The notes under the pieces: model-generated
The model's database searches: none
Told to the model about the DNA's origin: nothing
What the model saw: the letters and a program-made list of their open reading frames with translations, nothing else
Assembly (NCBI GenBank): GCA_025716855.1
Contig: JAIXMQ010000002.1
Coordinates: forward strand, 496,001-560,000
Source: Pilaira anomala
Taxonomy: Eukaryota; Mucoromycota; Mucoromycetes; Mucorales; Mucoraceae
Direction of reading: 5' to 3'
DNA length: 64,000 nucleotides
Shown: piece by piece, positions 1 to 64,000 of the stretch
Layout: every line of letters begins with the position of its first letter
Numbering within the stretch: the stretch's first letter is position 1
Made by a program: the position numbers and the translations under genes

Positions 1-98
1 GAAGGTGAATTGTTATATTTGAAGATTCTAAAGATTTGGATCTTCTTATAGATGCGGTTTTGCTACCAGCTAATGACCCGGTATCTTCGTTTAAATGA
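1..98 (+). CDS. 3' end of a gene truncated by the window edge
   Basis: The reading frame ending in TGA at 96-98 is open from about position 22 and encodes a short tail ending ANDPVSSFK. The same frame has a TGA near position 6, and an AG after a T-rich stretch (about 20-21) could be the acceptor that starts this last exon. The next gene is on the opposite strand and ends at 162, so the two would be convergent with about 60 bp between stops. The piece is too short to assign a family and may be chance. Confidence 0.3.
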
Positions 99-161
99 GA
101 AGATAAATGATTTCGAACGTCTGCATTAATGTTTCGTTTAAACAAATATAAAAGTAAACCG

Positions 162-1979
162 TTAAAATATATTAGACTGACCTTTTGACAGTAATGGATG
201 ATAGTCCTTAGGATATCCATATATTTGATCCATATTACTTTGTGGCCAGCGAATAAATTGATTGGAATGTCTATTCATATCAGCTTTTGTTGCCAGTTCA
301 ATTCTCCAAAACGTATTTTGTTTCCAACCGTCAGAAGTGACATCTTCATCTACACATAAAACGTTCTTTTTGTTTTTGGATTTAATACTTGGTTTTCTGG
401 CGATAGTAAGTCTCGAGGTTAAAAGACTTTGACTTGAAACAGGTTGTGGCTGTTTTGATTGATTCGTATTTGTTTGTTGTAGCCCACCTGTTAATTTACA
501 AACTGGATTAAAAGCAGTTAAAAGACCAATTTGTTGAAGTTGAATAATATCACCAACTAGTAAAGGTTTTAATCGTCGTAAATGTTCATGAAAATTTAGT
601 TTGATATTTGCTTGAGCATCTGTCATATATTTAAGTTTATTGTTTGGATATTCAATTGTCCAATCTATTTTTTCATTTTTATATTGATTTGAATTACTTG
701 ATAATAATCGAAGTGGTCGAAGTTTTGAAAATTCTGGTGTAAAATTTTTCATCTCATAATGATAAGGTCTACATGATAAAACCATTTGATGGGTATCTAT
801 TAATCCAGGATCTTCTACATGTCTATCTTGAATAGCCCAGGATTGACTATAAACAAGTTTGGCTGGTCTCTTTGTGTTGTTGCTAGGTGAGACTGATTTA
901 CAGGCAGGGTAAATGTATACTTTACTACAACCCCTTATTGTTTGAGGTCTATGATCTTCTGGATCAAACGTATCATTTGTATTCATAGCGTGTATTGGTC
1001 TCCAGGTCATTCTCCAAACGTATTGACTTTCAGGTGAACGACTTAATTCTAATGGGTCAGCACTGATAGCACAAATTAAATAATTAGGATCATCACCGTC
1101 AAAAGAAGGATCATGTCTTGAATTAGTGTATGGATCCCAACAGAGATAACTATTAGTCAGTACGTTATAAAACTTGATAGGGCAATTGATTGGAATTTGA
1201 ATGAATTTAGAATGAATTAGCTGATTGATTTTATTTCTAGAATCCAAATCAAAGAATTCATGAATTGGAGCTAAATCAACTCTGGCGATAATATTAGAGT
1301 TTTCCAAGAAATGAATTAAATTGAATAATTCATCATTTTTTGTTGTTGTAGTTTGACGATGAAATTTTTCTTTCAACTTGTTTAAAGTATAATAATATCC
1401 ATTCATATTCTCTTGACTATTTTTAAATTTATAAGATTGTTTTAAGTGGGTTTTATATCCAAGTATTATTTTTCTTGGCCAAAGATAACCAAATGTATTC
1501 CAAATGTTTACTAATTTTTGCCATTTTGAAATGTTGTTCTCATCATCATCCATAAATAAATCTTTTAATTTGTGTTGTAATAATCTTGTAGGTCGAAGTA
1601 TATTATCTACTTTAAATGATGCATGTTTCAATAAATGTATCGAATGTAACGTATTACAACTATTTGGTTCGTCTAAAGAGTGAAAGATCATAAAAAAATC
1701 TGACAACGTCTTCATTAAAATATCGTCATTCAAATGTGTCATTACTCCACAGTCGATTAATTTTTCTGACCACTCTCTTTCTGTTATTAATTCTGTTGTG
1801 ACAACTTGCTGTAATTGATCAGGATGAATTGTTATTGTTGGTCTATGTTTTAAAACAAAACAAGCCTCTTTTGCTAATTTACCGTCAGGGCAAATACCAC
1901 TTCTCCATTCATCTAATCTATTTAATAATTTTTTCGTATTTTCTAAATCTAATTCTTTTATATCTATGGATAATGACAT
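162..1979 (-). CDS. Hypothetical protein, about 605 aa, possible beta-trefoil-like repeats
   Basis: An intronless minus-strand frame. The ATG at 1979 (MSLSIDIKEL) is preferred over the frame's upstream ATG, because the 22 codons between are poly-T and TA-repeat sequence (FFFRFF, YIYIYIYK) that look like 5' UTR. The N-terminal half is leucine-rich and looks helical. From about residue 265 several blocks end in Trp-x-hydrophobic (VWRMTW, SWAIQD, DWTIEY, FWRIEL) and are spaced by short strands such as GDIIQLQQIG. That spacing recalls beta-trefoil or MIR-type folds. No signal peptide, membrane segment or catalytic motif was seen. The C-terminus has a basic linker (KPSIKSKNKKN). The family is not recognised; the trefoil idea is inference from the Trp spacing only. 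Coding potential is strong because of length. Confidence 0.7.
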   Translation of the reverse strand: MSLSIDIKELDLENTKKLLNRLDEWRSGICPDGKLAKEACFVLKHRPTITIHPDQLQQVVTTELITEREWSEKLIDCGVMTHLNDDILMKTLSDFFMIFHSLDEPNSCNTLHSIHLLKHASFKVDNILRPTRLLQHKLKDLFMDDDENNISKWQKLVNIWNTFGYLWPRKIILGYKTHLKQSYKFKNSQENMNGYYYTLNKLKEKFHRQTTTTKNDELFNLIHFLENSNIIARVDLAPIHEFFDLDSRNKINQLIHSKFIQIPINCPIKFYNVLTNSYLCWDPYTNSRHDPSFDGDDPNYLICAISADPLELSRSPESQYVWRMTWRPIHAMNTNDTFDPEDHRPQTIRGCSKVYIYPACKSVSPSNNTKRPAKLVYSQSWAIQDRHVEDPGLIDTHQMVLSCRPYHYEMKNFTPEFSKLRPLRLLSSNSNQYKNEKIDWTIEYPNNKLKYMTDAQANIKLNFHEHLRRLKPLLVGDIIQLQQIGLLTAFNPVCKLTGGLQQTNTNQSKQPQPVSSQSLLTSRLTIARKPSIKSKNKKNVLCVDEDVTSDGWKQNTFWRIELATKADMNRHSNQFIRWPQSNMDQIYGYPKDYHPLLSKGQSNIF

Positions 1980-2155
1980 TATTTTATATATATATATATA
2001 TATTCTTTTTTTTTGATAAACAGAGAAAAAACGAAAGAAAAACAAAAAAAAACAAAAAAGGTCTTTGTTATGGTTACCATTTTTTTTAGGTGTTACAAGC
2101 GGGATGACTGAATTAAGTTATTTATCCAAGTCTGGAGATTCGTTTTTTTTTTTTT

Positions 2156-3731
2156 TCAGTTTATTATTTTATCTTGACTTGTAATCCAACCATACGTAGA
2201 TGATATAGAATCAGATAGATACTTATATACAGTATAGAAATCTAATTGAGTAATTTGTAATTGATTTTGATCTTTTAAATCTTCACTAAAAATAAATTCT
2301 CTTGGTGGGCCATTTAATTTTAATGCGTCATTGTACAATTGTACTGCTTCTTCCATATTTTCTTGCATGTATTCAATTCTTTCTATATTAGGTGGATGAG
2401 TTGATCCAAACCAAGAGTTAACAACTGACTCCAAAAATTCACGTACACCATATTCAAGGTCACGATATTTTTCTGGTTCATCAGTATTTCCTGGTATAGA
2501 CTTTTTAGCTGCTGTTATTGCTCTATTTTCAATAACAGGTTTATCTTTTGGTTCCTGAGTATTTTCTTTTAATTCAACATCTAAATCTGCCATCTTTTTC
2601 CAAACATCTATAGCAGCTCTAGGGTCATATCCTGCTTTAGCCAATATTTTTAATCCAACAAGATCTGCTTCCTTTTCTAATCTTCTATTATATGTTGTTT
2701 GTGTTTCCAAGGTAATAAAGGTTGCGATATATTCATTAATTACTTGATTGATATAAGGTCCTAATGATTCAGTTACTATCCAAAATACACCTCGAGTAAT
2801 ATCACCCAACATAAACATAAGGGAAGCAAAACCATGTTGCTCAACAAAATGACGTTGTATCGAATGTGCAATCTCATGAGATAAAATAACTGCCATTCTT
2901 GTTGAATCATATTCCATATGCTCAATTAATAGATTATAAACAATTAGGTGAGAACCTGCACACATGGCATTGACTGTGCTTGAATCCCAAATAACATCAA
3001 TTTCAAAGTCACGTAAAGGAACATTTGTCGGTTCAACGTCTTCCTCAGTTGTAACCAAGATATCAGAATCACCTACAGCTGGCACTACTTGTATTTGTTT
3101 ACTACGTTGGCTCTTTGATTCTTCATCATAATTTCTAACTGGAGAGCGTATATCATCCACAGCAGTAACGGCTAAATTATCCACAATCGTTTGAAGCCAC
3201 ATGACAACTTCACTATCTTTTGGGGCAACAAGTCCACTCTGTGATTCTAACAGAGTATTAATTTCAGCATCAACAATTTCTGTTTCTTCTTCTTCACTAA
3301 GATAAATAAGTCTCAGTCTAGAAGTATTTGGTGCCTATTATAATATATTTTAGGAACAATTTAATTTTTTTTTTTTTTATATAATTATTATCTCGTACCT
3401 GATCTAGTCCGACTGCAAGTAATAGGGTGAAACCAAACAAAGGTATACCAGCTAATATTTTTGCGATTGTATCCGCTTTACCACCTCTTCTAAAAGTATG
3501 GGGTAATAAAGTTAACGAAGTTTTTGAGGATAAAGATACTAGACTAACTAGTTTCCCTGTCTTGAGTGCGCCGAGAATGAAGATTGGAATGGGAAAGATT
3601 GGAACATGAGTTGGTTTAGTTGAATGAAAAGGTCGAGAAATAAATTTATTATGTGTTATCGTTGTACGTCGATAACAAGAAGTACATATTGAACGACGTA
3701 GAATAGAGGATTTTAAAATTTGTTGTATCAT
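2156..3731 (-). CDS. OMA1: Mitochondrial metalloendopeptidase OMA1 (M48 family)
   Basis: Two exons: 3731-3399 and 3334-2156, joined by a 64-nt phase-0 intron (donor GTACGAG, acceptor TAATAG); product about 503 aa. The N-terminus is Arg/Ser/Thr-rich without acidic residues (mitochondrial presequence), followed by hydrophobic stretches around residues 45-110 that could anchor it in the inner membrane. The zinc-protease motif HEIAH lies near residues 264-268, and the third ligand is the Glu in RLEKEAD near residue 333. A conserved STHPPNIERI block follows. OMA1 is a stress-activated inner-membrane protease that cleaves membrane proteins such as OPA1 in animals and works in quality control in yeast. 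Length is close to human OMA1 (524 aa) and longer than yeast (345 aa). The family is certain; OMA1 rather than another M48 member follows from the presequence and anchor. Confidence 0.9.
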
Positions 3732-3763
3732 TTCTTGGTTTTGATACCTTATCGTGACACCTG

Positions 3764-3799
<36 letters not shown>

Positions 3800-4107
3800 A
3801 AAGAAGAGGAGTCGTTTATATTTACAATTGAATGATAATATGTAAATTGCTTGTATTTAAAAAATAAAAATAGAAATATATAATTCACATAATAAAAGTT
3901 TGCGTTACAATAACTTTTACCTGTATCTCTTTTTTTTTTTTTTATTGCAGTATATTCTCTATATTGTATCTTTCTACCTTTTTATTTTACTGCTAGTATT
4001 TATTATTTTCTAAACACTTGATATAAAAAAAAAATTACAATTCGTCAATGTATTAGGTACCCCCGACAATGGAACATAGATACACGGAAAAATTAAACCC
4101 GAACGAT
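3732..4107. other. Intergenic: OMA1 upstream and ZNRD2-like 3' flank
   Basis: Between the OMA1 start and the stop of the next minus-strand gene. It holds a long A run (about 3764-3797; T run on the coding strand just upstream of OMA1) and further A/T tracts. No gene or clear regulatory site was seen. Confidence 0.5.
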
Positions 4108-5150
4108 TTAAAGTAAGATTCTATCGTAAACTTGTCCTGCTTCTACACAGGCTTGAATAGCGCCAGCACATAATTTGATTGATTTAAATAATTGCCCAAG
4201 TTCTACGGGATCACGACAATTTTTGACTCTTTCAGTCAACTCATTCATCTTGGAAGAGAGTGTAGTAACAACGTTATCTGATGAAAAGGAACTGGAAGCA
4301 ACTTCCTCGGTCTTTCTATCTACTTTTTGTCTCTTACGTTCTTCTACCATTGGTGATGTAATAGGTGAGTGAATCAATTTATTTTGTTGTTGTGTTTGTT
4401 GAGCTGCTTTTTGAGCTTCTTGTTGAGCTTCTTGTTGAGCTTTTTGTTGTGCTTGTGCTTGCTGTTGTTGTTGTTGTTGTTGCTCTTTTTGTGCTTGTGC
4501 TTGTGCTTGTGCTTGTTGTTGTTGTTGTTGTTTCTGCTTTTCTTGCTGTTGTGCTTGTTGCTCGTCTTGCTGTTTCTTTTTATTCTTTTGTACCTGCTCA
4601 GCTTCAGCTTCGGTTAAAATGATATTCTCACAAATGACACAATACATTTGTTTGGTATCTGGATTACGAACTAGAGGTACCTATATTTACTTATTAGATA
4701 ATAATTCTATTTCACGCACTCCCGTTCATACTTACAGCATAACAAGAATCGTTAGGACAATGTTCGTTTAAGAGAGCCCAACGCTGAAGCATTTTTTGTC
4801 CAATTAATTGAGATGCCTTGGAAGATTGCTCTCTTCTTTGACGACGAATCGCTAATTCATCTTGCATGTCATCATCGGTTTTTTTCTCGGCTGCTTTATA
4901 ATTGTCATTGGCTCCACCAGTAGGGAGTGTGTCGTGGAGTGTACAGAATTGAAGGGATCTGTCTTTAGAGCTCATCAAAGGAAAGGAGCAAGATTCGACA
5001 CTACAAATCTCATCTGTCATAATCTATAAGGTATTTGAATCAATATTCGTAATTCCATTCTTAGTTTTCATTCTAACTTACCCATCCTTGGAGCATATAT
5101 GTGCCAAGAAGATCACCAGCTTCTTTTTCGGTTCTAGATGTTTGCAACAT
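4108..5150 (-). CDS. Protein with two ZNRD2/SSSCA1-type zinc domains and a polyQ/A coil
   Basis: Three exons: 5150-5082, 5023-4736 and 4680-4108, all phase 0; product about 309 aa. The second half of exon 2 plus exon 3 gives the classic autoantigen p27/ZNRD2 pattern: IGQKMLQRWALLNEHCPNDSC, then VPLVRNP and YCVICENI, with four zinc-binding Cys. Exon 1 and the start of exon 2 give a second, upstream copy: LLGTYMLQGW, then C-x4-C, FPLMSSKD and FC-x2-H (third and fourth ligands Cys and His). The C-terminal part is a Gln/Ala/Lys-rich stretch (CAG-type repeats) and a final helical tail. In animals ZNRD2 is a small single-domain protein linked to centromere/mitosis and to integrator or phosphatase complexes; its role here is not known. 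The start was chosen because exon 1 completes the first domain. Confidence 0.8.
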
Positions 5151-5372
5151 GGATAAATAAATGTAAAGGAAACAAGGTTTGCCCTTTTTTTTTTCTCGAA
5201 AACTTTAAATATTCTATACACTATTATGGCTGTCACATTGATTAAAAAGGAATTCAGCCATCATATCTTTTTCAAACGATTGTTATCCCAGTGATTTATT
5301 TTAAAGTTACAGGACTTATAGTTTTTGCACATCCAACAAGATTAGACATGAATTGAAGAGAATTATGTAGCT

Positions 5373-7814
5373 TTATTTAATACTTTTGTTTTGGTGGATC
5401 GAAATCCAGCCTTCTCTACGGAGAGTATTCTTCTTTGCCCAGAGCTCTAAGAATTTACCCCGTTTCAATGATGGGTTATAGACAGCTTTTGGTAATAAAG
5501 TTTCGATCATTTCATATACACCGAGAGGTTTAGGTACTGTAAATTCTTCGTGAATCCATTGTTCTTTTGGTAATTCAAAATCAATAATTACATCTGGAGA
5601 ACGTTGATGTCTTAATTCAAACCCTTCTCCTCTCTTAAACATAAGTAGAATTTCCTTTGTAGAGCTAAAATATGGGCTTGGTTCATCTAATCCAACATTG
5701 TTTACCGATTTTTTAAACCAAACAAGGTTTTCAACATATTTACAGTCTGTAAAGTAATATTATCAATCATCTTAAATCATTCAAAATAAAATAGTTATAA
5801 AAAAACACACACTTACTCATAGAATACATGATACGGACAATATCAGCTTGAATTAATTTGTGAGACCAAACGAAAATCATGCCAGCAGTCATATGTGTGG
5901 ACACTTTTTCTATTAATTTTTGGAAATCTAATAGATTCCAAGTACAAGCACCATCATTTTTACCATCAGCAACATAAAACTCCCATGGTGGATCCACCAA
6001 TATGCATTCTAATGCTGAAGTATCTAACTCGGATGTTTGTAACAGTTCATCTAATATTGGGACACAATCATTCATATCGTCTAATTCTATATATTTCGAT
6101 TTCGATTCATCTATTTTATTCCTCGTTGATAGAGGTTGAATTCTTTTAACTCCACTGTATAAATCGTTCGGAATTCTAACGTGAGATATGAATTCGTCTG
6201 GCGTATCCACTTTTCGTTTTTTTACACCCGTAAAAAATCGTGATAGTGAAGATTGCTGAATTTTCGATGAAGAATCGGTCGATGTGTTTGACATTGGTGG
6301 AGGTTGAGACGTTTTTCGAACTATACTCTTTTGTAATAATCTAGATATAATTATCAGTCATCAAGTAATCATATACATGTTTGCAGATATGTCGTTTTTA
6401 ACTTACAATTCAGTCGTAATTAGACTTCTGCGCCATTCTTGCTTATCATACCAATATTTATCTCTATTGTGTTTATCAAGGTAAGGTCTATATTAGAGTA
6501 TACAATTAGTAACGACAAAAATACAATCATCCTTTTAATTTACATTAAGAACTTTTGATAATTTTCTAGGCGGTCTCGCCATTCAGTCTCCCAATCTCTA
6601 GCTTGGAGATGAGCTACTTCTGGTTCAGATTCCATCATGAAATCTTCTTCTTCTCCAGGAATATATTGCTTGAGAGGCATCTTTTTAACCAGATCCGATA
6701 TATTGGATCGCTTATTAGCTGTAACTCGAGGTACAGATTTTGGCTTTGATTTTATAACCGAGGTAGTTGATTGACCAGAGCGACCATGGAACTCTTTAAG
6801 CCATTGATCAATATTTTTCTCTTCTAGCTTTACGTCAGGATCTTTCCATTCGGGGCCCAATTCGGTATTGGGTACAATACCAGATAATCTTTCCTTGTGT
6901 GCTTGCTTTAATTTTCCATCGACAGTAATATAACTTTCATCCTGTAGTTTGCCATCACTCACCAATTTACGATAATAGTTCATACACTGATATCCAACAC
7001 GATGAGGAATACCACAACTAAATAAACCCCAAGATGAACCAATTTTCCATCCATTTCCAATCCATTCATCATATCTCTTCATAAATAACTTATGTTCATG
7101 CGCTGACCAGCCACCATTTTGTTGTCCTTCTCCAGGTGCAACAAATCTGTAATAAAAACCTTCGGGACTCTGGAATTCACTTTACATTAGTTTTGAGATG
7201 ATGTTTGATAATAAGTTTAGTATTCCAAACACTTGTAATTTACCATATATCTATTCTCCCAGGCTTTGATACGGGAGCCTTGCCATTGTTTTACTGATTC
7301 CTTCGTAAATACATCTTCACCTACTCTTTTTCTTTTTAAACTTGGTTTAGGTGATGTGCTTGGTTCATCACTAACCGAAAGTGATTCAAATCGAGGCGTC
7401 TCTGTATCAACAAGTTCATCCATATCCATGTCTTTTGTTGGAACATTTGTTGTTATACTATCTGTTACTGCCTCCTCCATTTTTATTGCCTCTTGCCAAA
7501 AAGATTCATCTTCTTCCATGTCTACATCACTTTGACTTTGTTGTTCTTGTTTCATCTGTTGTAGAATAAAGAGGGGTTCTTCCATACGACCTTTACCTTT
7601 TCCTTCAACCTGTTTATATACCTTTTTTTTTAAAAAAAATACTTCAAGAGATTTATAACAACCAATTTACCTCTGGTAATTCTTGTAAAGGAATTTCGAA
7701 GTCGTCTATAGGCTCCTCTTTTAATGTATTCTTTTTCGATTTTGATAAGCTGATCGGTTTTTTACTTGAACCGATCTTTGGTATAAAAGACGACGATCCA
7801 TTCCAAGAAGACAT
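5373..7814 (-). CDS. MT-A70 family adenine methyltransferase with Myb/SANT-like domain and PIP box
   Basis: Six exons on the minus strand: 7814-7671, 7609-7244, 7169-6544, 6487-6407, 6340-5817 and 5746-5373. All junctions are GT-AG and phase-compatible; product about 704 aa. Layout: acidic/Ser-rich N-terminus; Trp-rich Myb/SANT-like domain at about residues 185-240 (GGWSAHEHKLFMKRYDEW, then VGYQCMNYYR); linker; PIP box QSSLSRFF at about 435-442 followed by KKRKV; MT-A70 catalytic domain with DPPW at about 522-525, then YVENLVWFKK and a C-terminal FLELWAKKN block. DPPW is the catalytic motif of active MT-A70 enzymes (METTL3, METTL4, MTA1), which methylate the N6 of adenine in RNA or DNA. No CCCH fingers as in METTL3 were seen. 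The fusion of the Myb-like exons with the catalytic exons rests on splicing: the frame would otherwise stop at 6540, exactly at a GTAAAT donor. Likely a nuclear DNA-6mA writer, MTA1- or METTL4-like; the substrate is inferred. Confidence 0.85.
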
Positions 7815-8338
7815 TATTGACAATGAAAAAAAAAAAAGAACGCGAACAATTTGAGGCGATTTTTTCGTGTTCTGAAAAAGCGCTATCTGAAAATATACTT
7901 GTCAGCTTTCACGGCCTTGATCTGATTCTTTTTATTGTAAATGAGCAACAAGTTGTGCCTTAAAAAAATAAGCTTCGATAACATTATAAATCTATATATT
8001 TCCTCTTTGATCTCGAACTAGTTAGTTATAAAAGCAATAGGACTTTTAGCCCATGCACCTTTCTTTTCGCTTAAAGCAATAACTTCCGTAGGCTTCAAGC
8101 TATGTATTCTTCTGCTTTTAACATACTTTTTTCAGAAAACTACTGCACAAACACCATTGTACAGCACCTGCTCTATTTAAGGCCGCTCGATTTAAATCTA
8201 TTAAAAGTTTGTCTTCATTTATTTATAAAGTAAAAAGATTTCATAACATCACATTATATACCGTTTGAAATTCTATTATTTATTATTATACATGTTTATG
8301 AAAAAGGAGATAAAAAAATCTATATATATATATATATA
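7815..8338. other. Intergenic between PPR gene 3' end and methyltransferase start
   Basis: Upstream region of the minus-strand methyltransferase. A run of A (T on the coding strand) lies just upstream of its ATG at 7814. There is no ORF of note, no tRNA-like sequence and no repeat beyond a TA tract near 8320-8337 in the PPR 3' flank. Confidence 0.5.
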
Positions 8339-11300
8339 CTATTGTCTATCTAATGAATCCAAGCGATTTATGTGTTCTTTCACCATACCCGTGACAATAG
8401 ATCTCAAACGAGGTTCACCCATATATTCCGCACCAGCAACGTCAAATGCATACGCCAACAAGATACAGGTATGGTTATGAAGTTGGTCAAGATTTGTAAG
8501 GAAGATATCGTCCCTTTTACGAGGAGAATTTTTAATCATATTATCATTTCCATCTTCAGATTTTCCAAAGAATTCCTTTGATATCACACGGCAAGCTTCG
8601 TTTAATTTGCCACATTCTACCAAACCTGAAATATATCTATTCCAGTTATGTTCATCAAATTCGTATCCTTCACTAGAAAGCTGATTCCAAAGTGATTCAA
8701 TATCTTCTATGCGGTTTTGATTGATGAGTGAATTCAAGTAAATAGAAAGAGCAAAAGGAGAAGTTTGTTTACGAATGACGGATTTTTCAACTTCTAATAA
8801 ATCTTCTTCGTCCAAAGTTAATAAATTGATGTAGTTATATTCCATTTTCGGTACTGGTATAGGTCTTTCTTCAAAGATTGGGTCAAGGTTTTCAAGGTAA
8901 GTTGCATCGTTTTTATAAAGTGCATTCCACATGGATTCAACAGCAGCATAATTCGATTCATTATCAAAGATATTCATGAGTGTAGTATAAACAGGCACTG
9001 TAGTAGGGACAGAGAGATCACACATGTTCTTGTAAAGAGCTTTTGCCTTTTCTGGATTATTTATCTTTCCATATGCATCAATAATAGGAGCAAACAAATA
9101 CGAAGAAAGTTGATTTTTGGGTTTAAGTCCATTTGCAGCAGACTTGTTTAATACATCTTCAAGCGTTTCAGGCACTCGTTTTTCATAATTCTCATATTTT
9201 GTATCCTTTAGTAAATTATGCTTTCGGGTATCTGAAATTGATTGTTTGGATCTTTCCACAATTTCTGTTAAGACTGATTCTGCTAAATCAAGTTGATCTG
9301 ATTGAATGTACCCATTAATCAAAACACTCCAAGCCACATTTGAAGGTTTCCAGCCTGCTTGAAGCATACGGTCCATTACTCTTTTTCCATCTTCTGGTCT
9401 ACCACATTCAAAATATGTTTGCATCAATACAGTCCAACAAACAGGGGAAGGTATAATATTGTTACTTTCCATTGTCGTCATTAAAGATTCTGCTGCTCGA
9501 ACTTCTTTACGTCTTGAATAAAAGTTCATCAAGATACCGTAAGTATATTCATTAACGGGAACCGATTTTGACATACGTTTATAGGTTTCCAAAACTTTTT
9601 CCATAGCGTTATTCTTAGTATAGACATACAATAAAGCGTTATATGCTTGTGAAGTGAGTCGATATTTTGTTTTGAGAATATCAAAGATACTTTCAGTACC
9701 TTCAACATCGCCTGCTTTTGCATAAGAATTAAGTAAAATAGTATAGGTATAAGAACTTGGCATTACGGATGCTTGAGTCATCATGGCAGCTACTTTTCGT
9801 GCACCTTCTGGATCACCTTTTCTTGCATAATAATTCATTAAAGGATTAAATGTTCTTGCCTCTAAACCCATATCTTCTTTGGCCATGACATTTAAAAGCA
9901 TAATGGCTTCAAGAATCAATTCGTTTTGTACAAGTCCTTTAAACATTAAATTGTATGCTACACGTGCAGGTGGTAAACCACGATCCGATTGTTTTTTCAA
10001 AAGTTTTACAATATCCATAGCTGTTTCATGATCATCCGATTGAATAAAAAGTTCGATAAATGAAGAAAAGATGTATGGAGTAGGCATTATTTTACGTGAT
10101 TTCATATCGTAGAATAATTTCTTTGCACCAGAGAGGTCACCTTGTTTCGAAAACATGTCGATTAATGTACCAAATGTAACAACGTCAGGCCGAAGACCTA
10201 CTTCAGATAACATATTATAAATTCGAGTTGCACCAGTAATATCAGGTTCTGGTTTTTTATGAGCGTGAATATCAATTAATGCGTTAAAAGTAACTAATGT
10301 TGGTACAAGACTTTCAGCCAACATTTCATTCAATAACTCCATAGCACGATCAATATCACCAGATCTACCTACTTTATGAATTAAAGCAGTCATCATAGGT
10401 ACTGTACGTGGAATTCTTCGCTTTGTCATGATATCGTTAATTTCTAAAGCGTATTCAGGCCTACCAGCACCTGAGAAATACATGACCATATCCTTATACA
10501 AAATAGGATCCAATGACATCGTCTTTCCAGCCATATTCATACCAATCTTTGTCCACAGCCATTCCCAAACTTTTTCCACCATTTCATCTGTCCTCTCTGC
10601 CAATTTGATATTTGACATTAATATAAGCGTAATAGACGAAGAAGGCTGAATATTTCTATCTAACATCTCTCCATAAACTGCCATTGATTTTTCTGCAACA
10701 ACTTCAGGGCTTAGTAGTCTATCATTTTCCGCATAACAAGTCAACAAGATATTAAATGGCTTTTGTACTGCATCATTGTCGGTAGATGATACAAACAATA
10801 AATCTTCATTCTTTAAATCCTCAAATATTTTTTCCATGGCTGACAAATTACCGTTCAATCCTAAAGCTCGCATCAATAATAGTTTTTCTTTTCTACCCAC
10901 ATTATAACCTAATTTCTTCATATCTTCTACAAGAGTTAAAATATATTCCATTTTTTGTGCTTGATTTGATTTGGTATGATTGAAAAAACTGATTAGTCGT
11001 CGGTATTGGTCTCGAGAGACGTATCTTTGAAGGTGACGAGATGCCAGGTCGCGATAACATTCCCAAACAAGTTCTGGGCTACCTCTTCGTATTAATGTAA
11101 ACGTGTTATCTATCAAGGAGTGTGCAATAGAAGCGTTAGATTGGTCAAGTGCTGCCGTCAAGATATCATCGCTATTCTCTATAAGTTTATTATTGCTGCC
11201 AGTGGTCGTTGCTTCTTTACGAGTTGAAAGGGATCGTGTCCATGATATGTGAGGTCGTGGTAATATATTTGTTGCGTTGGTAATAATAATGGGTTGTTTT

Positions 11301-11526
11301 TTCGTTGTGGTTGTAATGCGTCGTCTAGGTTTCGTTAATTGAGCTTTACATTCTTCTTTCCATAAATTGGCAATCAACTTTGTGTTATTACATTGACTGC
11401 GCTATTATAAAATTACGAGTTAGTTTTATTTTATTTCTGTTTTTAATTTCGCTTTTTTTTTAAAAAAAAAACGGAGGCGCTTACTCGGCTTTGCTTGCAA
11501 GACCCTGCAATGGCTGAAGTCAACAT
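8339..11526 (-). CDS. Large pentatricopeptide repeat protein, probably mitochondrial
   Basis: Two exons: a 14-codon first exon 11526-11485 (MLTSAIAGSCKQSR) and 11401-8339, phase-0 intron with donor GTAAGC; product about 1034 aa. The short first exon supplies the ATG; the long frame alone has only a non-ATG beginning. The N-terminus is rich in Arg, Lys and Thr (KPRRRITTTTKK), as in a mitochondrial presequence. From about residue 190 to 800 there are well over ten degenerate 35-residue PPR motifs, for example VTFNALIDIHAHKK, DVVTFGTLIDMFSKQGDL and YTYTILLNSYAKAGDVEG. PPR proteins bind single-stranded organelle RNA and act in its processing, stability or translation. The RNA target cannot be told from the sequence. 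No catalytic C-terminal domain was recognised. Confidence 0.88.
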
Positions 11527-13532
11527 GTCTAGAAAAGAAACAAAAGAGAACTAATTTTTTTTTTTTTTTTTTTTACTAAAATTATGTGCCCCCCGGAGTC
11601 TTTTTACGGTACCTTGTTTTTTACAGTCACACAACTGTCAAACTTCGTTAGTGAAATGCCACTCATACAGCTGCTGTAAACCTTCATTCTAGCCTGAGCT
11701 AGATTGTTTGCTACTCGATTTATTGTTTTAATGATTTCTTAGATTTTCTGCTCCAGTTTTAATACGTCCTAGGTACTTATACTTTTCTAACTATCAGTAA
11801 ATTACAATATAATTAAATGATACCTACTAAATCTCCTTATACAGATAAAATGTCGCCGATCTCTTTTTTCGTTTTTCAAAAGGTTCACAGATACTGACTT
11901 TTTTCAAATATGAGCTTTCAAAAATGAACTTTTTACCTTGAGTTTTTCTTTTTTCCCCTAGACTTTAACCTTTTTGTTGAACACTTTTGGATACACACAA
12001 CAAAAATACTTGAAATCTTCACTTTCTGTATCAAAATCTATTTTTTTTTTTAATCTTTAGTTTTTATAAAACACTTTAAAGAATAATCCGTTTCTTAAAA
12101 ATAGATAACTTCCGAGTATCAAGAGTCAGCCGTGGAGTGATAATACTACTTATGTATTGATGATGTACAGTTTACATTTACTAGCTGCTTACTGCTATAT
12201 TCATAATACCATAGTAGTATCCAAACTTGTATAATTATGCAGTTCTTTTTTGTTGTAAAGGCTTTTTAAATTTGTAAAAAGAATGGTTTAAACAGGATAC
12301 ATGCTTTTGTAATTAGATTCTCTTAAAATTATATTTTTCTAATTCATAATTGGCTAAAAAATTATTATTTGATGTCACTTTGTTTATCAAATATAGGGTA
12401 TTTATATCAATTCTAAATTCTTTTTTTCCTTATCCTTTTTCTTTTCCTTCTAAACCAAAGTAAGAATTGTTTATGAAGTACCCTTATAGTTACATTTTAC
12501 GCGCTTCCATTCTTTATCAAGACCTAGAAAATGATTCTTTAGGACATATCTTGTGTTAGTCACTACAGGTGAGATACTACAGACGTATTCTATCACAAAA
12601 GGTTGATATTGATATAAATATATAGATATATATATGTATATTGTTACCTGCTCTTAGTATTGCTCCTATACCCCCACGACATATTTAAACTGTGTCTTAT
12701 TTGCTGTTACTGTCTACCATACCGCTCCTTTTTGATCTACTGACTTGATAATGTATTTTGAACTAAAATGAAACAAAACTACGCGTTTAAAAGCAGTATG
12801 GGATATATCTACTCAAGAGAAATATTGTCTTCCGTTTGGTATATTATCTATAAAGTAGTTATAAATTCTGAAGAAGTTGCAAAAAAAAAAAGTGATAATG
12901 TAAGAAATATGGTACAAGATGAAACAATATTGTTTGAAACAAGTAAAAACTTCTTCTACTTGTAAAATGTACCGCATTTGATATCAGTCTTGCGTATGGG
13001 TGCTAGCGGAATGCAGGGTTTGAAATCAATGCTACTTCTGGATTGGATGAACTTATGATATATCAGTACGCAGCTTGCAGACTCTAAAATCTGCAGGCTC
13101 TGAAAACAACTTGGTGGTTCGCAGGCTCTGAAATCAACCTGGAAAATTGCAGGCTCTGAAATCAACCTGGCAAATTGCAGGCTCTGAAATCAACCTGGCA
13201 AATTGCAGGCTCTGAAATCAACCTGGCAAATTGCAGGCTCTGAAATCAACCTGGCAAATTGCAGGCTCTGAAATCATTGTCGGTGTGGCCTGGCCGTTGA
13301 ATTAAAAGCTTTGAAATCATTGTCGGTGACCAGGCGGTTGGGTCCAAACCTCTGGAGTCGATTGAGCTACTGGTATTTACGAATTACAGGCTCTGAAATC
13401 ATTGTCGGTGGCCGGGCTGATATTAAAAGCTCTTATATCAATTGTGCGACTGGGTCTGGCGAATTGCAGGCTCTTCAACTGAAATCAATCGAGGTGATTG
13501 GAAGGTCGTCAATACTTGTAGGCTATTTCCCC

Positions 13533-13566
<34 letters not shown>

Positions 13567-14747
13567 AAATGAAAAATGTGAATTATTATTTTTATAACCA
13601 ATACTGCTTGGAGCATGAACTCGGAAAAACCAACATCATCGTATTCTACCGATTCTTCCCAAAAACTTTGAAAATGAATCTACCTAAACAATCCGGATTA
13701 TAAGACCAGAAGTGATAACAAACTAGTTGATGTATGGTAAAAAAAAACTAAGTGTTCTTCTATTTAACCATGATTTAAATCAAAAAAGCATTAAAGTTCA
13801 ACTAAATAGTTCCATGTACCCTTATTAGGCTTAAAGGCAATACCATTCTTCCTAGTTATGGCTCCGGATGATAGCAATAGCTAAGCACATACACATTGTA
13901 TATGATATTATCATATCACCAAATTATATGCCTGATTCACAAAATTTACGAATACGGTGTAATATGAAGATATTGATATTAGCGATGGCTTTAATGTAGG
14001 TTCTATTTTATTACCTTTAGTCACTGGCGGCTCAAGAAACGGCTTGGTACCTTCCTCATTTTTTCAAATAATGGCTCCCGTGACAATTACGTGAACGTTT
14101 CACCAAGAAGATCACCCCAAAGTCACAGGATAATGATGTTTTCATGGCAAGAACCATTATAGATTGTTATGTATAAAACACTGATCTTTCGATAGTTTTT
14201 TTTTTTGTCTACTATGTATGTAGTTCTTTTACTTGTTTGATTTTTATATATTTATATTTCATTTTTTGAGCTTTTTTTCCTATTACATTAAATAAATCCA
14301 GAAAGTTTTTTTTTTATGAAAATACGTGTTATATCAAGTACCAATAAGATTTCATCTGAACCGAATATCATTCCGATATTGCTTTACCAAATTTTGTCTA
14401 ATAAGAAATAAATACAGACTGAAATTAAGCAGTTATACTTCTTGCTATTGAGGCTATAATAAACATCAATATCTACATTTTTAAATGCACGTAATGTTCA
14501 CCATGTATGCTTTCAAAGAATTGCCTCATTTGGAAAAGGTTACAAATTACTTTTTTAAACCAGTTGACTGCTTTTAGCGTTACACCAAGAGGATGCATTT
14601 TATTTTTTATTTTTTTGCGTGTGATCTATCTTTGGCATGTGAAAGAAGGAACGGTAAAAGAGAATCCGGGGTAATAAAAGGTCACTGTTTTAATCATCTT
14701 TCTCCCCTTTTTTTTTCCTTTTCTTTCTTATATTAACCTTTTTATTT
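11527..14747. other. 3.2-kb intergenic region between divergent genes
   Basis: Lies between the PPR start and the hydrolase start. It contains T-runs, the 28-bp minisatellite at 13093-13290 and a T-run of about 30 near 13535-13565. Frames inside (such as 13311-13703) run through the repeat and the homopolymer and show no domain. No supported gene was found. The CT-rich block at 14700-14745 is the likely leader of the hydrolase gene. Confidence 0.5.
13093..13290. repeat. 28-bp tandem repeat (minisatellite)
   Basis: Consecutive units start at 13093, 13121, 13149, 13177, 13205 and 13233, each beginning GCAGGCTCTGAAATCAACCT and closing GGCAAATT. The four central units are essentially identical and the first two slightly diverged. 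A seventh unit from 13261 changes its second half to ATTGTCGG. Scattered degraded copies of the GGCTCTGAAATCA core continue to about 13490. There are no spacers of unique sequence, so it is not CRISPR-like. Confidence 0.9.
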
Positions 14748-17262
14748 ATGTTGGATCATTTGGTTGGAAGACCTTCTACAAATTGGAAAAGGACTCAAGT
14801 ACTACTAACTTTAATATTTGGGTACAGTATATTTTCAAATGGATCAAGTTTATATTTTTGTTAATTATATCCTGTTCTATATTCAGATGGCGGATTCTTG
14901 TCAAAGGAAAAACTAAGCAGTTACCGGCTTTCTTACGAAATCTAAATGAAAAAAATGGTACGTAGATTATATAAAAAAAAGCGAGAGAGATTAAATGTGT
15001 GTGTATATCCGACATATTCATTATGTTTCTTTTATAAAAAAAAAAAAGTTGGTGGATCCCCATGGCGAATTGCTCTTGCATCTTGGATGATTTATTATCT
15101 CTCTCAAAACATATTATTACTGGTGGGATTAAATGGTACGTACTTATTTTTTTATGCACATATTTACATTTTGGCAAAAATAAACAATAATGATTAACAA
15201 CAAAATATAGCACCTGATCCACTAGCAAGATTGGTAAGATTTTTTTTTTATTTAAAAAAGACGAAAATTTATGACATATTCTTAAAAAAAATCAAAGTAT
15301 AAACGCAGTTTTTATCGTGCAACATGGATATTGACAGCACTGGATGCTGGCTTTTTTACAGCTATGCGAATTAAACCCGTTTGGTTACGACATATACTTT
15401 CGATTGTATTTTCCGCTTACTACTTAGTTTTCGCTGACGATGCAGAGGAAAAAGTTAGAAGGATTCGTGCCACTATCTCTATTGAACAAATGCGTAATTC
15501 TTGGGAAAAAGTAGCTCAAAACCCAATTTTAGGGGTTGCTTCAAGTATTCTTCGTCCTCGCTTAACAATTAAAGATATTCTCTTGATTGATCGACCTTAC
15601 CATAGTAAAGAATTACCTTCGATTGAGGTCTACCGTTATTATACAGGTCCTAAAGATACATTTGCTAAACACGATACGATTATATTGCAATTCCCCGGCG
15701 GTGGATTTGTTTCGATGCCCCCTCCTTGCCACGAAGACGCGATTGCTACTTGGGCTAAACATACAGGTTTCCCATTACTGAGTGTTAATTATAAAAAGGC
15801 GCCTGAATATCCTTACCCTTGGCCTATTGAAGAATGCTTTGACCTTTATATTGCTTTAATTCAAAGTAAAGGAAAAATTATTGGTCTTTCTGGTAAAAAA
15901 GATATTAACATCATCTTGATGGGTGATTCTGCGTAAGTTTATAGAGAGAGAGTAAAGTTGGTCGGTAATTCATTTTTAATGATTTATTTGTTATTATATG
16001 TAGTGGAGGTAATATTACTGCTGCAGTAACGCTCAAGATCCTTGCTCACAATCAACAATTGGCTTTAAAAAACGTCATTCCATCTGTCACTATTTCTACC
16101 GAAGATGGTGAATTTGATACAAAAAATGATACTTCAACTACTCTACTCGAAACAACTTTTATCAAGGTACCTATCGGTTTAATTCTTATTTATCCTGCAC
16201 TTGATTTCGAAATGTCTTGTTGGATGTCAAACTCTCAGTTATCTTTAATTCGCGCTGAATCAAAAACAAGTCTTTTCCGCTCTGGTTCTTTAGATTCTAT
16301 CTGGCAAACAAAAGATCATTTAAGTCATGCTAGTCCTTTAAGTGTTGTACCTGATTTAGAAAAAGAGCAAAGCTTATGGCGACGTGCTTTAGGCATGAAA
16401 CCTACATTAAAGCAGCGTATGGCTGACAGAGCTCATCCCATTAGAGATCAAATCCAAACCAAAGATCCCTGGGCTACAGCTAGATTAGCTATGACTAGTA
16501 GAATGAGTTTCTTCAATGACAGAATAATTACACCTGATTTGGTAAAGTAAATAATATACAGCTAAAATTTTTATTTCTGACCATCATCTCCCCCCCCCCC
16601 TTTTTTTTTACTTAATAGTTGAGAGCAATGGCTATTTGTAAGTATTCTACACATTTCTTTTAGAAAAAAAAAAAAACAAAATGTTTTCTTTTTTACTGAA
16701 ATTTAAGTTTATAGTATATTTGGGCCCTCATGCTTCCCCAGAATTTGAATCCGACTATCTTTTATCTCCTGTCCACGCACCAGAAGATCTTTTGGCTCAA
16801 TTCCCCAAGACATATATGATGTGTGGAGAAAAAGATCCATTAGTAGATGATACAGTTATTTTTGCAGGTCGTATTCGACAAGCCAGACGCAAGTATCGTC
16901 AAGATAACCCATTAGATGAAGAATTTCCAAGTGGTGATGGTGTCCGAGTTAAGTTCTTGGAAGGCATCAGTCATGCTTTCCTTCAAATGATGCCATTTTT
17001 GCCTGAAGCACATCAAGCAGCCAAAACAATTGGTGACTGGGTGATTGAGATATCCGAGCATAATAAAAACCACCAAGCTACATTGGCTCAAAATATTCAG
17101 AATAGAGGAGTCAATAGTCCTAATTCTTACGATAGTGATTCTACTGCTCAAAGTATTACAACATTTAATGAAATAGGCGACCATCATGTAGCAGAAATTA
17201 TTACTAGCGAAAAAGATATGATTCATCGTAGAAAACAACAATTAGTAAAAGGTTTATTCTAG
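14748..17262 (+). CDS. Membrane-anchored alpha/beta hydrolase of the HSL/abhydrolase_3 type
   Basis: Eight exons: 14748-14821, 14887-14957, 15049-15135, 15211-15233, 15298-15932, 16004-16541, 16619-16637 and 16715-17262; all phases match; product about 664 aa. Exons 1-5 encode hydrophobic segments (LLTLIF, IYYLSQNILLLVG, LSIVFSAYYLVFA) that would anchor the enzyme in a membrane. The oxyanion-hole motif is FPGGGF near residues 217-222 (HGGG variant with Pro for His). The nucleophile motif GDSAGG is near 294-299 (Ser about 296) and is split by an intron. The acid is in CGEKDPLVDD (Asp about 523) and the catalytic His in GISHAF (about 569). HSL-type enzymes hydrolyse lipid or steryl esters; the substrate here is unknown. 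A long insert lies between the nucleophile and the acid, and the C-terminus is Ser/Asn-rich. Exon 5 uses acceptor AAAG at 15297 because only that one keeps the frame. Confidence 0.85.
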
Positions 17263-17297
17263 AATAATAAAAATAAAAAAAGAAAAGGTTTATATAA

Positions 17298-17945
17298 TTA
17301 TCCATCTATTTCCATCTTCATATTCTTTATGTTGTTATAATCATTTAAGTCATCATAATTATCATCCATGTTTTGGCGTGATCTTTTAGCATTACGATCA
17401 ATTAAATAAGCTTCTGAACCCATCATCCTTTTGTAAAGCCAACGGAATACATCAGATATATTATGTGTATCTTGTAATATCTCGGACATTATTCCTTCAT
17501 CAAATACTCTGGGGTTCCAGGTACGTGAATTTAAAGAACAGGGTTTGTGTAAACGAATTTTGGGTCGTGTAGGATCATCCACAGGTATTTCAATAGATAA
17601 TGGTACAATCACAAACGTTTGGTTTGGTAAAGAAGGTGGTGTTAATGTAATGTTGATTGAATTTGGCGCATCTACTGTGGCAATTTCAACTCTGACAGTA
17701 TTATCGTTTTCACTCTCTAACCATAATTTTTAATTTTAGTCGTACCATCATTATAATTACTTTTTTTCCTTACCTGCTAATATATCGCTCATGGAAAGTG
17801 AAATGGATTTAGTTGCCTTATTAGAACCCTTTCTAAATGTAGTTTCATTAAAAATACTTTTAAACAATGTATTGAACATTAGCTGTTGACGTAAACACTA
17901 TGATATAATATATGTTTTTAGTTTCTTTCAATAACAAACTTATCC

Positions 17946-17991
<46 letters not shown>

Positions 17992-19976
17992 TGTAAAATA
18001 TTATAAAGTTGTTCAGGGTGATGGAACGGGACTCTAGACACCATTTTTGCTCTTGTAGGTGAAGACGACATCCATTTGTAAATTTGGTTGGGCATCTCTT
18101 CAGAAGTCTAAATATGAATATATTAAATGTCAATAGTTGCAAACACAAGAAAAAAAAATGCAGAAACCTACCACAACCCATTCATTATTTTCGTTAAACG
18201 TATCTTGATCTACTCCCGCTACCAACATATCTTCCAATGATTGCGTTTGGATAGTTTCTTTTGTTGTGTTATCAATGGCTGAGCTAGAAATATTCTCTAC
18301 ATTAATAGTTCCAGTGATAGTCATTAATTTTTGACAGATTTCGTCAGCTACAGGTATAGGTGGATCTAATGTTGCAACAAATCGAACAGGTATGGGTTGA
18401 ATATAAGGATTAGATGGCATAGGCTTTACAAAGGATAAATGTCGCATAAACTTGGGTGCTGATGTTTCAGTAACAATCTTAAAATGTTCACTTTTTTTTT
18501 AAAATAAAAAGTTAGAATGGTACATGATTATGATAACTGTTTCTTTTGTTTGTACCCATCAATGCCTTCTTTAATTGATTCTTCAGTTTCATCAAATCCA
18601 AGTAAATATGTAAACCTTGACGGAGGTAAATAGCACATAGGTTGAATTGAATCTTCAAACGATATTAATAATTTGCAACTGTTGGATAATGCTGGATCAG
18701 TTTCGTCATTTTGGAATGCTTGTTCCATTTGACTCCAATTATTATGGTTTATTGCCTGCTTAGACATCCAATAACTTATCGATATACCTGGATAATCCAA
18801 ATGCAAATTAGGTATACCATGTCCTTCTAATAATACAGTTTTTAAATTTGCTTCTATTTCACTGTTATTCCAATTAAATATATATATATATATTTTTTTG
18901 CACACAACTATATTTTATACATTTTTTCAACTTACATTTCCTGTCGACAAATGTCTTTTAAATCTGTTAATAATCCTTTTGTAATTGAAAAAAAATCAAC
19001 AGATTCATATTTGACATTGAGTTGATCTAATAAAGCCAGACTCTTTAAATTTCTAGTAAATAAATCAAAGTTTCGTGATTGAAGATTTTCTGCCAACATT
19101 TTATCCACTCTATCGTCTTGATCGTTTTGTAACGTATCCGATACATAAGTTACTTTGGACCTTAATACTCTTCCTGATTCGTCAATATCAATCTAAACAT
19201 AAATGTCAGTTTAAAAAAAAACAATTCTATCTCTTATATGCCTCTTCTTACATCCACAACAATGACTGTTCCACCCAAAGTAATTGTTGTAATAGGCACG
19301 CCAGACTCAAACTTGTGTGAATCTATAAATGCAACCAAACTAAACTCTAGTTAATCCTTTTGTACAGACAAAGAAAAAATAAATAATTTTGATCTTGTAC
19401 CCCATTGATTGTGCCAGCTTTTCTAATCTTTGTGTTTCTATTTTTGATTTTGACTCTTCCTTTTCTCGTAAGGATTTCTCGAGGAATGCTTTAGTAGTTT
19501 TCAAGGTGTCTTTGACACGCATAACGGTACTTTCTAATGAAGCTTGTTCCTTAAAAAAAAGGTTTAATATGTTATCTTAAGAATCATTTTTCGTGATGTA
19601 CCTTCAAGTGAGTAAAGTGCTTACGAAAAGCAGGATCGGCTCCAGCACCCATTTTCATTACATCGCCTAAGACTTCACTTTCAAATTGAGAACAAATGTT
19701 ACGAATACTGTTTATGTGTTGAGTAAATTCCTCTCTTGCTTTATCAAGATTAATAGTTCCAAGCGCATGAAGTTCTTTTTTTTTTAAAAAAAAATGGTGT
19801 TGAATTAATCAAATCGGCAAATAATATGAATTAATTGTTTTTATTTTACCATTAGGTTGAATTTCGTTATCGTTTGAAGGCTTTTGAAGAGAGGTGCAAT
19901 TCTGTTGAAGTTTTCGTAAAGAACCTTGAAGTCCAAAGACAGCTGAACTTATTGAATTTTGAGATTCAGGCTGCAT
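17298..19976 (-). CDS. MED1: Mediator of RNA polymerase II transcription subunit 1
   Basis: Ten exons: 19976-19850, 19774-19602, 19549-19401, 19339-19252, 19192-18936, 18861-18556, 18490-18172, 18107-17991, 17897-17774 and 17716-17298; product about 692 aa. MED1 is in the middle module of Mediator and bridges activators and Pol II. Recognisable conserved blocks are RNFDLFTRNLKSLALLDQLN, the GHGIPNLHLDYPGISISYW segment in the middle, and a C-terminal block NISDVFRWLYKRMM. The N-terminal 130 residues are coiled and hydrophilic. The C-terminus carries a basic KRSRQN patch and a DDNYDDLNDYNN stretch. Several introns have A-tracts directly before the acceptor, and the intron at 17898-17990 holds a T-run of about 40 (A-run on the coding strand). 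The stop is about 35 bp from the stop of the convergent hydrolase gene. Assignment is from recalled family features, so slightly below certain. Confidence 0.8.
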
Positions 19977-21529
19977 CGTCTATAAAAGTTCAGTAATAAA
20001 TAGATAAAAAAAAAAAAAAAAAAAAAGCCTTGACGCGAAAAGAAATGGATTTCCCACTGTCTTTTGAACTAAGTTCCAAAAATGGTGATAATTTTTGAAA
20101 ACTTTTTTATTTCACCTTTGCTCAACAAAAACAATATATACTGAACATGTTTGTGCGAAAGTACTTAAAAGATTTTATAAACCCCATATATATGTACAAA
20201 TATAAAAAAAGACTTTGAACAAAATACCTTTTTCTTCTACTTTTCTTTATTTATTAAAATCTGTAATCCTTCCAGTCTTTACTGTCTGACCCCAAAATGG
20301 TATATTATGGACAGAAGTAGAATCTGAATACAAGCCGAGTGAAAGTTCTGTAAAGCAATTCAAGATTAATATTAGCATAAAATTATATTATATTCCTTTT
20401 TTTTTTTCTGTCATGTTAATTTTATAATTATTTTTATTTTTTTTTAAAAAAAAAAGGAGTTAGTTACATATAAACATTTAAAAATATTCGAGTCCAAGGA
20501 TACGTATTATACATATTATATACAACCACCTGGGGATTTTCGAGTGATCTAAAATAAAATAAAACGACCCAAAAATTCAACTCAGCGTGTTCATTTTTAA
20601 AATGCCCAAAAAAAAATAAACGACCTATTTATTATATTGAGAGTGGCCTGAAAACAATAAAACGAACGAGATGGGTCGTTGCTGTGAATAAAAATTTCGG
20701 CGACACTTCAAAAATTTTGCCATGAGGACGCTTTGATATTAGCTTGGATTTTACGATTTGGAATTTGATAAAAAAAAATGTTTTTAAATGAAACGGTTCA
20801 AAATATATTATTGTATATAAGTTTTTTTTTTTTTTTTTTTTTATACTTATTGAATAATAAGAATTATTTAAATAAGATATACATTATATGAGGGGGGGGG
20901 GGGGTACATTATTATAATACTAGGGAAATATATTACATAAAGGACACGTTGCTCTACTACATTAGAAGCAATATAGAATACGCGAATAATTCGAGCTTAT
21001 TACAACACCTACCTTATACACATCTTCATATTATTGGAGTAACAATATAGTACCAGGAATACCGGGAAAATAAACCAAGAAAATCCTATACATATATATT
21101 TATAAATGTTTGTTTGTTTATACTATATTAGCTAATAAACTTACCAAAGGGCACAATAATAAAATATGAGAGAATAAGGGATTATGCCTTTGTTATTTTT
21201 ACTTCTAAAAGATAATGACATTAGGTTTATTAAATATATATTCAGAGAGGAATGCTTACTTACGGTTTACCATTCAATTATATGAAAGGGACTTCATGTA
21301 TTGTTTATGCCTATTGAATTATTATTATTAACTTTAAGTTTAAAATTTAAAACCCATTTTATTATATTTACCAAGTTACTAAAGAGAGAAAGAAAGAAAA
21401 AAAAACCATCCTTTTGAAATGTTTATTTAACTATTTTGAGGCTTTACAATAAAAAATATATACATACAAGAGTACTGGGAATATTAATTATTAAGGATAA
21501 TAAACAGCTACATTACTTTAAATAACAGA
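19977..21529. other. Intergenic, MED1 upstream region
   Basis: AT-rich sequence with T/A palindromic tracts (near 20440-20455), a G-run at 20893-20904 and a T-run near 20822-20842. It holds one orphan exon-like stretch (20247-20347) and otherwise no supported gene. Confidence 0.5.
20247..20347 (-). other. Exon-like open stretch ending in a stop, no gene assembled
   Basis: On the minus strand a TTTACAG acceptor at 20348-20350 is followed by an open frame that encodes LGLYSDSTSVHNIPFWGQ and ends TGRITDFNK before TAA at 20247-20249. It looks like a last exon in composition, but no convincing upstream exons were found. It could be the remnant of a small gene or chance. Confidence 0.25.
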
Positions 21530-22059
21530 TAGAATGATCAATCAGACTTAATCCATGCAGCTGCATTTTCTTCTTAAAATTCAGCTCTTACTACTCTTCT
21601 AACTGCATCAGTGTATATTAATTCTTTTCTTCTATAAAGCTTATACATGTAAATTATTTCCTTCCTTCTCATTAAAACTATTGCTATTATTACCTGTGTA
21701 AGCCCATCCCATATTTTCTACTGAAAGGCCCACTATTTTGCAAGCAATAAATAATATAAGAATTATTTATGTCATCTGTATGGCGGTTCTATCCCCTCAG
21801 CTAGCATTGCTTCTGGAGTCACCATATGCGTACTAATATATGACAGCTCCAAATAGAATCCGGGATCATTGATATCAGCTTTATTTAACACAATATTTTT
21901 TGCGACTTCGTCTTGCTTAATTTCTCTTGCCATACTAACTTCTTCTGTTGATAACCTTTTTGTATATTGCGGAGAAGGAAAAATATTTTTCATTTTAAGC
22001 TGATCTACTCTCTTCGCTAGAATATTACAGCCGATTGAGACCTGTGAGTGTCTTTTCAT
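21530..22059 (-). pseudogene. Decayed gene of unknown function
   Basis: On the minus strand an ATG at 22059 opens a 95-codon frame (MKRHSQVSIGCNILAKR ... AEGIEPPYR) closed by TGA at 21772. Further protein-like pieces follow in other frames: KIVGLSVENMGWAYTGNN, then LYRRKELIYTDAVRRVVR, which has an in-frame TAA shortly before ENAAAWIKSD and a final TGA near 21550. The chain of coding-like fragments interrupted by shifts and a stop suggests a decayed gene; alternatively only the 95-aa frame is real. The family is not recognised. Confidence 0.4.
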
Positions 22060-23025
22060 AAAGAGCTTTTTTCATTGAAATTTATTAGTGATAAAGTTAA
22101 TGGAGTTATTTAATAATATCTTACCACATTACTAACAGATGTATTATACTACAGGTTTCAAAGTTGTTCTTTCTTGATGAAATATCTTGCCTGGATAGTG
22201 TATGTAATCAAACAAGCAGTGGCATGAAAAATTCATGTTTTGTTTAGTGATAAAAAAAAATTAAATAAACATGTTTGCGTTTCATCAATATCATCTTTCT
22301 TGGTGCCGACAAATAAAAAAGCCTCTTACTTTATAAATTAGAATAATATCTCAAAAATTAAAGCTTCGTACCAATGCTTATTTTTGAGTTGACATTATGA
22401 GGATTTTCTATTTCAAAACACACTGCTGTAACTTTAACTGAAAAGGTATTGAATTTGTTGTTGAAACCCGAGTATTTTGGTTTATTTAAGCTTTTTTTTT
22501 TTTTTTTTTTACCTCAAATCAGCAAGAGCTGTCGGATTAATGACATGTTGTCATACGGTAAAATTAAATGCAAAAGAGAAAACTATTTCATCAAAAGAAA
22601 ACTATTTCATCAAATGAGAAATTAAAGTAATGCATTTCTTGAATTATATAGGCACTCCCATTATTATATAAAATAAAGAAAAGTGAAATTAGGTTTTATT
22701 TGGTGGGCGTTAGAAAAATGCTTTTGTATAAGATCTGATGGGAATTATCATATTATTTCGGACTAAAGAACCGAAAATTAATTTGCATTGTGTACTTTTC
22801 CTATGATTACATAACCTTTTTAATAACTGGGCTATAAAAAAAAAAACTAGGTTGATGGTTGTGTTGATAAACAAATACCATAGCCTTGTCCTTTTTTAAA
22901 AAAAACAGTCTTTCTAGTAAACTTTATTTTATATAAAGCTGGTTGTCCTTTCACCCTCTTTTTTTTTTTTTTTCTTCTTCTTTATTCAAACAACTACTTT
23001 ATTTTATTCTAAAGTCTTAATAACT
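22060..23025. other. Intergenic upstream of the Asp/Gly repeat gene
   Basis: AT-rich with a T-run near 22491-22510. A short duplication of the 18-bp AGAAAACTATTTCATCAA occurs near 22575-22613. The last 100 bp form the promoter and CT-rich leader of the repeat gene. No other gene was seen. Confidence 0.5.
22930..22937 (+). promoter_or_regulatory. TATA box candidate
   Basis: TATATAAA about 90 bp upstream of the ATG at 23026, followed by a pyrimidine-rich leader (TTTC/TTCTTC runs) typical of a strongly expressed fungal promoter. Confidence 0.45.
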
Positions 23026-25226
23026 ATGTTCTCATTCAAGTTTTCTTCTGCTTCTACTTCTGCAAGACAATGTCTTTCCTACGTCTCCAGCTGTTTTGAC
23101 AGCCTCAAATCCTCTATCAAAAATTATCAAGTTTATGCTACTGGTGATGATAAACGTTCAACCAGATATTATACTACAGATGCCCAATATGATCCTTATT
23201 ATGTACCTCCTCGTGTCACTCAAGAAATGGAAGAGCTTATGAATTCCTATGTGCCCCGCCGTAAACGTCTTGATATTATGGCTAAAGGTTTATCAACTGG
23301 TATTGCTCAATCACTTGTCTATGGTGCTTCCGCTATGTACAACTTTTTTGTTATGGAGAAGAAATCAATGGGAGATTATTTATTCCAAATGGGTTGCAAT
23401 GAATCTCAAGCAAAAGCAAATGTTAATGGTGTTGGTACTGATCATTCCGCTGCAGTACTTCTTTGTAAATCCACTGGGCATCCAGCTTCTTTTGCCGATG
23501 CTGTCAAATTAAAAGATAGTAAATCTTTGTATGAAACTAATTGTGGTGATGTTGGTGATGCTGGTGATGTTGGTGATGCTGGTGATGTTGGTGATGCTGG
23601 TGATGTTGGTGATGCTGGTGATGTTGGTGATGCTGGTGATGTTGGTGATGCTGGTGATGTTGGTGATGATGATGATGCTAGTGATGCTGGTGATGATGTT
23701 GGTGATGTTGGTACTGACCTTTCTGCTGGTGTACTTTACCATGAATCAAACTGGTATCCAGCTTCTTTTGCCGATACTGTCACAGAAACTGTCAAATTGA
23801 ATGATAATAAATCTTTGTATGAAACTAATGTTGGTGATGTTGGTGATGATGATGATTTTGGTGATGATGATGATTCTGGTGATGATGATGATTTTGGTGA
23901 TGATGATGATGATATTGGTGATTTTCTTGCTAACATTTCTGCTGCTCTACGTTATCATGATCCAACCTGGTATCCAGCTTCTTTTGCCGATGCTGTCGCA
24001 GAAACTGCCAAATTGAAAGATAGTGAATCTTTGTATATGACTAATGCTAGTGATGCTGGTGATGTTGGTGATGTTGGTGATGTTGGTGATGTTGGTGATG
24101 ATGATGATTCTGGTGATGATGATGATTTTGGTGATGATGATGATGATATTGGTGATTTTCTTGCTAACATTTCTGCTGCTCTACGTTATCATGATCCAAC
24201 CTGGTATCCAGCTTCTTTTGCCGATGCTGTCGCAGAAACTGCCAAATTGAAAGATAGTGAATCTTTGTATATGACTAATGCTAGTGATGCTGGTGATGTT
24301 GGTGATGTTGGTGATGTTGATGATGTTGGTGATGTTGGTGATGATGATGATTCTGGTGATGATGATGATTTTGGTGATGATGATGATGATATTGGTGATT
24401 TTCTTGCTAACATTTCTGCTGCTCTACGTTATCATGATCCAACCTGGTATCCAGCTTCTTTTGCCGATGCTGTCGCAGAAACTGCCAAATTGAAAGATAG
24501 TAAATCTTTGTATATGACTGATGCTGGTGATGCCGGTGATGTTGGTGATGCTGGTGATGATTTTGGTGATGATGATGATGGTATTTATGATTTTCTTGCT
24601 AACGTTTCTGCTGCTCTATTTTATCATAAACCAACCTGGTATCCAGCTTCTTTTGCCGATGCTGTCGCAGAAACTGCCAAATTGAATGATAGTACATCTT
24701 TGTATATGACTAATGCTGGTGATGCTGGTGATGTTGGTGATGATGATGATGTTAGTGGTGATGACGATGATGATGTTAGTGATGTTGGTACTGACCTTTC
24801 GGCTGGTGTACTTAACCATGAATCAACCTGCTATCCAGCTTCTTTTGTCCATGCTATCAAAGAAGCTGTCAAATGGGATTATAGTAGAAATTTTTTTAAA
24901 ACTAAAGCTGGTGATGTTGGTGATATTGGCGATGTCGGTGATGTTAGTGATGATGATGATGTTAGTGATGATGATGATGTTAGTGATGTTGGTACTGACC
25001 TTTCTGCTGGTGTACTTTACCATGAATCAACCTGGTATCCAGCTGCATTCGCCGATGGTATGAAAGATACTATCCATATGAAAGATGGTATTTCTTTACA
25101 TACTGAAGATATCGATGATATGGTTCTTATCTAAAAACCAGAAGTTCCAACCTTTGATGAAGATTGGACTTTTGTAGATAAAGATTTGAGCTTTTCAAAT
25201 AAGGTAAGCTGATTCACACATACACC

Positions 25227-25260
<34 letters not shown>

Positions 25261-25353
25261 AACATCTTTTTTTTTTTTTCCACCCATTAGCCTCCCAATA
25301 TTTTCAGAAAATTTAAAAAAGCCGCCAGGAGTAGTATTATCAACAAATGTTGA
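23026..25353 (+). CDS. Low-complexity Asp/Gly repeat protein, 702 aa, with disrupted C-terminus
   Basis: The main frame runs 23026-25134. A unique N-terminal part of about 150 residues is Ser-rich at the start and contains RYYTTDAQYDPYYVPPRVT and a small hydrophobic stretch (GIAQSLVYGASAMYNFFV). Eight repeats follow, each with a [W/H]YPASFADA-type core followed by KLKDS-x-SLYxTN, separated by acidic (GDVGDA)n and (GDDDD)n tracts. Three consecutive units (cores near 23950, 24184 and 24430) are nearly identical in DNA. The frame stops at TAA 25132-25134 (DDMVLI), but the same frame stays open for 23 codons more to a GTAAGC donor at 25204. It then joins in phase, after CCCATTAG, to an exon ending in a basic KFKKAARSS tail and Cys at 25353. 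Either the TAA is a recent nonsense mutation or it is read through. Function unknown; the acidic tracts could bind cations. Confidence 0.65.
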
Positions 25354-27668
25354 ATAATCCTTTTGTTTAGTTCCCCTACAAACTAAAAATAATCCATTTG
25401 TTTCAAACTATAATCATTATTATATTATATTTTACCTCATTCTTCTTCGTATATTTTATCAGAAATAAACATTTACCTTTAAAACTTCTAAAACGACCCC
25501 AATAAAGAATATGACTATAAGTACATAGAATCTTTATTTAGTAATTCCATCGAAAGAAATAATAGTATTATTGACGGTTGGTATGAAGATCTTAATATAA
25601 ATAAGCGCCAACTTTTTTTTTATGACACGCTTACATAAAGTTATTAAAAACCTTGTGGTTAGCTGATAATGACGACATGGTTCTTTTAGTATAATTTAGA
25701 TTTGTAATATTGGCGTATGAAAGAAATCCCATCAAAAAGAGCTACGCGAGTGATGTACTGGACTATACATTTTTTACTTCGCTCAGATCAACCTTAATAA
25801 TTAGCCATAAAGAAGTTTTTTTGTATTAAATCACGTTATTTGTCATAAGAAAGTTAATAGTTTGTAAATAATCCATGATGTTATATTCAGCATGATAACC
25901 GCTCTGTCAAGGTAAAAAGTATACCTTAACTCTCTCAAGTTATCATCTTTTTCTTTCCTGTTTAAACTAGTTATTTGCGCGGCGAAAAAAAAAGTAGAAG
26001 GCATTACAATTATTTACTTATACTACATACCTTGCTATTGATATCTTTGTATATATCAAGAAGCTTTTCTTTAAATTGACAATTGATCTGTTTAAATACT
26101 TGGATACTCGCAGACACAAATTCTCTAACAAGATTACGTGTGTTTTTTGATAATAGTAATTCAACCGGAGGGTAAAGATGTCAACATCTTTTTTAGTTGT
26201 CATGACACGTTGAGCGTCTCTAAATTTGGTGAAGCTGTCCATTCTCACTTTTTAGATTATACGAGAGGTCCGTGCGGTGTATTACAGGTTAATCGTAAGA
26301 ATTTTGCATGAAAGTAGGAGGTGGTCTTCATTAAATTAATGTTCTTCAAGGAGAAGACGTATTAACGATCCCCAATTTATTTGTTGCTTTACTGTAGATA
26401 CTATTGATTTTGCCTGTTTTACATGCTAATTGTTCATGCTATTTTGTAACGTCTGGTAACTTGTGGCAGAAAATAGACATTTATTTTGCGTGAAGAGCTC
26501 ACTGGGAATATCATGATTTTAGTGAATGTGTACCTGTATCGCGAGATTTTCTTTTTCGGAAAGATTGCCCCCACTACCGATATCTTTAAGTTGAGTTTAT
26601 TTAAAGATTTTTTATTTTGTTAGAAGAAGGGATTACACTTATTAAAATCAAAGGGGTCTGAGGGCAGATAATTAACAAATGGTGGTTGATAAAAAAAAAA
26701 ACGCCAGGTTGCACACTTCTTACAGGTATTTGCTCATCTGATGTTATCTTTTTTTACCTTTCTTGGCATATTGGTACAGAAATAACTACAATGAAGCTAT
26801 ATTCGTTTATATGAGACTTAATAGTTAAACATACTCTCAATCTTTTTTATTTCGCAAAGATAAGTACATGTCAAAACAAGACATCTTATCTTTACGATGA
26901 TGATTGATGATGATGATTGATGATGATGATTATGTACTAATATGGCAAAAAAAAAACGGGTTAAAGTAGAGCGTCACACTTGCTATGCGGTAACGACTTC
27001 AAATCTTTGGAATTTATATGTATGTATGTCTTTCACTAGAGCAAAATATCAGTTCGTAACATCAATTGCACAAAGATATATATGTCAAAAGTTGATGGTT
27101 TGACATGTAAGATACAATAAGATAAATTTTGGACTCAACACAGTGATACAAATTGACAGTTTTTGGGAATCATTGTTTATAGAAACAGGCTATTTTTTTT
27201 TTAAAAGTATCAATGAATTCATAACAAACAAGTGTTTTTTCCAGGAAAAAAAAAAAGAAAAAAGGATTTGTGCTGATCTTATAATCAAAAACTAAAACTA
27301 AACTTATAGTCATATGAATAGTAAGTACAGATCTTTGGCTTGACTAACACTCTTTTGGGAAAGTATAAATAACAAACTCACCACGCTTCATCAAGAATGA
27401 GCTTTTCTCTTTCCCCAACCCCCCTTTTTTTTGCTATAGATCTGAAGTTCAATTTTACTTGATACTCCATCTGAACTTAAAGTAGAACCACCACTTTTTT
27501 TTTGTTGTACATCATCTCTTTGGTTTTACAAAAGGAAAAAACTTGCCTCTTTTTTTTCTTCTTCTTTTTTTTTTCTCTCCTTAAAATATTTCACTTTTTG
27601 TTTATCCAAAAGTTTACACACTTTTTTTTTGACCCTTTATTTGACTTTAATATTAATAAAAGAAAGAC
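25354..27668. other. Intergenic region, about 2.3 kb
   Basis: No supported gene. The 76-codon minus frame at 26018-26248 has no recognisable features. A (GATGAT/GATT) short repeat lies near 26897-26933. The last 200 bp are CT-rich with T-runs, as expected for the leader of the downstream kinase. Confidence 0.5.
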
Positions 27669-28079
27669 ATGGCGGGCCATCATCGTCAAACACGTACAAG
27701 TTCTTCAAATTCTGTTTCTTCGTCTAATGTTGTTGGCGTTCACTACAAAGTTGGAAGAAAAATAGGTGAAGGAAGTTTTGGTATTATTTATGAAGGTATA
27801 TACACAAACACTTATATACAAAAATATTAGAAAAAAAAAGAGACAGAACAAAAAAAAAAAAACAAAAAAAAACAAAGAGTAAGTTAAATGTATTCCCTCA
27901 TTTTTTTTAGGAATTAACTTAATGAACAATCAACAAGTTGCTATTAAATTTGAATCTCGAAAGTCAGATGCACCTCAGTTAAGAGATGAATATAGAACAT
28001 ACAAAGTATTAGCAGGAATTAGTAAAGTATTTTATATTTATTTCATATTTATTACTATATATCTAAATTAAAATCAAAC

Positions 28080-28136
<57 letters not shown>

Positions 28137-29493
28137 TGGTATACCTACAGCATATTATTTTGGTCAAGAAGGACTCCATAGCATATTAGTTATCGATATT
28201 CTTGGCCCTAGTTTAGAAGATCTATTTGATATGTGCTCTCGTAAATTTTCGATCAAAACAGTTGCCATGCTTGCTAAACAAATGGTAAATATATAAAATT
28301 TATAATAGAATAGAATAAAAAAAAAGGACAGCAAAAATTAACAGTGTATGTTATTAGATTACTCGTGTACAATCGATCCATGAACGTAACCTCATTTATC
28401 GTGATATTAAACCGGATAATTTTTTGATTGGGCGCCCAAATACAAAATATGCCAATACAATCTATTTAATCGATTTTGGTATGGCTAAGTTATACCGCGA
28501 TCCAAAGACGAAGCAACATATTCCTTACCGTGAAAGAAAAAGTTTATCTGGAACAGCTCGTTATATGAGTATTAATACTCATTTAGGAAGAGGTAAATAT
28601 ATATGTACATATTAATGTAATTAAATACGTATACTAAAAGTTTATATATGTATCCAGAACAATCTCGGCGTGATGATTTAGAATCTTTAGGTCACGTATT
28701 CATGTACTTTTTAAGAGGCTCTTTACCATGGCAAGGTTTAAAAGCTGCAACAAATAAACAAAAATATGAAAGGATTGGCGACAAAAAGCAAACAACTACT
28801 GTTAAAGATTTATGCGAAGGATTTCCAGGTACAAATAACTTTTTTTTTTCATTAATTTATTTTACTAACACCGATTTAATAGAGGAATTTGGACATTATT
28901 TACAGTATGCCCGTAGACTTGATTTTGAAGAAAACCCTAATTATGATTATATGAGGGAATTATTTGATAAAGTTCTTAATGCATTAGGAGAATCTGATGA
29001 TGGTATTTACGATTGGATGCTTTTGAATGATGGAAAGGGTTGGGAGGTAAATGAATAGAGTATAGTAAAAAAAAAAAAAAGTTAGAAAGCATACTAATAA
29101 CGAAAAAAAAAATAGTATCGTTCCAACTTCTATCGTAATCCTAACAGACATGGTGCAGTTGCAGCATTTAATAATGCGGTTGCAAGCGATAGACCTTCAA
29201 GACAAAATACTACAGGCTCATCTAAGCAACAACAACAACAACAACAGCAACAACAACAACACCATCAACGTCGCTTGTCAAATAAAAGGTACACTAGTCA
29301 ACAAAACATGTATAGATCTGCTCAACCAATGTTAAGTGACGCCGCAATTGCCAATTATCGTACTATGGACTCTTCTCATCCATTATTACTACAACAACAA
29401 CAACAACAACAAGATATGAACTCATCTCAAAAACGTGGATTTGTATCTAGATTCTTTTCTACTATATCCTGCGGAATTTGTTCATGTTTATAA
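27669..29493 (+). CDS. Casein kinase 1, plasma-membrane YCK type
   Basis: Seven exons: 27669-27795, 27911-28021, 28136-28284, 28358-28592, 28658-28828, 28883-29046 and 29116-29493; product about 444 aa. The kinase domain starts near residue 25 with [13 protein letters not shown] (Gly loop), VAIKFE (catalytic Lys), [11 protein letters not shown] (catalytic loop, Asp), IDFGMAKLY (DFG) and [14 protein letters not shown]. The sequence matches CK1 at every hallmark. The C-terminal exon has two poly-Gln stretches encoded by CAA runs and ends [13 protein letters not shown]. Three Cys in the last seven residues resemble the palmitoylated Cys tail that anchors yeast Yck1/Yck2 to the plasma membrane. 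Intron 2 contains an uninterrupted run of 54 A directly before the AG acceptor. CK1 of this type acts in nutrient sensing, endocytosis and polarity. Confidence 0.92.
28081..28134 (+). repeat. A54 homopolymer inside a casein kinase intron
   Basis: Fifty-four consecutive A run straight into the 3' splice site of intron 2 (AAAAG at 28135). The true length is likely to vary or to be misassembled. Confidence 0.85.
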
Positions 29494-29999
29494 TAATTTT
29501 TTTTTTTTTTACTACTCTTTTTTTTATATATTCATACTGATGCAATATTTTGATACCTCCCATTTAACCAAAGAAATATTCCTATTCTACAATCACTTGT
29601 CATTTAATCCTTATATTAAAGTTGTTGATTTTTTATTATTATTACAATATATTTTAGGGGTACCATGTTAATATAGTCTGTTTTTGTTAAATAGTAGATT
29701 TACTTCTCGTTATGCTTATCTTAAAATAGAAAAATAGAAAATATGAATGGCCTACTATTACATATATCTTAACATTTATATAATTTATGGCCTTGTAAGT
29801 ACAATCGTTCCAACGAAAGGACAATTTTTAGTTATTCTTTCAAATGACATGCTTCCGATATTTGATATCTTTAGTAACAACCTTTATTTATTGAGTGTTG
29901 ATTTAAAAACACTCCTTATTTAAACACTTCTCATAGATATTCAAAAAAAAAAAAAAAAAAATGCTGTACAAACACATGGAAGTAATTGGGAGGGACAGA
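29494..29999. other. Casein kinase 3' flank, no gene
   Basis: AT-rich with T-runs just after the stop. No frame of interest and no repeat apart from an A-run near 29942-29960. Confidence 0.5.
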
Positions 30000-30660
30000 A
30001 TTACTAGTTACAAGCCTCAGTAATTTGTCCACCTAGGTTCTCCTTAGTTAACCTTAGACTTTACTAACTTCACTTGAATTTGCTCTTAACTATTACCCAC
30101 AAAGTTCGATTGGGTTGAGCTCTAGAGAATTGGGTGAAAGAAAAATAAACTTACAGTCTCTACTAGCGATAAATTTATCTATCTTTCTTAGCAGCATGAA
30201 TAGGCACATTAACCGTAAGTAAGTGATGGCCCCTTCATCTCAGGGAGATAGCCCATGTCACCCATATAGTTTTCTCAAGAAACACAAGGTAATAATCAAT
30301 AACAGTAACTCTAAGTGCAGACTTCGCGCTACTAGTTGCTTTTTTTTTAGCCCATTCACCTGAAGGTCGCATGTTGATACCAAACACAGATTTATCTACA
30401 AAAACACAGTTTTTAAGGTAAATAACTCATGTTTGCTGCAGTCTATTGCTTGACCACCTAGGCCAATTGGTCACCAATAGTCATGGTACTAGCTATTGTT
30501 TCTGGCAACTGGCTCAAGTGTTATTTTCTTAAACAAGAAAGAGATTACTTGGTCTTCCAGAAGTTATAAACGGTATTCTTTTTAATGCCTAAGTCTGCGA
30601 TCAAACATACTTGTGAATTAGCATTGAAAAATTTAATAACTAGTAAACGAGTTTTAGGTA
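30000..30660 (-). mobile_element. Tc1/mariner-like transposon remnant
   Basis: Read on the minus strand, the start near 30655 gives a helix-turn-helix-like N-terminal piece (VIKFFNANSQ, LIADLGIKKNTVYNFW). The end near 30120-30090 gives the DDE-family signature LELNPIEL, frameshifted into WVIVKSKFK. These two parts of a Tc1/mariner transposase lie only about 550 bp apart and are out of frame, so the copy is internally deleted and dead. The signature is well known for the family; exact borders were not found. Confidence 0.6.
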
Positions 30661-30664
30661 TATA

Positions 30665-30905
30665 GCTTCCACTCTCAATTTATCGATTTTTTTGAAAACA
30701 ATTGCTCGCCTGTGTGAGGTTAAGTTGCCCAGAAAAATAGGGCTAGTTTGACCAGATGTTTGAAGTTAATTTGACCAGCTTTTTGAGAATAAATTAACCG
30801 TTTTTTTTACAAATAAGTTGACCGATTTCTGGTCAAATAAATTACAAAGGTTCTTTATTTAAGCATTTAGAAAAACAGTTGATAGAATGCCGAATGAAGT
30901 TTTGC
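30665..30905. repeat. Left arm of a 240-265 bp inverted repeat
   Basis: Aligns by eye with the reverse complement of 36170-36437 over almost its whole length with scattered substitutions and a short indel. Shared landmarks are ATTGCTCGCCTGTGTGAGGT, GTTTGACCAGATGTTTGAAG and ACAAAGGTTCTTTATTTAAG. No target-site duplication is evident. Confidence 0.85.
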
Positions 30906-31045
30906 AAATACATACTCTACTTCCTTCAACTTACCTCTTTTGACTCTATCCTTCAAAGCTTTTCAAAACTGCTCAATAAGGTTGAGCTCAGAAGAATAAG
31001 GAGGAAGGAGTACAAGTGTAGTTATATCTGCTAAATCAAATAAAA
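30665..31045 (-). mobile_element. Second Tc1/mariner remnant: transposase C-terminus and 3' terminal repeat
   Basis: On the minus strand from about 31040: LLPPYSSELNLIEQF, a stop (TGA for the expected Trp), KALKDRVKRGK and FAKLHSAF, then a frameshift. This is the C-terminal part of a Tc1-type transposase. After it comes a non-coding end with two copies of TTTGACCAG and one inverted CTGGTCAAA, probable transposase-binding sites. The outer part (30665-30905) recurs inverted at 36170-36437. Confidence 0.65.
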
Positions 31046-31900
31046 AAAAAACTAACTATTTCCTCAAAACTCAAGAAATTTGCAGTTATGTAAGGAAATA
31101 ATGAGCAATTAATTCTTAAATAAAAGTTAAATAGTTTGTGGGGATATAGCTCAATGAATTTTAATCAAATAAGCAAAATTAGCGCTAGTCCGTTAAATAT
31201 ATACAAAAAAAAGTAGCCAAATACATATACCATCAACAATAGATTGAGATATACATTTGCATATAGCTTCTAATTAAGTGACATAAGATCGTCTCTTCCA
31301 CAAAATTGCTTTGTCCATATACTGAGAGATGAAAAAACAATGCAAGGCAATAGAAGGTTTTATATATGACAAACAAAAACACTGAAACTGACAATTACAC
31401 TCACAAAAAATGGGCTCTTTTAAAAGTGGTAGCATTAAATAAACTGCCAGGTTCTATGAATATCTCGCATAACTTGCGCTCTAAGCAGGGTATTGAGTGA
31501 AGCTTGTGAAAAGTAGGAAATTAATGTAATGATTATCATTTAGCTGACTTTTTTTTAAAAAAAGATCTCAAAATACATAGTAGTTGTACATAGCAATAAG
31601 ATGTGCTCCTATTATATTTTATTTGCCATTGTTAAATCAACTCAAACATATTATATAGATATAAAAACAGAATCAAATACAGAATAACTTTCATTGCGAT
31701 AACTAAAATAAGGTAGCGGTCATTGCACAAGTAGTTCTACCGGGTGTGGTTTTTACGATACAACAAAAACAAAGGAGAAATCATATCAAAGTATCTGGAG
31801 CTGTATTGTAGTTCACCATTAACAAGATTTGTTGGATTGAAATGCCATCCATGGTCATAAGTATCAAGGATGCGAGTCAGTCAGTTATTGCTGTAGCATC

Positions 31901-32072
31901 TACGCTACTCGCACAGCTATATAGGCCAAACAAACCCAGCTTGCGCCACCGTGCTTTCACTAAGGGGTGCTAGAAAAGGACGCCATGAACCCACATGCAC
32001 ACTACATCTTCAGAGAAGATGCTACCTTTAATAGCTCTTACAACGACCGAAGGTAAGTCGTAAGATCCCTAC
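31901..32072. repeat. 172-bp direct repeat, copy 1
   Basis: Begins TACGCTACTCGCACAGCTAT and ends near GTAAGTCGTAAGATCCCTAC. Nearly identical to 32196-32367, differing at only a few positions. It contains no recognisable RNA gene or ORF. Confidence 0.85.
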
Positions 32073-32195
32073 GATGCTACAGCTAGTATCATAGATTTTG
32101 ATTTGGCGCTTAATTAAAGTGAGATTAGTTGATACTCTAACAATATGGACTACAACTTTACCTTTTGAGATGATTATGGAGTGTCCCATAAAGAT

Positions 32196-32367
32196 TACGC
32201 TACTCGCACATCTATATAAGCCAAACAAACCCAGCTTGCACCACCGTGCTTTCACTAAGGGGTGCTAGAAAAGGACGCCATGAACCCACATGCACACTAC
32301 ATCTTCAAAGAAGATGCTACCTTTAACAGCTCTTACAACGACCGAAGGTAAGTCGTAAGACCCCTAC
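32196..32367. repeat. 172-bp direct repeat, copy 2
   Basis: Same orientation as copy 1, offset by 295 bp. The 123 bp between the copies are not repeated again, so this is a partial segmental duplication rather than a satellite. Confidence 0.85.
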
Positions 32368-33621
32368 ATCTTTAATACATCTTTTCTTTGAATTAGTAAA
32401 AAGTTTTATGAATTTAAGTTTAACTAGCTTACCATTTTTTATGGTGTCGTAGAGAAGTCAGGGAAAAGAGTAGTAAAAAAAAGGTAGTAAAATCACGGAT
32501 GACTTTTATCCGGATTTATATAAAGTATAACAAGGCACACCGTCACGTGAATAAGGTTTTTTATAACTTTTGCATGAAATACACCATTACATCAATTTTT
32601 TTTTCACATGGCATACAGGCAGATTTTTTTTCTCAAACGCCACACAAACAGGTTTTTTTATTATTATAAATCATCTTTTTTTTATTTCGTTCTGTTCTTT
32701 CACTTTCTTCTTTTTACATATATTCCAAAATGAATCTTCCTTACCGGGCTCCATTTTTAATCTCTTCTTTTGCCACACTCCTTATCTAGAGAAGAGATTG
32801 TTCCAAGAAAAAAAACCTGTGCATAAAACATGTTGTTATCAATGGTAAGTCTAATAATTTTATCAAAAAATAAATGATTCATTTTGTCTAATAAATCTCA
32901 AATAGAAAATGATCCTTTTTTCTTTCTTGTCCAAAGTGAAAAAAGAACAATTTACCTGTTTTTTAAAAAAAAACAAGTATTATACTAGTTTTTTCTTAGA
33001 AAAAAACTGTAAAGTATTTTGGTGGCTAGTTGGATAAAATTGATCCGTGATATAATACCTCCTTTTTTACTAGTCTTTTACCCAGCACCCTCTTTTACCC
33101 AGCACCTGTCGTAGACTACTTATTCTTTTTAAGGACTGCTTAAAATGGCGCATCCTTATGCAAAGTATGGAGTAAGTAATTCCATCTTTCCTTCTAATTC
33201 GGTACCATCTCTTCGCAAGAGTAAGAGCAATGTAACATGGAAGCCATTATCAGCAAATATTTGCTAGATACCAAGTCTCCAAACTTTCAAGATTTTGTTG
33301 GAAAGAATGAACGAAATATCATTAACTTATCTACCACGACTAACTCAACAAAGGCGTTCAAGTTGATGACACTATGAATCAACAAGTATAATAAAACAGT
33401 TAGAAAGACTCGTCCAACGGCTCAAACACAAAAGAAGTGAGTAGATAGTACAGAATATAAAATTCATTTTACTGATCTTGCTTCTGAATTTACAGACTCA
33501 AGAGAGCCACGATTACCTTTAAGGGTATCTACACCATTGTTTGTGCCCAAGTAAGTAATTATGAAAAAAGAACCACTTACCCAACAATTAACGTTACCAA
33601 CGACATAAAGAAAACTGCAGA

Positions 33622-34170
33622 TCATATTATTGAAAAAGTTAAGTACAAGACTTCCACTGCATATGTCCTTAAGGCGAAGCGACCTTTCATGTTCCCGATA
33701 CAGTGTTCAACTGTTACCATAGCAGAAGAATACTTCTTGTTGAAGGCTGTTTCCTGGCTGCTCAGCTTTCCATTGGAGGGTGTCTTAAACACGGGCAAAT
33801 TAGTAAGGGTGGCAGAATATGCCGAATCCGCCAAGATATACTCTCCACGTTCGAAGTATCGAGAAGGTGCTGCTGCAAGTTGACTGTTGTTGTATTCCCG
33901 ACTATCGTGGGCACTTCCTGCATAGCTAGAAAACAAATGGATAATACGACCATTATCATCGCAAACTATCATTATTGCTATGGCATAAAAACCTTTTCTT
34001 GAAAAAAATCTTGATGGCTCCAATGAGGGGCAGTCGTCAAAGAACAAGTGTACCATCCACAAATCCGATACAAGAAGGAAACCCAAACTTAGTTTCGATT
34101 CTGGACTTGATATATTTTTTTTTCTTTATTGTCTGGCCATGCTATACTAGTTTTGATCATAGTTGAAACT
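33622..34170 (-). pseudogene. Harbinger-like (DDE_Tnp_4/HARBI1) transposase remnant
   Basis: Minus-strand pieces in order: AWPDNKEKKIYQ; GFPSCIGFVDGTLVL (the first acidic residue, VDGT); then, after a frameshift, DDCPSLEPSRFFSRKGFYAI; SAHDSREYNNS (second Asp region); ERGEYILADSAYS (LADSAY motif); and VEHCIGNMKGRF (the VE(R/H) block with the third acidic residue). These are the landmarks of PIF/Harbinger-type DDE nucleases. At least one frameshift (near 34045) splits the gene and the 5' and 3' ends are not in one frame, so this copy is inactive. Confidence 0.7.
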
Positions 34171-34202
34171 ACGGCAACAAGAAACCAGTTCGTAAAGTTG
34201 AT

Positions 34203-35764
34203 CAGAACAAAGCCTTGCGTGATTCAACAAATATCAATTCATTAGATAACAATGCCAAACATCCTTCAGTAATAATACAAGTCAATGAGCCAGACGAAGG
34301 CGAAGACAAAGGCGAAGAAGATGAAGAAGAGGATGAAGGAGAACAAGATGAAGACGAAGGCCAACAAGACGGAGATGAAGACGAAGAACAAGATGAAGAA
34401 GAACAAGATGAAGAGGGTACTGAAATTACCTAACTAAAGATATTTACCACTCATCACTGTTTTCATTCACAGGTATTCGTGGACGACTTATGGAATCATT
34501 GACAAATAAGTTAAATAGAAAACCTTATAATCCTATCACTTATACCGCCAAAAACAAACATAATCTTGCTCACTTACTATTACAAGAGGCATCGGATATC
34601 AGGAGTTCTGGAAACTAACCGTTTCTTCCACCATCAATTTCATGCATCCTATTTTCGAAACTCGACTTTCTAAACTGTTTACTGAGCAACAACTGGACAT
34701 AATGAAGGATCAGATGAATGATCAAAAGAAAGCATTTCAAAACATTGAGATATCCGAATTGATTGATTCGTTGTTCGATTCCCTGCTACTCTACCAATTG
34801 GAGTAAGTGAAAACCCAAAGTAAATGAGTCTACATCTTATTAACAATTTCATATGTTCATTTAGCCCTAACACTAATAGAGCTATTGATTTCATTGATGG
34901 AGAGAAATATAAGGAAAAAAATAAACAGTCTGAACGATACAAACTATTGAAGCTTATCTGGATAGTGTAAGTAAAATAGATTTTGATGTAAGTGTCAAAG
35001 GTCAACTTTAAATAACCAGGCATGTTGCATTTTTTAGAATAAATAACTTTGAAAGATTAAGAGTCCCAAATGCAACAGAAACTTTGTTCTCATCAAGTTT
35101 TGAAATGCTGCTCAGTATTATGTTTCAAGGCGACAACATCTTCATAGAATCTGGTGAAATTGTCTCGGATGCTACTTCGCGTTCTGCTGCTACTAATAAT
35201 CGCTCCACCTCTGATTTCGGCCGCAGAATAGATGTACTAGTTCATAATTTTTGCTATGGTGTTCGCAATGAATACTGTTGTATTGAATTTAAGAGACAAG
35301 ACGCTAAGACGAGACTCTTAACATGCCAACAATCGAAATCTATCCGTATCAATGGCGCCATCCTGAATGATATGATAGCCAAAACAAATGTAGATGATAT
35401 TTACTTGATTTATATGGATTTTTGGGGTAACGATGGATATATCGCTGGCATGAAACTCTTTGAGAATGTACACCTTGTTGACCAAATCAGCTCTATTCAT
35501 TTTCCTGTTCACCTTATCGAACTCGAAGATTTTCGCTCCACCATTAAATACTTGTATCAATGGCGTCAACATATATTACATCAAAGTCGAAAGCTAACCC
35601 TTGGTGTCTTCAAAGAGAAGCGTAAGTACGAGACAGTTGACGTCAGCCGCCCATCCACTCCTATATGCCTCAGCTCTGAAAGAGTACCCGTAAGTGAGCC
35701 ATTAAATATGTATTACTCCCCCCCCCCAATAAAACCAAAAAAGCTAAAGGCAATTAATGGTTAA
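34203..35764 (+). pseudogene. Transposon-associated PD-(D/E)XK-like protein gene, frameshifted
   Basis: A multi-exon plus-strand gene in the same inverted-repeat unit as the Harbinger remnant. An acidic Glu/Asp/Gln-rich exon (34215-34413) splices via GTACTG to an exon starting near 34472 (GIRGRLMESLTNKLN). A frameshift near 34598 moves into the frame EFWKLTVSSTINFMHPIF. Two ordinary introns then lead to the last exon (from about 35037), which holds GRRIDVLV and, about 17 residues on, CCIEFKR. Asp followed by Glu-x-Lys is the core of PD-(D/E)XK nuclease folds. The C-terminal half continues with YLIYMDFWG and a basic, Ser/Pro-rich tail. Without the single frameshift the gene would be open. The nuclease reading is inference from the motif. 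Confidence 0.5.
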
Positions 35765-36169
35765 TGATTCTGTCCCATGTGCTGTACCAACCCTTTTACC
35801 TTTATCTGATACCACAACTATTCATATGCATACATTGTTACAAATAAACACGGCGCTAAACCATTTTCATGCTTAATATAATAAATAATAAAAAAAGTGT
35901 CGAAAATCAGCCTTGTTTAAAAGTGGAAACAGAGATCTATACTTCCTTCTTGAGCTCTGATATTAAAGTATATCCACGTATGTAATATTTGTAGAGTAGT
36001 CGGAGCAAACGTATTAAACGATTTTGGTTAGTACCGATGTCCCTCATCAATGTTATTTCTAAATCTTGTGTTTAAACCCTTCACCTTTTTTTTTAAAAAA
36101 TCTTAAACTGTGCAGTAAAATATATTAAGTTTTTATTGTATATTGTTATTGTATTCTAAACACTGTCGA

Positions 36170-36437
36170 GCATTTGCAGAACTTCATTCGGCATTCTTCA
36201 ACTGTTTTCCTAAATGCTTAAATAAAGAACCTTTGTAATTGATTTGACCAGAAATCGGCCAACTTATTTGTAAAAAAAACGGTTAATTTATTCTCAAAAA
36301 GCTGGTCAAATTAACTTCAAACATCTGGTCAAACTAGCCCTATCTTTCTGGGTAATTTAACCTCACACAGGCGAGCAATTTTTTAAAAAAAAAATGGGAG
36401 GAGTTTTCAAAAAATCGGTAAATTGAGAGTAGAAGCA
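36170..36437. repeat. Right arm of the inverted repeat
   Basis: Plus-strand copy of the same Tc1-type 3' end. It opens with the last transposase codons (FAELHSAFFNCFPKCLNK, then stop at about 36238). The TGGTCAAA-type sites follow and it ends near GAGAGTAGAAGC. It is in frame here, while the left arm carries a 1-bp insertion in the same codons. Confidence 0.85.
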
Positions 36438-37132
36438 CAGTATTAACCAAGTTTGCCTGCCTTCCTTAAACACTTTCTTTAGGTCTTTTAACCCATTTTT
36501 TTGAGCCGTTCAATTGGAAATACCGTTATCTAAGAGATCAGGCTTCATAGTATTGAAAAACTTAATTTTATTCATTCGTAGATATGTAAAAGCTTTTATT
36601 ACAAACCTTTCTCTGCAGTTTAACTGTATTTGTAATCTCCTCCATGTTTGTGTCCAAGTTTAAGTAAGACACCTGCTAACTTCTTAGTTTTTATACATTA
36701 ATTACTTAGTTTCCTGACCTTACCTTGTTTTTTTTTAGTCAGATTTCTTTTTTCTCAGATATTGCACCTTATTCTGGAAGCATTCATATAACCACTTTAG
36801 GAAATAACTAGCATACCCTGTGGAATAAATTTTCGGTTACATTGTTACATGTTTTGGGGATATATAAAAAAAAAACGCTCATTTTGGGAATTCTGAAAGC
36901 ATTACTGCAAATTGATAGATAAATGTAGTGGTTACCCAACAAAGACTGTTACTTGGTTTCAAACCATTTGCTTTCATCTATATAGCCAATCGTTTTTTAG
37001 CGACTAATTTCAACCAACCAAAGTGAAAAAAGAGTAATACCAACAGGGTAACACGAAGGGATATTGACAAAATATAAAATCCCACTCAATTTCTTAGTTT
37101 CTTTTATTTTTCTTTTTAGAAAAAGTAACAAG
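36438..37132. other. Intergenic upstream of the cyclophilin gene
   Basis: The first 160 bp hold a further degraded transposase-like piece on the minus strand (KFFNTMKPDLLDNG). The rest is AT-rich promoter sequence with a TATATAG near 36979. No gene. Confidence 0.45.
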
Positions 37133-37927
37133 ATGTCCCGTTTCAACTTTACAGCACTTCTTTTAACTGTGCTTATTGCACTTAGTACTTTCAGCTATGT
37201 CTCTGCCACAGTTGGACCTCTCATCACAGATAAGGGTAAGAAAAAAAAAAAAAAGTCGCGTTTCAAACGTTAAAATCCGTTTATTTTATTTTTTTAGTCT
37301 ATTTTGACATCAAGCAAGGTGATAAGGATCTTGGTCGTATTACCATTGGTTTATATGGTAAGACAGTTCCCAAGACTGTTGAAAACTTCAAGACTTTAGC
37401 TACTGGTGAAAAGGGTTTTGGTTATAAGGGCTCCAAATTCCATCGTGTCATTCAAAACTTTATGATTCAAGGTGGTGATTTCACTAAAGGTAACGGTACA
37501 GGTGGAAAGTCTATTTGGGGTGACAAGTTCAAGGATGAAAACTTCAAGTTGAGACATACTGGTCCTGTAAGTATATAAATACACATATATAGAGATAGTT
37601 TACTGAATTAAATTCAAATATAGGGTGTTCTTTCTATGGCTAATGCTGGTCCTGATACTAACGGTTCTCAATTCTTCATTACCACTGTCAAGACTGCTTG
37701 GTTAGATGGTAAGCACGTCGTTTTTGGTAAGGTTATTGAAGGTATGGATGTTGTTTCAAAGATTGAAAAGACTCCCAAGGGGTAAGTTTCCATATGCGCA
37801 ACAATGACAGAGAATTAGTGCCTAATTTTTTACTTTGAATAGATACGGTGATAAGCCCAAGGAAGATATTGTCATTGCTGACTCAGGTGTTTTACCCGTT
37901 GATGTTATCGAACATGCTGAATTATAA
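37133..37927 (+). CDS. PPIB: ER peptidyl-prolyl cis-trans isomerase, cyclophilin B type
   Basis: Four exons: 37133-37235, 37298-37566, 37624-37781 and 37843-37927; product about 204 aa. The ATG at 37133 opens a signal peptide ([25 protein letters not shown]). The cyclophilin domain follows with [29 protein letters not shown] (catalytic Arg region), [17 protein letters not shown] and [12 protein letters not shown]. The protein ends in HAEL, a variant of the HDEL/KDEL retrieval signal, so it should stay in the ER lumen and assist folding of secretory proteins. All catalytic and cyclosporin-contact blocks appear intact. The intron after the signal-peptide exon begins with an A-rich stretch. Confidence 0.95.
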
Positions 37928-38082
37928 ATAAAATCGTTTTTTTTTGCAAAGTATTTGTCATACTTTGTCTACGTACACCATAACTCATGACGTAAAAAAA
38001 AATGCACTTTATAAACTTTTTTATTTTTTTGTTCTTTTGATTTCTTTTTTTTTTCTTTGTTACAAATAAAGTATAAAAAAAA

Positions 38083-41000
38083 ATGTCTAATATGAATGTT
38101 GATTCAGAACAAGTTATTGACGAAGGTTTATACTCTCGTCAACTGTAAGTAATGATACTTGTTTAAAATAGTTTGAGTACTTATCACGCGTCTTTTTTTT
38201 TTATGATTAGTTATGTCTTGGGCCATGACGCTATGAAGAAGATGAGTAATGCTCATGTTTTAGTTGTTGGTTTGAAGGGACTTGGTGTTGAAATTGGTAA
38301 GATTGAAAGTCTAATAGATAATAAAACTTCTCTAATCGTATGTTTATATAATAGCCAAGAATGTGGTTTTAGCTGGTGTCAAGAGTGTCACTCTTTGGGA
38401 CCCCACACCTGTTGAAATCTCTGATTTATCAGCACAGGTAAAAACAATAAATACATTTGTGGTAACAGAAACTGATAAATGTATATAGTTTTACTTGACA
38501 GAAAATGATATTGGTCAACCTCGCGCTAAGGTGACTCAACCTAAATTGGCTGAATTGAATCAATATGTTCCTGTTAAACTTTTCGAAGGTGAATTAATTG
38601 AGGAAGAATTGAAAAAATACAAAGTTGTTGTTATTACTGAAATGCCTTTATCAAAGCAATTGGCTATTTCTGAGATTTGTCATGCTCATAATATTCATTT
38701 TATCTCTACTGAAGTTCGTGGTCTCTTTGGGTATGTTTTTTTTTTATATATTTGGTTTCATTATGTATGGTTTCATTATGTATACTAATATTATTGTATT
38801 TTATATAGTCGTATCTTTAATGACTTTGGATCTAAATTTGAAGTCATTGATACCACCGGTGAAGAAGCTTTACATGGTATGATTGCCAATGTCTCTAAGG
38901 TAACATATATATATATATATATATAAATATTTAGTCTGGATAAAAACTAATACAAATTTTAGGAAGAAGAAGGTATTGTTACTTGTTTAGATGAAGTTCG
39001 TCACGGTTTAGAGGATGGTGATTACGTTACATTTAAAGAAGTACAAGGCATGACTGAACTCAATGATATCGAACCCCGCAAAGTTAAAGTATTTGGACCT
39101 TACAGTTTCAGTATTGGTGATACATCCAAGTTTGGAGAATATACCAACGGAGGCCTTTTCACTCAAGTCAAGGTACCCAAATATGTCGATTTTAAATCAT
39201 TCAATGAATCTTTAACTCAACCCGAGTTCTTGATTTCTGATTTCGCTAAATTTGATCGTCCTATGCAATTACATCTTGCTTTCCAAGCTTTATCTACCTT
39301 TGTTGAAAAGCACGGTCGTTATCCTAAGCCTAGGAATGAAGCAGATGCTACTGAAGTCTTTGAACAAACTCAAGCTTTACTTGCAACTGTAGACGAAAAA
39401 CCTGAATTGGATGAAAAGTTGGTAAAGGAATTAGCATATCAATCTGCTGGTGAGTTATCTCCTATGGTCGCTGTACTTGGTGGTTTAGCTGCTCAAGAAG
39501 TCTTGAAGGCTGTCAGTGGTAAATTTAACCCTATTCATCAATACATGTACTTTGATGCACTTGAAGCTCTTCCTGAAAGTGTTCCCTTGACTGAAGAATT
39601 GTGTGCTCCTATCGGATCTCGTTATGATGGTCAAATTGCTGTTTTTGGTAAGGCCTTCCAAGAGAAAATTGCAAACACTAACGAGTTCCTTGTTGGTGCT
39701 GGTGCCATTGGTTGCGAAATGCTCAAGAACTGGGCCATGATGGGTTTAGGTAGTGGTCCTAAGGGTCACTTAACTATTACTGATATGGATACCATTGAAA
39801 AGAGTAATTTGAACAGACAATTCTTGTTTAGATCCACTGATGTTGGTGTAAGTATTATATATTTTTTTTGTGAAACGAAAAAAAAAATGCTTTCATGCAA
39901 TTTTAACATTATTTTATAGAAATTGAAATCCGATTGTGCTTCTGCTGCTGCTATCAAGATGAACCCTGATTTGTCAAATCATATCACTATTCATCAAGAG
40001 CGTGTTGGCCCTGACACCGAGAGTAAGCAAAAGAAAAGAAAAGAAAAAACAATTATCTAATCTTTCTTTCTTTTTTTTAAAAAAATAGACATTTATGATG
40101 ATGATTTTTTTGAATCTTTAGACGGTGTTACTAACGCTCTTGATAACGTTGAAGCTCGTAAATATATGGATAGAAGATGTGTATATTATCGTAAACCTCT
40201 TTTGGAATCTGGTACTCTCGGTACTAAGGGTAACACACAAGTCATTATTCCCTTCTTGACTGAATCCTACTCTTCATCTCAAGATCCCCCAGAGAAATCT
40301 ATTCCTATCTGTACACTCAAAAATTTCCCTAATGCTATTGAACATACTATTCAATGGGCTCGTGATTTATTTGAAGGATACTTTAAGCAACCCGCAGATA
40401 ATGTCAACTTGTATTTAACTCAACCCAGCTTCGTTGAAGCTACCTTGAAGCAAGGTGGTACTGCTAAGGAAACACTTGAAACTGTTTCTAATTATTTGAC
40501 TACGGACAAACCCAATGACTTTGCAGATTGCGTTGCATGGGCCCGTTTAAAGTTTGAAGATTTGTTTAGTAACACCATTCGTCAATTGTTGTTCAACTTC
40601 CCTCCTGATGCGGTTACATCTACTGGTCAGCTCTTTTGGTCTGCAGGTAAACGTGCACCTACTCCACTTACTTTTGATGTCAATAACCGTGCTCATCTTG
40701 ATTTCATTATTGATGCTGCCAACTTGCATGCATTCAACTATGGTATCAAGGAAGAGACAAATGTTGATTATTTCCGTAAGGAACTTGATCGTATCATTGT
40801 TCCTGAATTCAAGCCCAAGGAAGGTGTCAAGATTCAAGTACAAGAAAATGAAAATGTTGATAATGATGATGGAAATGATAGTGTAGATGATATTATTGCT
40901 AAATTGCCCTCTCCTGCAGACTTAGGTAACTTCCGTTTACATCCTGCCGAATTTGAAAAGGATGATGATTCCAACCATCATATTGATTTCATTACTGCTG

Positions 41001-41569
41001 CATCCAACTTGCGTGCCATGAATTACGGTATTACTCCTGCTGATCGTTATAAGACCAAGTTTATCGCAGGTAAAATTATTCCCGCTATTGCTACAACTAC
41101 TGCTATGGTAACTGGTCTTGTCTGTCTTGAACTTTACAAGATCATTGATGGTAAGAAAGATTTGGAAAAATATAAGAATGGTTTTGTCAACTTGGCTTTA
41201 CCTTTCTTTGGTTTCTCTGAACCTATCGCTATGCCAGAACTTGAATACAATGGTATTAAGTTTAGTTTATGGGATCGTTTTGATATTGATAAAGATATTA
41301 CTTTGCAAGAATTCATTGATTATTTCCAAAATGAACATAAATTGGAAGTAACCATGGTTTCATCTGGCGTTTCTATGCTCTATTCTTTCTTCATGAATAA
41401 GAAGAAGGCAGCTGAAAGATTAAATATGAAATTATCCAAGGTCGTTGAAACCGTTTCCAAGAAACCTATTCCTCCTTATGTCAAGTCTATCATCTTTGAA
41501 ATCTGTGTCAATGATGCTGATGACGAAGATGTTGATGTTCCTTATGTTAGAGTCAAGATCAGAGATTAA
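38083..41569 (+). CDS. UBA1: Ubiquitin-activating enzyme E1
   Basis: Eight exons: 38083-38144, 38211-38296, 38355-38437, 38489-38730, 38809-38899, 38963-39847, 39920-40022 and 40089-41569; product about 1010 aa (yeast Uba1 is 1024). The protein starts with [14 protein letters not shown] (inactive adenylation half). The active adenylation domain has [18 protein letters not shown] (nucleotide loop) and [17 protein letters not shown]. The catalytic Cys is in PICTLKNFP near residue 592. The C-terminal ubiquitin-fold domain ends in YVRVKIRD. It activates ubiquitin with ATP and passes it to E2 enzymes. The last intron ends T8A7TAG, a T/A palindrome at the splice site. Most of the gene lies in two long exons; introns cluster at the 5' end. 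Confidence 0.97.
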
Positions 41570-41650
41570 ATTTATTAAATAAATCATACACTTTTTTTTT
41601 GACATTTAGTTCTAAGCCCAGTTTTTTTTTTTTTTTTTTTTTTCGGTACA

Positions 41651-41658
41651 TATAAAAT
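41651..41658 (+). promoter_or_regulatory. TATA box candidate for the 94-aa membrane protein gene
   Basis: TATAAAAT 82 bp upstream of the ATG at 41733, followed by long T/C tracts up to the start codon. It lies right after a T-run that follows the UBA1 stop, so the two genes are very close. Confidence 0.45.
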
Positions 41659-41732
41659 AGTGAGGGTTTGTTGCACTACAACTGTATTTTTCTATCTTTT
41701 TTTTTTTCTTTTTTTTTTTTACTATTACAATA

Positions 41733-42017
41733 ATGTCAACGAACGGAGGAGGATTTTCTATGTTCCCTTATCAATACGTTAGCTCACGAGTGATCGCAGC
41801 AGCAGCAGCAGCAGCCACCACTTCTTCTACACCTACATTACTACAATCACCCTCTTACTTTGGAAGTATTGTCGTTCAATTTACAAGACAAGTCATGAGG
41901 CCTAAAGTTATTTTACCTATGCTTTTTGTCATTGTCCTTTTATTTGATCTCGACGACGCATTTGATTTAGATGACGATTTTTTTTTTCAGGAAGAAAATG
42001 AACAAGATCAAGAATAA
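41733..42017 (+). CDS. Small single-pass membrane protein, 94 aa
   Basis: An intronless frame with a good context (TACAATAATG). The N-terminus is Ser/Ala-rich with an eight-residue IAAAAAAA run encoded by GCA repeats. A Thr/Ser linker follows, then a hydrophobic segment VILPMLFVIVLLF (about residues 62-74) preceded by positive residues (RQVMRPK). The tail is acidic (DLDDAFDLDDDFFFQEENEQDQE). The arrangement suggests a membrane protein with a basic face before and an acidic tail after the helix. No family is recognised. The TATA box and leader upstream support expression. Confidence 0.5.
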   Translation: MSTNGGGFSMFPYQYVSSRVIAAAAAAATTSSTPTLLQSPSYFGSIVVQFTRQVMRPKVILPMLFVIVLLFDLDDAFDLDDDFFFQEENEQDQE

Positions 42018-42074
42018 CGAAGAAAAAAGAAACTCGTTTCTTGCATACCATTAAAAATGATTGGGTAATCTTTG

Positions 42075-42111
<37 letters not shown>

Positions 42112-42943
42112 CGCACCGTCGATTGTTGTATAGAATCTGTACATACAACATAATTTAAATTTAAAAAACAAACAACAAATTGTTGTTGTTTTTTAATATA
42201 TATCAGAATAGAATAGGTTATTCTTTTCATCAAAATAAAAATAAACAATCATTCTTTCTTTTACATATTTCTCTCAGGACAAGACAATATCTGCATAGTA
42301 TATATGATCATGCTTAAGATATCATCTTTGTTCTATATATTAGTGCAAAAGAGCTGATTTAAAACACTAGATTCCGGGATCAATAACGTTTTTAATGCAA
42401 CATAAGTTTCCGTTATTATAAAGGTCTCGAACTTTCTTTAAGATGACACAAAAGTCGTGTACTCATGTGATTCTGTCATGTTCAGTAATTTACTATGTGC
42501 ACTATAATACCAGAGTATATATGTGCATGTTGTTCTGCTAACTATATCATCCACTCGATATGTAACCAAGTTGACTTCATATGTATCCAAGTTTATCCCG
42601 TAACCAGATTCGACTTATACCCAATTCGATTTGTGTCCATTATCTACCTATACTTAATATTCACAAATAATGTCAAAATCTGACTTACAGTTATAAGGGC
42701 TAAACAGTTGAAAGAAGATCCATTGAGCTAAAAAAAATATATATATTTCGTCAATGACAGCTTCGTCATAGTGTCGTAAAAAATAAGAAAATACGGAGTC
42801 GGATTGGCGTAAAAAATATATTTCAGTTTCAGTTTTAAAAAAATCGAAATAAAAATGTTGTCATAGCTCTTGAAGATCCTTTTTTTTTTTTTATCGTTTT
42901 TATCCTTTTCTTAATATTTAAAGTAAAAAAAATAAAATAAAAA
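42018..42943. other. Intergenic region
   Basis: Contains a CA then TA dinucleotide run (about 42075-42111) and AT-rich sequence. No supported gene. The last 60 bp are the T-rich and A-rich leader of the next gene. Confidence 0.5.
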
Positions 42944-43666
42944 ATGTTTGCAATCAATAGAAGTATCCCTAGACAACGCTATGTTGCACTGGTAAACAGA
43001 AAGATGAATGCTCCTATTGTTAATCAGATACAACTACAACAACGTCCATTGTCCATGTGGAAACTCATACCCAAAGTTATTCTTGCCACAACAAATAAAT
43101 CCCATCGCAAGTATATTGTAGGTGCGCTTGGTGCAGCCTCTGTCTTGAGCAGTTTCATGGGTCCAGCTGTATGGGTTGTAGCAGGCGGTGCTGCTTCTAT
43201 TTTCTCATGGCGTTTAATTCGTAAAACTCAAAGCTGGTGGGAATTTTTAGCACCTGTCATCAGCAAAGGTAAAGACATTCCTTCCATCACCCAGGCTTTA
43301 TTATCTCAAATCGGTACACATCGTGCTGCTGAAATGGTTCGCGTGGATGCCATCAAGGAACTCAAGCATTTCTTTGAAAGTACAAAACAAGGTAAAGATA
43401 TGTTACGGGCTTTTGGACTGGATCATTTCAGTGATCTTGTATGGGAAGACGTACATCGCTCCGAAAGTACAAAGCTGGATGGTACTGATAAGCATCAAAT
43501 CAAGGTTAACTTTTGGTTGGAGGACCAAGCTTCAAGAGGACCTCAAGGTGGAGGCTGTGAAGTATCTGCTTCTGCCACTGTGAGTGGAAAAGGAAAAATT
43601 AATATGGATCAAATCAAGTTGAGTTCTCCTGGCTGGCACAAAGATGAGGTCATCCCATTGACCTAA
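42944..43666 (+). CDS. Hypothetical mitochondrial-type protein, 240 aa
   Basis: An intronless frame. The first 45 residues are basic, with no acidic residues (MFAINRSIPRQRYVALVNRK), as in a mitochondrial presequence. A Gly/Ala-rich hydrophobic hairpin follows at about 57-86 (YIVGALGAASVLSSFMG and WVVAGGAASIFSW). The remaining 150 residues are soluble and mixed alpha/beta, with a final beta-like segment (GGGCEVSASATVSGKG). It looks like an inner-membrane-anchored protein facing one compartment with a folded C-domain. The family is not recognised. Confidence 0.65.
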   Translation: MFAINRSIPRQRYVALVNRKMNAPIVNQIQLQQRPLSMWKLIPKVILATTNKSHRKYIVGALGAASVLSSFMGPAVWVVAGGAASIFSWRLIRKTQSWWEFLAPVISKGKDIPSITQALLSQIGTHRAAEMVRVDAIKELKHFFESTKQGKDMLRAFGLDHFSDLVWEDVHRSESTKLDGTDKHQIKVNFWLEDQASRGPQGGGCEVSASATVSGKGKINMDQIKLSSPGWHKDEVIPLT

Positions 43667-44335
43667 TGTAAATTTGCAATAATATCCTTGAAACAAAGGT
43701 CTTTTTGTATATAAATAAGTGTAGTTATAAAATAAAATTCCAACCTTTCCTTAAATTACTTGTCATTTGCTATTTTACATTTCATGGGTATGGATTTGAT
43801 CTGGAACACCAGAACTATGCATGCAAGTAGAATTAACTCTAATAGTAACCAATCACCCTCTTCCATTCATAGTTACAATTTTATGTAATTGCCTGTATAT
43901 GTAAAACTCAAAAATACGCTGTCCTGTTTAGACCATTAAAAATTAATTACATATCTGAAGCCCCGCCTGGCAGCAGGACGCGAAAGATGTTGCCACTAAA
44001 CTCTCTGTTGAGAACGAATATACATGTAATATCCTAATATAATGACGCATACTCTGGCATACTTTAGGCATTTTCTAATGAGTTTGTCCAGACAGTGAAA
44101 TACCCATATATTATATAATCGTGTGCTAAATTTGAAGAATTTTAAAAATTCTCTGCATTATAATTGACATACCTCCTGTAAAAATGGACCGAATAGCACA
44201 ACTACCTATTATGGAATCTAAGGAGCAACTAGTCAACTACACACAGACAATCGCAGACACATTTTATAAGTCATAACGGTAATATATTTAGCATTAACAA
44301 CAATTGACGTAAAATCTCGTGAACCGTACCTTTTT

Positions 44336-44406
<71 letters not shown>

Positions 44407-45009
44407 CAGTAGCATGTAATATATTAGGTCATGTAAGGCTATATAGTTTCCTAAAAACATATCCAGTTAACAGTTGAAATCCTATTTTGAAGTATTCCTC
44501 TATTGGTTTTAGTTTAATTATAGTTTTTGCTTTCAGAAAGGATCATTAAATAAAATGAACGATATTTTAAATGCCATTTAATAAATTGGCAACAGTCAAA
44601 CATATATCTATTTAAATGGCTATTAGAGCAGGAGCTATTCGTTAAGATTATTAAAGCATTTGAATAATCAGACTCTTACTTATATCAGACAAAACTGTTT
44701 GTTAACCAACATATATTATGCCATGCTTCTCGAAGCTGTCCATTTTTTTTTTATATACAATCTCAAATAAGAGATTAAAGCAATAATGAGAAAAGAAAAT
44801 TTATTTTTTTATTCGAAGAAAAAATATGTGATTAAATAAACTTGTTTATGATGTAATATATCGTACGCCAAAACGTTTTATTGTTTCAAAAAATTTAAAA
44901 AACGTCAGTCTTCTCCTGGAGAGAAGGTATAAAGGAGATGCAAATTGATTTCCATCATAATTCAATGGCTAAAAGCAATAATATTCTCAAAAATGGTTTT
45001 CAATCCGGT
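43667..45009. other. Intergenic region with a long A run
   Basis: No supported gene. An uninterrupted A run of about 66 covers 44340-44405, preceded by a short T run (a T/A palindrome). The rest is AT-rich without repeats. Confidence 0.5.
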
Positions 45010-45264
45010 TCTCCTCAATGATTATGGCTCTTCCTTTTCAACATAAAGCACAGAGTTATACACTTTACATTAGGAATTACAGCAGCTTCGTCTTCCTTGG
45101 CTACTTGTAGATCCCATTCTCTTTGAGTTACACCGAGTAAAAATTGTAATTTCACCGATGGTAGGATCAAATGATTCAATTCCTAGTGCTCTAAAAAAAA
45201 ATTTTTCTTTAGCATGGAGCTCCTCGGGTTGCTTTATTTGCTCTTTTGGCCGGCGATCTTTCAA
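45010..45264 (-). pseudogene. Gene fragment with frameshift
   Basis: Minus-strand coding-like sequence: ELHAKEKFFFRALGIESF, then DPTIGEITIF. After a shift of frame it continues VTQREWDLQVAKEDEAAVIP to a stop. Both parts have good amino-acid composition but are in different frames and have no start, so this is probably the relic of a conserved gene. The family is not recognised. Confidence 0.35.
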
Positions 45265-45896
45265 CTAGAGTATTAAGTCTGGTTTTTTCTACATATAGAT
45301 CGAATTTTAAACTTTACTAGAATAAAGTTATTTTGAAGCAAAATAGTACTAAGATTGAAGGCCTTTTTGCTCGTTTCTAATATGGGCTATATACGATGAA
45401 AAATTGATTCAATTGAGATATTTTATCATATCAAGTAAAAAAAAAAAGAAAATTTTTCATTTCTTTAAAAAGCAAGATAACGTTTATAGTGTAACTAACG
45501 CCAAGATTGGAAAGTATTACAAAAGAAGTGGGACACTCCCAACAAAGCCTATTAATAGAGAACTCTCTATATTTTAGTTAGTTAACGTTATTCCCGAGAT
45601 TTATGTCGTCTGGTAGTATATGTGAATAAATTTTGCATTAAAATCATACTTTTTTCCCACTACCAGTTATATTTATATGTAAAAATGATATTTATTTATT
45701 TATTTTTTTTGGGAGGGGGAAATGAATTTATGAAAAAAAGGGGTAAAGTGTATAGTTATATAAGCAGGAAAAAAAAAAAATAGTAAAAAGATTAAAATAT
45801 GTCATAGTATAAAATAATAATAAAAAAGATGTGTGAGTGAGAGAAAAAAATAATATATACATGTATATAAAAAAAATAAATGCAGATTTAAGCTTA
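45265..45896. other. Intergenic, 3' flank of the Ser-rich membrane protein gene
   Basis: AT-rich, A-runs near 45770-45780. Nothing recognisable. Confidence 0.45.
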
Positions 45897-47270
45897 TCAA
45901 GCTTTTTTATGTACGATGTTTTGGATTTTTTCGCCAGTTTTTTTGAACTTATTTTTCATGTTACTTGTAAAAGAACTTTTTTCTTTAACAGGTTTTACAG
46001 GAACATTTTCAGATTGAGCTGCTGGTCTTGAGGTATTACTAGCAGTGCTCTTTTTTCGGCCCAAGCGGAAAGTGGATAGTCTACTTAATCTTTTAGTAGA
46101 AGTAGAAGCAGTTAAATCATGGATCTCTGGCATCATTGTTTGTTGTTGTTGTTGTTGTTGTTGAGGATCAGATGAATGATGTGATTTGATTGAACTCTTT
46201 CTTGAAGACTTATGAAAAGCTGAATTGAACATACCTTTAAGAGTTGATTTTTGACTAGCCATACTACTCTTACGAGAAACAGTAGAGCTTGTTGGATTGG
46301 TTGGAGTAAGGGCGGGAGTAGTTGTTACGACATTTCCTTCTTCAAAACGTGTTTGTATGGACCTAGGTCTATTGTTGTCTTCATTATAATAATGCTTATT
46401 GTTAGAAACAATGATCGATTTATTTAATGGAACAGGTGTTGAAGGTTCTTCAAATACACGTTGTAACTTATCAGAAAATGACATGAGGTTATTATCCTTT
46501 TTAATCATATTTGAATAGTATTGATCAGACGATTCTTTATTATCCTGAGTAATTAGATTGTTGTTCTCTTCTTCATCTTCTTCACCGTCATCGGATTTGA
46601 GAGAAGGAATAGATTCTTCCGGTTGCACCATAGTGGGTTGGTCTACTATTGGTGATAAAGACAATGATGATGTCACATGTTGATTGTTGTTATTGTTATT
46701 GTTAATAGAGATTGCCGATAATAAGTTTTCATCTTTTGTCAGTTGATCTTGAGCCAATGTAGGATGAACAACAGTGGAAAGACTACTATTTTTAACAATG
46801 ATCGGTTTGGTGGTCAATACAGATTTAGCTGGTTCAATTTGATTACTGGCAGATTTAATTATACTATTATTATTATTATTATTATTATTGTTACCAGCAG
46901 AAGTTACCGTCATTGGTTCCGTAATTTTTTCACTTTTTGATTTTAACGTTAAACCTGCAGTAGATTGCATAATAGGCGTATCTGTAACATTCTTTTTGGT
47001 CTTTTTTCTGTTTATTGGTGGGATAATCTCGCGCTTTTTAAAGATTTCATATAAGGCATTGACACCCAAAATGGTAAATAGGACAATAAACCTAATTGAA
47101 AGTAAAACACTCTTTGAAACATGTGTGATGATGCTTGAATAAGAGCCATCAGGTAATGTAGTGATAATTGACAGAAACTGAGCAGTTAAATCAGACATTT
47201 CTTCAGGAACTAAACAGCAAGTTATCAAATAGACACAACTTGATATATATAATAATGTAGTCAAATACAT
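45897..47270 (-). CDS. Ser/Asn-rich protein with N-terminal membrane segments, about 433-457 aa
   Basis: A single frame. Two starts are possible: ATG at 47270 (MYLTTLLYISSCVYLITCC, adding a hydrophobic segment) and ATG at 47198 (MSDLTAQFLS). Codons further upstream are poly-F/L from a CT-rich leader and are unlikely to be coding. Both forms contain a membrane helix SIRFIVLFTILGVNALYEIF followed by a basic stop-transfer stretch. The rest is predicted disordered: Asn runs, Ser/Thr-rich segments, a Gln run, and a C-terminus rich in Lys/Ser (KRLSRLSTFRLGRKKS). The long basic, Ser-rich tail has many possible phosphorylation sites. No family recognised; possibly specific to this fungal group. Confidence 0.6.
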   Translation of the reverse strand: MYLTTLLYISSCVYLITCCLVPEEMSDLTAQFLSIITTLPDGSYSSIITHVSKSVLLSIRFIVLFTILGVNALYEIFKKREIIPPINRKKTKKNVTDTPIMQSTAGLTLKSKSEKITEPMTVTSAGNNNNNNNNNSIIKSASNQIEPAKSVLTTKPIIVKNSSLSTVVHPTLAQDQLTKDENLLSAISINNNNNNNQHVTSSLSLSPIVDQPTMVQPEESIPSLKSDDGEEDEEENNNLITQDNKESSDQYYSNMIKKDNNLMSFSDKLQRVFEEPSTPVPLNKSIIVSNNKHYYNEDNNRPRSIQTRFEEGNVVTTTPALTPTNPTSSTVSRKSSMASQKSTLKGMFNSAFHKSSRKSSIKSHHSSDPQQQQQQQQTMMPEIHDLTASTSTKRLSRLSTFRLGRKKSTASNTSRPAAQSENVPVKPVKEKSSFTSNMKNKFKKTGEKIQNIVHKKA

Positions 47271-47560
47271 ATTGAATTGAAGGAAAAAGAAAGAAAGAAA
47301 CAACAACAAAAAGAAAGCTAAAGAAAAAAGGAAAAAGGGAAAAAAGGAGGGAAATTTAAACACACAAAAAATAAAGGAGATCTTCAATTTATATACGCGC
47401 CGCTTGAATCATTGTAAGAAACTCTTTTTTTTTTTTTATTAATGGGACTTCAGCCTATTCAGCCACATACACTCAATAAATGTTGTCATTAAACTGAAAA
47501 AAACTCATTATTCGTTTCTTTATTATATATTACAAATCATCATCAAGCTCCAATATTAAT

Positions 47561-48029
47561 TTATCTAGCTTCCCAAATTTCTTCAGAGTTACGACCCTTC
47601 ATTTTTTTAGCTTCTTTATCTGCTTGACGTTCTCTAATCATAGCCTACAAAAAAAAAAAAAAGGGTTAATTGTGTTTCATAATAGGTTTTTTTTGACATT
47701 CCCTTCTTTCTTATTACATCAGCTACTTCAGAAGATTTAGTCTTTGTCTTTAAACAAAAAGTAAAGTCTTCCCATTTTCCTGAACAATCTTTTTTCGAAC
47801 CATAACGGTAATAGTTTATTGCTTGAGATCCAAGAGCTATAACAAAGAATGTTTCAATGAATGCAATTACAATGAACTGAAAAAAAAAAATCTCACTGTA
47901 GCACTGAAAGACAGCATCAAAAGCTTGTGAAGCACTACATGTTTGATAGTCACCCACTTTCTCCTTTTCAATTTCAGCAAAAAGTGCTTTGGAATCAATA
48001 TCACCATCATGCGTTGTTGTATCTGTCAT
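47561..48029 (-). CDS. EMI1: Emi1/DUF3128-type twin-cysteine protein, 111 aa
   Basis: Three exons: 48029-47897, 47836-47718 and 47644-47561; junction phases match. Key blocks are CSASQAFDAVFQCYTLGSQ, INYYRYGSKKDCSGKWEDF and FCLKTK. The last exon is basic and ends EIWEAR. Cys residues spaced in pairs with a YYRYG core are typical of the DUF3128 family, to which yeast Emi1 belongs (needed for early meiotic gene induction; a likely mitochondrial or cytosolic CHCH-like protein). The start is 586 bp from the SmD1 start on the other strand, so the two genes are divergent. Confidence 0.85.
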
Positions 48030-48614
48030 TTTTAGGTACTTTAAAAAAAAAAAGGCGAGAAAATTAACCCCCCGGATGTTTAGGGGGAGCAGCAAGCTTT
48101 TTAACACTTTAAATTCAGACCAATAAAAAATGAGATAAATAAGTTGTTCATTTAAGCAATGCACCCCCCGCCTAAACGAGAGACAAACATATTTTGTTGA
48201 TATCTTAGGCCATATGTATTATAGTAATACCTTATGAGATTATTGTCTAATGTTAACAATAAACAATTAGTTTTAACAAATTAGTTTAATTACAACTATC
48301 CGTACTCTTGAAAGTATTTATATATCCTCAAGTAATAGTGAAAATGTCTCCAATTGGTCTAATACTGGTATATAAATATCTATATATACTCGTTTGAATT
48401 TAAAGAACTACATAAACAAGATATATGCCGCCTTCTTTTTTATTTGACCAGTCTTTAAACAATGTAAAAAAAAAGTTAAGGTGACTTTTGAAAACCATTT
48501 TAGCAGTCCCTTGCTTCTATTTTTTTTTTTTTTTTGGTACTGTAACGCGGTTTTTTTTTTTTTCTCGCTAAATAAACATCTTTAGTATTCAAATACAAAG
48601 TAAAAAAAAAAAAA
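48030..48614. other. Divergent promoter region of the Emi1-like and SmD1 genes
   Basis: A/T-rich with C-runs (near 48068 and 48163) and T-runs (near 48520-48565). No gene. Confidence 0.5.
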
Positions 48615-49017
48615 ATGAAGTTGGTTAGGTAAGAAAAGGATAGAAATACATAGATTGAATAAATAAAAAAGAAACAAAAGAACTCAAATTTAAACCGAGT
48701 TAGATTCTTGATGAAGTTAAATAACGAGACAGTTTCTGTCGAAATGAAGAATGGTACAGTTGTTCATGGTACTATTACTGGTGTCGATATGAGTATGAAC
48801 ATACATTTAAAGAATGTCAAGATGACTGTCAAAAATAGAGATCCTGTTAGTTTAGATACTTTGAGTATTCGTGGTAACACTGTTCGTTGTGTCATTTTAC
48901 CTGATAGTCTGCCGTTAGATACACTTTTGATTGACGATTCACCTAAATCTAAGAAGAAGAATGACGGTAAAGAACATGTTTATTATTTTTCATTCAACTT
49001 TATTTATTCTTTTTTTC

Positions 49018-49048
<31 letters not shown>

Positions 49049-49138
49049 GATGGTGAGGGTGCTGGACGTGGACGTGGTAGAGGATTGGCACGTGGAAGAG
49101 GTGGACGCGGTGGAGCAAGAGGAAGAGGTGGACGTTAA
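48615..49138 (+). CDS. SNRPD1: Small nuclear ribonucleoprotein SmD1
   Basis: Three exons: a 14-nt first exon 48615-48628, 48704-48966 and 49050-49138; product about 121 aa. Sm1 motif region: [20 protein letters not shown], then [20 protein letters not shown]. Sm2: [18 protein letters not shown]. The C-terminus is an RG-rich tail ([17 protein letters not shown]), a target of arginine methylation and SMN binding in animals. SmD1 is part of the heteroheptameric Sm ring on U1, U2, U4 and U5 snRNAs. The short first exon is needed for the standard MKLVRFLMKL start. Intron 2 ends in a TTA repeat. Confidence 0.95.
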
Positions 49139-49182
49139 ATAAGTCAAAGAAACAAACGATTATTATACATCAAATTACGCGC

Positions 49183-49186
<4 letters not shown>

Positions 49187-49225
<39 letters not shown>
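49187..49225. repeat. (AC)n microsatellite
   Basis: About 19 AC units just downstream of SmD1, continuing with imperfect CACA sequence to about 49264. Confidence 0.9.
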
Positions 49226-49227
<2 letters not shown>

Positions 49228-49380
49228 TACACGCACAAAACACAATACACACAATACACACACGTAAATAAAAAATATTAAATAAAAAAACATTTTCTTT
49301 TTCTTTTTTCTTTTTTTTTTTTCTTTTAGAAAACCAGCTAAAAAAAAAAAAAAAGAGAGAGAGAGAGAAAGAGAGAGGTA

Positions 49381-50627
49381 CTATTTATTGTTATTATTAT
49401 TATTGTTAGTATGCCCTTGAATACGTTCATGTCTTCTGAGGGCATCTAACCGAGTAAATTTTTTACCACATTCATGGCAATAACAAAGTGGACGATTCTC
49501 TAAATGAATTGTCTGATGCCTTGAAAGGTCATACGATCGTCTGAAAGCTTGACAACAGGTTTTACCAGTGAGTGTATCTATAACATGCTCACATATAAAT
49601 TGAGACTGATGTGATGTACTGCCACGAGTTCTCTTATGGCTCAACTTATTTTTTGTTGGTAAAAGAGGATGGTTACTATGTATATTATTGCTATATGGGG
49701 AAGACGGGGAAGAAGCAGATAATGGTGGTGATAGGGGTTTTTGACCAAATCGAACGGGATGATAAGCATGAATAGGAGCAAGTTGTTTTTGCTGATAATG
49801 ATTGTTATTATGATCTATAATTATTGATGACAGTCCCGGCAATTTAATTGGTGATTTACTACTGCCACTACTGTAGAAACTACTACTACTACTACTACTA
49901 TGAGTCATTTGTTGTGTTGGTGGTGATGGTAAACTATTTGAACTCCATAACTCGGTTGTAATAATATGTGATAATGCTGGTAACTTTCTTGCTCTATCTG
50001 GTTCTTCTTCTTTTCTTAGTTCTTCCATTTCTTGCTCCAATGAAATACCAGAGTCTTTTCTTGTTGGACAATACATTTGTTCATCTTCTTCTATCGCACT
50101 AGGTCTTCTTGTAAATATCGGTTTTACCAACGGCACTATTATAAATAATATGATGTTAACTTATTTATATAATTGAATATATATATATATATATATTTAC
50201 CTTGTCGCATTAACTTAATTTCTAGTTTATCTTTATCTGTAATCGATTTGAAGGCATGTTGTAATCCCAAATCATCTTTAAACTTGTATTTAAATACATT
50301 GTCTTTCTCAATAACCATATAATACTCATTGGTATTAGTTATCTCAGTCTATTATTTTTTTATTATGATTAGTCACTTTACTCAAATTGTATATATTGGT
50401 TGTCAAAGTTATTTACTTTCGAGTGTAACTTAATTTTATCTAGTAATTCAAGATATTTAGGAGGTTGATCATGTTGCACAAAGATATGTAAAAGAAAATC
50501 GGGCGATGGCAAATCTTGAATACTAACTCTAAAAAAAAAAAAAGTATAAATAAAGAAAACATTCAAACTTGTGAAAAATAAAACAAATGCTAGGTAGTTA
50601 CCTGAAGCGATAAATAGTGTTTGTCAT
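49381..50627 (-). CDS. C2H2 zinc-finger protein with a PB1-like N-terminal domain
   Basis: Four exons: 50627-50602, 50528-50417, 50348-50201 and 50135-49381; product about 346 aa. Exons 1-3 (about 95 residues) form a folded-looking domain of short strands and helices (TIYRFRVSIQDL, DNVFKYKFKDDLG, DKLEIKLM) reminiscent of a ubiquitin-like/PB1 fold. The middle is Ser/Pro-rich with repeated short motifs KLPALSHII and KLPGLSSII. The C-terminus holds one atypical Cys/His finger (CCQAFRRSYDLSRHQTIH) and one canonical C2H2 finger (CHECGKKFTRLDALRRHERIQGH), then an Asn run. Two tandem fingers suggest a sequence-specific transcription factor. The partner of the N-domain is unknown. No ATG was found in frame without exon 1. 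Confidence 0.75.
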
Positions 50628-51610
50628 GAATAATTTAGTGGTAAAAAGGAAAGAAAAGTAAAGAGTAATTAAAAAGTGAAAGGAATATACTTTTATACTT
50701 TTTTTTTTAACAGTTTATATATATATACGAAAAAAAAAAGATAGAGAGAGAGAGGGTAAAGGGGTGGCAAAAATAGAGGCTCTTTGCATCAACTATCATA
50801 AGGAGATGAAAAGAAATCCAAAGAATATACATATGCACACACGATATATAATATAAAGGGGGTTAATATCAGTTGTATTCTAAATATACACTCAATTTTC
50901 GACTTTTGATAGGGTTTTGTTTATTTTGTAAGTAAAAAAAGATGTGGCTGCATTGGTACATATTAGAAAAGAAAGAGAGATACATAGAAAGAGAAAACCC
51001 TTATTATTGTACACACTTTAATGTATATGTAGTAAAAAAGGAAAACATTCATGTAAAAGCTCCAAGTAGATTTCAGCACTCTCCTATTTTTATAATAAAT
51101 GTGAGTGTAAAATAGATTTAGTTACTTGGACTCTTTAACAAGTTTCATAATATTACACATATAACATAATAATATGTATATCAAACTATTAAACAAAACA
51201 TTTAAAACGAGATATAGCTTAATTCGCCTCTCTAAAAACCTAAAATTCAATTGAAAGATTATTACACTATAAGCTTTTATACTTACTCCCTTATTCCCTT
51301 CAAAAAAAAAAAAAGACCCTTGTTGTAATGTTATAACGAAAAAGCAACACAAGATGCATAACATCATAGTAAGAATATAATGAAAATAGTCGAGTATGTA
51401 TGGTAACTAAGTTATTTGGATTTCATTATACAAGTATGTACGATCCGAAAAAAATTAAAAAAAAATAAAAAAAAGTAACACTAAATGTTCGACATAAAAG
51501 TCCACCCGATTGGAGTTCACGTCCTTTTTTTTTTTAAAGTATGTAGTTTTACTCCTCACCCTTGATTTTCCTTTCTTATAATTATGTGGGTACAGCGATA
51601 TATTTCTTTG

Positions 51611-51647
<37 letters not shown>

Positions 51648-52298
51648 CTCCTAAATCAGTAACAGACTACACACAAGTATTATTATTATAGCGCCTATTT
51701 TTATGCATTTAGTCAGTGGAATTCATCATGCTTCTATGTTGAGCATGAATATATAAGTGACGCATTTATAATATAACTAAATCCAGAGAAGTAAGATAGG
51801 CCAAGACAAACATTACTAGATTTAAAAAATTTTTTTTTTTTATTTATTTACAAGTATACTTTCTTGTCAAATGCTGTTGCTGCACCACACTACCTTTTTT
51901 TAATAATTTGATCTTGGGAAATTAATTAAAATTTATTGGTTAGTTAGAAAAATACTTATATGTAAAATGATAATGTTTTATGTATGTATATATATATATA
52001 TATTTTAAATAATATTGAGAGAGAAAAAGCAGATGACGATATTAAAAAAATAAAATAAAAAAAAAAAGAGAGAGAGAGAAAGAGAAAAGGAAGAGAAAGG
52101 GTGAGTGGGTAAGATTAATAGTGTATTAAATATGAGTAAAAAAAAAAAAAAAAAAAAATTATTACATGTAAAAAGGTTATATATGAAATTAGTGATGATA
52201 CAAAATATTATAGTGTTTGTTTGTGCGTGTGTTTGTTTGTGTGGCGTTTCTTTTTTTTCAAGGGATACTTTTTTTTTCTGCTATACCAAGAATTGTAA
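50628..52298. other. Intergenic region
   Basis: Several AG-rich stretches (near 50745-50755 and 52015-52100), T-runs (about 51620-51650) and TA repeats near 51985-52001. Frames at 51122-51367 and 52105-52311 are low-complexity and unsupported. No gene seen. Confidence 0.5.
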
Positions 52299-53374
52299 CT
52301 ACTTGTTATAAAATTGGAGATTTGTGGGGAATCGTTTACATTCTCCTTGACCAACAATTACGTTATCAGGTGGAGGTGTAGCCCAAATTATTTGAGAAAC
52401 TCTGTATGAATCATCCTAGATAGTGTTTTTCGTTAGATTAAGAGAGAGATCGTCAACTATTATTATGCATCTGAATTAACTTACATTTAAAAATGGCGTG
52501 TCTTCTTTAACAAACTTTAGTTTGGAACGATTTAATTTCAACTTGATGTATTCATCAAACACCATAATTTCTGGTTCTGTTTTTGGCTTTAATAATCTGT
52601 CAATAATGAATTGTGTAAACATTTGAGAGTTTCCCAAACTAGATAAAAACTCCTAAAATATAAAAATAAGTACACTTGAATTATGTAAAAAAAATAACTT
52701 TTTTTTTTTTTTTGTTCTTACTCTGGTATCTTTATCTGAATTCTTTAAAAATTTATCTTTTGAGAAATATAAGCAATTACCATTCGTATTATTAGTATCA
52801 TTGGCAGAAATAGATGAGCTTGATTTATCATCTAAATGATCTACAAATCCAGTTCGATAATTATATAGGAGAGAAGCAAACATTCTGATGAACGAGTCTA
52901 GTACTTTCTGTTCATTAAAGCAGGCAGGTAAGCAAGGGTGTAATATTTGACTTGTACAACTATCATGAGTTACTAAATGACATTCTATACAAAAAAAAAA
53001 ATTAGTGACAGTTATGGTGAATATGTGTACATAAATATCTTTGTTACCTTGGCAACACATAAACATTCTAGGCTTTTTATTACTATCTTCATCTTCTGAG
53101 ACTTGTTTACCACATACACATCTATATCCTTGAAAGCGGCCAAGTTCGGATGTAAATATTTCTGCCATGATATGACCCTCAATATGCTTAACTCGACGAG
53201 GGACTTCATTATGATAACCATGATCGAAAGTACTATTACTGTTGTTGTTCTGGTTGAAACGAGGTGAAGATACTGAAATACGAGGGGAAGGTGTCATACT
53301 ACTAGTATCAATTTGCTCTTGATGAAATACTGCTCTTGGTTTTGACATGAATGATGATAGTTTAGTCTTTGGTG

Positions 53375-53419
<45 letters not shown>

Positions 53420-56316
53420 AAAAAAAATTAAATCACTAAAATACTATTAATATAAATAGAATAAAAACTTACATCTTCACGTTTTGGTTTAGGTGAAGGC
53501 TCCGATCTTCTATAGTTTGCTTTTCTATAAGAGTGTTGATGCTCTAATGTTGTGCTATTAGTCGGATTAGCTGCATTAACAATAGGAGAGGGCAGAGATA
53601 CACGTTGTTGAATAGGAGTCTTTGGAAGTGAAGAAGTAGAAAGAGAAGATTGAATCGATTGAATACTAGCAGTAGTTCTAATTGGACTCATTGGAGGACT
53701 ATGTAATGATGTATTTGAAGAACTATAATTTCCAGCATTTGTTGATAATAACGCTGAACCAGGATATTGAGGCAGATTAGGTGTATCAGAAGCTGAAGTA
53801 GCAGATTCATTTGAGCTTCTTGTACTTGTATTACTGGACCAAAATCCCGATGGCTTTGATACAAAGGATGCAGGATGTGACCAAATTGAAGTGGCATCTG
53901 AGCTTTCAGAATCTCGTGGCTGTCTGGCAGGGCTAATGAAGATATCGGTGCTTTTAGATCTACTACAGTTTAGGATTAATTTCCCTTTAGGAAACGTGCA
54001 TTGAATTGGAAGTGGTACACCGTAAGGGATCTTGCATTTTGTATGCAATGGGGCGTATTGTTCAAGCGCTGATTGAAGTTTACGTCTTTGTCGGTCAGGA
54101 ATCGGCATCGACCTTTGACTTTGGTGCATTGTATTGCTATCCAAATTAACAATACAAGCCTATAAATAATATGAGTGTTTAGATATATATATATATATAT
54201 TTACTTACATCATCAGGTGCATGATCTTCTAAATCAGTCATATCACCAGGAAATCCAATAATATACGGAACAGGAGCTTGTAGACATGTCAATAATCTTT
54301 CAGGTAAAACAGGAATAAAAACGAATTGCCAATAAAAAGGGAATAATAAGTAACGAAATGATTCACATGCAAGAGAAAGCATCCCTGTATATTTAGAAAG
54401 AAATACGACCTTTCCTTCGGCTAATAAAGTCTTTTTTTTTTTTTTTTTTTTTACAGATGGTTAAAAAAAATCGGCTTGGTTTATAATTAAAAGGAGATAA
54501 ATGTATATATAAAATATGACTTACTTCTAGTACAGCAAGTATCAGATGAGGTGATAACGCACGAAATATAGGATATAAAGAGAACTAAAGTGTGTGTATG
54601 AGTAAATATATATGTATATGTACATATCAATTATAAAGCTACTATATACATTACATTTTTCAATAGAGGTACTTGATTAATAGGAGGTCTTGAAAAGAAT
54701 AAAGGTCTTTGATTAATTGTTAAACCAATTTCAAATCTTCCAGGAGGAGGTAATGGTACTTCTTCAATCAAATTAATTATAGCACTTTCAATATCAATAG
54801 TTGGTTTTCCATTTTTATGACCTCCTACACCTACAATATTATCTAATAATATTCTAATCCAATCACCATATAAATCAATCCATGGCATTCTACCTAATAA
54901 TCCAATACTCTTTGGCACCCAAACTTCATCTGCTGTACATACTCCCATCTTTACTGGCTCTAATAATTCTTTATACAAGTCTATATTTTCTTGACATGTC
55001 TTGATTCTTTCTTCTGTTTCAGCAGCCTGTCTTAAACTATCTTCTTTTGTTAATCCAATATTTGATTGTGCATGATCCTTTTTAGCTTGTTCTAATCCAA
55101 TCATTTCCAACTTGATTTTACTTTGTAAATGTTGAGCATATTCTACTGAACTTACTGGCATATTTGTTTTAATCCATTCTTGAATTGCTTTATTTACTGG
55201 TGTCTTTAAACTATCTGCTAACTTTTCATGAAACACAACACATGTACCGTTTACTGTTGCACCATTTTCATCTGTCATTGTCTATCATACATATATTTTT
55301 TAGTATGCATATATGTATACATATAATAATAGTTCTATACTTTACAAATGAGTGCAATTGCTCTGGTGGAGGATTTTCTCCATAATATAATGATATATCT
55401 CTAGGAAAACAAAACTAAAATATGTTAACCATCTTTTTTTTTTTTTTATCTGTATCTTTTCTTTATATTCTTGTCTTACCATAGCTGCATAAGCAGGAAA
55501 AGGTTCTTCAGGTGAATAATTAACCTTGGGATAACGCATTAAAATTGTTGGCGTATATTGAATATCAAAGATATTAGGTACAAATTCAGGTGCTAAAGGA
55601 ATAATAGGTACACTTGCAGTTGAAGTACTTTTCCTTGTTGAATTTCTTGTGTTTTCAACTATATTAAAGAACAAAGAAATTAACAAAAAAAAAGTTGTAA
55701 TTTTTTTTATATATATATATACTTGTTTGTTATATTTACAAAGTTTGGGTTCAGATGGACTTCTCCATTTCCTTGCATTAACATCTCGGACAGATAAACG
55801 TCTATTTGTTGTTTCGGTCGAATAAGTACTCATTCTATTACTAGGTGTTATCGTTTTATCACTATCACTTCTTTTGTATTTCTCCGTATGGTTCACCAAA
55901 GAATCATGAACAGCAATCACATTATCTCTAGCAGTATCTCTTTCTTTATCAAAAGCGTCAATGACATGTTGTACATGATCTAATACACCGAGTAATGAGG
56001 CCGATGTAGCTACTTCGGGAAAAGTAGATCGTAAAGAACCAGATGGTTCAGTAGGTCCGACAGATAAACTCTGTCCTCTTCGGCGAACATTTTTATCGTT
56101 CACAACTGTTTCAAGTTCAAGTGTTTTTGGATCAAACAAGTTACCGTTACTTGCTACTGCTTGTTCTTGTTGTTGGTAGTACGATACGTCATTATCACCA
56201 TTTCTTTTATACTTTTTTGCTGTTTCATAGGCCGGCATAACGTAACTGTCGTGAAGTCCTGCTACAAAGAAATAGTCTGCTACACGTGAAGATGTTCCTA
56301 CTAAATTATTTGACAT
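52299..56316 (-). CDS. DENN-domain protein (putative Rab GEF) with an internal zinc-binding insert
   Basis: Eleven exons: 56316-55740, 55658-55480, 55414-55346, 55281-54655, 54584-54525, 54430-54209, 54159-53473, 53375-53048, 52984-52722, 52652-52485 and 52415-52299; every junction is in phase; product about 1098 aa. Residues 1-190 are disordered. uDENN: FDIQYTPTILMRYP and FCFPRDISLYYGE (about 205-275). DENN core: LGLLGR-type segment, FSLYPIFRALSPHLILAVLE, ESFRYLLFPFYWQFVFIPVL and LQAPVPYIIGFPGD (about 485-575). A Ser-rich linker follows. Near residues 860-930 is a Cys/His cluster (CVCG, MCCQ, ECHLVTHDSC, HPCLPAC) that looks like a C1 or related zinc finger. dDENN-like end: FDEYIKLKLNRSK and VSQIIWATPPP. 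DENN proteins exchange GDP for GTP on Rab GTPases in vesicle traffic. The Rab target is unknown. Confidence 0.85.
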
Positions 56317-57773
56317 ATTTGCTTTATAAGGTAAAGATTATAAGAATAGTAATAAAAGAGAAGGTATAAAGAAAGAAAGAAAAAGAAGAATAAAATAAAG
56401 ACATGTTTGTTTTTTTTTTTAACTTGATATATTTTTTTTTCAAAAAGGAAATCACGCGGGGCTTGTAAATGTTTGCAGAAAAAAAAAAGCCATGAGCTGT
56501 ATACTTTTTTATTTGTTACAGAGGTTACTAAATCAAGTTTTTGGGCTTAATTTTATTTTTAATGGTTAAAATGCAAAATATATAAGGATAGTTCAATCTC
56601 AAAGTAATATATGCCCCCAATGTTTATTGACTCAAACTTCGTTTTGGTCTTTTTTTCAAAATGAGATCAGAAAACTAACGTGTTACATTTCTAAATGTAT
56701 TGAATTCATTATTGATAGCTCAAGTCATCTGATTGACATTTTATCAATTGACAATTGTTTGCAGTATTTTTTTTTTTTTGAAGAAAACAATATGTAATAT
56801 TTATCGTTGCCTTCATGTCTCAGGTTCATTAGATTTTTTTACAATTGCTGAATGTCTCTCAAGAATTAAGATAAAGATTTCATGAACGAAGAAAAGAGCA
56901 TGTATTTTATAGTACTAAGAAGATTGTCAATCTTGGATCAAAAGTAAATTATATGTTACACATATAAACTTTTTTTATGGAAGAGTCCAAATAAAAGGAT
57001 TAGTTATCTTATGTAAAGATGATCAGGGCTGATCAGTTATAAAAAAAAGCTGCAGCCTACAACTGGATATTGTTTCTTCTGGGGTTTAGTTGAGAACATA
57101 GTATTATCAAAGTTTTAGTATCATATTCTGATGCTTAGATATACTAGTAGATTGTAACATAAGTGTAACATCAACTAGTTGAAGTAATGAAAAAAGATAT
57201 AAATGTTTATCAATTTTATAATCACACCCTTTTTTTATTTAATTCATATTAAATAATAGTTACCCTTACTGTACTAAAAGAAATATAACTCTGGGAAACT
57301 CATAAATGAAATGCATTATTGCACATTCAAATTATGATATGCACCACGCCAACAAACCCTCAAAAGGAAATTATTAGTGTCACTTGCAAGAATAAAGAAT
57401 ATTGTATGTTGAAAGAGCCAATTCATCGTATTGGTACATCTTACCAAGTATTGCAAAAAAAGGGGGTCTTTATTTTTAAGGAGAATTTTTAGAATCAGGG
57501 ATTTTGTTACCACGTTACGGTATATATATATGTATATTTACCGTTTTTTTTTTTCTTTCTGATTCTCTTAATGATAAGTGTCTAGCCTCATCATATTATT
57601 AATTGACAACGATAATATAACTCAAAGCCTTTTTTTTTTTTCAATTGAAAGTGAGAAGACGCGTTTATATAAATGATCTTGTACTACCTATAAAATTTAA
57701 TATTATATTTTTCTGACAGTCCAAAAACGCGAAACTGTTTTTTTTTCTGTTCTTTTCTAAAAACGAAAACAAA
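56317..57773. other. Divergent intergenic region between the DENN gene and APC11
   Basis: AT-rich. A frame at 57316-57513 (minus) has no domain. A TATA box lies upstream of APC11. No gene. Confidence 0.5.
57666..57673 (+). promoter_or_regulatory. TATA box candidate for APC11
   Basis: TATATAAA about 100 bp upstream of the ATG at 57774, followed by a T/C-rich leader. Confidence 0.45.
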
Positions 57774-58043
57774 ATGAAAGTTAAAATAAACTCCTGGAAT
57801 ATGGTTGCTACATGGTCCTGGGATGTCAAAGAAAATGACGATGTTTGCGGTATCTGCCACTCAGAGTACGATCACTGTTGTCCCAATTGCAAGATGCCAG
57901 GTGACGATTGCCCTTTAATTTGGGGAGAATGTAAACATGTCTTCCACTTACATTGCTTAATGACTTGGTTCCAAAGCTCAACTAATGATGAACGATGTCC
58001 CATGGATCGAACAGCGTGGAAGACAGCAACAGCTCCTAGTTAA
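57774..58043 (+). CDS. APC11: Anaphase-promoting complex subunit 11 (RING-H2)
   Basis: An intronless 89-aa protein, the usual length of the family. N-terminus MKVKINSWNMVATWSWDV, then the RING-H2 ligands: CGIC (from Cys 25), CCPNCKMPGDDCPLIWGEC, HVFHLHCLMTWF and CPMDR. The WSWD strand that packs on the cullin-like APC2 is present. APC11 is the catalytic RING of the anaphase-promoting complex and recruits E2 enzymes to ubiquitinate cyclins and securin. All ligands are intact. Confidence 0.97.
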   Translation: MKVKINSWNMVATWSWDVKENDDVCGICHSEYDHCCPNCKMPGDDCPLIWGECKHVFHLHCLMTWFQSSTNDERCPMDRTAWKTATAPS

Positions 58044-58173
58044 TCTAGCATCGTTCCCAGACCTATAAACACATATTCTCCTGCATAATAATTAAATCAT
58101 ACTATATTAACACAAAATAAGAAAAACTATCTTTTAAAAAAAGTTCACAATCATTTTATTTAAAAAGAACAGT

Positions 58174-59097
58174 TTAAGCCTTGTAAGAGACGACACCATC
58201 GAAACGGGTCTTGAACCATTCTTGAGATTCCTCCTATAAAATGAAAAAAAAGAGCATTAATTAACCAGTTCAATTATGCAATAAACCCTTTTTCTTTAAA
58301 AAAAAAAAACTTTACCTTCTTGATACGGTGAGTGACACCGACCTTGGACTTACAGTGCTTTCTACGAGAGACACGGTTACCGGGACGGCCCATGACAACG
58401 TAGTAATCCATACCGTAAATACCAATGGAAGGATCATACTTGATACCCAAATCGATATGTTCATCAATACCGAAACCGAAGTTACCAGTTTCAGAGAAGT
58501 TACGGGCCTTGAGTTCGTATTCCTTAACCTTCAAACCACGTTCAAGAATTTCTTCGGCCTTAGGACCACGGACAGTAACGTGAACGGCAATCTTTTCGTT
58601 ACGACGAATAGAGAAAGTACGGACAGTGTAACGGGCCTTGGTGTAGACGGGAGTTTGACCAGTCAATTGTTCGAGGACCTTGGCGGCACGGGTAAGTCTA
58701 TCACCAGACTCACCAACACAAATGTTGAGAACCAACTTCTCAATTTGGAGATTGCGCATGGGGTTCTTGGTAACCTTCTGTTCTTCGGCGCTCTATTAAA
58801 CAAATTCATAATTAGCTTTCCTGGAATTCTAACTTTTGAATTCACATTGAATGCGAAAATGAAGTTATATTATCAAAGACAAAAATGTTCCAACTCCTAA
58901 ATTTTAAACACTTTTTTTTTTTCCTTTTTTTTTGAATTATTTCTAATCCTTCGCATCAATCCATTTACTCATCTAATACAACTACATCTCGCAAACTACA
59001 TGTCATCTATTCAATTTGAAATAAAAACTATCATACCATTGTTGGACTATATTGAAGCTAAAAGAGGGAGAATCAGACCTATTACCTTGAACACCAT
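58174..59097 (-). CDS. RPL11: 60S ribosomal protein L11 (uL5)
   Basis: Exons 58792-58316 and 58233-58174 encode nearly the whole protein. Blocks: [40 protein letters not shown] and [18 protein letters not shown]; last exon [19 protein letters not shown]. The first exon is tiny and ambiguous. An ATG at 59039 directly followed by GTATGA would give MSAEEQK, like yeast. An ATG at 59097 (MVFK, then GTAATA) would give a 3-residue longer start. Either way the protein is 179-182 aa, normal for the family. uL5 contacts 5S rRNA and 25S rRNA in the central protuberance. Codon use is strongly biased (GGT, AAG, TTC, CGT), as expected for high expression. Confidence 0.95.
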
Positions 59098-59762
59098 GAT
59101 AAATTTGACTGGCCGGGATCAAAAAAAAACACAAAAGCAATATTATTTTGGAAATGTTCGGACCGGGAGTAATTAAAACTTCGCTGCTGATCTGTCAAAA
59201 TGCTTTTGCTAACAATATGCTCTTTCAAAAAAATTACCTTTGCTTCATGCTATGAGTTTTAGCTTTCTTTTCTTATTAGATAAAAGGAACGCGTTAATTT
59301 TGCTTTTGTTTGTCCATTTATATATACAAAGACAAGACTTAATGGTACGCTCTTTTATGCATTGGGCTGTCTATCGAAAAAGTCAAAAGTTTTATTATAA
59401 AAGAAATGTATTTATGTCTATATATCCAAATATATCAACAATCGTCTCTTTTTTTTAAATGTTAATGAAGACATTGTCATTAAGCATTGCCAAAACAATC
59501 GTACTACATAATAATTGATAAAAGAGATAATAGCTACATAATGCTTTTTGTTTATAGAGCATGAGTTATTCAAGGACAAGTTTTAAGCTAAATATACTGC
59601 TTAGATATGTGTATATGTGCGTTGCTCAATTAGAAATTCTTTATATTCAAACCATCACTAATTCTGACAGGTCAATTAAACAGTATTAAAATTTTTGTAC
59701 GGCAGAAAAGAAGAAAGTAGCTGCAACGTGCAACAAACAGAATTTCAAAACGTCAGACCAGA
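59098..59762. other. Intergenic region upstream of RPL11
   Basis: No supported gene; the frame at 59240-59458 is low-quality. A TATATATA stretch near 59318 may belong to the RPL11 promoter on the minus strand. Confidence 0.45.
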
Positions 59763-60680
59763 ATGATGCATTTAAAAGCGAATCATCATTTCAACATGCC
59801 TATGGTCACATACAATCCATATATCCCAAGTGATGATATCGTCTATAATACTGTACCTTCTCATGCTAATCCATATGTAATTAATGAAAGTACATATTAT
59901 GCACTTGCTGCTGAGGCGGTTGCACTTGAAAGAAAAAACTTTGTAAGTTTTGATATACCTATTGATAGATTATTTTACCATGATAACTACTTATTTTTAT
60001 TTAAATTAGCCTTCAACTCTTGATGCTATTTGGACAGCAGAAGTCTTTTCTATGGATATATATTGTAAATTCAGAGACAATATGTCGTGTCTTCCTAAAT
60101 TAGAACTCGATGCTTTGATGTTAGCAAAGGACATGGCAACTGCTAATTAGTGTATCTGCCTTTGATTTGGATTCTTCCGTCTGGTTTCAGCATAAATTTG
60201 GTCTAGATGGAGAACTCCTTCAAAGGAATTCATTTTTTGAATATTTTAACATCAAAATCAGTATGATGACACCCGGGTCAAACATCGCGTGTGATACTAC
60301 CTTTCAAACGGGTGGTATCATCTTTTCTTTACCTGAGTAGGCATACAACAAGACTCAAGCTGAAATGTAAGTAATATTAATATGAGGAAAATGATATTGA
60401 TTTTTTTTTTGTTATTATTAGGATAAAGTACTGGGATGAAAACAAGTCGAGATTGGATATGCTTGTGAATAATTTTCAGTGTTTGAATCCAGGATTGAAA
60501 GTAAAGGCTTTATTTACTTACTTTCCTGTTTCAAACACTGAAATTGAAGTAGCAAGAATATCTGATCTGCTTGGATTGGAATCCAATCCTATCTTAACTG
60601 ATTACCATATTCTCATTATGAATCCCAAGACTATTGTGAATCGTTTGCGGGAAGAAATTTATTGGATTTCATGCACATAA
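59763..60680 (+). pseudogene. Decayed multi-exon gene of unknown family
   Basis: An ATG at 59763 opens HHFNMPMVTYNPYIPSDD, spliced (GTAAGT at 59943, acceptor at 60009) to PSTLDAIWTAEVFSMDIY. The frame then hits TAG near 60148. Beyond it another frame gives VSAFDLDSSVWFQHKFGLDG and NIACDTTFQTGGIIFSLPE with another TAG near 60338. After an intron (TAAGTAATATT ... ATTATTAG) comes a last exon KYWDENKSRLDMLVNNFQ, ending at TAA 60680. Coding-like composition in several pieces with stops and a frame change fits a pseudogene. Part of the breakage could be undetected introns. No family recognised. Confidence 0.45.
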
Positions 60681-61588
60681 GAAAATAAATGAATAAAAAT
60701 TTCCTTTTAAGTTTACTTTTTTTTTACAAATGATTTAGATAAAATCATTAGCTCTTTTTTTCAATCCGTTTCGTATTATGTCCAACCAATTTCATGCAAC
60801 TCTCCTAATGAGTTTATTTTCAACATTCTTTGCCGATAGTGTATCTATAACAAAGTAAACGCAACTGCTTATACTTCAAACATGTCTTGAAAGGGCGATA
60901 ATAAATACATATAGCATGTTATTTTTTATTTATTTAAGACGACGAGTGCTTGAGAAATCCAATTGGTCTCCTCTCGTAATCGTTTTACGATCAAAATTCT
61001 ATAACTAGTTAGAGATATTTATTTCTACTGCCATTTTTATTAAACAGTTCTTACTGTGCAGTTACTTTTTTGATAAAAGTGGCATTTTTTTCGAGGCAGA
61101 AACTGATTTTACAAACATACTTGATAAACGTGTAGAGACTTATAAATGAAAAAGCTCCAGTTAAAGAAAAGAGAGGGAACGACGTGAGGTTAAAGAATGA
61201 ACAGTTGCAAATTGATCAAACTTAACAGGTTTCAGTACAAAATGTTCAAATGACAACTCGAAACGAATCTTATGTATTTCAATACAACGCGAATATTGGA
61301 AAACACCAAACCTATCTGGCTTTATCACGAGCTCAAAATTAAAATAACCCCATCACTCCAATATTGACAGGAAGGCTATTAATTATTCATGGTTTGCATT
61401 GAGATCCAAATACAACATAAATAACCTTTTTGTCGCCACTTTCCCAACCTTATGCAAAAATATGTCACGTTACAGAAAAAAATAAATAAAAAGAGTACAA
61501 AACCAAATTGGTATTTTATGCAAGACTAAACAATTAATTTTATAAACTTCAAAAAGTTGTTTATTTTTATAGATAGAAGAGAAGAAAC
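60681..61588. other. Intergenic, RPS8 3' flank
   Basis: AT-rich, no repeat, no supported gene. Confidence 0.5.
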
Positions 61589-62522
61589 TTAATGCTTCTT
61601 GGACTGATAATTGAGAAAAAAAAAGTTTAGTTAGTAAAATAGAGTAAATAAATATAAAAAATCACGCTTAACGATTGCTTACCTTGATCTTACGGAGATA
61701 GAACTCGAGTTCCTTACCCTCAAGAATGTAACCATCACAACGACCAGATTGACCGGGACGAGAAGCAATGACGGCGTAAAGACGACCGGCATTGAATTGA
61801 TCGTTCAAGAGAGGATCGATGGCGGAAGTAGCAGCACGAGCAGCAATCTTCTTTTCGACACTGTTGGACTTCTTTTCAGCAGCAACGGGCTAAAAAAAAA
61901 AATATCGATTTAAAAGTTAATTTCCAAACTTCTACAACCAAAAAAAAAAACTAAAAGCTAAAATAATACTTACAGCTTCACCAGCCTTGGCCTTACCGAG
62001 AGCAATGGCGTAGTGAGATTCATACCATTGACGGAAAGGAGTGGCATCAATTTGAATGACGGCACCCTTGACAAGAGTGTTGGTACGGACCAACTCGTTG
62101 TTAGAGGAGTTGTAGACAACAGTCAAAGCACGAGTCTTGCGAGAGATACCTTCGGAACCCCAAGAGAAGTTACCAGATTCAAGACGAAGAGCACGACGCT
62201 TGAAGTTACCACCACGAACGCGAACGAGATGAATACGCTTGGCACCTAACTTGGTGTTGGCGGATTGACGACCTAACTCGAACCTTTTTTTTTAAAAAAA
62301 GAGAGTAAATTAGAATCAAAGTATATAACTAGATCTTAATGTATAAAAAAAAAATCAAAACTGGTGAAATTTCTTACTTTCTCTTCTTTCTGTATTGATC
62401 ACGTCTAGCACCGGTAGCGCTACGCTTATGGCGAGAATCACGACTGATACCTATGATTGATGGATTGTATTAGATTATATGGATGGATGGTATGGTTGAT
62501 GCTATATTGTCAATTTACCCAT
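61589..62522 (-). CDS. RPS8: 40S ribosomal protein S8 (eS8)
   Basis: Five exons: 62522-62519 (ATGG only), 62450-62378, 62283-61974, 61889-61683 and 61603-61589; product about 202 aa (yeast 200). Blocks: [80 protein letters not shown] and the C-terminal [16 protein letters not shown], then SKKH. Tiny first and last exons are typical of ribosomal protein genes in this lineage. The second intron ends T7A9G, an A-tract acceptor. Codon use is highly biased. Confidence 0.96.
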
Positions 62523-62801
62523 GGTGTTTGTAGAGAAGGAACTTAATGGCTTCTGCTCTCTGATTTCATTTTTGTCCTTTTGCAAAGCTCATACTCCGAG
62601 CATTGAATTCCGGTCCATCAAGTGGCTTATCATAAAACTCCGTTTTTTTTTTTTTTTTTTTTTAGTAGTAGTGTCGGCTGGGACGGACCCTCCAAATACA
62701 ATAAAAATTATTTTTTTGACAGATGAAAAAAGATTATACATGATAGGGGCAAATGACTAGTTTTTTATTATAATATACAGATGATAACTTTTTTATGTTT
62801 T

Positions 62802-64000
62802 CTACATGATGTTACAGCTAGTATTACGGCTTGGAGTAGAAGTTTGAATGATTAAACTTCGACTACTAGAAGTAATAGGTAACCTACGAGGAGCTGCAGG
62901 ACGCCTCATATTTTGCTTATCAATTGTCGCTTGTTCTTGTTCATTTTCTTTGCGTTTCTCTTTAATTTCTTTAGGAAAATATAATAACATGAAGCTTTGT
63001 AAAGTTTGATCTAAATTATGGGCATCTGCATTACCAACAGCATGTTTCTTTCTACAAATAGGACAATCATACATTCTTTTTTTATGTGCTTTGATTAAAC
63101 AGCGAACACAAAATACATGGCCACATTCTAAACGAATAGGTCTCCAAGCAATGGCTAATAAATAAATATATCAACTACGCGTTAGAATATGTGTATATAT
63201 ATTTATATAATTTTATACTTTGACTTACAAAAGCATACAGGACAATCATAATCATCTGGTTGAGGTACAATCGTTATCAATTTTGTCTGTACAGCATTAT
63301 ACAGTGAAAGTAATACGCCTTCAACAAAAATTGCATTACTTTTAGCAAATGTGGGAAATTCGGATGTAGCACTAAAGAAAAAAATAAATAAATAAACTTT
63401 ATGCAGAAATGTTTTTTCTTACTTACCAAAGACTGGTACGTTTATCGTGTTTCTTCAAGATTTTAATCATTGCAGTTTGATTTAAAGATTGAAAATGTTT
63501 AAAATGTACAAGTTGTGCATTAATAGACAGGAATTGAGCCAAGGCTTTTTTCGAATGGTTTGATGTTAATTTTTTAGTCTTTAATTAATGTAAGTATTTT
63601 TTGACATTTTAAAGTGATACAAGTAAATACTATATATATTACTTACTAAATTCATTCGAGCCAATTCTTCAGTAAACCAATGTAATTGATTTTGACTTCT
63701 TTGATAAGATTGTCTACTGTATTGTCCTTCAGTTTCGTTTTTGAAAATACTAGCTTCCATATATAAGCTAAATATTTCTCTCCATGCGTATAAATCTTTC
63801 TTTTGCGGTGCGGCCTATGAATGTATATATAAGATTACGATGCACTCTGTAAATATATCTATACTTACAGCAATCGTTAATCGTTCTTCTAGTGTTTCTA
63901 CAATTCCAAGAAATCTACTTTTTTCTACATCATGAAGTGCAGCAGCATGTGATAATTCATGTAAAAGTAAATGAAAGAACTCGGAATCTCTTACAAGTTC
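62802..64000 (-). CDS. SPX-RING type E3 ubiquitin ligase, 5' end outside the window
   Basis: Exons: beyond 64000-63869, 63814-63647, 63578-63427, 63371-63229 and 63154-62802; phases consistent. The 5' visible part is helical (LLLHELSHAAALHDVEKSRF, LEERLTIA), then DLYAWREIFSLYMEASIF. It is followed by ALAQFLSINAQLVHFKHFQS and AMIKILKKHDKRT, which match the C-terminal helices of an SPX domain with its KILKKHDK basic motif that senses inositol pyrophosphates. The RING follows: CPVCFSIAWRPIRLECGHVFC, VRCLIKAHKKR and CPICRKKH. The C-terminus is basic and Ser/Arg-rich. Such fungal SPX-RING proteins (relatives of plant NLA) are thought to link phosphate status to ubiquitination. Confidence 0.85.

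Follow-up and report, generated by a model that had tools for sequence, protein, structure and literature searches.

A putative PCNA-docking motif in a second Mta9-like subunit encoded by early-diverging fungi

Symmetric 6mA is abundant in some early-diverging fungi. According to excerpts of a 2026 review, it is not yet settled whether MTA1c of fungi works as a de novo or as a maintenance enzyme (PMC13297926). The question is posed anew by a locus of Pilaira anomala contained in a stretch of 64,000 nucleotides (contig JAIXMQ010000002.1, positions 496,001 to 560,000), here termed the window, for which an earlier note had proposed an MTA1-type 6mA writer tethered to PCNA by a PIP box. In our analysis, the encoded protein instead turns out to be a second, Mta9-like subunit of the AMT6/7 family, with the MTA1 of the same organism being encoded elsewhere in the genome (at a locus termed L001), and the conserved PCNA-docking motif found in this subunit suggests how adenine methylation could be copied at DNA replication. 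We favour, with moderate confidence, a role as PCNA-docking partner of MTA1 that would restore hemimethylated ApT sites behind the fork.

The gene is located on the minus strand of the window between positions 5373 and 7814. As anticipated in the earlier note, it can be predicted from the sequence as six exons (7814-7671, 7609-7244, 7169-6544, 6487-6407, 6340-5817 and 5746-5373), which join in frame to encode a protein of 704 residues combining SANT, PIP and MT-A70 elements. The five introns are 56-74 b long and follow the consensus, with GTAAAT or GTAAGT at their 5' and AG at their 3' end. In the spliced translation, the proposed PIP box QSSLSRFF occupies residues 435-442 (6232-6255, minus strand) and is directly followed by the basic flank TGVKKRKV (residues 443-450, 6208-6231), both as described before. 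The same holds for the MT-A70 domain at residues 517-697 (5397-6009, with the intron 5747-5816 inside; Pfam PF05063, 36 bits at a cut-off of 23.9) and its intact DPPW motif (residues 522-525, 5983-5994). Since QSSLSRFF and DPPW share exon 5, the former is in this gene model neither intronic nor part of a separate transcript. The closest relative of the protein is P0001 from Thamnidium elegans (80% identity at 100% query coverage). In P0002 and P0004, the motif and the MT-A70 part lie in a single open frame together with the second half of the SANT-like domain; the respective contigs (3375 and 2084 b) may be transcript assemblies, which would back the splicing. Neighbouring regions on the minus strand contain a gene encoding an Auto_anti-p27 domain and a long stretch rich in glutamine (4108-5023), as well as a 1020-residue open frame in which PPR repeats are numerous (8339-11401).

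The AMT6/7 proteins are treated as one family in the accessible text of a Nature Genetics survey (PMC12695648). Within the set of solved chains, the window protein scores 67 bits against MTA9 and AMT7, 55 against MTA9-B and 33 against MTA1; with MTA1 serving as outgroup in the tree described below, its closeness to MTA9/AMT7 versus MTA1 rests on these bit scores. An identity as MTA1 was rejected in view of this low score, the changes at two signature positions and the presence of the true MTA1 at L001, which reaches 240 bits against solved MTA1 and 120 against METTL3. The window protein shares the MT-A70 fold and DPPW with MTA1/AMT1, whereas the LEIFGR of MTA1 reads LELWAK, with WAK in place of FGR, and TIGNE reads SIHQN, where GNE is not kept. 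A structure model of P0001 (mean pLDDT 56.7, pTM 0.39) was used for domains and for the low confidence of the linker only. In a fold search with this model, AMT7 ranked first (9o6k_A, E 6e-10) with MTA1 and METTL14 chains close behind, TM-scores were low and MTA9 and MTA1 were not clearly separated, so that the match indicates an MT-A70 fold and little more. An exon-by-exon search of the P. anomala assembly for the MT-A70 family, which missed the window gene itself, detected three other places, which include L001 and the canonical Mta9 of the same genome (L003; G000:C163, 362-2109), a spliced protein of 466 residues that reads DPPI and carries no strict PIP motif. Within the reach of this search, the genome thus encodes a single MTA1 plus two subunits of the AMT6/7 family, and a PCNA gene was found as well. 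Canonical fungal Mta9, as exemplified by L003 and P0044 from Rhizopus microsporus, resembles the window protein in family and methyltransferase domain but starts with an N-terminus of the VGYVEDGES type, lacks a strict PIP motif and shows a degraded DPPW (DPPI in L003, DPPF in P0044), whereas the window protein has a SANT-like N-terminus and an intact DPPW. The remaining place, L002, appears METTL4-like by eye.

To follow the proposed PIP box across homologues, we used the strict pattern Q..[LIMV]..[FYW][FYW] and two sets of proteins. The fungal PIP-type set consists of the window protein and 20 of the 36 rows obtained in two protein searches. The 16 rows left out are P0013 from Balamuthia, P0014, which lacks the MT-A70 part, and P0015-P0017 and P0026-P0036, which are not of the fungal PIP type (among them P0032 from Piptocephalis, canonical by its position in the tree). 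As Umbelopsis isabellina and Actinomortierella ambigua contribute two rows each, the 21 rows are not independent. The canonical set comprises the Mta9 of P. anomala and P0037-P0151 (116 rows, from 120 listed of 296 matches), of which 106 show a VGY-type N-terminus and five are shorter than 390 residues. The strict motif is present in 20 of the 21 fungal PIP-type rows, once in each and 82-120 residues before DPPW, and it extends over Mucorales, Umbelopsis, Endogone, Bifiguratus, Actinomortierella, Tieghemiomyces and Entomophthora, with P0011 from Calcarisporiella as the single exception. Among the 116 listed canonical-search rows it is found once (P0097, QLPVSRYW), which is below the approximately 3% expected from shuffles. 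Since a strict motif also appeared in 6.7% of 2000 shuffled versions of the window protein, its occurrence in a single sequence is not significant, whereas its conservation is.

The check suggested in the earlier note, an alignment of orthologues at the Q, L and FF positions, thus came out in favour of the motif, whose residues are kept in place. In the alignment A3, which contains 19 fungal rows and Balamuthia and leaves out the window protein and P0009, Q and L are found in 19 of 20 rows each, S in 16 and the first F in 18; the last position is F or W in 19 rows (including an F of Calcarisporiella that is outside any motif), and the following G is present in 17. Identity in the linker columns that directly precede the motif is mostly 15-50%, and most x positions of the motif vary, which makes the motif a conserved island inside a variable linker that is predicted to be disordered. 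In the P0001 model, the segment 374-451 has pLDDT values below 50 and contains the motif at 411-418. The net charge of the seven residues on either side is positive in all 24 rows with a strict (20) or near (4) motif, with a mean of +4.1, although the flanks of P0012, P0013, P0023, P0028 and P0029 are ordinary for their own protein, in which stretches of at least the same charge make up a fraction of 0.12-0.39. In the available part of a study on PCNA-binding peptides, motifs are described to reside mostly in disordered regions and positive flanks to raise affinity, for one motif over four orders of magnitude (PMC6881253). With a conserved QxxLxxFF-type sequence, a location predicted to be disordered and positive flanks, the window protein has the properties expected of a PIP box, and as a sequence feature the claim of the earlier note is upheld. 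Downstream, conservation goes on into GVK, PD and IP, and part of the conservation in the motif region could therefore be structural. Near matches occupy the same place in four non-fungal rows, namely P0013 from Balamuthia (QLDLSFWI), P0027 (QLDLSTFI), P0028 (QLDLSFFI) and P0029 (QRDLSFFI), which are not strict motifs because the last residue is an isoleucine instead of an aromatic. In eight other non-fungal or canonical rows that were checked, a near match was found in P0026 only, elsewhere in the protein. In P0029, a protein of 743 residues, the near match at 360 precedes the methyltransferase domain, and a strict motif, QSELRQFW, is found at 732 near the C-terminal end.

The methyltransferase domain itself leaves catalysis uncertain. 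DPPW is invariant in all 20 rows of A3 and the PKP lysine is intact in the window protein; the FGR and GNE positions, which we take from work on METTL3 to bind SAM in MTA1, are changed, and the protein may for this reason act as a tether instead of a catalyst, with the role of a partner being the safer reading. Among the listed canonical-search rows, a simple pattern gave DPPL, DPPF or DPPI for 101 of 116 (120 of 296 matches listed), and at least five read DPPW (P0121, P0128, P0132, P0139 and P0143). P0121 and P0132, and likewise P0026, combine DPPW with a canonical-type N-terminus. The existence of canonical-search rows with DPPW suggests that this motif may be ancestral. The idea that the Mta9 of Coemansia is devoid of its core was dropped, as P0109 and P0117 read DPPL.

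The Myb/SANT-like domain, claimed in the earlier note for about residues 185-240 and here placed at about 148-258 (6906-7312, minus strand, with the intron 7170-7243 inside), is a weaker call. It draws on weak Myb matches of a profile and of relatives and on homologous pieces; for the window protein alone, no Myb family of Pfam reaches an E-value of 1. In the relatives P0005, P0007 and P0013, Myb_DNA-binding was detected below cut-off, and a profile of five sequences matched a Myb structure with an E-value of 0.0008 for the whole sequence and 0.18 for the best single stretch. Homologues of the domain are encoded at three further places of the same genome (L009, G000:C171; L011, G000:C209; and G000:C13:559877-560188). 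The domain could supply DNA binding. By eye, the L009 protein continues into a U-box-like stretch.

The relationship between the different groups was investigated in a maximum-likelihood tree of the methyltransferase domain with 54 rows, consisting of 49 of 151 fetched proteins, the window protein, Mta9 and MTA1 of P. anomala and two PDB chains. The fungal PIP-type proteins form one clade (18 rows, support 99/97) and the fungal canonical Mta9 proteins another (17 rows, 99/93), while the ciliate chains of AMT7 and MTA9-B cluster with P0033 (three rows, 100/100). The root is unsure, since the branch of the MTA1 outgroup is very long. A common clade of all 22 PIP-type rows, including the four non-fungal near-PIP rows, which the tree does not place firmly, was not rejected (p 0.18), a value that does not demonstrate such a clade. 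Orthology with ciliate MTA9-B was rejected, as a clade of the 22 rows with the chain 8xyl_B gave a p of 0.0002 for a group that was named after inspection of the tree.

The latter chain, whose sequence is also found in the entry 9u9k titled MTA9-B, is of interest as it contains a PIP-like stretch, EKKITDFF. We assume that MTA9-B and AMT6 are the same protein, with EKKITDFF as its PIP box. In contrast to the fungal proteins, this stretch has E in place of Q and resides inside the methyltransferase domain of a chain that lacks DPPW, and the grouping of MTA9-B with AMT7 and P0033 instead of the fungal PIP-type rows makes the fungal arrangement look independent. For the AMT6 complex of Tetrahymena, recruitment by PCNA, which starts maintenance methylation, is reported in excerpts of the 2026 review (PMC13297926), and as a principle a PCNA-recruited 6mA complex is thus not new. 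The fungal protein resembles AMT6 in being an AMT6/7-family subunit, in the case of AMT6 a partner in the AMT1 complex, and in its PIP-like sequence. DNMT1, with which the earlier note had drawn a parallel, is an unrelated enzyme that methylates cytosine. Our searches of the open-licence literature yielded no adenine methyltransferase described as carrying a PIP box, and the word PCNA is absent from the main text of the survey of the family (PMC12695648). New within the literature searched is that fungi have, beside canonical Mta9, a clade of its own that combines SANT, PIP and DPPW.

In the mechanism that we propose, MTA1 would be the catalytic 6mA writer and the MT-A70 domain of the PIP-type protein would pair with it, replacing canonical Mta9. 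The Myb/SANT-like domain would hold DNA, and through the PIP box the complex would be attached to PCNA behind the fork and remethylate hemimethylated ApT sites there. Canonical Mta9, lacking the motif, would serve a PCNA-independent pool. Binding of the PIP-type protein to PCNA is very probable and pairing with MTA1 is likely; a role in maintaining methylated ApT sites behind the fork appears somewhat favoured and the two Mta9-like subunits might divide the labour between them. It is unlikely that the protein would dock on PCNA without MTA1, either as lone adenine methyltransferase of DNA or RNA or as a replication or repair factor reusing the MT-A70 fold. Its intact DPPW and PKP lysine, the invariance of the former in A3 and its replacement in most listed canonical-search rows would suit such a protein, and SANT and PIP elements would fit other replication roles; yet the domain is closest in sequence to the partner subunits MTA9 and AMT7, FGR and GNE of MTA1 are replaced, and DPPW is possibly an ancestral leftover, given its presence next to canonical-type N-termini. 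We consider it quite unlikely that QxxLxxFF instead has a structural function where the methyltransferase domain begins on its N-terminal side, with no role in docking, even though conservation continues downstream and a PIP-like sequence of Rad54 was judged to be non-docking in the accessible part of another study (PMC3869717). The distance of the stretch to DPPW, its low model confidence in P0001, the single strict match among the 116 listed canonical-search rows and the preservation of Q, L and the aromatic pair amid mostly varying x positions all weigh against it.

That the protein is already known as the Myb-like subunit P1 of the MTA1 complex in Mucorales would be in line with the database name 'Myb-like domain-containing protein' of some relatives and with the term Myb-like DNA-binding protein used for P1 in excerpts of the review (PMC13297926), and p1 of Mucor is given by an identifier (1569123) only. 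In the ciliate complex, p1 and p2 are homeobox-like according to the available text (PMC9174199). In the part of their work at hand, Lax et al. set the DNA-binding P1 apart from Mta1 and Mta9 (PMC11258239), and an identity with P1 appears improbable for a protein whose MT-A70 domain scores above the Pfam cut-off. PCNA serves repair too, and the protein can be envisaged as a partner subunit in adenine methylation that is de novo or linked to repair, using PCNA for repair synthesis instead of fork maintenance, but we regard this as highly improbable. The review leaves the choice between de novo and maintenance activity of the fungal MTA1c undecided, whereas the precedent in Tetrahymena is maintenance (both from excerpts of PMC13297926).

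A PIP box that is conserved in a second, distinct subunit of the Mta9-like kind offers a single mutable handle on de novo versus maintenance methylation, in a fungal design that stands beside an apparently independent ciliate one. Tentatively, and with slightly less than even confidence, we suggest that a PCNA-tethered 6mA partner subunit predates the split of the early-diverging fungi and perhaps that of fungi and amoebae, the latter because Balamuthia and P0027-P0029 keep QxDLSxFI or QLDLSFWI in place and a common clade was not rejected. Replication-coupled adenine maintenance would in this case be ancient in eukaryotes, and ciliates would have arrived at it separately through a motif at another place of the subunit.

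Among the listed matches, both subunits are found in at least nine named species: Absidia cylindrospora, Umbelopsis nana, U. isabellina, Apophysomyces sp. BC1015, Actinomortierella ambigua, Cunninghamella echinulata, C. blakesleeana, Rhizopus stolonifer and Calcarisporiella thermophila, the PIP-type row of the last lacking the motif. Many other fungi, including R. microsporus, R. delemar, Phycomyces nitens and Mucor lusitanicus, are represented among the listed matches by canonical Mta9 with no named PIP-type row, and at the level of these protein rows the PIP-type gene may therefore be patchy, also where symmetric 6mA is plentiful. The canonical Mta9 proteins P0086 (M. lusitanicus), P0098 (Parasitella) and P0113 (M. 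circinelloides) are 47-53% identical to that of P. anomala, and the one of Mucor flavus is 84% identical. In M. lusitanicus, symmetric 6mA sites are few (0.32%, as given in excerpts of PMC13297926), which together with its divergent Mta9 would fit a relaxed constraint.
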